NCBI GenBank assembly: GCA_034687125.1 | Contig: JAQGBZ010000202.1 | Span: 1-64,000, forward strand | Source: Neelides folsomi | Taxonomy: Eukaryota > Arthropoda > Collembola > Neelipleona > Neelidae | Direction: 5' to 3' | Length of the DNA: 64,000 nucleotides | Part shown: one piece after another, positions 1 through 64,000 of the stretch | Layout of the letters: every line of letters begins with the position of its first letter | Numbering within the stretch: position 1 is the first letter of the stretch | Translations under genes and position numbers: made by a program | Notes under the pieces: model-generated | Told to the model about the DNA's origin: nothing | The model's database searches: none | Seen by the model: only the letters and a program-made list of their open reading frames with translations

Positions 1-303
1 TACATGGTAACTTGCACAAGCGTTTCCTGGGCCCAACATATGCATTTTCAATAATATTTTAGCGGTTCGTTCAAACTCACGTCCTTTCCGAGCTGGAATA
101 AAATATAATTAATATTTTATAAATATTTTGTAATTTTCTTTTAAATCAAAAGTAAATAGAATGCATTAATAGTTTTAATGCATTCTATAATCTATCACAT
201 TATAGTTGATAAATGGCTTATAGTTTTAATCAATTTATCAACTAATTTAACTACTGATAAAACTGGAAATACTGATAATAATAATTATTTTATTATTATT
301 TAG

Positions 304-1527
304 ATTCGCAGCGCATTTAGCCCTCGTCGAGGAATACCAACATTTAATTAACGGTAACCCGGAGGTGTACATAACCCAGAGCGGTGGAGGTCGCAGCAGC
401 TCTCGAGACTCAAGCTCTGGTCTTAACGTCCTCTCGCCAGAAGTGAATCTCAGTGAAGGAAATTCTCCGATTCGTATGGATCATCCTTCCAGATCTTCCA
501 ACCAACCTTCCTCTTCCAAAAATGGAAACAGTACGTTTAAATACTTTTCAATCTTTATTAGTCGTAAAATGCACGAGCCATTTGGCTCTTGTCTAGATCG
601 GCATAAAATAAAGCAGATCGCTTAATCAGAGTCACAATCTTGTGCGTCAGTACAAAAGATGCATAAATATTCATTTCGCATTGCAATAACCTTTTAATTA
701 TATTAGCCAATAAACTATTTCGTGATAAATGAATAGAGTCGTTTTTAAATATTCAACTTTTTTCAGCAGCTCAGAGTGGGAAAAATGGTATAGTTACAGG
801 AAACAATTCAATAGGCTCTCTTTTGAAAATTGAACACGACGACAGCGTGAACGTGACAGTCGAGGATAGCTCATTCAAGTCTGAAATGGAGCAAGATCCC
901 GATAATAATTCTGATCTCGATGAAAGTATCTTGGGCCCTGCCGATGAATCCCAATCTGAGTAAATACAATTTATTCATTCATTCTTATTTAAAATTCAAT
1001 TTAAAAATAAAATTGAATTTATATATAAATACAACTTTAGTAAAATATATTTCAATTTTTTTGTATTTTATAGTCCTTTGATGGACGGTTTCCCAGCTTC
1101 CCGTACGAAACGAAGTTTTTCAGCTTCGTTTTACAACAGTAAGCCATTTGTTGGAGGTCCAATGAAGCGTCCACGTGGAGCCTCAACTTCAACTAATTCT
1201 GGACTTGCCGATGATCCCATTGCCCAGTATTTGTCAGAAATGGTTGAGATCGAAAGGCAGTGGTTGGACATGGAGCGAGAGAGGGCCGACAATGAGCGAC
1301 AGATGATGATGTACATGATGCAGATTCTTCAAGCCCTTGTCTGCCCCACTCAAGGCAACGACGAAGAAAACGAGGGCGAGGGTGACGATGGAGAAAATGA
1401 GGAGGATGCTGACGGCGAAGGTGAGGGAGACATTCCTGAGTTCAACGAGAACGAAGAGTCCGAGATTCGACAGATGATTGAGAATGAGGAAGAGAGGGAA
1501 GAAGGAGATGATGAGGAGGGAAATTAG
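304..1527 (+). CDS. 3' part of an acidic, coiled-coil protein (three exons, 5' end outside window)
   Basis: Three exons join in frame: 304-530, 767-959 and 1074-1527, with TAG at 1525-1527. The donors are A|GTACGT, GA|GTAAAT and the acceptors TTTAG, TTTCAG, TATAG. The acceptor before 767 is a CAGCAG pair, so a one-residue alternative is possible. The first exon enters needing one base to complete a codon, so at least one exon lies to the left. The 5' portion is Ser/Asn-rich. The middle carries acidic patches and the last exon has a basic stretch (MKRPRG). It then has a helical heptad-like segment (EIERQWLDMERERADNERQ) rich in Met, and a long Glu/Asp/Gly tail. Such a helical C-terminus is common in Myb/SANT-like or MADF-type DNA-binding proteins, but the DNA-binding part is not visible. 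The function is therefore an inference only. The coding status is well supported by phase agreement at both introns. Confidence 0.75.
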
Positions 1528-4385
1528 AAGACTTATTAGGTAAAAACTCTCACACTTACATAAATACTATACATCTCTCCTTTAACTCTACTACACATTA
1601 AGAAATACTCGCTAAATATATAACATAATTATAAATTGATAGTTTTTGAGTAAACTAATAACCTACGCATTTATGATACTGTGGACTAGGGTTAGGATCC
1701 GGAGGAAAGGACAAAGACACTCAATCAGAAACACGATCAAAGATCCAAATATTACTTTATTAACAATATATCCCTTTACTCGTTTTGTTTTTTGTTGTTG
1801 TTTGAGGAAACGCTTATTATAAATGTTTTAATTTTTTTGTTTTTAAATGTTTGTCATTATGTTTCAGATGGAATATCTGAAGTAAATGTTAAATTACTTT
1901 TGGTTAGGTTTTATACTTTATATTTAATAAAATATATAAATAATTATTATAATAAAACTATTATTGTTACAAATCTTAAATTGTCGGTATTAACTGTATT
2001 ACTCACTAATTTTACGTTTTAAACATGCAAAGAAATCAAAATAAATTTAAGTATTAGGAACTTTTCAAATGATTGTAATTGAACTCATTGTAAAATAATG
2101 AGGTTAATGTATAACCGAAACTCTGGGAAGGCTAAGCTTTAATTATTAGATATAAGATATAACATTACTGTATTATAAATGGATGAAATCGTTTGATATC
2201 ATGTACTCCTACTAAAATAAATGCAAAAATAAATACTTATCTTTTTTATAACAATTCGGTAAGGAGCAGTTTGGCTAAAAGCCTATAAAACCCCTGTACA
2301 TTTACTATATTAGTTATTTGGTATTAAATGCAGAAGATTTATAAGTTTAAAATTATTATTATAGTATCTCAGGTTGTGATTAATTCTACTTAATATTCTA
2401 ATCTTAAATTTACAAATTTTATATTCTTTACTTGAAGGTATTGAAAAGCTTTGATTACACGTTTACATACCCAATACCCAAAAGAACTAGGCTTTTTTAT
2501 ATTAACCATTTATTATTATCACATGGCATTTACCAATTTCTACCTTATTTTGTTCACAAGCTAACAATTATGACTTGACAAAGAGAGGTGAAGATGCTGA
2601 AAGTATTCGTTTTGTTTAAAAGTGTATTTCAAATGAGGATTTTGCTCTGATGAATTTATTTAAGAGAATGTAAAATCTCATGTGATGATTTCGTTGCTTT
2701 TTTATACTAATAATTTAAGTAGATAATGATTTCTTTTTTATATAGAACTGTAAATAAATAAACTTTATTGTAATTAAAATAAATCAAAACTACATTATAA
2801 ATGTTTTGAAACATTAGACAAAGAACGAAATGGATGAGCAAAAGAAGAGTGAACTAATGATACCTATTTCTTAATAACAATAGCGTAACTTTTATATGTA
2901 AAATAAATAATGTAATATACATAATTACTAACATTAATAATAAATATTATATGAATACTAACATCCAAATAATATTTCACCGAAATGAAAAAGTAACACA
3001 ATAAAGCTTCATTTTTGATTTCTAAATTCATATTTTATGTAAAATCTTAATATCAAAAAGAAATTGATGATAATTTCTCCAAATCTAAATGCATAGATCC
3101 ATTCGTGGTAGACGAAAAAAGCTCATTTGGGATTTTGAGATTTAAAGAGATGATAAGCTGGCCATATAAACATTTTATATAAAAAATATTAAATTTCTTC
3201 TTAATCTAGCTATAATAATTACAATAATATACATTATGAATATAATGAATGACATCATAAATAAATAAAGTATACGTTGGAGTGTATAAAAATTAGTTGT
3301 CTACAAGTTATCATACTTACCTCATGTAATATTCTAGTAAGAATGCTAATAAAGTATCAATTTATGATGTTATGTTTATCAAAGTAAAATGTTTTAACCC
3401 ATAATGTTTTACTTAATTACAATTTCTTTACATTTGGTAAATTAAAAGCCAATAAAACATATTTAATATTTAATATAATTTTTTATATTAAACATATATT
3501 AGGTATGTAACATCTCTTTAATAAATTAAATTTTGTGGGAACTCTGCATAATATTGTAATGATAATAATAATAATATAAGTAATGAAAATACCCATCTCG
3601 CCACAAAACTCGAATTGTCGAGCTATCATTTTAATAGACTTCAACAAGCAAAAATTAAATAAGTAAAATAACTTTGATTTGAATATTTAATACTGACTGA
3701 CAATGAGATATTTCATTATTCATAAAATGTTTATTATTTGCTTACCTATATTGAAAGAATAATAGCAATAAACTAGAAAGATGATTAAATATGTGTATAC
3801 TAAATTACTAATTTGGATTTATTAACATACAGTACTTCTATTGAGCATGTTTGCAGATTTAGAACCATTAGCATTGAAGTTGACATAAATTAAAAGTAAA
3901 AGTGCAAAAGACGACGTAGCGAATTAAACATTTTATATAAAAATACATTTAAAGCCAAATCCGCTAATCAAAATATCTAAATTAAAACCTTACAAAAAGA
4001 ATAATTGACCTTGAATAAAAAATCTGTTTAAAATCTGTAAATTGTAGAGCGATAAATAAACAAAATTACATATAAAAACTGAAAGATAAATAATCTGTAT
4101 TATGACTATTATGCAATTACCTTCTTGCATAAAACTTATCACTTATTATGCTGGATTTATAAATATTATGTAAATAAATGAGAATAATGCATATTAAATG
4201 GATTTGTTATTGGAAATCCTAATCAATAAAAATATAATGGACATATCAAATTACGCTTTATACTTCACAATAGCTTTATTAAGACTGATACAATCATACT
4301 CGAAAATTCATCACAATCATTTTTTCACTTGGTATAAATTTTCCAATGACATGAAATTGAAGAGGAGATGAAGTTCATGAGTTGT
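1528..4385. other. AT-rich intergenic stretch, no gene seen
   Basis: This contains the 3' region of the upstream + gene and, at its right end, the 3' region of the - strand gene ending at 4386. An open frame at 1792-2022 lacks an ATG, is almost pure A/T codons and has no splice-site context. I see no RNA gene or repeat. Confidence 0.6.
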
Positions 4386-5006
4386 CTATTCTTTTTTGAA
4401 CATTTCATCCAAGAAGAATGACATTGTAGCGATGAGTAAAATTGCTTCAAAGAGTCTAATGCCAAAAGTCGGAGTTGCTTTATTTCGACTTCTCGTTGTT
4501 GCATTTCCACTATTATTAAGATCACCAGGATGATTAGTATTATTTTCTTCGCCACCTCCATTAGCGCCGCCACTTCCATTGCTGCTGCCATTTCCACCTT
4601 CGTCGTCTTCATTGGAACCAGCGTCCCTAAATTGAGGACCACCACCTATTCCGTCGTTTCCTCCTCCTCCTCCTGCTCCAATACACAAATCCCTGGCGAC
4701 TTTCCTCGTGGATTTGGCCATCGTGCAGCGACAGTTGAGTTCTCTTGAGCAGTACAAAAAGATCCCTCTGGCTCTAGGAAGGGATCGACCAGGGTCGCAA
4801 GCATGGTTGTGCTCATATTCAAACAATTTGGCTTTTTCCACTCTGCTCAATTGATTTCTTCTATGACTTCTTGACCAGATCTTCCGTACTGCAGGTGGAC
4901 CGGATTGACATTTCTCCCCGAGCTTCGGCTGAATGGAGTCGCAGACGACGATGAGGAAGACGATGACGACGGTGGCTACGCAAATCTTCTCGATCATTGA
5001 CACCAT
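4386..5006 (-). CDS. Small Cys-rich, Gly/Asn-rich secreted or membrane-anchored protein
   Basis: Intronless 206-residue frame starting with ATG (a second ATG three codons later is equally possible). Residues 8-22 are a strongly hydrophobic signal sequence. The mature part has six cysteines (about 33, 70, 86, 92, 94, 108), consistent with three disulfides, followed by a Gly-rich linker. An Asn/Gly/Glu-rich region follows with several N-glycosylation sequons (about 139, 143, 155, 164, 168). The C-terminus (about 182-199) is hydrophobic and ends in a short charged tail. That suits either a single-pass anchor or a GPI-addition signal. The spacing C-x5-C-x-C-x13-C does not match a family I can name. 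It lies 180 bp downstream of the GMC oxidoreductase stop on the same strand. Function unknown. Confidence 0.72.
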   Translation of the reverse strand: MVSMIEKICVATVVIVFLIVVCDSIQPKLGEKCQSGPPAVRKIWSRSHRRNQLSRVEKAKLFEYEHNHACDPGRSLPRARGIFLYCSRELNCRCTMAKSTRKVARDLCIGAGGGGGNDGIGGGPQFRDAGSNEDDEGGNGSSNGSGGANGGGEENNTNHPGDLNNSGNATTRSRNKATPTFGIRLFEAILLIATMSFFLDEMFKKE

Positions 5007-5186
5007 TTTTGCCCATTCACCACTTTTAACACTTTATAATAATGAGAAAATGTATAAAAAAGAAGTTTAAAGAAAAGTTTTTTTGTTTCATAGGAGCTAA
5101 TTGGAAGCTAATATACTTTTAATTTAATTTCACGTTATGTATTTCATTAATTGTTATAAAACAGTTTCTGAAATTATAATTAATTC

Positions 5187-8116
5187 TTATAGGTAGTTTT
5201 CCCAAGTTTTTAAAATGAGATCCGAAGCAACTTCTCCGAGTGCTATACATATAGCATTTGTGTTGCTTGAAATGATTTTTGGCATCACAGAAGCATCGCA
5301 CACTCGGAGTCCTTTAGTTCCAACAACGCGCAATTGAGAATCAACAACAGTGTCAACGCTCCGTGTCCTTCCCATTGCACAAGTTCCAGATGGATGAAAA
5401 AGCGTAAATGAATATGATCTGGCAAAACATTCCCTAAAAATAAAGAGAACTTGGGCATTAATTAACCTAATAATATACTCTATAATAGCAGTTAAAATTT
5501 TATTAATGAGCTTAATTACCAATAGTCAGAACTTCTAAATTCCACATGTTTACAAAGTGGAAACGGTCGCGGATTCAACCGACAACCAACATTTTTGAAT
5601 GTTGTTGTATTTTCAGCAAAATGAAGAGCTTTTTCAAGACCTAAAGAAATAAGCATTTTCGTATTATTTACTAATGTAAGACCTAGTTAGTTAGTTAAGA
5701 CTTTATCTTTAGAATATTAGTTAGTTAACATGTTAAATGTGTACCTTCAACAATAGTCTTCATATCCCTGGTCTTTTCGTAATAATTCGGATTAATAAGT
5801 GGCGATAATTTTGGATTTTTTCCTGCAAGGAGAATTTCCCCTCTACTTTCTGGACGGCTGACAACTTCAATTTAAAAAGAAAAAAATGGTCAATTTGTCG
5901 ATTAAGTATACCATTTAAGATCTAAAGTTAATGATTGAAAGATTAAATTGTCTATGTAGAAGAATAGTAAAAGTTTAGATATTAAATCTCACCAACGGTT
6001 ATTTGAAAAGAATCCTTTCCTTTAGCAGGAAGTAAAAATTCATTTAAAAGCCCATGTTCAACGTTAAAAGCAAATTCAACTTCTTTCTCCGCTCTTCGAT
6101 TGATTGCAGCTCCGAGAAGAATCCATTGAAGATCCGGATGAATTTCTCCACTTTGTTTCTTTGCATGAGAAGTTGCGAGAAACGCTGTCGCTTGAATTCC
6201 CGTGCTTGAAAGGATTCCGCTTCCTTTCTCCACGAATTCGTAAACGGAAGAAGTTGAAACGTCCCTGTTAAATGAATAACCATTTGAAATCCGAATTCAG
6301 TTGAGTAATAAAAATCATTAAAATTATTATTGCCACTTAATTGCATTTATGAAGAGATTTACCTGTCAACATTTAATGTTATCGGTTCGTCTACGATAAA
6401 AGGTCCTATTGGAGCCGTTATATGATCTTGTAGATTTTTCCCAACTGGTAAATCCATCTTGACTTGGATCTTAACATTAATCAATAAGTACTCAATATAT
6501 AACTTTTAGAAATCATATTAAAATTATTCATAAGATTAAATTAAAAATTTACTCCTAATGACTCCAAATGATCTTTTGGTCCAATTCCAGACAGCATAAG
6601 GATTTTGGGTGATCCAATTGCTCCTGCTGAAAGGATAATTTCCTTTGTGGCAAAAGCTCTTTTGACCATACCATGTCTTTCGTATTCAACACCGTAAGCC
6701 TCATTGTCGGCTTCTCTCAATAATACCTTGAGTAGTTTTAGAAGAAGTTAATAATAAGTTTTGACATATTCTCATGAAGCAATTAAGAATTTAAATTATA
6801 TTATTCTTTAAATAAATAGTTAAATTTTTGGTATTAGTGATTAATGATTGTACGTACTTTGTGAACATTGGAAAATTTGTAAATATAAAGTCGCTGTTTG
6901 TTTCTGATAGGCTCTATGAAAGCTTTGTATGTGCTCATTCTCCTTCCGTTTTCTTGAGTATAAGCAATGGTAGCAAAACCTAGAATCCATAACATTGAAA
7001 TTGATTTAAGATATTTTAAATATAAAAATCACTTGTAACTTTAAGTCAGTAAATTAAAGTGTTGTATAAATTTAATTAAAATATATTTATTATAAATATA
7101 TTTTCTATAATACATAATAGTTAATTCTTTTCTGCTTGAAGTTTGAATACTAGGTATAGATTTATCAAATTTGTATCAATGTATCCTACTTTTAAATAAC
7201 TTTATCTTACCTTGTGTATAAGGAGCATTGACATCAATCTCTTCATATCCGAGGTCCTTTCCAGCCCGCACAAAATAATCTGTAGTTTTGTTCTTTGTTA
7301 ACTAAATGGATTTAATAAGGAATCTTCAAGCTTTTAAAACCTGCCAAGCCGGTGTATGGAGGATTTTTAATTTGAAGAAGTCCGTCCCTTCCATGGAACT
7401 TTTCAGTTTCTTGTGAGATTTCGTTCAAAAAATTTTCTGAGCGTTTGAAGAACGGCAAAAGATTGTCAAACTTCCATCGTTCATCTCCCGTTATTTCAGC
7501 CCAAGCTTCATAATCCAATTTATGGCCTCTTGCATATTGCATAAAATTAAGGTTACTCGAACCACCAAGTCCTTTCCCTCGTGGCCAATTCATTCGCTGA
7601 AATTCATTAGAATTCAGGTATTGATTAAAACATTCAAAGAACAAAAGTTTTCTTACTCTTCCGTTCATAGCAAAACAAGAATTGTTTTGTGGGATTGTTT
7701 GAAATTGCCAATCAATTCGTGGGCGATTGAGCATTGCAACAGCCACTCCAGGAATGTAAGTGAGAGGAAATGGCTCACCTCCAGCTTCAAGTAATAAAAC
7801 GTCATAATTTTTGGAAAGATGATTGGCCAAAACAGCTCCAGACGAACCAGCACCAACTGTAACCAATATATATTTTTGGTATAATCATAAGCAAGTCAAT
7901 TGGCTGGTATTAAAGAATCTTACCAATAATGAAGTCAAAAGTTTGTCGAGTATCAAAATAGGAATGGTAATTATCACCCATTCGATCAATATTATCATGC
8001 AAGACTATATTGGTTGTAAGGAGACCTATGAGCCCGTAGACAATGGCGGGGAACCAACCGCCTATGTAATTAAAGAGCCGGTCGTATGCCACCACATACG
8101 GCTCCTCGCCCACCAT
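5187..8116 (-). CDS. GMC-family FAD-dependent oxidoreductase (glucose/choline dehydrogenase-like)
   Basis: Eleven exons on the minus strand: 8116-7924, 7856-7657, 7596-7341, 7279-7211, 6979-6858, 6726-6553, 6469-6363, 6264-5993, 5864-5745, 5640-5520, 5433-5187. They total 1881 nt, or 626 residues, close to the usual 550-650 of the family. The start is the first in-frame ATG after an upstream stop. A hydrophobic segment (about residues 20-42) suggests a signal anchor. Then come the FAD-binding GAGSSG (about 66-71), the LLLEAGG acid, the PRGKGLGGSS flavin loop, and GMC signature 2 (SAGAIGSPKILMLSGIG, about 313). The C-terminal catalytic block is FHPSGTCAMG (His about 558) with SSNTNA (Asn about 604). 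Members oxidise alcohols, sugars or ecdysteroids; the substrate cannot be read from sequence. All key residues are present and there are no breaks. It is divergent to the 10.5 kb gene. Confidence 0.93.
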
Positions 8117-10475
8117 CACGACCCAACTCTGACCGAAGATTCACAAAATTATCACATTGAACTAAACACCTCCACCTTCCTCTTCGATAGTCGCCGTTCA
8201 ATTGTTGTGTTTATTCGTGAGAGCAAAGAAGCTCACCTTCTGCTCAAAATGCTTATTTGGTGAATGGAAGGCATTTAATTGTGAACACTTTTCTGTCTTG
8301 ACTTCAGGCGAAGGGTGTAAAGATGTAAAGATTGAGAAATAACGCATCGTGAAGCGCAAGCAGAAATATTGGTCATTTTGCTCATTTGAATACACGCTAT
8401 TGATATTACTCATATAATATAATAAGTAACATAATACATGATAAATATGTGTACCTTATATGTATTATATGAACAACTTATTTAACGTGCTTTACCTGCA
8501 ATATTATAGGTAGTCGATAGATATACTATGTATTGTATTTTGTATTGTATGGTATACTGTCAAGTCCTCAACACCTCCAACAAAGTCAAATGCAACTTTA
8601 TAGTGAGATGCCTTTTGTATGATTATTTCATACATACCTACTCTGTAGTTGCAATTATATTGTTTAGAACTATTAAAAAATTTAATGAAATATTCATCCA
8701 ATCATTATTAAATATTACGCGTATTCAATATCTCGTTTGGGAATAAAAGTGTGCAAGTGTAATACTATAAGTGTGAGAGTAAATAACAAACCGGTTTTTT
8801 ATTGTACCTTACTTGTGTGTATAACTTACATAAGTACTATACATGTATTATATTGGTACTTTAATAATATACAATACACTTTCAGTTTCATTGAGTAGAA
8901 TGTCTTCTAGTGCCAAATGGGTTCAAATTCAATGATTCAACTTGTGAATATTTTATCAGATCGTATACAATTGTATGTAGTTTGAATTGGGAACATTACT
9001 GACATTGGCAATATGCATGTGTTTGATAAACTTGATTGAAAACAACAGAAAATGCTTATCGTGAAACTGCATATCAGTAGTCCCGTGAAGTCCTATAATT
9101 CGTGTAGTAAATACACATACATATATATGGTATTATGCTCATCATAAATTCAATGTATAAGATTAAATAATGTATTGTGTAGTTTCTTTACTATAGCATA
9201 TACTTAAAGTCAGCTAGGACGTAAAGCACCTGTATAACTGTATACATATGTATAGTATATTTAGTTAGTAGCAAATCTCATATGAAAATAATTGTAATTG
9301 TTTGGAAGGGCATTTGTTAGCAGGGTCAGAAATAATTTAAGCTTATTTGAGTCCTCCTAGAAGTGAAAGGATGTGAAAGAGACAAAAGGAGATGAGATGG
9401 GAGCTCAACCAAGCTTTTCAATATGAGCTCATGTATTGGACGGTGACTTCCGGAGGAAGTGGCTTCAACTCCACCTCCCTATTTACTATTTATTACACCG
9501 CACCTTCTTCAATCTCTACTAATATTCCGATCACTCACTTTCCCATATGTCTTTCTCATACCAAATGCATTTTCAATTTATTATGCATTTGCTGTTTTTT
9601 AAATACACAACAAGCTTGAGTTGAAAGTTGTGTATTGATGAAATCTCTTTTGCCATTACACTTGACATTCATTCCGTTCCTTGATTCTTGCGATGACCCT
9701 CGTCTTCATCTGAATAAACACAAACACCCTCTGACAATAACCATTGATTACATCTGCTCTTGCAAAGTACAATTCGACGAATTCATGAAATGATGATTTC
9801 CTTATTTTAGTATAAGAGTCAGCAATATAAAATATTTGTGTTCTGAATAATATTTTTGCCCATGATCAGAATGTGAATAATTTGAAATTTGAAACCTTCC
9901 GTTATACATTTCGATTTTATTCACAAATATTCAGAACGATGTTAATTTCAATTCCGGGCAGGATTGTAGAATATAAAATAAACATTGTATAGTAGATATT
10001 AGTCATGGGTTAAAACTTTATTCCACTATTACTTGTATAATTGGTTCACTTTACTAAAGTAAAAACGGTACTCTACATGCATAAATTTTGCTTCAAGATT
10101 ATATTTATATGACTGTACATAATATGGTAAGGTATACTTAAGTGTTCAGGATTTAGAAAATATACTAAACACGTTGCAATTAAATGAACACATGTACCCA
10201 TATTTTATTGCTAGCAAACTACGAGGAATACGGATATGTAAATAGTCAGTTTGGGAGGAGAGGAGTGTTAGGTACTTTGAGTGTTGACCATCCGGAGGAA
10301 TCGGATATGCCGAGAATATCAGTAGGATCGTGTTGAATTGTGGATGATCTCCCTTCCTCTCATTTCATCAAACCCTTTTTTCATTCTCCTCCCATTGTGG
10401 TAAAAGAATCTGTTCATCAGTTCTTCCCGTCGTTTCATCCCAATCGGATCTTCTTTGTTACTCTCCTTTCACAAA
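8117..10475. other. Divergent intergenic region between GMC gene and the 10.5 kb gene
   Basis: No convincing gene. It must hold the promoters of both divergent neighbours. The short frames at 8198-8746 and 9392-9619 are AT-rich, overlap on opposite strands and lack splice or domain support. Confidence 0.5.
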
Positions 10476-13400
10476 ATGACACTCAAGAACAATTTCAAGA
10501 GTCAAGGAACAGTTTTAATATTAGAAAAAGCCCTTGAAGCCTCCGGACAACCAGTGGAGAATCTCAATTTCCTTGAGCATTTCCTCATCACAACTGTGGA
10601 GAGGGTCGGGCGGAAATCCCCGCTTTTCAAATCCAAATTCCTCCTCCGTCGGCTTCCGAGTTATGCTGTAAAGAAATATAAATTTTATTTCGATCTCTTC
10701 CTTTCTTCCTATTAAACTCCAGAATTGAAACTTGGGATGGAGATGTTTTTTGAAGACATTCAGTTTCATAATCTCTTTTGTGGATCTTTAGGGAGCTTTT
10801 GGGAATGCGAACGAGTATGGAGTTGTTTTAGAAGCTTTTCCTTTCCTTCTCAATTCCCCAATGAAAAACTGGCATGGATCGACGTTTGATAAACATGGGA
10901 GTCCCGGATATGGACAAATTGAGATATTTTCTCCAAACAAGACAGAAACGAAAGCCAACGAGAATTTAAACGAGTTTACAATCGAACATGAAAGGGAAGA
11001 GCTAATAAATGAGAAACGAGCTTATAAAAGGTTTTAAAATTTAGTATTTATAATTCATAATATTCCATTCTTATTCTTTATTTATTCTTTAATTTATAAA
11101 TGATTTAACAATTACAATTGTTTATTTCAAATATTGGGTTATATTCTTTAGTCACGAGTTATTTGTCAAATTCGCTGGATTATTTATTGAAGCTGCCAAT
11201 GAAGTAAAGTCAGGGGAGGCAGACGAAGAAAGAGGAAACCGAGAGGAAATTCAGCCGCTTGGTTCTCATTTGCTAATTGACATTAAATGCGAAAACGATA
11301 TCAATAAAATGATCATTCTCAAACAGAATGAAATTCCCCTAAATAAGAAAATGAGAGGAAAAGTTCAAGTGAAGCTCAATTCGTCAAATTCCTTCATTCA
11401 AGTGCGTGTTGGAGATACAAAAGTGACCCTTCGTCCAACCCTCTTTTACCCAAAGGGATATTTTAAAGTTAACTCAAATATTTTGGAGAGAATTCCTTTG
11501 TTTCATCGTTCCATTATTAATATTACGGATGCTTTAAAAAAGGTTTATAAAGAGTGGGCTATAAGTATCTTTCTTTTTTATACGATTGTTTATTTAAAAA
11601 AGAAAGATACTTAAGGCCCACCCTGTATTAAAACATTTTTTTATTTTATAACATATTTATATTAGTTTCATGAATTCAATTATTACCTTATGACGATTTC
11701 AATTATTACCTAATGATTTAATCATGAATGTGTTCCGCATTTGATTTTGTGAATTTTATTTGGTTCAATAGGGATGTTTATTGTTTCCTACAAAATTTGA
11801 AACTGTTTGGACGCTTGGATTTTGGCCTTCAGAATCTCATCTTGTTTCGCTTTACCATCCCTCATCAATTGTTTCTCGAGTTTTTAAAATCTACACAGCA
11901 TTCTGTCTCAATCCTTATGCTGTTTGGGAGGCATTGAATTCAACATTCCTGATCGGCATTCCTGACGAGACTCTTGGGCTTGGGATAGATATGGATACTT
12001 TGTCAAATAATTCCTTCTCCCAAAGCTCCACTTGTCTTTCCTTTGATTTCCTCTTCTCTTCCTTTCTCTTCCACTTGGAGAAATACGAAGAAGTGACCGA
12101 TTGGTCGCCGATCAATTACCAAAAGCGGCTTTTACAACTTTTAAACACAACGGTTGATGCTCAGGAAAAAGGCTACCACTCACATTACTTCACACGGACC
12201 AACGTCCTCAGAGGAACTCTGAAAGGGGAGACATTAAATAGAAAAACCGTTTCCACTTCTTCGGGTTCTTTGCCCAGAACACCCGAAACTCGCCGCCAAT
12301 CGGAAATTGAAGAGGATTCCGACGATGGGGATTTTGGACTCAGATTCGAGAATTTGGCTGTTCGAGGTGACGAAGAATTCTCACCTGAAACGATTTATAA
12401 ATGTATGAATCCGAATCCGATTCCATCGTTTGAATCCGGAGATTCCTCAAGAAGAGAAAGCAAAGAGAAAAGGAATTCAAAACCCAAATCGCTCTCGAGA
12501 ATCTTTGGAACCAAAAGTAAAAAAAGTCGGGCCACTCGGTCCGCTTCGGTGTTAGAAGGAAGGGAAAAGTCAATGACCGACATCGTAAATGATTTCGAAG
12601 AAGTAATTGCTGAACTGAGAAAAGAAGAAAAAATGAAACAGTTTTCCTCCCCGATTGAATTCGCAGAAACGAGTTTTTCCTCTCGAGCTAAGCACCGCGA
12701 AGATCTAAGCAGTGGTAGTAATATTGGGTACAAGGCAAGAAATAGTATTTCATCAGGAGAAAATTCATGTCGCAATAAGAATATCATTACAAATGTGGAA
12801 AATTCAAATTTCACCGACATGTTTGAAGGTGAGAAATGGGACGAAAGCGAAGACACAGTTTATCGGAATATTATTCAAGTCATTTCCGAATCTCCTTTTC
12901 CTGACACCTTCGGAGATCCAGAACTCGTTCATGAGTTTGACAAAACGATTCGGGTTTTATCTTCACAAGCAGAGCTCATTTCCGCCTGGACAGAGATCAT
13001 GTCACAAGATGGAAGTGAAAAATTTGACTTCATTTGCCCTCATGCCTTCAATTCAAGACAAATTGAGTACATTTCAATAGTCATACAAAAAATGTCCCAA
13101 TGTTCTCCGATCTCCGTGAGGAGAGTTGGCGGGATCGGGAGTGGTAATGTAAATGATCAAAAAATGCCATCTTGGGAAATGTGCGGTGACATATTGAGAA
13201 CAGTTTTGCATCAAATGCGGTCAGACCTTGTTTTTAACAATTTGAACCATGTGGAGAGAATCGAACCGAAAAAGAAATTTAGTTTCAAAATCCGAAATAC
13301 CATGTCTTTGAATGAAGGTGTTCCAGGGCCGAGTGGGCGAGGTTTTGGGACAGGAATCAAAAGGAGATTGAGCAAGGGGTTTAGCTTCAATTTAAGACGT

Positions 13401-14669
13401 CCAGCTGACATTTGTAAATCCCATGGGACAGCAACTAGTCAAAGGCCATTTGGAGAAGATGACAATGAAAACTTTGCTCTTGATGACCCGGAAACCGCTG
13501 CCACTCACCGACTCCTTGAATGGCTCTGGCAATTGAAAAACTCAGGAATTGGGAGATTGAGCCAAAAGGCGGAATTGTACATTCAACAGTTGTTTTGGAC
13601 CAGCCATGTCAATTCCTACTTTTTGGAGCAATTCACCGAGGAAAAGATTTTCCACACAATGGCGATGAGGTCGGCGGTGGCTGTGAGTCAAATTATGAGC
13701 GATGTGAAATTTCCGGCTTATGTTCCGCTCCTTGCTGCTTCTAAAAAGGGCTGGGTTTGGGCGGAAATGGCCCTTTCGCTCGCAAATTGGAATGGTGAAA
13801 AGGGGAGTTTGGTCAAGGGGTTAGTGAAAGGCGAGACCGAAATTGAACGAGATCTCCAATTTCCGCTCCACTTTAGCAAGGAGATGACGAATAAATGTGT
13901 GGATTCCCTTGGGAGGAAAAACTTCTCGTCCAACCGAATCAACAGCTTTAAATGGGAAGAGACGGAGGAGTTGGACACCGAAGCCATTACGCTCGCTTTC
14001 CACTCCGAAACCTCAACTCCCTTGGGATGGAATGACTTTGAAGATCCAAGACGTCCCGGGCCGTTCACAATTCCTATTCTCATTTTGTCCCCAGGAAATT
14101 ATTTTAATAGGTGGGAAATGATCCCGGGAAACATTGTACACGTTATGATTCGGCTTCAAAAATTCAACGTAATTCTATCTTTTATTATTTAATTAAGTTA
14201 ACATTTAATTAATTAGCCAATAAACTAATCATTTTATATAATTAAGGAAGGTTTAATTTTCTTATATGTAACATTTACTTATTATAGGTTCTACAAAATA
14301 TTGGATCAATGCTATTTGTCCCACATAGGAAAGTGGCTTTGGGAGAAATTAGAAAATTGAACAAATCACATTCTTTTCCTCCACATGAATTTGATGATAA
14401 TGTCATGTCAAAGACTTTTAAAAGGTTAGTGATATTTTCTTGTTTTTTACTTTAAGTTTACTATTTTGTAATTATTTAACATGAACTTTGCTTAAAGATT
14501 AGCAAGTATGAGAACGACAAAGAACTTTTTGAATACAATCGGATACAAGAGAGATGAAAGACGGTTAAATAAACGCTGCTATACTTGTGATGAAGTTGGA
14601 TGCGAAGATGGCTCTAAAACAACAATTACTAATTTTAGGGGACAGGAGGTCGAGTGCACGAAGCTTTAA
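10476..14669 (+). CDS. Unrecognised 1175-residue protein
   Basis: Six exons: 10476-10667, 10792-11030, 11152-11542, 11772-14168, 14288-14424, 14498-14669. The sum is 3528 nt, and every junction agrees in phase with standard GT-AG borders. The N-terminal third looks globular with aromatic-rich segments (for example NEYGVVLEAFPFLL). The middle (about residues 410-560) is a Ser/Arg/Glu-rich, probably disordered linker with Lys/Ser clusters. The last 450 residues are again globular, with repeated Trp-rich helices (RLLEWLWQL, KKGWVWAEMALSLANW). The C-terminus has a small cysteine cluster, CYTCDEVGC, that might bind a metal. No signal peptide and no clear membrane span are visible, so it is probably intracellular. 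I do not recognise a family. An AATAAA lies at about 14711. The gene converges on the serpin gene 307 bp away. Intron 3 carries a 76-bp mini-transposon. Confidence 0.88.
11550..11625. mobile_element. 76-bp TA-flanked inverted-repeat element (Tc1/mariner-type MITE), copy 1
   Basis: The left end AAGAGTGGGCTATAAGTATC is the near-perfect reverse complement of the right end ending GGCCCACCCTG. It is flanked by TA on both sides (11548-11549 and 11626-11627). The two arms pair over most of the element (TATCTTTCTTTTTT against AAAAAAGAAAGATA). It sits in an intron of the 10.5 kb gene. A sister copy of identical length lies at 60690-60765. TA duplications are the mark of Tc1/mariner transposition. It encodes nothing and is non-autonomous. 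Confidence 0.85.
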
Positions 14670-14976
14670 TCTTGGACAATAAGTGTCAGTATTAGTCTAG
14701 TAGTTTTTAAAATAAAAATTTCCATTTACTGCGTTAAAAATTATTTATTATATCGTTAATTATCCTAATAATTTACTGTATGTTATGCTTAGTTAACTCA
14801 AATGATCAATGAAACAATAAGAAATTGGACATTTTAATACCATATGACATGGACTATACATGGATTATGAATTTATCATCATTTATAGCAAATGCATATT
14901 TTATTCAAAGAAATGGACCTTGAATTCAACCCCTCTCTTGCTATGTATAAAATGAATGAATGAAAATGGCATAGGT
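14670..14976. other. Convergent intergenic region with polyadenylation signals for both genes
   Basis: It holds AATAAA on the + strand at about 14711-14716 (42 bp past the upstream gene's stop). On the - strand an AATAAA corresponds to 14905-14900 (about 72 bp past the serpin stop). Nothing else is seen. Confidence 0.6.
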
Positions 14977-17900
14977 TTAATCTTGATCTTCTTCAGGATT
15001 TGAAGGAGTCAGATCCTCTTCAGGTTCAGCGGTTACTGGTGGTTTGGCAACTGATTCATCGACTGGCTTCTCTCCCTCAACGGTGGAGACAGGAAGGGTG
15101 ATTGGGCCTGGAACAACAGGTTCTACTTTGGGCATCGATGGGTCCATGACTCTTCCAGCAGCCAAAATACCAGAACTGTCATCGAGAACGTAAAAGATGA
15201 AAGGCTTGTCGATTTTAATGGTCGCTGCTCGTTTCTTCTTGTAATTCTTAATTTGGGTGTGACTATGGCTATAATTTGGTCTCTTAGTCTTGTATCTACG
15301 ATCTAAATGGATAAATATATAAAATTAATAATTAAAATAATTGTTATTAACCTAATTAGTGCAAAGGGGTTAAAATAGTGAGTTATTATGTTATTAATAT
15401 TATTTAAAATTATTAATAATTTACCATTTCTTGTGCTCAAAAGCGGAGAAACCTCAACAGCTACATTTTGAACGACTTTAGTGATTTGAACATCTTTTCC
15501 AATTCCTGGGTATTCCATGTCTGGATGAAGAATGTCCAAGCTGTCAAGCTCCGGAAGGATATCTCTATGGGTTGAAACAGAGAAAAGAGGAACCCGGACC
15601 TTCTTCTTCTTTCCCCTCAGCTTGCATTTGATTTCTGAGACTGAAACTTCACTCAAGGATTCTTCCACTTCGTGCAATGAAGAAGGTAAATATGGATTGA
15701 AGATCATAAGCGTCTGTTTTCCATTCTATAAAATACATTAAAAACTCAATGTTAGTAAAATCTTTTCCTATTTCATAACCAAAAATACTCATAATGCAGA
15801 ATAGCGCTTAAATGTTTGACTGAATTTTTAACTCACTCCAAGTGGCACATTGTAAACGGTGGCTCTAATCTGACCAAGATGAGTTTCATAAACTTTTCCG
15901 AAATATTCCATGTAGGTAACATTGACAGAGTCACGTTCGTTGAGCTTAAATGTAGATTGAACCAAACGATTTGTCCTCAACAATCCTTTCAGCTTGAACT
16001 CGACGGCTCCAAGAGTGTTAAAGTTCTTGGACAAATCTAAAAACAATTTTGTTAATTCTTCTCAACTTTGATTACTCACGTTGTATAACCACGAATTATC
16101 TCGATTGCATCTGTATTACATATAACTCTATAACTTTAAAACTTATTGTTTACTAACGATTAGTACATAGTACATATAGTATTTAGTTTACAATGAATTC
16201 TTCCAATAAATAAAGTTTGTTGAATCAATTGTTTACGTACGAGAATTGATGAAGTCTTTCTTTCTCCTAAAAGTAACTCGTTCAAACTCCGTGTCGAAAT
16301 CTTTTATTTTGTCCTCAAACGTAGGCTCAACTTCCACTCCTGATTCCACAATGATTTTGGTCGAATTCTCAATCGTTACGTTTCTCCCGGGGTATGAAAA
16401 AAAAAGAATTTCCTGGAGCCGTTTTTCCCAAACGGCGGGGAAGGTAATGTGTTCGAAAATCCTCCTCCTCGATTTCTCATCGGCTCCTTTGGCAAAAGAA
16501 GCAATGAGACCGGTGAGGGTTAAGGGAGCAGTGACAAAGTTTTTCTCTTCCAACAGTCGCACACGACCGTACAAGTCTTGACCGAATGAATTGATGGAGT
16601 CGGAGAATCCTTTGGCTGCTTGGCTCAGACGAGCTTCTTGGGGTCGCTTGGGCTCAGGAGTTGGGATGAGGACTTCGCCATAGTTGAAAACTCCAACCTT
16701 CGTCTTCTCGTAAATCATGAAAGCGAAGGGGCGGTCCATGAAGAACTTTTGAGCTTTTAAGTTCCGAAACTTTTTGTTTTTGTTCGTGTATTTGTCTCTT
16801 ATTCCTTGATAATTGTCGAAGCGGTTGAAGAACCCGTTTTGCCCAAAGTGGATTGACCCCGACTGAATGACTTGAACTTTGTCCGCAATTGTAAACACGA
16901 GCTAACCAAACATATTAAATTCATGTATTCATTTGAAATTCAATATTACTTAACTTTATTACAATCATAAGATACATCAGATATGTCTGGTACTGTTATA
17001 TGAATGTTGAACAACAGAAGGTTGGCAGTTGAATAAAAAAGAATATAAAAATGTATTTTACTTACGTCGTTCTCAATGTTGATTCTCGGGAAGTTGATAT
17101 TCAACAATTTGGGCGTCATTTGGTCAAAGATGGTGGAAATCTTGAGTGAGTGCAATTTGTCGCTGACTGATTCGAGTCCTGACTTGTTGTCTGGTCGGAT
17201 GAACAACATGTAAGTTCCAATGGACTGAAAATTAAATGAGAAAGATCTCAATTTCACTACTCGAAATAAACTTTCCCTCATTGCATTAACTTTTGTCCTT
17301 ACATCTTTAAGCTTAATTGCAGCAATTGAGGCTTCAAGCTCCTTAATCTCCGTGTAGAGGATATCTCCAGTACAGGAAAACCATCCAGTGTGAGTAACAT
17401 GAGTTTCGTTCAAATAAAACTTATTGTATCTGCTATAGCGTGACTGGCCGAACTGGAAATGTCCATCCCATGACGCCTTCAATGTTAAACTCGAGAGGAA
17501 GACGGTCTTAGTTGTTGGATCGATTTCTTAATCACATAATTAATTGTTCTCAACTTTCTCGTTAACTTACAATACTTTCTTCAACAAATATAATAATACT
17601 TAAATTACATCCAAATACAAGGAAGTAAAATGTTCGTGTTTACTACCATCGTACTACAAGTTGTAAAAATACAATCCTTATGTTGTTCAAATTGTGATAA
17701 TAAACAAACTGAACAGCGTAAAGAAACCAACAATAAGTAAGAAAGAAATTAATTGTGCAAAAAAGTAAAAAAAATTGAGAAATCTTACGATTGGTCAAAT
17801 AAGGGCTGGGTGGGAATCCAGTCACATTTTTGTACTTTGCACTAATCTCATTGAGATCGACAGGGAAGGGTTTTACAACTTCCGTTTCGAGCCCTGTTGG

Positions 17901-18457
17901 GTCCAATTCATCGTCTGTAAAGGCCACACTCACTCGTCGGACTCCGGCCATTTCCTACAAAGGACCATAAAGAAGGATTGAGAGTTTAATTCGCACAGTT
18001 AATTCCAAGCTGAAGGCTTTCTAAAGTGCCAATATCTGAACAGATTCATAATTTTAATCGACAGCATTACGTCTTCCATGAAGGTAATGGCTTCTTTGAA
18101 ATCTTCTCGCAATTTTGTGTGATTCTTTACGAGAGAAGATTTGGTCATGATTAAAGCGTTCACAACGCTGAATGGTGAATAAACAACTTGATGGCCTGGG
18201 ACGACAATGTTCTAGTAGAAATAAATAAAAACTTATTTTTAAAAAACATTAATTTTTTAAAATTTCAAAAATTGATTAATTTATTTTCTAGTATTGTTTT
18301 TAAAAATGAGATAATTTACCTTTGAGAGAATTGAGCCAAGTTCGTGAACGGTGTCAATGAAAACGGAGTTGTTTTTCAGAGGTGCCTCTTCTTCTTCAAA
18401 AGAGGCAAAGACGAGGGTGGCTGAAATGAGTAAGAGATACTGGAGGAGCGAAACCAT
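14977..18457 (-). CDS. Tandem two-domain serpin-like secreted protein
   Basis: Nine minus-strand exons: 18457-18320, 18211-18071, 17954-17789, 17526-17303, 17224-17066, 16901-16241, 16036-15837, 15725-15425, 15302-14977. They total 2316 nt, or 771 residues, with all phases consistent. A signal peptide (residues 1 to about 19) precedes serpin domain 1, which has YSPFSVVNALIM near the N-terminus and ASWDGHF in the middle. It ends in DRPFAFMIYEKTKVGVFNYG (about 332-351). A second serpin fold begins near residue 370 (FGQDLYGRV, FVTAPLTLTGLIASFAKG). It ends in KPFIFYVLDDSSGILAAGRV (about 696-715), followed by a 53-residue Pro/Glu-rich tail. The fusion point lies inside one uninterrupted 661-nt exon. 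Both reactive-loop regions lack the small-residue inhibitory hinge and are rich in Lys, Arg, Tyr and Asn. It is therefore probably non-inhibitory (a family-based inference). An ordinary single-domain serpin has about 400 residues. Confidence 0.9.
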
Positions 18458-21100
18458 CGTGCCGAAGGAGAAAGAGCACTGGACTCAACAAACTCTCGGG
18501 ACGAGCCTTAAGAACTGATGTCATTTCCTATGTAAAAATACAAAAGTGGCCAAACCGGATAAAGTTTGTTCACCCGCCACCATCATCGGCTCATTTTTGA
18601 TCGAGATATGTATTGGGAATTATGAGAAGAATACATTAACCCTTGCTCAGCCTCGGCTTGGAATCAGCCATGGAACTTGTTTTGCTAAGGTGCAGCAAAT
18701 CTGAAGCTCAGATCTTCACATCATCTGTCCATAATCCATAAATTACCTTACGCCACGATCCTCGCAGACCTTTCCAAGAACTTACACAAGAAGATATATA
18801 TCTTATAAATTATTTTAATATTTAAAGATATCATGCTTCAGGGTTTTAGGGATGGATTCATTGAACCAGAAACTTTGATAAGATCTTATATTTTTATAAA
18901 CATTTCTTAAGAATCATATTACGAATTGGCCTTGTCCATCATTTTTACACAGATGCGTTAAGAAATTAAGATTAACTCATTCACACTTTAAAAAAATATA
19001 TTAATAAAAAATTATATTCCAATAAAATAAACAGAGCAAAGCAAAAAAACTTATGTAAAAGTTAATGCAAAATATTTAGAAATTGCGTATGAAGCTTGAG
19101 GGGCTTGGCTGTTAAACAAGTCAGCAAGCAAGTGACATTAAACATTCAAAACTAAAACTAACATGCAAATAAACAAATCATTCCAAGGAAAATTCAAAAT
19201 GCTAGGAAAAGTTTGTTTCCAATAATCCTCCGCTATATTTAAATATAAGCCACATAACTTATAAATGTTTAACAAAGTTTTAAAAGTAGATCATTGATTT
19301 TGAGTGAAGGCGTGAATTCTTGATTAGACAAACTAAATGCCAAAATATATTGCAAATCCTCTCTGTTTTGACATAATACAAGAATATATAGAAAATATAT
19401 AGAGATTCCCATCTGATTCGCAAGCTCAAATTTACGATGTTTGCCAGACTCCAGCAGAATGACATTGACAAAGTTGTAGGAAAATTATACCAAGAACTCT
19501 GAGCTTCTCTTCTACCCAGTTCCTGATATGCATCAACAATTAACTCGTCAATGCTTACAGTTACTCTTAATTGCACCGATTAAGTTGAGCGACTTTAATT
19601 AAAATTTTGGTTAATGAGAAAACTTTATTGGGGCTTCCGTCACTTTCATTCGTGTCATATTAGAATCCTCCGATGGCTCATTTTCCAAGCTAAAACATTA
19701 AACTCCAAAATTATTCTTATACCAACCAACAGAAACTATTACATATTACTTATATAATATACAAAACGAGGTTTATGGTCGCTCACTCTCAGTCAACTTG
19801 AATGGATTGTGAATGGGAATAGAAGAGTGTTGGGAGTGAAGAGTGTTTGGCTAAGTTGTAGGTGGGGATTTGAGGGAATTAGGTCTTTGGAGTTGCATTA
19901 GATAAAGTGTGTCAATTAATCCTCGTCTTCTCTTCTTCTTCCCTCCTTTTCTTTTCACTTCCGCTTGGAATGATTTTCCTCCCTTCACAATTCAACCTCA
20001 ATTCAAAAGCCAGTCGGCCAAAGTGGAGGAGGAGGAGAAAGACAACAAATGGGAAAATAAAAAAGTCTCGCTGAAACCCTCGTCCCATTCACTCAACCCA
20101 ACGTTCAATTTCTCCCCCAAAAATAAAGTTCGAGACTCAATCTGAAGATTTCTCTCGTTCGTCCAGCTATAGATGTTTAAGAAAAGCATAGGAAAACTTA
20201 TGGAGCACAAAGAACTATAGGAGTCCATTATGAGTGAAAGTGCAAACACCCAAAATTAAATAACATTAAATAGAAAAAGCTTGAAGAGAGAACTGAAAGG
20301 ACTTTGATTCTATACCAAAGAAAATCATTAGTTAATCACGGAAATTATGTCTCTCGCTCATGATTCAATTTACGAATTGATGTGCCGAGCGAGAGAGCAG
20401 AAATCTCTTTATGTGTTTTCTCATTTTCATTCATCTTTTACTAAACCTTTACTTCATCTGCTTTTAAATTAAATTATGGAGTTTTCTATCTTTAAACTCG
20501 ATTATCTTTTAAAAGTATACTCTTAGTATAACTAGCGTATTTAATAAAGTATTTATATAATATTCTACTTGAGGATAAAAACAAAAGAAGTAAAAATGTT
20601 AAACGCTTTATAATAGCTACCGACATTTAACTTTGTAAAGATTGAGAGCAATTTACCTTCTGGCATTATTTCTTTATTAAAGCTTCATAAGCTGTTTATA
20701 ATGTAAGTGAAGAAAGATGAAAGGAGTAATGAGTAATGAGAGATTTTGGGAAAACAAGAAAAATGTGCGGTTTAAACACCGCAAGGTTCTTGAGGTTGAG
20801 AAACAGGAGGAAGCGCATGCTTGTATTCAAGACCCAAAACCCGGCCTGCCTCTTCACTTTTCCTCATCTGTGGGGAGTGCGAGGTTCGAGGAGGATTGGG
20901 GTGATTTTGGCAAACCGACCCAAAACATACTTCGACAAGTCAAGACAGTCAAGAACCACAGGAACCTTGAACTTTTAAAATGTAAAGTCCAAAAATTATT
21001 TCCACATCTCTTCCTCTGACAGTTCGATTCCTCGAAGTTCCTCCAATGGTCAATTGTGCATTGAGCCGCCAAAGCCCTTTGTAAACATTCTCCCTCTGGA
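18458..21100. other. Divergent intergenic region upstream of serpin and GPCR genes
   Basis: No supported gene. A 100-codon ATG frame at 20717-21019 ends 81 bp before the GPCR start. It overlaps another open frame on the same strand and is better read as 5' untranslated or upstream sequence. The rest is AT-rich with nothing recognisable. Confidence 0.5.
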
Positions 21101-24100
21101 ATGAAAATGGAAGGAATAACTGAAAGTGGTCCCCACATGTTTAACAATAATAATAGTGATAGAAGTGACGGAAACGAGACGAATTTTGATAAGGACCTTT
21201 TTCCAAATTATGAGGAATGGATATTGAAGACGGCGGCCGTCTCATGTTTAACCTTCATCCTTGTGGGAATACCAGGGAATATTATAACCATTGCAGCATT
21301 AGCTCGTTGTAAAAAGGTAAAATTTGGAATTTATTCTCACTTCTAGCATTAGTAATTACCTCATCTTGTCGTTGCGTATTATACTATGGTATATCTGTAT
21401 TTGACAATTAAACTTTAATTGTAAATATTTTAATTAAACAACTTGTAATATCTATTCAAAGAAGAACATGTAAATGTATAACAATTATCCTACATTTATC
21501 ATAGAATAACATGCTCTTGTGTATACTTAGGCACACATTACTTAAATATGATATTAGTAGTGTATAAGCATTAATGCTGACTTATGCAAACGAGTTTTTA
21601 AATTCTAAAGAGAAGTAAAAGGTTGGAGTTTGAATTGCCCTAATTCTGGTTCATAAATATTAACGAGGGACGACGTGAGGGGATTGAATTTGACATTTAT
21701 TGCCAAGTCTCTTCAATTCGTCGATCTCTCGTGCTCCGAATGGGAATTTCTAATTACTCAACAGTCGAATAATTGGGGTAAGAGTGGACGAGGGAATTCC
21801 CCGATTTCCTCACTCACTTAATTTGAGGTTGAGAGGGGAAATCTGTGAGTTCATTTTCAATTAGAATCATTGGAAGCGATTTCTCCCATTTGGGCAAGGT
21901 CCAAGAGCCCTAGACAGGAGGAGTAATGCATCGAGGTAGTAAAATAGGAAAGGAGAGAAAATTGCGAAAATCAGCATACAAATTACGACTGACTTTACCA
22001 ATTCCCGTAATGAGAATCCGTCCGGTGCTTCGGTTTCAACTCCCATACCTTCACTTCTAATACTTTCTCTCTTAATTGCTTTTTCCTCCCTTCTCTTTTT
22101 ATTTAAGAAATCCTCATTTCCTTCCACTCTCATTTGATACACTCGATGACTTTTCTTTTTTATCCTTAATGCAAATATCTTTCACACTCAATGAGCTAAA
22201 AGCTGAAGATAAATTATTCAAAGATCAATTTAAGCTTAAGAACTTTCAAAGAACTCTGCTAATTCCTACTTCATGGAATCAAATACACATTTACAATTTC
22301 TTTACAAATGATTGACATTTAAAATCGCTTTTTAATGGGATTAATTACATGCTTGCTCTTTGCAACTGACACGCGTGAGTTGTCGAGAACACATTTTTAT
22401 ATAACATTTTTATATGTTATTTAATCCTCGTTTTTTATTAAATATTAACCTACATTTTGTAAGCCTTTGATTGCTTTGAATAGTAAATGACGGTCTATTG
22501 AGTGAGGATTTGAGTGAGGATTTGAATAAGGATTGGAGAATATCATATTTGAGTTGATTCGTTTAGTATTTATGTTCTAAGATCTACGTGTGAATAAGTT
22601 TTATTCCTTTGAATACGAAAGTGCGATGAGTTGAGAAGTTGCGAAGAACCTCTTGGACTTTTATGGAACGTGGAAAAGTGAATGGAGTGAATGCTTGAGA
22701 GTGAATCTCAAGGAGATGAGACTTTTCGAATGGTCGAACCCTCCGAATTTATGTTTTATTTCCAAAGTTTAGTTTTCTGGGCTGTTAAAACCACCTGGGG
22801 TTCTCTTTCCCTTTTAAATCCACCCTTTGATTTGTGTTGAGAAAAGAAGGACTAAAATATTGAACATTTCTTTTTATTATTTTAACAAGCCTTCTTCCCC
22901 CTTTTAAAAAACAACACCTCAGCACTACAAGACTACTCGGTAAAGATTATGTTCATACATACTCTATATACAAAACGCGTTTCTTAAATACCTCCCACTT
23001 ATCCCCAGCCAAGTATGTATATCCGAGGCGGGAGATTTCCATTAAGAACTCAGTGGATGTTATTAGTGGGCCCATAATTGGCCACAGGCACTCATTCTCG
23101 CTTCAAAATAGAAAAACAAAGAACGTTTGATATAACCCATTATAAAATAGGTTTATGGTGGCGTGAACCGAAGTGCCTTACTCCCTCAGCGGACTACATA
23201 GTTAATAGAGACCATTTTTCTCGAGATCTTGGTGTGTACAGAAAGGGACCCGGAGCAGAAGAACGAGTAGAGAAAGTAGTTTAGGAAAGAAAGGGAAAAC
23301 TTGGGGCGTTGTAGCCCTCAACTCCACTTGCTATTACAAAGATACGATCGCATCTTTCCCCCAGTCATGTACTGCTAAAGTTAAGAGTTCAATGAGGAGA
23401 CCCAAAGAGACCCAGAGCGACTTATCATGATACTTCTTTTATATAATATAAGTAAGTAAGTAATAGAGAGATACTTTTCATACACAAACTAGTTTTGTTA
23501 AGAAGGATCATAAAGAGTTTTTGGTAAAATGAAGAGTTTGCCCAAGTTCCTATCATGCCAAAAGGGTCATATTTTGGGTAGGAGAAAAACCCCTCTGATG
23601 GGAAATGGAAGCTGACAGGTGACTATGTGGAATATATATTTACCCTGACAATGATTAAAGACTGATTTAGGTTCAGATTAAACTCCAACACGGTTGTTCG
23701 AAAGAGAAAAACAATGGTTATTTAACTTTTACGCTTGACACTGACAAGAAAGGACAATTTCCTCTTTAGAGACATTGAAACCTTATTCTTCTCTCACATG
23801 TTGTTTTATTCAACCTACATAAAATGATTATACTTTTCTTTCACTCAATCTGTCACTGGAAAAAACCCCAATGTGGGGAGAATATGAGAAGACTAACATG
23901 GGCGGATAGAAAAACTACACACACATTCATCATCCAAGTAGTTATAAAGAATGACATGAGAATATATTGAATAATACACAAAGAATTGTAGTTTATTTAT
24001 AATAGCTTTCGTCTGGTGGCCAATCCATCATGTAGGCAATTAATAAGTGAATTTTGGGTCCGCGATACGTCGTAAGGGTTTAATAACCAATAAATCTTTT

Positions 24101-27100
24101 TGGCGGACGTGGGAGTAATGAAATATCTCGATAAGTAATGTGTGAGTTTCAATCAATAAAATATACGGCTCTTCACTTTTTCCCGATTACCGCCAACTCC
24201 TCCTTTTGTGTGGATGGAGCAGGGCCCATGATTAATCTCTCTTCTCTTCAGCATCTCCTTCCGGCGGAGATTAGAGAAACGCCATTGTGAGGAGAGAAAT
24301 AAATATATAGATTGAATCAGGAAAAAACTGGCCCATTAGTCCAAAGCACTATAATTCTTTTGTTATCTCGCTCTCTCTTTGATTGACACGTCGGGATGAA
24401 GAAAAAGATGAGGAAAAAGTAGCGGAAATTCCAGTCGGAAAACTTTCACTTAAGGAAGATCGGAAGAATAAAACTCTATTAGCCAACAGTCTTTTATGGA
24501 CGTTGACAGGAAAAAAAGAGGATATTAAGGGAGTGGAAGAGGATCATAAATGTAATTGAGTAGCGGAGCTTTATATGAAAATGAGGTATTTAATTGTTCA
24601 AACCGGGGGGGGGGGGAACAGAATTGCCCGCGTCTCATTATCTCCCCAACCTCCTTTTCCATCTCCATCAAAGACATTTGAGAACAATGTCTGGTGGTTA
24701 TCTCTATTGATTTCCTCCCCGTAATAGAATCTGATTTTGATATTAGTTGTTGAGCAGAATGGGGAGAGAAAACTTTGGGGAAATGCTAATGGTCTTAAAG
24801 ACTTTAGGAGCCACTGGGAATACTGGGGGGCTTATTATATGTTAAATGCCACCTCGGGTTTCCTCTTCCTTCCTTTGAGAAACGGATGGGAAATCCGGCC
24901 CAACTTTGAGTTCATTTCTACATTTGAAATTCTATATTCCCCTTTCTATATTTTTTCATCCTTATGGAATAAAAACCTTCCCTTTCACCTACTTCCACAA
25001 GATTCCTTTAAAAAATGAGGTTTTTCTGCTTTTCCTCCAAGAGATTTTCTGGTTCATGACTTTTTTCCTATCGAAATTTTTCATTCAAGACAGGCATCTT
25101 TTTTTACTTCCTTCCTTTTTGATACGTTTTTCCAATTAATGTAAGCGACATTTTCATTTCAATCCTCTTCCATATTTAATGTACGCATAAAGATCCTTTT
25201 GATATCAACTCACTCAACTTTCCTTTCTCCCTTTTATGTACATACTTATGTAATGATATGAATCTTCTTTTATGAACCTTTTACAGATTATTAAAACTAT
25301 TACTGAGTGTGTATTATTAAAAGTATTATATGAGTATTATAAGAATATATTATAACTTTAATTTAATTACTTATCTCAACAAACATAATCCTCATGGTCG
25401 ATGCCTCGAATTTCGTAAATGGATGCTGTAACTATAAATTAGCAATGTGAGCCGTTTTCATCGAACCAATTAAAGGGATTTTCTTTGAAGAGCTATCGAT
25501 TAAATAAATAGATTGAGCGAAATGATAAGAAACCCTCTCCACTTTATTACTCGTCGCTATGCACAGGCTGTTGGGTGAAATAAGAGAAAGGCTTAATGAG
25601 AAAGGGCCCTTTGGACCATGAAGGAATTTCAGCAATACCAGAGGGTGTGATTCCCTCAATATTATTTTTGATTGAGTCCAACTCCCCCAAGGGAGGGGTA
25701 AAATACATAACTGGAACCAAAGCCACACACAGCAAACCATCTGAGCTAATAAAGAATAATATTCCCAAAGGGCTCAACCTCCATTCCTTCTCTTAACACT
25801 CCCCGAGTTAAAAAGTAAAATAAAGTTTATTACTCCAGCTCTCGCCAACCTTTGAGTAAGAAAGGAATCAAAGAAATAAAAATTGTGGTGAAAGACAGAG
25901 AATGATCATAACTACCGGATCTGTCTCAAGATGAGGGAATCAAACGTATATTTCAAGATAAATAAATAGAGAATCAATAGCCCAGATTTACACATCATTT
26001 CTTATACTATACTCATCATCACATTTACTCTTCTGAGTTTGAACTATCCAAACTACTCTAGGGATATTAGTACGAGTATATTGATATTGAAGGTTCAATG
26101 AAAGTGACGATATGAGTATACCTATACATACATATATTAAGGAAACGAGTTGGAGAAATGGGCAAAGAGACTGAAGTGAATTATGTGACCCAATCTCCAT
26201 TTCGCCTTGCTAATAGTTTATTCTTGGTTTAAGGATATAAATTCTGGTATACCTAGTACATACTATTATGTATTTATGTTGGGCTTAATGAGAAGTCTTT
26301 TAATCTCCTTTTGTTGGAATAGGTGAGGAATGCGACGGCGTACTTCATTATGAACCTGAGTGCCTGTGACCTCTTGTCCTGCTGCTTCAACTTGCCACTC
26401 GCCGCTTCAATGTTCTGGAACCGCCGATGGGTGTTTGGAGAAAATCTCTGCGTCCTTTCTCCCTTCTTCCGTTATGGGTTGACAGCCGTATCCATCTTCA
26501 CTGTCCTTGCGATTACTCTCAATAGATATGTAATGATCGGACACCCACGAATTTATCCTAGGTTCGACAACCTTATTTGATACTCCCATTAAACATTCTA
26601 TCTTCCATCCATTAGGGTTCCATTTCACTTTGCCAAAAACCACAACTGATCATATTTTATAAGTTTCAAATATGAAATTATTACACCCAAGGTTCACTTT
26701 TAAACCTACATAATATTTTAATACGATAAAATATCAAAAATGAAGATGAAATTACTTAATTTTAAAAGCTCCTGACATAAAGAAGAGTTTTAGTATAACG
26801 CTAACATCGTAAAACCTACATTTTGAAAATGGAGACACTTAAGAAGTTTAAACAAGGATTTATTTTTCTTGGTTTTCGCTTAATGGCCCAAACTAATGGA
26901 CAGTTAATGGGGAAACTGACGAAATGGAACAAAATCCTCCCTCAATACGTCCATCGCATTCAAACTCCCATTTCATATCTTAATAATTAAGGACAATAAA
27001 ATTGAGGAAAAAAAACTGGGGTTTCCTGGAATAAAAGAGAAAAGTAGCAGGTGAAGTGGGCGATAAATCATTTTATTGTGGTTTTAAGTGCCCGGGGAAT

Positions 27101-29389
27101 GAAATACGAGGGGGTTGAAAGACGGGTCATGGATGTTCCCCCCGAGGAGACCTTCGGATCCATTTAGCTATTACGATTATTGTTATTGAGGCTGTCACTC
27201 TTTTCGAATGGGAAAGAGACGTGTAAAATAATACGAGAAGGATCGTTTTATTCCCCAGTGTTTGTGGACCTTGCGGAAAGCAATTATGAATTCAATTCTT
27301 TTTCTCAATAGGCCAATTTGGTCGTGTAGGTCGGGAAAAATAGGCTTTATATATTCAATTCCCCTTTCAATCCCCAAATGGGAATCTTAAGGTTCAGCCT
27401 TTCCCAAGGGTTTTTAGAATAAGTTAGGTTAGGAAAACCCTTCAAAATAATGTCATCGGGCAAGTTAGGTTAAATGGGAGATTTTATCTATATGGAATGA
27501 TAAGCATACTACTACATATAAATACCTAAGTTGGTATCATCATTGTGGGGGTTATACAACTTATTTGTATAATGTATAATGTATGATAAATATGTAATTA
27601 TGTATTGTTGTCATTTATTGTATACTGTAGTATCATATATGTATATGAAAATATTTAATATGACGAGTATAATTAAGTCGATTGATGTTTTGTGTCAATG
27701 GAGTAAAAGTTTGTTTGGATGAGGTGAATGAAAGTGAGGAGTTTGGATTTGGGAAGATCGGAGATCGGTTGAGTTCCAGACGGTTGGCCAAGCGGGACGT
27801 AGGGAATGGTCGTGAGACATTCTCTCACTCAACAACTCCTATGGTTAAAGTCATAGCGGAAGTCGGAGAAAGAGAATTAAGGAAATGCATTCATACTCCA
27901 CGCCCATCCAAATCTAATCCCTTTTCCATTAGGAAAATACCCGTTCTCGACTAAGCCCAGAGAGAGAAATAAAGTTTCTCTTTCCTTTATGGATGGGAGA
28001 CAGGATGAGGAATGGCATTCATCTACTTAACTCTCATCTTCCTTTCCAGGGTCTACCGAACCAAGAATCTCGTCTTTATGATCTTCCTCATCTGGGCTGG
28101 GAACTTCGGGTCGCTCGTTCCGACTCTCCTCGGAGTATGGGGAAGGTTCGGGCTGGATAAGGACATTGGGAGCTGTTCCATTCTTAAAGGGACGAGCGGA
28201 GAGTCACCCAAGAAGATTTTCTTCGTCGTTGCCTTCATCCTTCCCATCCTTGCCATTGTCATCTGTTATTCCCTCATCTTCTTCATTGTAAGGTCTGCAA
28301 GGCTCAACTCGAGGGCAAATGGCCAGGGAATTCAAGATACTCAAACGGAAGACCACGGACATGGTAAGATTGGATTTAATCAAAACCATAGTTGATTTAA
28401 ATTCTTTAAATTCTCTGCATTGAAATTTTGCATGTTACATTGTAAAGAATTATGAAAAATGTCAATTTCAAAGAATATTTATATGAGCGTATAAAATCTA
28501 TGCATATATTAATTTTATAAAATATACCTACACTGATAATATTATATGTGAAAATTATCTAAAAAGCATCCCAACAATACAAAGTATAAAAAGTGTATAT
28601 TTTATGCAGTTTACTTACATAAGTGTCCGAAGAATATTACAAGGACTACAAAAGGATAGGTTTTTATATTTAGTTTACGAGACTATGATGCGATTGTGTC
28701 TCTGTCATCCATTCTACTTGAATAAATGTGAATGAAATTGGAGCGGAAGGGGAAAATAAAATAGACTGCATGCTCATTTGATTATTTAAATATGAATGCG
28801 GTGGGGAAGTTGGACACATTTTGAATGTCATGAAGAAGCTCAATCTTTTATAAAGAAACTTTCCTTGCAATTCAACAACGCTCATCTTTAGGCGCATAAA
28901 TTACATTAGTGAAAAAGCTACTACAATCATATCCTATTATTTTGTAAAATAAAATATAAACATTCCCACGCTAATTTTATTAACATTAAAATATTTCAAT
29001 ATAATATTGCGAATTTGATATTAAATGAAGTGGGTTTATTTTCAGGGGAGATGTTGCGGAAGGAGATGAAGGGGCGCCCTTCAATGGCAGTCATCCACCA
29101 ACGCGGAAAGATGACAAAGAAAGACAAGAAACTGCTGCTGATGATCTTTGTCATTTTCTCAACGTTCGTCACATGTCATTTGCCAATTACGATATTAAAA
29201 GGGCTTGGCAAGGACCGGGAGCCATATGCCCTCAATATCTTCGGAATCCTTCTCCTTTACCTCTCTACTTGTATGAACCCAATCATCTACGTTGTGATGA
29301 GTTCAGAATATCGCCAAGCGTACAAAAGTCTTTTCCTCTGTAAAGCTGAATGGTCGCTCATTCGGAGCAACAACTCAAACAAGACTTAA
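21101..29389 (+). CDS. Rhodopsin-class GPCR, moody/Tre1-like
   Basis: Four exons: 21101-21316, 26323-26561, 28050-28363, 29046-29389. They total 1113 nt, or 370 residues, at the short end for class A receptors. The extracellular N-terminus has Asn sequons (NNS, NET). Seven hydrophobic segments follow: TM1 ends at RCKK, TM2 has FIMNLSACDLLSC, and TM3 ends in NRY (about 139-141) where most class A receptors have DRY. TM4 follows in FMIFLIWAGNFGSLVP and TM5 in FFVVAFILPILAIVI. TM6 is FVTCHLPITILKG and TM7 carries NPIIY (about 334-338). The NRYVMIGHPR block and the FNLPLAAS motif after TM2 match the arthropod moody/Tre1 group, which acts in epithelial barrier formation and cell migration. The extracellular disulfide cysteines (ENLCVL, GSCSIL) are present. 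Intron 1 is 5006 bp and introns 2 and 3 are 1488 and 682 bp. Confidence 0.9.
21317..26322 (+). other. 5 kb first intron of the GPCR gene
   Basis: No second gene is supported. It contains a run of 12 G at 24605-24616 and short frames on both strands (for example 25432-25796) that overlap each other and lack domain or splice support. It may hold enhancers, but nothing specific is readable. Confidence 0.5.
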
Positions 29390-29942
29390 TACATAGCTCC
29401 TTTATTTACTTACCTGTCTCCACTGTACAACGTAGAGCGTAGTACAAGTACCTTTCATATGATTTTATCGCTAAATTAAAGCTAAAGGATTTTGCATATT
29501 ATGAACTGTGATTCATCTACTGTGTACATAACAAACCCTAACTCTCAATGTTACCTTCGTATACCTAAATAATACTGATATACTTATACATACTCCCCAT
29601 ATACTTATACATAAATAAAGATGCATAAAAGCAAGACAGAAATGTTTAACTTTGAACATTAACAATAAGAGAATTCTGTGAAAATCCTGGATGGAATGGA
29701 AATCCAAATAAACATTTTCATATGAAAGCCAACAAGTTCCAGAATGAAATTTTAGTAAATATTTATATATTTGATGTACAATAAATCTTGGTTTTTATTT
29801 AAATGTTCTTGTAGCTGTCTCATCTTGAAGGTTCAACACACCATACAATCATACTTGTCATTTTATTCTTCTCATTTTATTGTCTTCATATCCCTTCACA
29901 CGTATTAAATTGCCCTGAAGAAGTTGCGGTCCTTTGGGAAAT
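29390..29942. other. Convergent intergenic region
   Basis: Lies between the GPCR stop and the DRC8 stop. It holds the two 3' untranslated regions; an AATAAA on the + strand is near 29780. No gene is seen. Confidence 0.5.
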
Positions 29943-30945
29943 TCAAGGAAAACAGAGTTTCTCGGCATAGTCGTCAATGATGACTCTCTTGGTTTCTCGG
30001 TCTAAAGCCACCTTGAACATTTCGTCTGTTTCCTCATTTGAAAGCGGTTCACCGTCGCTCTGCATCATGTCCCGGAAAATACTTTGCTCAAATGTCCCTT
30101 TCCCTTCGTAATCCAAGATGGTGAGGGCTTCCTTTATTTTATCGCATGGGTGAGGGCGAAAACTGGGGAAATAAAATTTGAGAATTATTATTTGGCGTTT
30201 TTCGTGCCTATGATATTTATTTTATTCCATGGAACAATGACCGTATATAAAGTAATCGTATTTAATAATGCTCCTTTATAGAATATTGGACAAAAGCTGA
30301 TCATTGCTTGAGCGTCATTTACCGTTCACCGTCGAGGATGATCTTGGAAAGGTAAGGCACAAATCGCTCGTATTTTACAACCCCTGGAATCGCCGTCTCT
30401 TCCACATTCTGAATGATTTCATTCACGTCAGCTTCAGTAGGGAAAAGATCTTAAATTTACAAAACCAGAATCAAAGACATAGAATTAAATATTTAAAAAT
30501 GCATCTACATATAAAATCAGTTAAAAATCCAATTTAATTTTAAATAATAAAATATTTAATAGATTTAAAAATATCATATATTTAACAGATATTATGCATG
30601 TAACGTAAATTTAAAATGTATATTATTATTTATACAGTACACAAAATTACCAAGAGCTCTCACGATACTCCCAACTTCTCTCACATCAACCTCGCCCGCT
30701 TCATTTTGATCAAAAAGATTAAAAACAGTCGTGACATTGCGAACGATATCTTGAACGCGAGGGTCATTGGATCCCATGATGGCTTTCCGATCCTTTGACT
30801 CCTTTGATTCCAATTCTTTCCCTTCACCCTCATCTTCTTCCTCTTCACCTCCTTCATCGTCTTCTTTTTTGACCGGCTGTTGTTGCCCTTCATTGTCTTC
30901 TCCTCCTTCTTTATTTTGATCGTCGTCGACAGCAAAGGAATCCAT
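29943..30945 (-). CDS. EFCAB2: Dynein regulatory complex subunit 8 (EF-hand protein EFCAB2/DRC8)
   Basis: Three minus-strand exons: 30945-30651, 30449-30323, 30162-29943. They sum to 642 nt, or 213 residues. The first about 55 residues are a Glu/Asp/Lys/Gln-rich extension. A centrin/calmodulin-like EF-hand core follows: loop DQNEAGEVDVRE at about 79-90, the RALG transition, and a second pair containing RFRPHP and LTILDYEGKGTF. The C-terminal motif ends in RVIIDDYAEKL. This order and the R-x-R-P-x-P linker between lobes match DRC8, a nexin-dynein regulatory complex subunit in motile axonemes. Several loops lack full sets of acidic ligands, so calcium binding may be limited to the first. Human DRC8 is shorter and lacks the long acidic N-terminus. 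In an arthropod its likely site is the sperm flagellum (inference). Confidence 0.88.
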
Positions 30946-33305
30946 ATTTACCTCGGGTGATTTTCGTACAAGTTCTTAGAAAGCAACTTCAATTCACTTT
31001 AGGGAATTAAACGCTCAATGGTCCCTTTGGCAAAATCGATCAAACCTTCGTTGTGTTGTTATCAAGAAGAGCAATAGGGCATTGATACGTTTATGAGGAA
31101 GATGGGGATTAGTAGATTAGATTGGCTTGACTACTTACTTACATTAAATGTATATTCTTGGATTAATCCTCCAAGCGTAAATTCCATCTTTAGTGGAGTG
31201 TGGATGCTAATAATGTAAAGTTGCTCGTAATTTATTTTTATTTGACCCACGAGTCAGACATTTCGCAATGAAATATGATCAAATTTGCATATAAATAAAT
31301 AATTAAGATTTGCTGATATTACCAATTTAGCACAATAATATGATGATAAAATTAATTAAATAACAAATAAACATGAATAAATACTGATAATAATGTACCT
31401 ACATACATTCACTGAGACTCATACAACTACTACTACACTTACTACAAAGGGTATACATTGTATGTGGATCCTATTTATTTGGATTTTAAAATACCTTCAA
31501 ACTTAAAATAATTAAAATTAATTAAGCTGTTAAAGGATTTAATAGCTGTAATTTAGGAGTAAAAACTTAGTTTGGCATTTCTTTAAGCTCCATAATTTAT
31601 ACCCAACATTTATGCCAACAAACTTACGAACAATTCAAATTATTTGAAGATTTGAATCAATCTTTAATAATGATTCCTCATATTGCTGCATGCTTTTCAC
31701 TATAAAGCTAAGTAAAATGTTGAAATAAACAATTTGCTTGTAATCTTAAAATTGTTATGTTGTTCAACTCAATGTTTACAAATTGGTTATTGAAGAAACT
31801 CTTGAAAATGAATAATTTCTCATATCCCATTTGAGAAATTCCATTCTTCATCTCAAGAAGTTGGCGTAATATTGTACATTTACTTGGCATATTTCCTGAA
31901 TAAATGCCTCTTTTACATCTTCCAACTTTATGAAGAGGAATTGAGCTGTTCAGTAATGCAGAAGTACAAAAGGCCCTGGCTTTATAGACTTTTTGATCGA
32001 CGATACTCTTCTTCAAATGAGAATTGGAATGGGAAATGGATTCAATAATGTTCCTTCCTTCCATATCCTATAGCTAGAAAGAAAATGGTTCTCTCTATAT
32101 AGCTAGTAAAAGCCAAAAGAAGCTATTCGCATTTTTCATTTGAGATCATTTACCTTATCTTCTGTCAAAACTCAGAAGTCTTAAGAGGACGAAATGAAGG
32201 AATATCCAATGTTAAATTATGTGGACCATTTTCAGAATGTACTCAAAGTTTATCTCAAATCGACGATTTTTTCCCTTCATCTTTAACTAGTGGTTCTTGC
32301 TTAACGATATTAATTAAAATTAAATAATTTTAAAACTATAATTATTTTCAATAAGTAAACACATTATACTTATTTTAAATGAATAACATATTTTGCAATT
32401 AAATAACAAACAATTAAATTGCATATTTATTTGTAATTTTACATTTTAGGTGTAAGTGTCATAATATAATGGTAATATTAATCTAAATTCTTGCAATGCA
32501 CACAATGACTATGAAAATAGAGAAATGTCCGAACAAGTTTAAATACACACATGAGTTGATTAAGGGAGAATTTATCATAATGTTTGAATAGGCAATTCAT
32601 GGAATTCCATTTTCCATACAAATGGGAAATTCCCTTTGCTATACTATATTTATAGTCAAAGTTAATTATTCTAATACCTATACAAAGGGTATGCACTAAC
32701 ATAGTATATTTATATAAGACGATTACTCTATGACTATACTTATGATATACCATTTCTTGAGATTAGATACAATCATAGTAATGATAATGAATCATTAGAT
32801 GTTAGGATAGCTAATCTTAATTTGTATTATTAACTCACAAGTTAATAATTACCATTATTGTGAATTTCCCCATTATTGTTTGAATTTAAATCAAAGAACA
32901 TTGGTTAAAGCTTAACCAAAATTCTTAACTTTAAATATTGGTAGTTCAAGTTACCATATTTGTTAATACATAGTATATGTATATGAGGAGTAGATTAAGT
33001 AAATATTTGTATTTGACCATTTATTTGGTCAGTCTACTATACATCTATTGAGTACATGAAACTTGAGCTATTGATTCATTTGGTTCACCGCCTTGTTCTA
33101 ATGAATAGGAAGATTTTAATGAGCTTCCTCAATCACTTTACTTGTTTACCCGACTTCTAAGCTAATTTCCTCATTTACATCCTTCTTCTTTCATTCTTCC
33201 TACTATTAGTCTCAAAGATTCTCTCTCGCTCTACTGCTCATAAGAAGTTGTGAAATTTCTCGAGTTCGTACATGCGAGAAGATATTTGTTGTCGCTTTTG
33301 TTAAA
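30946..33305. other. Divergent intergenic region
   Basis: AT-rich, with one ATG-started 118-codon frame on the - strand (32064-31708). It is basic, has no recognisable domain and is about as long as one expects by chance in this much sequence. I do not annotate it as a gene. Promoters of DRC8 and the serine protease must lie at the ends. Confidence 0.5.
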
Positions 33306-36300
33306 ATGGTTGAAGGAAATCTTATACTGGGAAACTACCAACTCTTTTTCTTTATCCTCTTCAATTTTGTGATATCAAGTAAGTTGGGAATTTGTTAATT
33401 AAGGGATTACAAATGACGCGTAGGCGGAGAAAGTAATTAATAACATGTCGGCAGATTGTCGTGATTCTCCCAGCGGGTGTTCTTTGCCTTTGACTCCTCA
33501 CAATGGAAACTTTGAAGTTGAAGGATGCGAAGGTGTAAGAAAAGATCCATTTTTCGGACCATGTTGGAAAGATCCTCATACGAAATATCCAGTTGGACAA
33601 GTAACAATAAAAATCACTCGTCGATTTTTTACCCCTTTCAATCATTAGACATACCTAGATATTTTGTTATCAATTTTTCAAAATTAAATGAAATTTAAAA
33701 AGTTTATACAACTCATTAAATACAGAAATATTGATTAAATATAAACATATTATGTTACCCTTTTATTGTTAGATTGTCAAATATTTCTGCCTTCCTGAAT
33801 TCACCCTTCGAGGTTCAAACCGAATCGAATGTCTCGAGTCTGGATATTGGAACGCTTCCTTTCCCAGATGCTGCCGTCCTAAAAGGGCAACTCCAGCTCC
33901 AATTCAAACTGGTCAACTTGACCTTATGGACCTGAGGGCCAATCAACCGAAAAATAAATTGGAAGTATTCGAAGAAGCGAGAGAAAGGCGGTTCGAAAAA
34001 GTGGCTGAGGATTCGATCTCGTGCCCTCCACTTCAACGGACAAAGAACGTTGAGTTCGAATGCTTAACGCCCGACGGGAGGATCAACAACTGCGAGAACC
34101 CGCCGTTGCCTCCGTACACAGTGGCCCATCTGAAGTGTGCGAGGTATAAAAAAGATTCCATAAGTCACAGGCTAAGCACCCAATGCGTCATTCCCTTGTG
34201 GGACAGAGGAACGGTAATTTATCCCTATGCTCTTTCAGGTACTATAAATCAACTGACCATCTCGCCTATCGCTACCGAAAATGTAAACCCGACGCGACTT
34301 GGAGGTGCAGTTAAAATATACTTAGGACAATAATCATAAAAATGTCCCTCTTTAATCTACTCTTATGACTTATTCAGGAATCTCCTCACTTTTTAACTTT
34401 TCCTCTTCCATGTTTTCGATCCAGTAAATGGCTTATGTTTCATAAATAACGAGCTCAGAATTTCTCGAATTGGGAGAGCTTTCAACACTTTTAAGAAAAA
34501 CTTTTTGCTTTATTTGAATTTTATAAATTTTTCTTATAAAATACATACATAAACGCTATTTACTTTCTCAAAAACTTACTAAGAACCTTAAATATCTGGT
34601 ACACTATATTATCTTTTAAAACTTTGCTAGAAAAATATTATATTTCTTGTATATCCATACGGAATGTCTATTGCTTTTATATGCTGAATTATCTTTCGTC
34701 TTGCGAGTTTATTCACTCACATTCACTTACTAATGTCTTGCGTAAATGTAGTAAGTATCTGCGTAATTTATGACTAGCTTTATTACTTAATAAACTATCT
34801 ATAAATCATTAAATATGCTTACGCGTAAAATAATGACACTCCCTGTTTCGTGTAATCGTGTATGTTTGGTTAAATGGAGAAAGTAGTAATAAAAATTATA
34901 AATACATTCTCCATATTAATGCTTCTTGTAATGAGTTTGATAGGGAGATTGCGATTTCAATAGAATTAACCTTCATACGTAGTAAACTTTGGCAAAAACA
35001 AATATAACTCTTATATAGTAAATATATAAATTATATTAAAATGTATTAATATATCGATGTAAAATTTCAGTACGGAAGGGTCCATAGTATGCGTTCCAGG
35101 TAAATTAAACAAAAAATAAACATTGTTTTCACATTGATTGATTGTTTATCCAATTTCAGAATGTGGCAAATCAGATATTGCTAAGAAGCCTTTGATCACT
35201 CATGGAGAACCCACCGAAAGAGGTCAATGGCCTTGGCATGCAGCTCTTTACGTTCGGGATAAAGGAAACTGGGAGTTCATCTGTGGTGGATCGCTGATTT
35301 CCACACAAGCACTCATCACAGCCGCCCATTGCGTTGTCCTCAACAAGTCCAAACTGGAGAAGGATAGATTGAAAGTTGTTTTGGGGAAGTTCAAGCGTCA
35401 ATATGAAAGGAAAGAATCCGACATGCAAGAGAAAGCAATTCAGCAAATCATCGTCCATCCTAATTATTCTACAGATAATTACGATTCAGACATTGCCATT
35501 CTTGTTCTCGAGTCTCCTGTAAAACTTTCTTTCTACGTTCGTCCTGTCTGCTTCCCTGAAAGTTTCAACTCACTCATTGAGGAATATCAGATCCAAGATG
35601 GGAATTATGGGACAGTAAGATCAATATGAGATTATTATTATAAACCATACGCTTACAATTTATCAAACATTACCAACTTTTTCATAATACTTACCTAAGT
35701 ATTAAAAACTTTTCCCTCGAGACGTTCTCAGTTTTCTTAGTACCCCTTTAGCCATTGCTTTTAAAATGTGTAACGAGTTTGGATATTGAAGTTGAAAAAG
35801 TTTCTCCCCTCAGGATTTTTGACGTCCATTGCATAATAATAGTAAAAAGTGGTCGTGATGATATTTATATGTAAATATATATTTGAATATCCGAAGGTGG
35901 TCGGCTGGGGACTCGACGAGGGTGGGAAACTTGTAGACGATCTTCATATGTGAGTAAACTTTTTTAATCAAACCTTCTTCAAAACCAGGTTTAAACCATT
36001 AATAAAATAAATCTTCGGAATCCCAACATGATGAAGATTTTAGTATTCGTAAAGTTAAAATTTAAATCTGAGGATAAGAAATAAAAACTCGTTAGATAAA
36101 TTAATAATACCTTACAAAAGTTATAATCTTAAAGTAGAGTTATAATCTAAAATTGACGAATCAAAATTTCTAATAATCCATAGGGCTCAACTTCCAGTCG
36201 TTTCTTCCCGAACATGCATTGACTCATTTCAAGAATTCTTCGAAACTCAAGCAAGATACACTAACTTTTGTGCTGGCTATACAAATGGTTTGCCCCTTTC

Positions 36301-36702
36301 CTTTTATATATGTAACTTTGAATCTAAATTGCGTCTCAAAACTTATTGAAACTTAATTAGGAACCGGAGTTTGCAATGGTGATTCTGGTGGAGGTATGGT
36401 CTTTCCAAGTGGAGCTGCACAAGATCTACGATGGTACATTCAGGCAAGTTTTTCAATGAAATACTTAAATAAATCTTCAGAAAATGGATGAATTTTTAAA
36501 AAGTTTATGGTAAAAGGGAGAAATTCATTGAATAGAGAACGATAAAGTTAACCCATTTGTATTACAGGGAATCGTAAGTGTTGGCGCACCTGACCCAAAC
36601 GATAAATTCAAATGCAATTCCCGTCAATATTCTCTCTTTACTCGCGTTGGACGATATTCTGACTGGATTGTAAGAACTCTATCAGTTGATGGATATCTTT
36701 AA
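33306..36702 (+). CDS. Modular serine protease-like zymogen (Sushi + wonton-like + chymotrypsin-fold protease)
   Basis: Exons: 33306-33378 (signal peptide), 33455-33600, 33773 to 34143 or 34238, 35071 or 35079 to 35099, 35160-35614, 35897-35949, 36184-36287, 36361-36443, 36568-36702. After the signal peptide comes a CCP/Sushi module (CSLPL...YPVGQIVKYFCLPEF...GYWNASFPRC). A linker leads to a wonton-like Cys module (CPPL...ECLTPDG...LKCARY...QCVIPLW). It ends in CVPECG. The protease domain has TAAHC (His codon at 35327), DSDIAI (Asp 35489) and GDSGGG (Ser 36384). The activation bond would be KPL|ITHG, Leu-Ile as in the cascade-initiating modular proteases. The residue equivalent to 189 is Gly, so it should be chymotrypsin/elastase-like rather than trypsin-like. 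Family members start Toll and prophenoloxidase cascades in haemolymph. LDLa repeats, usual in the family, are absent. The wonton-to-protease splice is unresolved. One intron is GC-AG. Confidence 0.87.
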
Positions 36703-37268
36703 AAAGTATTTTTTTAAATATTTGACAAGGTTTTTAACTTATCAATTTTTAAACTTGCTGAATGATTTTATTATATTATTAGCGATTATATCTTTTATCA
36801 TAACATAACTGTCTATCATTTACCTAATTTTGAAATTTGAAAGATTTAAAATTGTAATGTTATATTTTATAATTTGCGTTCCTTGATAAATCTACTGTAT
36901 TTTATGCATGCTTTCTAATGGCGAATTATAATTGTAAGATAAGAAGTGAAGACATTATTATTTTACACATCATTCAATGTATAATGAACGATCAAAAAAT
37001 TTATAAATTAAATTGCTTGTTTGCGATTATAAATAATTTTAAATGTAATATATACCTACATCAATACATACCAAACAAAACTGATGAAAGATACTGCTAT
37101 GAATAAATTATAAAAATAGGAACGGATTACATTTAAGTTTCATTTTATAAGTTATTTTATTCATTCCTCATCATTTACCAGTTTTTATATTTCTAAACAT
37201 ATCCTCTCGATAGAGCACTACTTGACTTTGTAAGGTTGTCGTGAACATTCAATTATTATGGCTATATT
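36703..37268. other. Convergent intergenic region
   Basis: Between the protease stop and the UQCRH stop, and very AT-rich. An open frame at 36918-37106 consists of A/T-rich codons only and has no support. Confidence 0.5.
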
Positions 37269-37782
37269 TTACTTCAAATGGGTGAAAAGCTTTTTCCCAG
37301 TCTGAAATCAAACACAAAAAAGATTAATAAATAATTCGGAAATACCCAATATTACATTATCATGATAAAGAAAAGAAATAATAAAACAAAGTTCATTCTA
37401 GATTAAATGTGAATAACTTACACAGTGGTCGATACAATGCATAAAATCGATAACTTCTTCAAAGCAGGTCTCCGCTGTTTTCGTTCGGGAGTTGACCCGG
37501 TCATTGCACGTTTCGAGCTTTTCCTTAAATTCTTTACAATGCTTCGTCTCGCTACATTTCTCCCGCATCGCGGTTTGAGGATCCTAAAAACAAAGTCCGA
37601 AATATTAAAGCAAATGCTAAAATAATTTAAAATTCAGAAGTTGACACAATAAATTAATAGGAATTTTTAACGAAGTAAAACATTAAGTTAAAGTTAGGGC
37701 AAGGCCGAATAGAAAATGTTTTTATTACCACCATCTCCTCTTCTTCGGCTTCGACTTCATTGTTCTCGTTCTTGTCAGACAT
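37269..37782 (-). CDS. UQCRH: Cytochrome b-c1 complex subunit 6 (hinge protein), mitochondrial
   Basis: Three minus-strand exons: 37782-37729, 37583-37422, 37301-37269. They total 249 nt, or 82 residues, slightly shorter than vertebrate UQCRH (91). The acidic N-terminus (EAEEEEMV) is followed by DPQTAMREKC and two CX9C-type cysteine pairs (C-x6-C, C-x13-C, C-x10-C-x3-C in order). The C-terminus is HCTGKKLFTHLK, closely matching the conserved HCxxxKLFxxLK end. The protein sits on the intermembrane-space face of complex III. It helps dock cytochrome c1 with cytochrome c through its acidic segment. The tiny last exon codes for ten residues and the stop. It is convergent with the protease gene and head-to-head with KLHL20, whose ATG is 754 bp away. 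Confidence 0.93.
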
Positions 37783-38536
37783 TTCGGTGACTTGTAAAGC
37801 TTTAAGCTTCTTTAATTTAAATTACAAAATTTTTAAAAATGGATTTCACAATGTGAAAACTTCCTGATTTTGTGAAAAGAGTTGAGAGAATGAATTGAAT
37901 TTTGGCTCTGGACAACGACACCATCTGGGTCCTTTGGCTCTCACTACACAGTTCACAAGTAAAAATAAAAAGTAGTCTGCAATCAAAATAAACAATCCCA
38001 TTTGCCCAACTTGACATCAGACCAGACATCACAACTTGTCATATTTAACTCCGATCTGACATTATTTTTTAATTTCAACTACGCCTTGCTTTGGCCTATA
38101 TTGTTATTGATTAATTTAAGCCAGGTTAAGAAGGGTTGGTTCGGAATCGGAAGTTAAATCGCCCAGTCAATGAATTGGACCCAGAAGTGATTTTAAATTC
38201 TTGTTTGATAATTTCAGCAAAATTCCATTCCAAAGCTGTTATTTAGTAATTAACGAAGGTATAATTACATATTTATTATATAGTTTAACGCGTGGGATGG
38301 AATTGTATTTATCTTAAAGTTTAATTTTTGTATTTTGATTCTTTTTTGAAACATGTAATTTTTTAATATACAAAGCTTTAAGTCGAAGGTTAAGTTGAAT
38401 AGTTTAACCAATTTATTATTAATACACTTTAAACATTTCGTCTCCGAAGAACAAGAATAATAAACGTGGAGTGGCCTGGATTCTTGCAAACTTGGATAAA
38501 AAATCGAAAAGAAAGTGCTTAGATTTAGACGATTTA
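37783..38536. promoter_or_regulatory. Divergent promoter region of UQCRH and KLHL20
   Basis: The 754 bp between two divergently transcribed housekeeping-type genes must hold both promoters and 5' leaders. I see no TATA box that stands out. Upstream of the KLHL20 ATG the frame stays open for about 45 codons without another ATG. Confidence 0.4.
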
Positions 38537-41500
38537 ATGTACGAGCCCTCAATCGGTCCTTTCGGGGACCGAGGAGGTGGATCTCCAAGTTCAAGATTAG
38601 AACATTCAAGTGATAGGTGAGAAATATATATAAAAATAATATTATTTTAAAGCTTCAATATATTCTATATTCATTAAAATTAACATGAAACTTAATTTCA
38701 GGCATCCGAGGCAATTGCTGGAGAGTTTAAATCTTCTTAGACAGAGCCATGAACTATGTGATGTCGTGCTCAATGTTGGGTCTAGGGAGCCAATCTACGC
38801 CCATAGGTAAATCATAATTTCAAATTATGTCAAACCGATTAAATATTAATATAAAGTTTATAAAAAAATATGTAAAATGGATCGATGAAGTAGAATTATT
38901 TATCAATCAAGAAAAAAGCTTTGTGAATCATTCACTAGTTTTCTTTTTCTTAAAATTGTTATTACGTTTACGTGTAATAAAATACAAACTATACATGTAT
39001 TTATAAATATTCTTTTGAAATTGCAGAGTCGTTTTGTCAGCATGCAGCCATTACTTTCGGGCCATGTTTACCGGGGAGCTTGCAGAGTCTCGTCAAACTG
39101 AAATTACTATCCGGGATATTGATGAACATGCAATGGGTCTTCTCATTGAATTTTGTTACACTTCGAAAGTAGTCATAGACGAAACAAATGTTCAGACGCT
39201 TTTACCAGCAGGTAATTAACCAATATTTATAAATTCTTTCAGTATTTATTGTAATTATTCACTTTTCAAGTATAGACTAATTACATACATAATTTATTTT
39301 CTATATTATTCACTACCAGATTATATAGCTGACTTTAAATAATGGGTTTATATTGATTGAAAATTAATTTTTTAATGCATTTATCAGCTTGCCTGCTTCA
39401 GTTGGATGAAATTCAAGAGAAATGCTGCGAGTTTCTCAAAAGGCAGCTTGACCCGTCTAACTGTCTTGGGATTAGGGCGTTTGCTGACACGCACTCTTGT
39501 AGAGAACTCCTTCGGATCGCGGATATGTTTACTCAACACAACTTCCAAGAAGTTATGACATCAGAAGAGTTTCTCCTTCTTCCAGTCAACCAACTCATCG
39601 ATATCATTTCGAGCGATGAGTTGAATGTTCGATCAGAAGAACAAGTCTTTCTTGCAGTCATGGCATGGGTTAAATTTAACGTCTCGGAACGTCGCTCGTG
39701 TCTTCCTCAAGTTCTCCAAAATGTTCGTCTGCCTCTTCTAAGTCCCAAGTTTCTCGTTGGAACTGTCGGCTCTGACTTGCTCATTAAGAGTGATGAAGCG
39801 TGTCGAGATCTTATTGATGAAGCCAAAAATTATTTATTGGTATTTACAACATTTATCTTGAGAAATGGAATTACATTATCCAATTAAAATCTAATCATTT
39901 AATTACTTTATTTTAAATAGTTACCTCAAGAGCGTCCTTTAATGCAAGGTCCACGAACGAAACCGAGGAAGCCGATTAGGAGAGGAGAAGTACTTTTTGC
40001 CGGTATGGAACTTTAGAAAATGCCACTCATTTTGCTTATTTTAAATAATTAATTTAATAAATTTTTATGAATATTTTTTAAATTTTTGATAGTCGGAGGT
40101 TGGTGTAGCGGAGATGCAATTGCCTCAGTCGAACGCTATGATCCTCAAACTGGAGAATGGAGAATGGTGGCTGCAATGAGCAAGGTGAAAATATAACTTT
40201 ATTTCACAAATGATATACCTAAAATTGTTACAATTAGAATCATTAACCTTTGGTTATTTCTGAAATCTTAATAATTATACATTTTAACAGAGACGCTGTG
40301 GAGTTGGTGTGGCTGTATTAGCAGATTTACTTTACGCGTAAGTTGTTTATATAAATATTAATATAGATATTAATATATTCATATTCAGTCATCTTAAATT
40401 TTAAGTTATTGAATAATTTAATTTTTAGTGTTGGAGGACATGACGGTCAAGCATATCTCAATAGCATTGAAAGATACGATCCTCAAACTAATCAATGGTC
40501 TTCCGATGTGGCACCCACAACATCTTGTAGAACTTCAGTAGGAGTTGCTGTTTTAGAGGGTTTTCTATACGCGTAAGAATAAATTTTTATAATGTTTTCA
40601 TTAGTGTTTTTAAAGATTAAAGTTAACAATCTAATGACTTTCTCAATTCATAGTGTCGGCGGACAAGATGGTGTTCAATGTCTAAATCAAGTTGAAAGGT
40701 ATGTTACGCATAATCATCAAATGACCATGAAGATGAATTAGTTATTTAAATATATAAAAATTCTTCAATTATTGATAAATTGACTCATTATATTTAGATA
40801 TGACCCCAAAGAAAATAAATGGAGTCGGGTAGCTTCAATGGGAACGAGGAGATTAGGTTCGAAAATTTTAAAATTGGATTCATACAATATTTTAAAATTA
40901 ATATTTATAGTGTATGAATATTAATTGTGTTAATTAAAAGTATTTCTAACTTTCTTTGTATACATTTAGGTGTTGCTGTTGCAATATTAGGTGGATACCT
41001 TTATAGCATTGGAGGATCTGACGGGCAATGTCCTTTAAATACAGGTATAATAATTAATAACTTTAATTTATTAAATCTCTAGTTAATCTTGTACGATCGA
41101 TGATCTCACTAATGACTATTATGTAATGATCAAAGATTTTGGGTAATTGCTCAAATGTGATTGATGTGAATTGTTGTAATTAATCATTTTCAGTTGAGCG
41201 ATACGACCCTAGACAAAATAAATGGGTTGCGGTTGCTCCAATGTCAACGAGAAGAAAGCATTTGGGCTGTGCCGTGTACAACAATTTAATATATGCTGTT
41301 GGAGGTCGAGATGATTGTATGGAACTTTCTAGTGCAGAGCGCTATAACCCACTCACAAATTCATGGAGCCCGTAAGTTTTTTTTATTATTATTTGAGTAT
41401 TGGAATTTATTATAGTATTAAATACAGTTGTATTTAGCTGTGATTGATGTTTTTGATTGTTATTTTTAATTATAGGATAGTCGCAATGAACTCAAGAAGA

Positions 41501-42227
41501 AGTGGGGTAAGAATCAATTTTTTAAACTTTTAATTTAACATTCCTTAGTAGTTGTTTTAACCAAGTTTTTACTTATTGTTAGGTATAATGTAATATTAAA
41601 GCATTGAGTTTTGTATTTTAAGCTAGTTTTATTCTTTGGTGTACAAATATGGATTATATGTATTTAATCAAACTTTTCACTTCAATGCTCTGTTAAACTC
41701 CTATGAATTGAAGTATTCAAGATATCCGACTTCATTTTGTTTAAACATTGATGGAACCAAAATCAATATTGATATCATTTATTATTTATAAATTTTAGGT
41801 TGGACTAGCTGTCGTGAATGGACAACTATACGCGTGAGCTTATAATTACTTATATACTTTATTTCACTTATTTATTTAATAAAAATGAATGATTTATTCA
41901 TAAACGGACTTGTTTATTAATTTATTAGCGTTGGAGGTTTTGATGGAACGACATATTTGAAAACTATAGAAGTCTATGATCCCGATACGAATCAATGGAA
42001 AGCCTGCGGTTCTATGAATTATCGAAGGTAAATAAATTTAGTATTCATGCATTTCATGTGACCTTAATTCAATTTAGGGTTACTTTTGATAATTAAAGCA
42101 TGAAAGGAAATTCTATATCACCTTATGATGCATCATGATGTTTTAAATAATCAATGTGTAAATGTATAGGCTTGGTGGCGGCGTTGGAGTCATGAAAATT
42201 CCTTCAGCAGAATCCACGTTTTGGTGA
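38537..42227 (+). CDS. KLHL20: Kelch-like protein 20 (diablo), CUL3 ubiquitin-ligase adaptor
   Basis: Sixteen exons: 38537-38616, 38702-38806, 39027-39211, 39388-39839, 39921-40002, 40093-40184, 40291-40337, 40429-40572, 40654-40698, 40798-40856, 40970-41044, 41194-41371, 41476-41506, 41799-41833, 41929-42027, 42170-42227. They total 1767 nt, or 588 residues (human KLHL20 has 609). The BTB domain spans about 30-140 ([29 protein letters not shown]). The BACK domain includes [20 protein letters not shown]. Six Kelch repeats (about 301-588) each carry a GG-x-D/W block and a YDP...W block; the last ends [10 protein letters not shown] and the protein ends TFW. The BTB/BACK part binds CUL3 and the propeller recruits substrates for ubiquitination. 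Introns are small (about 60-290 bp) and exons as short as 31 nt. The shortness of the N-terminus against human is the only difference of note. Confidence 0.95.
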
Positions 42228-45116
42228 AAATGCGAAACATCATCATTATTGCAGACTTTGAAGAATCAGAATCTCAATTTCAAAATTTCTTACAATGTCT
42301 GTCCTGTTGTCGTGTAGCGTAATTGATTTTTTATATACAGTAGAATTTAGTCATTAGAGCATTCTCAACAAGCTTGTTTATAAACATGTGAAAATAGTAT
42401 TAAAATTCATGCTTTAAATATGTTCAATAGGAATAAGTTGATATTAAAATTATACTTATTGTTGTATTTATACCTACTTGTTTATGTTGTAAATGTTTTA
42501 AATTAATGTATTCAATTATTTATTATTTACGATTGTAAACTATGCATGTTATATATTTTTGGTTAGTTAAACAAAAGTTATAGTCAACCTCGATTAACAT
42601 TTTAGACGCAAGTTATAATGAATTGTTAAAAAATATAAGAACACGTATATTAAAGATTGTTATTATCTATAAGATTTACAAATATTTATCAATTTAATTT
42701 TTTTATTCATTTATAAACATTTACATGTTAAATTAATGTTTGATTCGGACTTATTTATTCATCTTGTATTATGAATATAAATCGTTTTTTATAGTTTATG
42801 TTAATTAAACTAATGAAATATAATTATGGAGTAAGTAAATATGAATAATTTAATTTAAGTACGACTTTTAATTAAAATTGTCTCTATACATTAAGTTTTC
42901 TCAAATATTTATAAAATCGTGCTATGTATAAGACTAATGCTAATGAATACTTCAGTTTAATGCCCATTTCTATTTAATTGTTAATTTAGTTTTAAGTTTC
43001 CTTTTATGATTACTTTATTCCTTCGTGAGTTGTGTGTTATGCATGAAATTAAAAAAAGCACATTGTGCACACGATGCATTCTATTTATGTTTATCAACCA
43101 GTATCGATTTATTTGAATATTAGCTTCATATTCCATTTTGAATTTCTATTTTATTTCATATGCATTGATGAATCGGCCTTTTCATAGCAAATAAAAATTG
43201 GAGATTACTTTCAATTGTTTTTATTTACATTATTCTTGAAAACGAAATAATGTTCATTAAATATGAGGTATATTGAATTGAACCAAATATTTAATTGTTA
43301 AATGTATGGTATGTAATATGTAAAATATTGTATGAGAATGCTGTGTGTACATATTGTGAACAAGATTATCGTCTTAATGTAAAATGTATGCCGCCTGTTA
43401 CACCATTTATCCTTCCTTAAACCTGTGCAAATTGGGAGTTATTTCCCTCAACTATTCAACACAAAATAAATGCATTCAAACATATTTATTGAAATAAAGA
43501 TCGTTAGATAATGTTTCTTTCACATTGTCTTTAACAATAAGTACTTGTATACAAAGTAGAATAAAAGTAGAATAATAATAATAATGAATATATTCTAAGT
43601 ACTTACATATATATATATATGTATGTTGGCTCAAAAGTTTTTATAAAATACACGTTACATACGCAATGAATACATATAATATTGATTTATTTGTTAACTA
43701 TTTTCACCTTGGTCGAAGTTTATGGCATGTTAATATCATTCCCCTTTGCTTACTAAACTATTCCCACCGAGTCAATCTGATAAAAAAGAATATTTGGTGG
43801 ATTCTGCGAATCTCTCTGATCCATCGTAAGTAGGATAAATACCAGTGTATTTGTGACTATTAACACTGCTACATAGTACATATAGTACGAGTATTATTAT
43901 AGCACGTACCATTTACACATTCATAGTACTTATAATATATATAATATAGTGTGATTTTTTAAAAGAATGTAAAGTATACGTTAGTGTTCAGTAAGCTATA
44001 TCAATACTCGGAAAGCTCTTGATAAGAGAAAGATGTGAAGAAAATGGGTCTCTCAAGAGACAAAGGAGATTAAATAGATTAAACCCCGAGCTCGGATGAT
44101 GTAGGAATAAAAAAGGGGAGAGTATTACACTCGGGGCTCCCTACGTGAGAATGGGAAGATTTCTTTTCCTTTGCTCTGGGGGAGATGAAGGGGATTTGGG
44201 ATAATTATTATTAGCCAAATAAAGACTCCCTTTTCTCCTCAAAACGAGTGAAAAGTGAGAAGGTAGATAATGGAGTTTATCTATTGTTAGAACCTATTTA
44301 TTCCTCTCCCTCAAACCTCAACATTCCTTGAAAGTAAAAAGCGGAAATGTGTTTGACAGTTCTTTTTCCTTTTATCATTCTAACTATCCCTTTTTACATT
44401 CCAACACTTGAATGTTGAACGGTTGAAGTGAATTTCACTCAACACATGGGATATTTTAAATTATGGATGCGTGTTGAGATGTTGAACATGGCAGAATAGG
44501 ATTCAAAATAATTGAATACTAACTTTGGTATAATAAGTGTCAACTTGTAGAGTACATAACATGATTCAATAATAAACATTAATAACAATTTTTATAGACT
44601 TCTTACAGTTACACAAACACTTGTTTAATAAAATTTGTTAAACTTAATTATTTAGTAAGGAATATAACTGAATTTTTTATTTAATATATTGAATTGAAGC
44701 ATATCGCAATTACAAATAGGTCTATATAATTAGTGCATAATATACAAATATTTAGATATTTTTTTGCTGAGAGATTTGTATATTTTAGAAACGCAAGCAC
44801 ACCATTTCTTAATGCTTTCTTTAATCCTAAGACACGAGAAATTGGATTAAGAACATGAAGGAAATCGCCTTCTTTCAAGTATTGATTTTTAGATCCATAC
44901 ACATGGAATATTTTGAATCAACTTCATTAATTTATTTCAATTCAATGGTAAATAAGAACTCATTGATAAGTGCATTTACAGTAAACAAGCAGCAACAGAA
45001 ATTGCCTCGTATTGATTCTAGTCTTTGGCCAGTTTGGCAATTTTAGCATGTAAAATATTCGTTTTATTATGAATATGACTAAATTGTTTGGTTTGACCAG
45101 AACTTACACTCCAAGT
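42228..45116. other. KLHL20 3' region and AT-rich intergenic sequence
   Basis: The first about 1.2 kb is likely KLHL20 3' untranslated sequence (AATAAA-type signals near 43191 and 43466). Beyond that I see no gene. There is a short TA-repeat near 43607-43620. Confidence 0.45.
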
Positions 45117-46577
45117 CAGTAGCGTAGCGCCAGGGAGATCCGAGGAGGAGAGCTCTCCGGGCAGGACGGTCAGAGGGTCGTACCTCGAACCCATTTTACA
45201 CTAGATATAATTGACTTTTGATCAGTAGTGCAATAATTAGTAATGAAATTACTTCGTAATGACACGAATAAAATGAAATATTGTATACGCTTAAATAATT
45301 CTATGTATTGATACTTGATACGAATAATGCTAGAGTTTAATAAAAATATTAACAACATATTTGTTAAACTGGGATATTACGCCATCTGCGCATTATAATT
45401 GAATCTTAAGAAATGCCACGAATTTAAAAACGAGTGTATTGCATCATCTCATATTTCATTTATTCGTGAAAAAAGAAAACTTAAACATCATCTAAATCAA
45501 ATTTAGTAAATATACTTTAATATAAAATCAAAAAATATAAATAAAGTTAAATTGATTAATTCGGATTAGTTCGGGATTTGATGTTCGAAAAAGTCGAAAT
45601 ATTAAAAAAAACACGAATTGGTGAAAGCGCGCCAGATTTTGAAATGACGAATATTAAAAAATTTGAAGTTAACTTATTTAATGAATTGCTAGACAATTTA
45701 ATTTCAGAAATGAATAGTTAATAATTTTCATTTCTTTGGTGTCGAAAATTATGTCAAATGTCAATGATTGAATTGGATAAATCTGTTAAAGATATCAATT
45801 TAGTTTGGAAATTAATTCTTTAAAATCAAGCTTGATCATCTTAAAAATGATGAAAAAATTGAAAATTTGGGTTATTTGGATATTTTAATATTATTACATT
45901 CTACCGATCTTGTTAGTTCATTCGAAAACATTGATATAGCCCTCAGAATATTTTTGACATTGCCAGTAACAGTAGCTTCTAATGAGCGTTCGAATTCCAA
46001 ATTAAAACCAATTAAAAATTATCTGCGATCTAAAATATGTCAGGAGAGACTGTCAAATTTATCAATCGAGCAGGATATTGTGAAAAACATAGATTTTGAC
46101 GATATAATTAAAGTTTGTTTCTTTGAAAGTACGGAGGATCGCTTTAAATAAATAGTTTTATCGAATAAAATTAGGGTTATATATTTATCGAAGTTATTCT
46201 ATTATTAATTTTAAATTTCTTTAAAACACTAATTTATGTCTAATTAATAAATTAATTATATTTATTTCGTTTAAATAAAATAAGTGTTATTTGCTAAATA
46301 TATCAAATTTGTGTAAATTGTTTAGAATTTGTATTTAATTTTATTCTAAAAGCACTGAATTTTAATAAAAATGGTAATTTATTTGCATTTTAAATTGACA
46401 ATTTATTTCTTTACTTATTTTTAATTTCATTTCATTTTCATGTAGATGATTTGCAAATCTAAATTACATTAAATAAAACAATTTGTATATTAATTAAATA
46501 AGAATTAGTAGGTGCCTGAGCCAGGGCCGTACCAGCTCTCTTTCCTCCTGGCCTGACGACCTCGCGCTACGGCTCTG
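45117..46577 (+). mobile_element. Degenerate hAT-superfamily DNA transposon, 1461 bp, with intact ends
   Basis: An exact 8-bp target-site duplication CTCCAAGT flanks it (45109-45116 and 46578-46585). The left end CAGTAGCGTAGCGCCAGG is an imperfect inverted match to the right end (reverse complement CAGAGCCGTAGCGCGAGG). Inside, 45867-46151 (+) encodes a piece of a hAT transposase C-terminal dimerisation domain (LTLPVTVASNERSNSKLK, IKNYLRSKICQERLSNL). The sequence upstream of it (about 45590-45860) has several in-frame stops among transposase-like fragments. The zinc-finger and catalytic N-terminal parts are missing. Eight-bp duplications and this C-terminal motif are diagnostic of hAT elements. 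The element is dead: internally deleted and mutated. Confidence 0.9.
45867..46151 (+). pseudogene. hAT transposase C-terminal fragment
   Basis: An open frame of 94 codons without its own ATG. The segment NIDIALRIFLTLPVTVASNE followed by RSNSKLKPIKNYLRS matches the hAT dimerisation region of zinc-finger MYM-type and related transposases. Upstream coding sequence is interrupted by stops, so no full transposase can be made. Confidence 0.85.
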
Positions 46578-49500
46578 CTCCAAGTCACGAATGAACTTTT
46601 CAAATGCATGAATTAGAAAATAATGATCGTCTAGTTTTCTCCAGTGTCATGATTGACTGACTGTATCTAATTATTATTTAACCATTCTCTGCGCCTTTTA
46701 ATGGTAGCTGTCTCCACTCTCATTATCTCTTCACATACCTCCAATGCACGAGGGAAGGAAATGAGCGGATAAAAGAATCGTCAATATTTAAAATGTAACC
46801 ACTTGAGAATAGAAATAATAAAGGTTGATTTTGAGCCAAAAACTCAAGTTCTTCTTCATTCCAATACCAACATGTTCGTGTGAGGTGCGGAAGATGTGTT
46901 GGGAGAGGCATAGGCGGTAATGTTGTGTGTGTGTGTTGGGGGGAAGGAATTCGGTCTGATTCGACTCCTTTCCAGGGAGAAACGAGGTAAAAGGTTTTCA
47001 TTGTCCCTTCCCCGCACCACTCTAACAAGGAATCTCAACGTGGGTGGTTGGAAGATCTTCTCCAAGGAACCGGAAGTCGAGAGCGTTCATATTTCCCCCA
47101 AAATTCCTCTTCCCTCAAAAGGTAATTTATTCATACATTTTTAAAACGAAGTTTAACAATGTTGGCTGTAGGGCAATTTACGATAATAGTTCTTTGAGTA
47201 TCGACCCTTTATGACTCCTATCTCTTCCTTTTAAATGAGGAAATTAAACATTTAAAGGATCATTTCTTTTAAATGTTGATTCTTCTTTTTATTGACTTGA
47301 CTCACTATGCACTCTGAGTAAGTGTTTTGAGTGGGACCAATGTTATAGTTGAGCATAGCCATACGAGAGTAGATCTATCGAACTAAAAATAACCGAACTG
47401 AGGTTGTGCGTAGAAATTTTGACACATGCTGACGCAACTGACATTTAATTTTCTTTATAGAATTTTTGGGTTGTTACATCAGCTAGCATCAATAGATTAC
47501 CCGAAATTTTCAAAATGTGACATAATAAAATTTTCCTTATATAGAAATTTTCAAAATTGGTTTTTAAAACTCCAATACATACATAAATATGGTAGATATA
47601 ATTTACATCGCATTATATTAGTATCTACAGATAATTCTAAAAATGAATGTATTTAGAATGTATGATACTGATATTGTAGCAAATTGGAAAGAAAGATTTA
47701 GCTATTTCTGAAAACATTTAATGATTTGATGCCTTGGGTTATATTGTTCAGAAAGTTGAGATACATGGAGAATGGACACGTTGAATATGTTCAATCTCCT
47801 TAATAATACGAATTTTGTTAAAAGTTGAGGTTATTCGCCCCTTTGTTCAATATTTCACAACATACACAACATACATGGAGAATAGGAAATGAGTCCTGCT
47901 CATTATTTTTGTAGTCAGATTGCTCAAGTGTGACAAGGGCTGAAGTTCCAAATTAACTCATTTTGTTCCTCCGAGGCATCTAAACTCAATGTTTCTAATC
48001 CATCCAACAGGAGAGTCCTCAGCCGCAGCTTTTACCTTTCCGGAGTTCACCCATGTGGAGGTAAGCAGAAACATAACAAGTTTGCCCAAACTTTCTCCCA
48101 CTAATGTAACACTGACGTCGTTGGGAGGCATTTGGGAAATGAGAATTGAGGTATTTTGGGTCCAAAAAGGTCCTTCGTGTTTATTCATATCTTTCTAAAT
48201 AGGAACCCTCTTAGAAATAAGTTTTGGACAAGTTTACGTAATGGTTTAATTAAAGGAGAAAGCTTTTGGAAACTTACCTGAGGAATCCAACGATTCTTTA
48301 TTTAAGAACATTTTAAATGCAAACTTGTATAAACATTATTATTTCCTTATGCATATGGCACACTGTACATATACAATAATATCTATCTATCCTACATTAT
48401 GTTGTATTTATTTTCTTATGGTACTTTTCTTATTTATTAATAAAAACTTAATGCAAGTCTTAAAGTTTTAATTTGAAATTTGTCTTAATTACACACGAGT
48501 AATTATAATCTTACATTGAAACAAATTGTAATTACGACTTTCAAGAAGTATTTAGTTTCATGTCTAGTTAATTTGTTTTCCAATTCATTCCTTTAACCTT
48601 ATTAGACAGCTCTTGATTATTGAATAGCCTTAATGAAGATGAGACTCTTGTAAATTTTTAATTTTCCCTATCCATCTCTCTCTCGAGGCTGATGAAAATG
48701 GTAATAGAAGCAAGGGAGAAAACAAGCAGCGGTGGTTCTAAATTGCAAATGAGAATTGCACAAGGGGAGCAATTTCCCCTTCATTTCTCTTCTCGTGAGT
48801 GAAACCTGGGGAGGTTTCCGAAGAGTCCAAATGGCTCTCCAAGAGAGTGAACGGAAGAAAGTCAATTTTATTTAATCCGCCATCCACCATATCAATCTCT
48901 CCATACTTCATATCCTTCTTCAACATCTCCTCCACATCCAATTGATACAAATGGGGTAATATCATATTGTACTTTCCTTCGTGACACATCGGCAAACCGA
49001 AGATATCCATCAATGTACTATAAAATAGACTTTGAGGGGCAGGAAAGAGAATTACTATCATATTAGCTAGACTACATAATACAATTCAATTTTTATTCGG
49101 AGAATAAAAGTTACAAGGAGACATTTTCTCGGGTTCAATTGTCGGGTCTAAGGCGAGTAACAAGGTTGATCCTATAATAAATAGAGATCCAAATGTGAGA
49201 AGGAAATGAGATTTTCCCTTTTTCTTCCCAATTTTCTCTCCCACTTGGATGCATGTAGTAGGATCTAGGAAACTCCACATAGATAATAATATCTTCCAAT
49301 ATCAAGTCTCTCTTTAAGAGTTGTACACAATATCAACACTGTAAGCACTGTGTATCCGCTTGGTCGATTTTATCCACAGCATAGTGTGGTGAAAGACGTA
49401 AAAAGATATAATCTATCACTCGTCCGGATATATTTATATTTATGTTGCTGTATTATTTATGAAGTGGTTAAGATCATTTCTAAAGGGTATACTAGTACAG

Positions 49501-52500
49501 TCCAGATTATCAGTTGTATGTAGAGTATAAGGTACATATAGTATATGTAGTATGCATATTATGCAACTTGAAAATGTCCAGTGGTAATTGTATACATAAT
49601 GCATTGGTATACATAAATATAGTAGTTATCTTAGGTAATGCTGGTAATGGTAATAGTAAGAGTATTTTTTGAGTGGCATTGAGAGCGCTATGTGTGAAAC
49701 TGCGGTTGGGAGTATTCTTTATGTACACAACAACCAATGTGTGTATGTGGAATGAAAAGGGAAATGTCAGAGTTCATCAATGTTCATTCCCAACTTTGTG
49801 GCTCTAAAAGAGTGAGTTTCGGTATGAGAGCATAAAATAATATGGATGAATTGGAGTGATGAGTCGTGTCAGTTGGGAGTTAAAAGACGCTTAGGAATAA
49901 GATGGCTCTTCACGTTCATGGGATAAACGAAGTTTTCATGCTCAGCTCGCAAGTTGCCAACGTGGATCCATCTCCTCATTAATTTTTCACCTCCCATTCA
50001 TTGGGATATTCAAGAGCTCTTGAATATTTCTCCCGTTTATCCACTAATCAATTGCTCAAATGCTTCATAAATCTGCTTCTATTTATGGCAAGCTTTTCGA
50101 GTTTCCACCATTACTCACCACATTTATTTGAATTGGAAAAACAAGCATTCAACATTTTAACTGATTCATCTAAAATGAAAAATTATATAGTTTTTAAAGC
50201 TAAACTGATTTTATCATAAGTATTTATATAACGGAATAAATACAAAGCACAATGTACCTGCTTGTATGATATACATAATATAATATTTTTAAGAAATCTT
50301 TAATACACATCATCAGAAATTTAAATACATAAATTATTTGAATTGGTCATAATTGTCAAAATGAAGTGGAATTAAAGATGATAATTAAATAAGAGTTAGA
50401 ATTCCAAATCCATAAATTATATCTTTAGGTTGAGTAAACTTTGAAAGTGGAGGAGACCGGATGGAAATAATTTCCATTTCATCATTCAATCTGTCTTGAA
50501 TGAGTGAAAATTTTAATGAGTCTCGAAACTCGGAAAGTTAATATTCCGCTTATATTCACCATTTTCTCTTCATCTCCTTCTACCCAGACAAATAAAGGTT
50601 TTAATAGACTTTAAATGGTGAAAGCCCGGAGAAAGCCAAATTATGTAAAAATACTCGTTTTCATTTATAAAAATATTGAATCATTTTTTACCTTTAAAAT
50701 AAAATATTACATAATATGGTACGTATACGCTTTCATGTTATCTTTGTTACATTATATGTTAAACAAACTCTATATTGTAATTTATTATTCACCCCCTGCA
50801 CAATCAGCTAAGGAAATGAGGTGAACATATCCTTTAAATTACCTTTTGCTTCAGCTCCACGTTTTATAAATCCTAGCCGAGGAATTTACAAATTGAAGAT
50901 TAAGCGATTGCCCGTATGCTGGTAATTATTTACATGAGCCGAAATGCCTGCAAAGAAGAGATAAACAATGTCTTTGCTTTAATGAAAACACGAAACAAAA
51001 TATTTACTCTACCTTAACATCTAGGATGCAGTATGTTGAAGGTGTACATTACTTAAATACAAATTCACGTTTCGGTAGATGTAATATTTCTACAAGTTTG
51101 TGCTTACCACCAGTTTTGGTATTTATCGTTCGCTGGGCTGGGTTTAATTATGTATAACAACTTGTTTTGTCAAATGTAATAATTGTCTTTAAAATTTATA
51201 TACAATACTCTATCAAATAAAAAAATTCCGATCAAAACAAACTGTGAGAGCTTCACTAATATAAATTTAAATCAGAATATAACATTGTAGGTATAGTGCA
51301 GTGTTATTACAAAAATGTTAGCTCATGCGGCACAAAACGGTTGACTTATACGGTTGACTAATATTTTTAGTCCCCCATCAATGAGACAGACGATAATATA
51401 CGTATTTGTCAAAGTATAAATATAAGTAGTATATCTTGAACCATATTTATAATATACAATACATTATGCTTCATATCCTTCTTTAGAATCATCGTTTAAC
51501 GTAGTTTAAAGTAATTTATATCTTATTTGTACCATATACCATAATGTATACTTTCCCTACATCAATTTTATACGTTTTGTATGAAACTTCCTTTTTTGTA
51601 AAATGAAGTAAATGAATTTTCCTTTCTTCTGAACATAACAATGACTGTCAAGATTGTGATCAGACCTTTTTTCATCCTCGACCCGAATCGTATTAGAATT
51701 TTGAAATTAGGATCACGCGGGGCTTTGAAAGGAAGAATGATCGGGTGCTCTTTGGCGTCTCCCGGCGTCCCGAGGATATTTTTGAGCCTTGTGGTAACCA
51801 AGCGGGGAATTGCTCCTCTTAAACCCTCGTCCGAATCTCCATCTGACCTCTCCTTTTGGGACAACTCCAAATCTTGCAAAATATGGGCAAAGACTTCCGG
51901 AGAATCTCAAAAGGTTCTAAAATATGATGCCCTCAAAGGTTCTAGACATCAAAGTAAACACATTCCCTAAACTTTCCAGAAAAATATTGGCCAAAGCATA
52001 TTGGTCATTCAAATTCATTTTATTATTAGATTAATATTAAAATCGATATTCAAGATACCCTAATTAAATTTTAATTATGTGGATCTCTATTGTCCTTTAC
52101 ATTCATTATATTTGTTATGAAGTTCTAAAGAAATATTGGGTATTTAAAAGTTTAAACTAATTTTAGCCCAAAGGATTATTAATCATCGCTTTCTCATTTT
52201 TTTTAATTGGGAGAAAATTGAGAAAAAGTTTTGCAATTATTTAATGCTAAAAAAATTGAAAAGTTTATGAAAAACTTTTTAAGCTTGAATTACCGCTTGA
52301 TTTAAATTACTTCACTATCGGTTTAATTATGAGTATGAGGGAGTAAATAACTCACAATTTATATGTTAGTAATTTTAAAAAGTAATAATTAACAATTGGC
52401 TAAAACTGTATAACATTTTCATGTAAAAGTTTTATTTAATGAAAATTTCAGCATCATAGCTAATTGCGAGTACTTATTATATATAAAATACTGAATGCGA

Positions 52501-53494
52501 TATCATGTAACTTCCTTATGAACATTATTATTTTTAATTAAAGTGAAGAAAATTATTAATCAAATGAACGTTGTTTTAAAAATTACTTATCCTAATTAAA
52601 AAGATTTTAATTTAATCAAGTAGGACCAAACACAAAACTACTCATTCAGCAATGTAAAATGCATGTTGGAAAACTTGAAACTTTGAGTTTCTTCTTCTAC
52701 GTCATTTCATTAGAAAGCATTTGAGAAAACATTCTGACATTCTGAATAGGCAAGTAATTAAATTTTGAATAGAAGCATTTAATTATGAGTAATTTTATTT
52801 ATTTATAAGAAATACACCGTGAACAAACACCATAATCAAGCAATTTATAATATTCTTACAGACAATATTAGATTTCTCATTTTTAATCGATACACATCGA
52901 AATCTTTCATGTTTACTCAACAAAATTAGACTAGATCTTGATAGTTTAGGAAAATGTAAATGTTTACAATTTCCTCCAAATCTCCAAGTACATCTAAAGG
53001 TAGATAATAAATACTATTTACATAACATACATTATGTATGGCTGTATTTACATATATATTAAGTAAGTAAATATACCGTCCTAGGTATATGTATAGGAGT
53101 TCTTGGTCCCATGCTTAAAAATGAATAAATATTCTCGATTTGGTTCTTACATATGGATGAATTGGACAGACGTCAGAGGAAACCTCTTTTACCGCATTTT
53201 ATACCCCCAGAGAAAGGTATCTTACAATATGGAATTTTAAGAGGAATTTGTAGGAGGACTTTAAGCTCTAGAGCCTAATTTCCCATTCAGGCTCCGTCCG
53301 TATAATTTGAGGAAAGGAGTGAAGAAGGTAAATTGATAACGGCTTGGTTCAATTTCCCCTACTAATAGAATTTTCTTACTTTCTGGGACCGTAAATTTCC
53401 AAAGGCAATTCTTTCCCATACGGACCAATTTTTATACGATTCTTCCTTTATTATTAACTCTTCAAAATTCTTATTCAAATACAGTCCAAATTCA
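46578..53494. other. Gene-poor AT-rich stretch
   Basis: No gene with domain support. Two places look more coding-like than their surroundings. One is 46920-47121 (+), an ATG frame ending at a GTAATT donor in phase 1. The other is 51641-51910, a GC-richer block open on both strands. Both are discussed as findings. The rest is AT-rich with short low-quality frames. Confidence 0.45.
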
Positions 53495-53500
53495 AATACT

Positions 53501-53864
53501 CTAAAATCTCCATTAGAACGCCCCGCGTTCTATTCGCAGAATTAAAAAAATACCCCGCGTTCTATTAGAGACCCGCGCTCTATTCGTAAATCTAAATTTC
53601 TACAATTTTTTACAATTTTCTTTAGAAAAATTACTATTTCATGTTTAAATTTTGCGAAATATGAATGATTTTCATTTAAATAGTAATATAGAGTCTATAT
53701 CATTTAATTTATCAATGCTCACACCTCAAAAAGATGCGAGTTTTCTTATAAAGACCCGCGTACTAATTGGGACCCGTGTTCTATTAGAGACCCGCGTTCT
53801 ATTTGAAAATTTTAAATCAACCCCCGCGTTCTAATAGAGACCCGCGTTCTAATGGAGATTTTAG
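53501..53864. mobile_element. 364-bp inverted-repeat transposon remnant built on an 18-bp GC-rich motif
   Basis: The ends are a perfect 21-bp inverted repeat (53501-53521 and 53844-53864; outer sequence CTAAAATCTCCATTAGAACG). It is flanked by a 6-bp direct repeat AATACT (53495-53500 and 53865-53870). Eight copies of a motif of the form CCCGCGTTCTATTAGAGA occur at 53522, 53554, 53572, 53755, 53773, 53791, 53823 and 53841. Spacing within clusters is exactly 18 bp. The centre is AT-rich. No transposase is encoded, so it is a non-autonomous DNA element of a superfamily I cannot assign. Confidence 0.85.
53522..53858 (+). repeat. 18-bp CCCGCG-containing repeat units, eight copies in two subterminal clusters
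   Basis: Units at 53522, 53554, 53572 (left cluster) and 53755, 53773, 53791, 53823, 53841 (right cluster). They are in direct orientation with variants such as CCCGCGTACTAATTGGGA and CCCGTGTTCTATTAGAGA. Because 18 is a multiple of three, the right cluster reads as a repeated six-residue peptide in one frame, which I take as incidental. Confidence 0.85.
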
Positions 53865-53870
53865 AATACT

Positions 53871-55848
53871 CAACATTTGGTTGTCGATTTGAATGAATTT
53901 GAACATTTTCTCGCATTCAAAGCTATTACATAAAGTATAACGAAAATGATAATATAGTAGTTTTATGTAATATGAAGTACATAGTATACTATCAGTATTT
54001 ATATGGTTTGGATAGTTTGTATATGGTTTATAAATATAGAGATAAAGAGCAACAGGCATAATCAGTATTAACATGCTTTTTCTAGCCAGAGACTAAAGTG
54101 TTCATAAATACCAAATAAGAGTTGATTCCCGAGAGAAACGAAAAGAACAAAGTGAGAAAAACGATTTTCCAAGAGAAAAGCGAAGAAATGCGGTGATTTT
54201 ATTCAAAACTTTCTCTCTCCCATTCTTTATCTAAAAGTAAGGGAGCTTTGTATTTCATGCTTAAACCTGGAAAGATTTACTAAGGAGAAGGAACAAAGGT
54301 GGAAGGGTTGAGGGAATTTATGTAAATATATATTCAGGTTGTTTAAAGGATGAAGAGAGGAATAACTATTTTCTTTTCTCTCCTTATGCTTTTACAAATT
54401 AATAGCCATCTTTTGTTTATTTTTCCTTCTTACATCGTTCGCACGGTTTGTAAGTAAGGTTTAATACTGTTATACAAAAAAGGAAATGAACCATAAGATT
54501 TCATTGAATCTTCTATCCTTCCATCATTCCTTTGAACAAATAAAACTCTTCGTTCTTTTAGAGACCCAAACACTATTTTCCCTTTCTGTGTCAATTTGCT
54601 TTTGGAACAACACTCTCGTCTCTCATCTACATTTTACATACAACAGTGAATGAATTCCCATATATGAAACGTTAAAACAAGGTAAAATCAAATTGATCAA
54701 ATTTCAATAAAGTTGGTTCTTAAGTTTCAATTTTCAATATAAAATGATGTTAAAATGTTTTCTGATAATTAAATAATTACAGATAACTAACTTTAATTAC
54801 CTACAAGGAATTGTATTTGGCCATTGTTAATATTAATACAATTAAGATTTTAGAATGTAATAATGATGGATTTTTAAATGATTTGATCATGCACTTGACT
54901 TGGAATGCGTAGTTAAAAAGGCTCTTGTTTTACGACTAGCTATAAAAAGTCCATTGGCGTGAGTGAGAGGAAAAGAATTTTTTATTCTTAAGGTAAGATC
55001 TAAAGTAAAAGGAAGGTTGAATTTAATTTTCTCCATTTTTCCCCATGAAGACGTCTGGTGGTCCTTGGCAGCCGTAAAAGGTTTAAAAGGCCCTCCCGAA
55101 TCGTTAATATTAATTTGATACAAGAGAGCCGTCGTAATAGCCGGGGAAGAGGAAAGCGAGTGGAAGAGTAAAAATGCTTTTAGCTTCCTGGGATCACACG
55201 AGTGAAAGCAGAGAGGTGGAGGAGGAGGGCAAAAGATAATGCGACTTTATCACCGCTTTATTTCTTGATACATCTCAACAGAGTCTGTCTTCAAGTTCCA
55301 ACTCATCTCCTCTCACTCTCCCGTCACTCCTCAATTACAAATGTGCGTCTCTCCACCAAACTAACACTTTTTACTCGCTCTCGTAATTCACTTTTTAATA
55401 TCAACAAACTTTTCTGTCTTACTTTTCTCACATGTCTCAAGAGTTTAATTTTATAAATTTAAACTTTATTTAATTCATAGTAAAATTATTAAAAGTTTAA
55501 ATGACCAAATATTTACAGATACTGACACTAATGTCTGTACAATATTAATTATTATTACATTTACTCTTAAAACTGGATTTGAAATTTATAATGCTTTTAT
55601 AACATTTAAATGGGATTTAAATGAAAAAGATAAAATTGCAAATTTTTCATTGCAAAATACAAATATTTTGTATTTTTGTTAAATGAGAGGGCAGAACATT
55701 ATAAGAAACAAAGTTCGAAAAGGAAGAATCTGAAGACTTGCAAAAAGCTCATTAACTTTGAAAAAATTGAGTTGGGATCAAAAGGACCTTTTTGAATTTT
55801 TCCCCGATGCAATTATTTACATACACAAGAAATTGTTAATAACGGAAG
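53871..55848. other. AT-rich intergenic stretch
   Basis: Nothing recognisable. Frames here are short and unsupported. Confidence 0.45.
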
Positions 55849-55930
55849 ATGAATCGAGAAGAGATGATGAGGGGGCCGTACGTTCTTGTAAGCGATCCGG
55901 ACAGTCCGCATCCTTTCCCTGTTCGCATTC
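55849..55930 (+). CDS. Candidate alternative first coding exon A of a gene continuing past the right edge
   Basis: It starts at ATG and reads 27 codons plus one base to a strong donor, ATTC|GTAAGT. The block is clearly GC-richer than its surroundings. The encoded start includes EEMMRGPYVLVSDPDSPHPF. It ends with one base of an unfinished codon (phase 1), exactly what the exon at 63969 needs. The resulting junction codon is CCG (Pro). No known family is recognised. Confidence 0.5.
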
Positions 55931-58900
55931 GTAAGTTTCTTGCCTTTTTGTAAAAGACGTCATTCGCCTTGTGTTACATTATGAGAGGTAATGAGGAAAC
56001 AAACAATGCGACATTTTATTTTGTTCATTTTTCCTTTTTATTAAAAAGTCCGTTGTTTATTAGTTCATATATGTTTGGCGCTTTTGGAAGGTATTTTTGA
56101 CTAAACTTATTTTATACTAAGAATACTACAAAAGAGAAAATTATAAATGTTTTAATTGCTATTTAAATAATTTGGATTATTTTTAAATTCTTGAGTTTTG
56201 GAATGAAAATGATTTTCGAAGGAATTCCAAGAATTTGGAAATTCAAACTTTCTTTCTATTTGAACTGTAAAGTGATTCTCAAACTCTTGCAATTTCCCTT
56301 CACAAGATCCTAAATATCCGACTTTACTTATAAATGACACAAAAGCACTTAAGAGTTGATTCTTCGAACAACTTTCAATCTCATTTCTTCTCTTTATTTA
56401 TTCACAGAAAAGTTCAAAGTTGATTCAATTCTTTACAAATTGACCATTTTCGCAATCCAAATCATTGATGCTTTATAGCCATTGAACGATTCAATCAGAA
56501 TTTCTATTCTTTTACTAACATTAAAAATTAATGCATTTTAATTTATTTATTGAACATTTCTTGTTTGAAAAATAAATTTTAATTGGAAATGTACTTTGTG
56601 TTAAAAATGAATGGCCTTCATGTCAACTCTGCATGTTTGGTGTTTCTTTAACTTGGAAAGAGGGCAAAGGAATGAATAATTAAACCTCCCTTGTTTTTCT
56701 TAATACAATCAATATAAATGATCGTATTAGTTGCGACTGAAACAATGTTGGACAATCTACCTACTTATTATACTCATTGTCAGTATATCACGTACTTTAG
56801 TACCAGTTAGTTTCAAAGCAAAAGGTAAAATACATATACTAATTACACAATTCACTAAAATGTTTGGAAATACTTAATCTAACTGTATCTAATTTAGGCA
56901 ATATGTTTTAACTTATGGCTTAATAGACTATAACAATAAACATTATCTTAAATGCATACTTAATCATATGGATATTGCATGTTAAATTAAACGTTGTCCT
57001 TTAGTATTAATATATCTTAAATGCTTTTAATATGATTTAATCATTAACAGGCAAAGTATTAATATAATTTTATTGATTAAGTTTTTTTCCTAAGAAATAA
57101 TTATTTTTCCCAGCTCTTTTTTAATTATCAAAATATTGTGAAATACAGTTTAATCAATTTTGAATTTAGAATTCCGATTAAAAACTCAGAGTTATTAAGA
57201 ACTTTTTCTGTTATAGATATAAATAAAGGGTTGACTTTTAAAACTTGAAATGGATTTTGAATCTTGATATTGAGTTTAATTTTGAAATTGAGATGATGTT
57301 TACATAAGGGCCATTGTTCCCAAAGTGGAAAGTTGAGAAGAAAAGTTTCCCTCGTTCGCTACATAAAAGTGAAAGGTTTAATGAACAGACTTCCTATGGT
57401 GGGAACGGGTAAAGATATTTATTTCCCTCGCCTCTCATCTCAATCTCAAACAAATGGGGGAAAAGAAGTATTACGCATCCTGTCCCACACTTAAAAGTAC
57501 AAGTGGGGATAAAAAGTATAAAAGAGGAGAATATAAATAAGAAAGAAAATGAAGAGTTATAAATTGGAGTATTTGAGATCCCTGACACGTTTTCCATTTC
57601 ATCTCGAGAACATCGTGTAAATATAAACAAAGACAGAGAACCGCACTTCGCTCACCTTTGCCCTTTCAAAAAAGACTCTTTTTTCATCCTCGTTCGTCAT
57701 TACAAAATTCCCCCACTTCAACAAGAGTTCTCACATAAATAAATATTTTCTTATTTCTCAGACGTCGTCCATCCCTTGAATGAAAATGAGATGCGTGAGA
57801 AAAAAATCATTTTTTTAAATCTTATTTTGAGCATTAATTTGATTTTTCCTTTTCCTCCTAACTCGAATTCCTATAATATAATCAAAACATTTTTTGTACT
57901 ATGGTCCAAATTGGTTTGTTTAAATGGATTTAATAGTTTAGTGAATTGGTGGAAATAGGAGTTTATCTTTCATTAATTTATTCAATGAGAGCTCGCAGGA
58001 CGGTCGAGACGGTTCCTTCATAAAAACCATTAAAGTAATAAAATGAACCATGAAGGAAGCAATGATTAATTATTCTTATTTCTCAATTGCGGGTTGTCCT
58101 AATTAAACAATTATAACATCTCATAAAACTTTCCCTTCTGTTTTCTCTTCTCTATTTCTCATAACGTTGTATTTTCACTCGACTTTGTCTGGAAGAAAAC
58201 GAATTATAATGAAGAATATTATGTTCTCGGGTTTTATATCCCAAAGGGATATAAAAGGCATTAATGAAAATGAATGTTCTGTTTAAAATACTACTTCTTC
58301 CTTTAATAAGATCCAAGCATCTACGCACTGAAACTGTAACCGTTATTCAAGCCATTTCTTGAGTCATTTCAAAGTCTGTTATAATTGATTTAATATACAT
58401 TCAATATGGCTACTTACGAAAAATGTTAAAATATTTACTATAAATTTAGTGATACAATTACATATTTTATGTGTATTCATATTATTTTTTAGGTGTTATG
58501 TAACTATCCTAAATAAATGCCGCTATTCAATATGAAATTAAGTTGTAAATTGCATGCACAATACCTTGAGTCAAACTTTATAGATGCACAGATGGTTATA
58601 TATTTTACCTGTTATGTAATTGGCTTTCATAAATAAGTTTTTTTCTTGCATGAGGTTGTGTTCTTATATTGGGTATAATACTGTGTATATATTTACATAT
58701 CCTACATACTAGTATAGTGCATAATACTCATATTCTCCTTTTGACTTCCACGGCCATCAAACAGAAAGAGATAAAGTCGAAATTATTTAATTTGGGACAA
58801 ATCTATTAGTCATGATTAAGATAGTTGGTAATGGGGGAATTATTAAAGGTATCGACTGTCGTGTGTCCTTTGTTTACGCTCGTGCCTATCTTGTCTTAAT

Positions 58901-60344
58901 TTCGATATATTTATAAATGCCCTAATTTCGGAGTTAAATGAAGGGGATTTTCCAAGGGAGACTTAACGTTTGCCGTGAGAGGCTTTCATAAGACTCCCAG
59001 TTTCAAATAAGTCAGAAGAAAAAGAGATCGATGAAAGGAAACTTACTTCAGTCACAAGTATTAAGCCATTGTGGCGATGTGGCGAAGGTCCACTTTTAAA
59101 TAAAACAATTCTCCTTCAATTTGCACGAGGAAGAAAAACGTCCCTTTTCACCACGATTCCACTATTCGAACAACTTAAGAATTTCAAATTTGACAAAACT
59201 TTTCCGACACCATTTTTAAGCCTCCTAAAAATAAGTTCTTTAATCCTCTTCCATGTTTCGCTCAACGAACTCGATAAAGTTTTAATAGCTTTATTTAACC
59301 GTCTGTGACCTGTTAAGCATTAAATCGGATTAAATTACACAATTTCTATACTTTTATGACTCTTATCTCACCATTTCACCATTCTCAACCAATTTTCAAT
59401 CATGAGTTAAAAATTAAAATGAATTAACCCAATAAATATCCATTTATCTTAAAGTACCTGTAGAGTAAAATATATCGATACAAATACTCCTGGCTTCCTT
59501 AACTCGTAAAATAAGACTTAAAATCTTAAGTCAATTAAAGACTTCACCAACTTTAAATATAAAATTTAATTGTAAAAGTTCCTACGAACCTTTTAATGTT
59601 TTTATTCTCCTTATTAAATATCCAGTATATCCTGATAGGTTTCTTTAACCAAAAAATAGAATACTGTTCAATTTATTTTGGGACTCCATCCAGTTGAAGA
59701 GTACCAGGAGTAGTTATATAAAAGGGACTTTATAGATTATTGCAGGCGATTGCGAGAATATAAATCAGGACGGGTTTAGAAGTGCAAATCTTGGGATTTC
59801 CTCTCCTTTTCTGCCCTTACGTTTCCTTTTCCTTTTCCCTCAAATGACCCTTATATATTAAATACATCTCCCGCTGGAAGTGAAAGGGGATATAAAAGTG
59901 AAAATTCAGGGTTATTGAACAATACGGGCCGAACTTGGCGTTCGTGAGACTCCAAGAAAGATCAAAAAGAAAAGTTTATTTAGTCCTTCGTCTATAACTC
60001 CTTCTTGCTTATAAATAAAGAGTAAACGGAGAAACTTTTTCTCCCCTTCCCTCAATGCGTATTTTGTGAGGAAAAGATTGAACTTTTCTTAAAATACCAT
60101 TTCCTTCAAAGTCTGGACCTTTATAGAATTACTTGTAATATACCATATAACTGTATATCTGTAATAGAAGTGTAGAAGCCTCATCTTCTCCCTCCCTTGA
60201 AAGTATCCTTCATAATTTATGGAAACAAGTTTTGTGAAATTGAGCTGACTCCGAGCGAGGGAAAGTCTCAAGTTCCTCATTCTCATTTCCTCTCACGGAT
60301 ATTTCTCTGGTGGTTGACTTTTGGTGGGAAGTGAATTAAATACG
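55931..60344. other. Intergenic or intronic sequence between candidate first exons A and B
   Basis: AT-rich with no other supported exon. If exon A is real, this is part of a long intron. Confidence 0.4.
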
Positions 60345-60513
60345 ATGGACTTCTTAGGAGCACCACGTCTTGACGTTCCAATCCCTATGGCGGAGATGAC
60401 GGAACTTTCTGGGTCGTCTGAAGGGAGAAAGGGGTCAATGAGTCTTCACCCTCCTTCAATTCCCACACAACAACGACGGTCTGTCACTGGATATGATGCG
60501 TCTTATAATGAAA
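60345..60513 (+). CDS. Candidate alternative first coding exon B
   Basis: From ATG, 56 codons plus one base to a consensus donor GAAA|GTAAGT. The peptide begins MDFLGAPRLDVPIPMAEM, then a Ser/Gly/Arg-rich stretch (SSEGRKGSMS, QQRRSVTGYD), and looks disordered with possible phosphorylation sites. It ends in phase 1, the same as exons A and C, and would join 63969 with junction codon ACG (Thr). Composition is clearly coding-like against the local background. Product unknown. Confidence 0.6.
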
Positions 60514-62714
60514 GTAAGTGATTTAATTTAATAATTAGCTACGTATTTATAAATACATAATTAAATAGGTAGTATTTCAATTACGTATATGATAATTACC
60601 CATATTCATTCATTAAACGGTCATTCATAAATTCACCTACATGCCATGTTCATTTGTTTACATTCATTTACATTTGATGTTTATCTATACAGAGTGCGCT
60701 ATAAGTGTCTTTCTTTTTTACTTTGACAACCATAACAAAAAGAAAGATACTTATGGCGCACCCAGTATAAGTGTATTTATATTTATCTTGTATTACTGTA
60801 TTCCTCTACTATACTGTATTACAGATAGTATATTTACTTGTAATATTCCTTTTAGTCTTTATCATTTTTTTAAATCCTGCATTGAATCTATTCCATGAAC
60901 AAGTCTCAATTAAGAATTATTGACAAATTGAATTAAGGGTTTATTAATTTTCTTTGGAATCTGAGATCCGGATATTTCTGAGGAATTAATCAAAAAGAGT
61001 CTTGTTCTTTTCTTCAAACGAGGTCCATTGAGGGAAAAGAGAGATTTAATAAAAAGGGAAGATTTGGGAAGAAGCCTTGAAGGAAGGGAAGATTTGATCC
61101 CTCTGGAATTGAGATGATGAGACAGATATGAGTACCAATGTAATCCTTTCCCTTTTGAGGGAAAAAGATAAAAGATGGTGTAATTGTGAGCCTTTCTTCC
61201 TATAATTTCTCTCGATAATGCGAAGCGGAAATAGACCCTAGAGAATATTAGAGATGGAACTAACTAACTACTTAAATTCGACTCTTTTCCTTTAACATGC
61301 TTGGGGAGGAGATCTGCCAAGATTTCCTTTCTCTGCATTTCCTTCGTCTTTTGAGGAGAATAAATCGATTCGGAATAATATCTCCCATTCAATAAAGATT
61401 TCACTTTTCCTTTTACTTCCTTTTTATTCCGATGTACGTGATTGGATTTTGATACCTTTATCATTTGGAATATTTAAGAATTCTTTCTTGAATTCTGATC
61501 GATTCTCTTTTGAATTGAAAGGATTCGTTTATTCAAAAAGATATACGAGATGATTTCGTATGATCTCATAGCTCCAATTTCATATCTATTTAATGGTTGT
61601 AGTAAAATATGAAATTATCATTTGGAGAGCTATGTACTTACATTTACCATTTACCTTTATTAGGTACAGATTATTGTACAAATAAATATTCAGCCTTAAA
61701 ATAATAAACCATTTGCTTTAAAATTTACAATGCAATAAAACTTTCAAGTTGGTCCGTTTTTCTAAAAATAGGTTTTACCACCCCGAACCCCTAAAAGGGC
61801 TATAACTTATATAAGCATATGGAGGATGTTGAAAAAAACCGACATTAATTGATGCTACTTCTTCAAACTCCGAATTGTCGTAAAATATCCTAGTGGAATA
61901 TAGAGAATAAAAGTAAGCATATTGAGTTTCCCACATCCTCCCTAGGCATTCATCCCCTTTCACAACCCCGTCCTTTATTTTCTTGTTTGGATGAACGGGA
62001 GTTTGGATCATCTGTTTTTCATCCCTCCCGAACTTTCGCATTCTCTGTAACTCTGGACTGCATGAACGGACATTATGTATTTAGTAGCCAAGGAAGGACC
62101 CGGGCAAAAAGAACCCTCGCCCTCTCCCTTCCAAATAATATTTTTATGCGTCATTCCTTCTAACTTAAATTCATCTCTTCAAATTCTAAATTCAACAATC
62201 GACAATAATCTCCATACATCATATATAATACAATCCAGTAATTCCATATATTTATATTCAAATGAAGCAGTTTGAAAAGGAAAGTATATTCTAAGGCATT
62301 TGGATCATTTAGAATTTTTCCAAACTTTTGAACCAACCCGTAGAGGGAAAAGAGAAGTCTCGGAATTCTTCAAAAGCAAAAGTCCTTCATGCATTCGCAA
62401 ATGATTCTGCGAGTGAATTTGTTCAAGCGAAAAGTGTTTTGTAGTAATTTTGTACACAGTTAAAGACTTTGTGTCAAACTTTGGTAAGTCTTATACACTG
62501 TGTTGACGGAGTTCGTTTGCCCCTTTACTTCTCAATTGTGTTGTGCGTGGAAAGTTTTCATGGGATTTCTCCATCCGTATTTTCTCATTAAAATGGTACA
62601 ATTTGGCCTGTAGAGCTTTCAAGACCGAAGAGTGTCAAGTGGAAATTGTGAGCCTTTGGAAGGGGATTTGAATACAAATAGAGAGCACAGGAGGAGGATA
62701 ACATAATTTGAAAG
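60514..62714. other. Sequence between candidate first exons B and C
   Basis: Apart from the 76-bp element, I see nothing. The short frames at 61264-61464, 61775-62041 and 62075-62275 have no support. The last 300 bp must contain a promoter if exon C is a true first exon. Confidence 0.4.
60690..60765. mobile_element. 76-bp TA-flanked inverted-repeat element (Tc1/mariner-type MITE), copy 2
   Basis: It begins CAGAGTGCGCTATAAGTGTC and ends GATACTTATGGCGCACCCAG. TA flanks lie at 60688-60689 and 60766-60767. It has the same length and architecture as 11550-11625, with GC in place of GG in the ends; the C/G change appears on both arms, preserving pairing. The internal loops differ. It lies 177 bp past candidate exon B. 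Confidence 0.85.
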
Positions 62715-62892
62715 ATGTCAACAAGGGTGGGTGAAGGGAGCGTGTCTCCAAGAGCAAGCACAAGTGTATCTTTGAGTGGTTCTCCAGCAATGAAGCCACC
62801 ATTGGACAAAAGAGTGCCAAAAAGGGGAATAGACCAAGTCATCAATCTCCCTGTGGATAACTCTAATAAACTCGTCTACACAAACAATGATG
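62715..62892 (+). CDS. Candidate alternative first coding exon C
   Basis: ATG followed by 59 codons and one base, to the donor GATG|GTAAAA. The peptide starts MSTRVGEGSVSPRASTSVSL and is Ser/Pro/Lys-rich, then more ordered (RGIDQVINLPVDNSNKLVY). It ends in phase 1 and joins the exon at 63969 with junction codon GCG (Ala). The frame does continue past the donor to a stop at 62960, so an unspliced 81-residue product cannot be excluded. The sequence past the donor is AT-rich and not coding-like. Confidence 0.6.
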
Positions 62893-63288
62893 GTAAAATA
62901 ATACTATTAGTAAATTGCTATAATGTTATGTCGTTCTTAGATTCTTCTAAATACCTGTAGAAATACATATTACTTATCAACAGATCAACACGTTAAAGTG
63001 CGAAGTGTGATTCCAATCTGTTGATAGTTTTATTGATTATTTTCTTTCTTATGGCAAAATATGTGTAAACATATTGGGGGCATATAGGAAAATCATGTTC
63101 TTTTGCAAATTATTTAAATATAATAGTAATACTAACTTTATAGAGATCTATCTAAAATAGAAAATTTTTCATAATGTTTTATTGTAGAGTAAGTTTTAAA
63201 AAGAGTCGGCAATCAATTTTGAAAAGAAATGTCATTGGTATTTATGATCTTGTAAATATCTGATCATTAATTTTATAAACGTAGTATC

Positions 63289-63404
63289 ATGAGATTTTTT
63301 TATTTCAAAACCCCGACGTTGTTGCAAGATCCCCAAAATTACATGTTACTTATTATATGGGAAACTTACGACAAGGTCGGGGTTTCGAAATAAAAAAATC
63401 TCAT
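63289..63404. mobile_element. 116-bp fold-back element
   Basis: The two 29-bp arms (63289-63317 and 63376-63404) are inverted copies with one mismatch (outer sequence ATGAGATTTTTTTATTTC, inner CCCCGAC). A 58-bp loop separates them. The flanks AGTATC and AGTCTC resemble a degraded 6-bp duplication but are not identical. It looks like a small non-autonomous DNA element. It lies in the presumed intron between exon C and the exon at 63969. Confidence 0.7.
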
Positions 63405-63968
63405 AGTCTCCAATGAAAAACCGATAAATGTGTATAAATTAATTGGCCATGGTTGCCCTGCATTAACTGTCATGTCAAAGACCTCGGATAGTTCGATAGA
63501 AATAAGCACTTGATGACAGTTTAAAGACTCGAGGTTAAAAATACAAATTCATTAAATTTTCAATCATGTTTTTATTCAGTTTTGAATCTCTTCCAATCTT
63601 TTCTTCGAGTTGTTCTACTAAACAATGTTCTACTATGCAGTATTTGTACCTTTGGGTTATAGTAAATGAAGATGTCTCTAACAAAAGTATATTGACCTAA
63701 ATATACTGCTATACATGCATAAATATTTGTATTGTTCAATGGAAGTTCTCTCTTTAATTTTTAATTGTAAAAAACATTAAAATATTTTAAAGGCTTTAAC
63801 AAGCTATAGGAATTTGGAGTAATTAATGAAGTTGGAATGACTGATGGAATTTTTATTTCCTTTAAATTGGACGTCGCCATAAAAAGCAATTTTAATGAAC
63901 TTTAAGTATCTCCAATTAGGAAAACTAGAATAAAATAATTCATCCCGAATTCTTTAAAATTTGAATAG

Positions 63969-64000
63969 CGGATGTGCTGGAAGAATTGGAATGGCCCAAG
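63969..64000 (+). CDS. Candidate common second exon, cut by the window edge
   Basis: The acceptor TTTGAATAG is followed by two bases completing a codon, then DVLEELEWPK in frame to the last base of the window. GC content jumps compared with the preceding kilobase. The phase accepts exons A, B and C alike. Only 32 nt are visible, so the product cannot be named. Confidence 0.5.

Follow-up and report, generated by a model that had tools for sequence, protein, structure and literature searches.

The window analysed here is a 64,000-nucleotide stretch of the genome of the collembolan Neelides folsomi (assembly GCA_034687125.1, contig JAQGBZ010000202.1, positions 1 to 64,000), and its minus strand carries a gene whose predicted product is a single chain of 771 residues with two serpin domains, termed D1 and D2 below. 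Eight introns, all of them GT-AG, separate nine exons that stay in phase and add up to 2316 nt, which corresponds to 771 amino acids and a stop, and the GC content of the exons (0.40-0.48) exceeds that of the introns (0.12-0.35). The features of this gene, given in window positions, are as follows.

14977..18457, minus strand: whole gene, coding part, nine exons, encoding the 771-residue two-domain serpin
18457-18320, 18211-18071, 17954-17789, 17526-17303 and 17224-17066, minus strand: exons 1-5
16901-16241, 16036-15837, 15725-15425 and 15302-14977, minus strand: exons 6-9
18404..18457, minus strand: putative signal peptide MVSLLQYLLLISATLVFA (aa 1-18), from the translation read by eye
16656..18403, minus strand, introns included: D1, about aa 19-358, exons 1-6, from Pfam, PDB serpins and hhalign
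16725..16901, minus strand: D1 stretch aa 277-335, 59 residues for helix I, strand 5A, hinge and reactive loop; hinge absent
16241..16901, minus strand: fusion exon 6 (661 nt), with the end of D1, the linker and the N-terminal half of D2
16614..16655, minus strand: linker between the domains, about aa 359-372, its edges set by eye from the profile and hhalign alignments
15139..16613, minus strand, introns included: D2, about aa 373-718, exons 6-9, from Pfam, PDB conserpin and hhalign
15425..15449, minus strand: first part of the D2 reactive loop, SPLLSTRN, which replaces the small-residue hinge
15220..15302, minus strand: second part of the D2 reactive loop, DRRYKTKRPNYSHSHTQIKNYKKKRAAT, long and basic, with a KKKR/A site
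14980..15138, minus strand: acidic Pro/Glu-rich C-terminal tail, aa 719-771, pI 4.05
14900..14905, minus strand: AATAAA polyadenylation signal, about 70 nt 3' of the stop

The chain has a calculated mass of 87.6 kDa (with the signal peptide counted and before any glycans), a pI of 8.06, nine N-glycosylation sequons and two cysteines. It is probably secreted, as the initial annotation had it, since the N-terminus resembles a signal peptide when judged by eye. Searched by tblastn against the assembly from which it comes (75.1 Mb, 840 contigs), the chain gave nine matches, all of them to the same gene, and no second copy was revealed; because this search also missed the other serpins of the genome, it rules out close copies only. 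Two collections of viral and prokaryote sequence were also searched, and none of the pattern matches was confirmed, either for the exon 6 frame in viral_contigs (10 matches) or for exon 8 with some intron read-through in genome_contigs (159 matches).

Ten frames of the window were compared with Pfam, and three of them have no match at E 0.01, including a frame of 806 codons (11772-14192, plus strand) that is convergent with the double serpin gene. Pfam recognizes the N-terminal exon of a GMC oxidoreductase at 7312-7884 (minus strand), and at 26323-29389 (plus strand) there are rhodopsin-class receptor frames, both of the two tested matching 7tm_1. At 33773-35629 (plus strand), 15 kb from the double serpin gene, Pfam finds a Sushi exon with a trypsin exon further along, and these, if they form one gene, would be reminiscent of a modular serine protease or clotting factor C. 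That they lie near a serpin gene with a look-alike in beetles that acts as an inhibitor of this kind of protease is probably a coincidence. Elsewhere in the assembly, a mitochondrial contig (G000:C742, 15157 b) carries cox1, identified by Pfam, together with nd2, cox2 and part of atp6, which were named by eye. The gene order around cox1 is nd2, cox1, cox2, atp6, with the cox1 and cox2 frames about 30-40 nt apart, a spacing that speaks weakly against insects and crustaceans, since ARAGORN, run with the bacterial code on the stretch around cox1-cox2, found no tRNA anywhere in it.

By profile comparison, both halves of the chain are serpin homologues. The Pfam Serpin family matches the whole chain with an E-value of 2.5e-44, and each half taken separately passes the curated cut-off of 27 for PF00079 (residues 1-365, E 2.4e-15, 57.1 bits; residues 366-771, E 2.5e-29, 103.1 bits). 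The sole non-serpin match listed up to E 1 is to PAZ in the second half (E 0.13) and falls below its own cut-off. In phmmer searches against PDB chains with E up to 0.1, D1 matches 10 sequences (best 2.8e-8) and D2 matches 15 (best 8.1e-8, conserpin), all of them serpins by name or otherwise known as such. The comparison set consisted of 12 other serpin genes of the same genome, spliced with a splice-alignment script from GT-AG rules and homology alone, and a thirteenth model (C624) was left out as it has a single exon only. Nine of the 12, chosen for their canonical look, provided a serpin profile with five stretches of similarity to the chain, which follow one another as N1, C1, C1 end, N2 and C2; with the search space fixed by hand at 20,000, the i-Evalues are strong for C1 (2e-10) and C2 (9e-13), whereas N1, C1 end and N2 are individually weak (13, 2.3 and 0.003). 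Global hhalign alignment to the same profile gave 98.5% for D1 (E 2.2e-14, 319 columns) and 99.1% for D2 (E 1.5e-17, 330 columns). The proposal of two serpin domains in one 771-residue chain is thus borne out by the in-phase exons and by a Pfam Serpin match in each half, and the double serpin has the tandem serpin domains in a single chain by which twin-domain serpins are defined.

Insertion of the reactive loop of a serpin into sheet A is made possible by a hinge of small residues. The Drosophilid consensus for this hinge (positions P17-P8), as given in PMC2770083, was scanned over the last 40% of each domain. The best scores are 4/10 for D1 and 5/10 for D2, and these best windows lie outside the loop, which agrees with the original claim that neither domain carries an inhibitory hinge, although the peptides then quoted as hinges are actually the distal end of the loops. 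Hence the hinge that inhibitory and SPN93-type serpins have is missing from both domains. Nine of the 12 other modelled serpins score 9-10/10, and the remaining three are C365 at 7/10, C342 at 5/10 and C80 at 4/10 (its model is incomplete there), so that the absence of a hinge is not special in this genome. In the C365 serpin (G000:C365:16000-20500) the partial hinge reads ERGSLPYPSS and most of the common intron positions are kept, and the C342 serpin (G000:C342:22500-27500, minus strand) has a long His-rich stretch in open frame ahead of its serpin domain.

The loop region of D1 can be aligned in two ways. In the hhalign and MAFFT alignments, HFGQNGFFNRF-DNYQGI falls on helix I, and strand 5A and the proximal loop are skipped, while BLASTP against D2 aligns the start of the aa 277-335 stretch to strand 5A instead, and yet the hinge is absent in both readings. 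Inspection of this gap by eye for a missed exon gave nothing convincing. In D2, strand 5A is recognizable (ITKVVQNVAVEV) and SPLLSTRNDRRYK stands in the place of the hinge, and the loop that follows, at about 36 residues, is longer than those of the canonical genes in the alignment and contains a KKKR/AAT site after aa 688. From the missing hinges we infer that neither domain can trap proteases.

The origin of the two domains was approached through their introns. In a joint alignment of the 12 genes, the introns common to the multi-intron serpins of this genome lie near columns 119 (phase 0), 197 (phase 1, seven of 12 genes, with C365 having 198 in phase 2), 277 (phase 0, eight of 12), 361 (phase 0, nine of 12) and 424 (phase 1, five of 12, counting C365 at 425), and C200, C269 and C342 have mostly different introns from this set. 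The core introns of the double serpin are at 106/0, 198/1, 278/0 and 343/0 (column/phase) in D1 and at 181/1, 277/0 and 411/1 in D2. With a tolerance of 20 columns all seven match common introns in order and phase, a result that not one of 200,000 random sets reached. This tolerance was picked post hoc, once the positions were known, because gaps in worn regions displace columns. Three of the seven match to within two columns, and the same three-of-seven count holds for eight columns, values that were equalled by 39 and 1,265 of the 200,000 random sets, respectively. The first intron (48/0) was excluded from this test; it resembles 51/0 of the paralogue C364a, and most other models stop short of that region. 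The intron match is read as a sign that the multi-intron serpins of this genome are the lineage from which both halves derive.

A recent internal duplication was considered and set aside. Identity between D1 and D2 is 20% across 196 aligned positions, with E 7e-6 in a single BLASTP comparison. In a tree the two domains join each other at 85/85, a grouping flagged as a meeting of long branches in a tree with one well-supported inner branch out of 11. In the double serpin, no intron occupies any of the common sites closest to the join, namely the loop intron of D1, the intron directly before strand 2A of D2 and an early N-terminal intron like that of C364a, which leaves the fusion exon as a single block of 661 nt. 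Such a pattern would possibly fit a spliced RNA intermediate, and as D2 also lacks the column-361 intron, which is away from the join, scattered simple losses would suffice.

Head-to-tail serpin genes do occur elsewhere in this genome (contig C364 has three modelled ones on its minus strand), and it could be argued that two adjacent genes have been merged in error. This is barely credible here, because the join lies within a single open exon, and in the model D1 has no stop and D2 has neither a start Met nor a signal peptide. The frame of exon 6 is free of stops across the D1-D2 join, an in-frame TAG makes its acceptor and an in-frame TAA lies just past its donor, so that the frame continues only via splicing. 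Met338, about 20 residues ahead of the end of D1, is the last in-frame Met in this exon, and the next one is residue 539, deep within D2, which leaves D2, as modelled, with no independent start or signal peptide. A chance merge of neighbouring genes, which the initial annotation had already discounted from the 661-nt exon, is rejected on the open fusion exon, with all introns in phase, and the absent D2 start. A different concern is that the gene is real and decaying, a pseudogene being lost. The nine canonical genes share 50 conserved positions, at which wear was gauged, and this yardstick favours those genes because it was defined on them. D1 keeps 20 of its 43 aligned positions and D2 keeps 22 of 47, so that about half are gone, compared with 43-50 of 50 in the seven canonical genes without gaps there, 26/50 in C342, 25/47 in C365 and 34/43 in C80. 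Wear of the double serpin is close to, and slightly past, that of C342 and C365, the two most divergent of the others. In the alignment both domains have another residue in place of the conserved strand 3A Asn, and D2 also has the Trp replaced. Divergence has been very fast, with end branches in the tree of 3.13 and 2.79 changes per column, as a decaying gene would show, but the frame is open over 771 codons, all eight GT-AG introns are intact, a start, a stop and an AATAAA signal are present, and exon GC is still higher than intron GC, which makes decay improbable. That the frame is open despite such end branches speaks for selection on the protein.

What the protein might do is suggested mainly by its charge, which at pH 7.2 is about −0.2 for D1, +12.1 for D2 and −10.6 for the tail. 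The earlier description of a basic protein with an acidic tail therefore fits D2 and the tail, whereas D1 is neutral and the chain as a whole only mildly basic. If a cluster is taken as five residues of which four or more are Lys/Arg, D2 has four separate clusters and D1 none, and one of the 12 other serpins has a single cluster; those of D2 also occur outside the loop, at aa 419, 487 and 600-603. A motif of the XBBXBX type is present in the loop regions of both D1 and D2 and, outside this region, also in one of the 12 others. Basic runs are a weak sign of polyanion binding. Charge and basic clusters, with the precedent of OVAX (ovalbumin-related protein X), a serpin with reported heparin binding, nevertheless lead us to infer a polyanion-binding scaffold. 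On balance, we favour the view that the product of the fused serpin genes is non-trapping and is kept as an extracellular scaffold of this type. The probably secreted two-domain protein would have arisen when two complete serpin genes, both from the multi-intron lineage of this genome, were joined. Neither domain keeps the small-residue hinge, and protease trapping would have been lost with it. D2, with a net charge of +12, its four Lys/Arg clusters and its long basic loop, would hold polyanions such as glycosaminoglycans, and the near-neutral D1 and the acidic tail would contact other partners. More tentatively, the twin serpin, with both of its domains non-trapping, may be a bivalent extracellular binding platform whose genes were joined possibly via spliced RNA. 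The original suggestion of a binding or carrier role rather than trapping is a fair guess.

Two other functions have to be weighed against polyanion binding. The SPN93 protein of Tenebrio has the same twin architecture and is described as inhibitory in PMC5691223 and PMC10629668, and with strand 5A of D2 still recognizable the double serpin might likewise remain an inhibitor, acting through an unusual loop. This is very improbable given that both domains fail the hinge consensus, that the strand 3A Asn is replaced in both and the Trp in D2, and that the global alignment of D1 is without strand 5A. The main rival to a polyanion-binding scaffold is a cleavable decoy or pro-protein, in which a protease or proprotein convertase would cut the basic loop of D2 (KKKR/A, KTKR/P) with no loop insertion, and this cut would release a fragment or alter partner binding. 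Such a role would make use of both the basic KKKR/AAT site and the above-canonical length of the loop, and is unlikely in that KKKR is without the P4 Arg preferred by furin and the Lys/Arg clusters outside the loop are unneeded for cleavage.

Serpins are usually treated as single-domain suicide inhibitors. Twin-domain serpins are nonetheless known, such as the 93 kDa SPN93 of Tenebrio molitor (Jiang et al., 2011; PMC5691223, PMC10545863, PMC10629668), both domains of which are reported to complex with proteases of the Toll cascade (PMC5691223, PMC10629668). Like the double serpin, SPN93 has tandem serpin domains in a single chain of similar size (93 versus 87.6 kDa), but both of its domains are inhibitory as described, whereas both hinges are lost here, and the two are likened by description and not by sequence. 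PpSPI3 of Pteromalus puparum also has two intact serpin domains in a single protein, with inhibition inferred by its authors, and differs from the double serpin in that its hinge and cleavage site are said to be SPN93-like (PMC5691223). Hinge residues are absent from 12 of 29 Drosophila serpins, according to PMC2770083, where Spn100A, which has an internal segment of 294 residues, is termed a novel serpin-derived fold; these hinge-less proteins share the missing motif with the double serpin but have a single serpin unit. OVAX is a non-inhibitory egg-white ov-serpin for which heparin binding is reported (PMC3682532), while for the double serpin a like activity is suggested by its basic clusters. 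Among the matches listed from the open-access literature, there was no description of a double serpin with both hinges absent. Twin-domain serpins and hinge-less serpins are each already known, and their combination may be new. If it is maintained with both hinges lost, the double serpin would mean that inhibition can be lost while the twin architecture persists, and it would be a test case for the role of the serpin fold after trapping has been lost.
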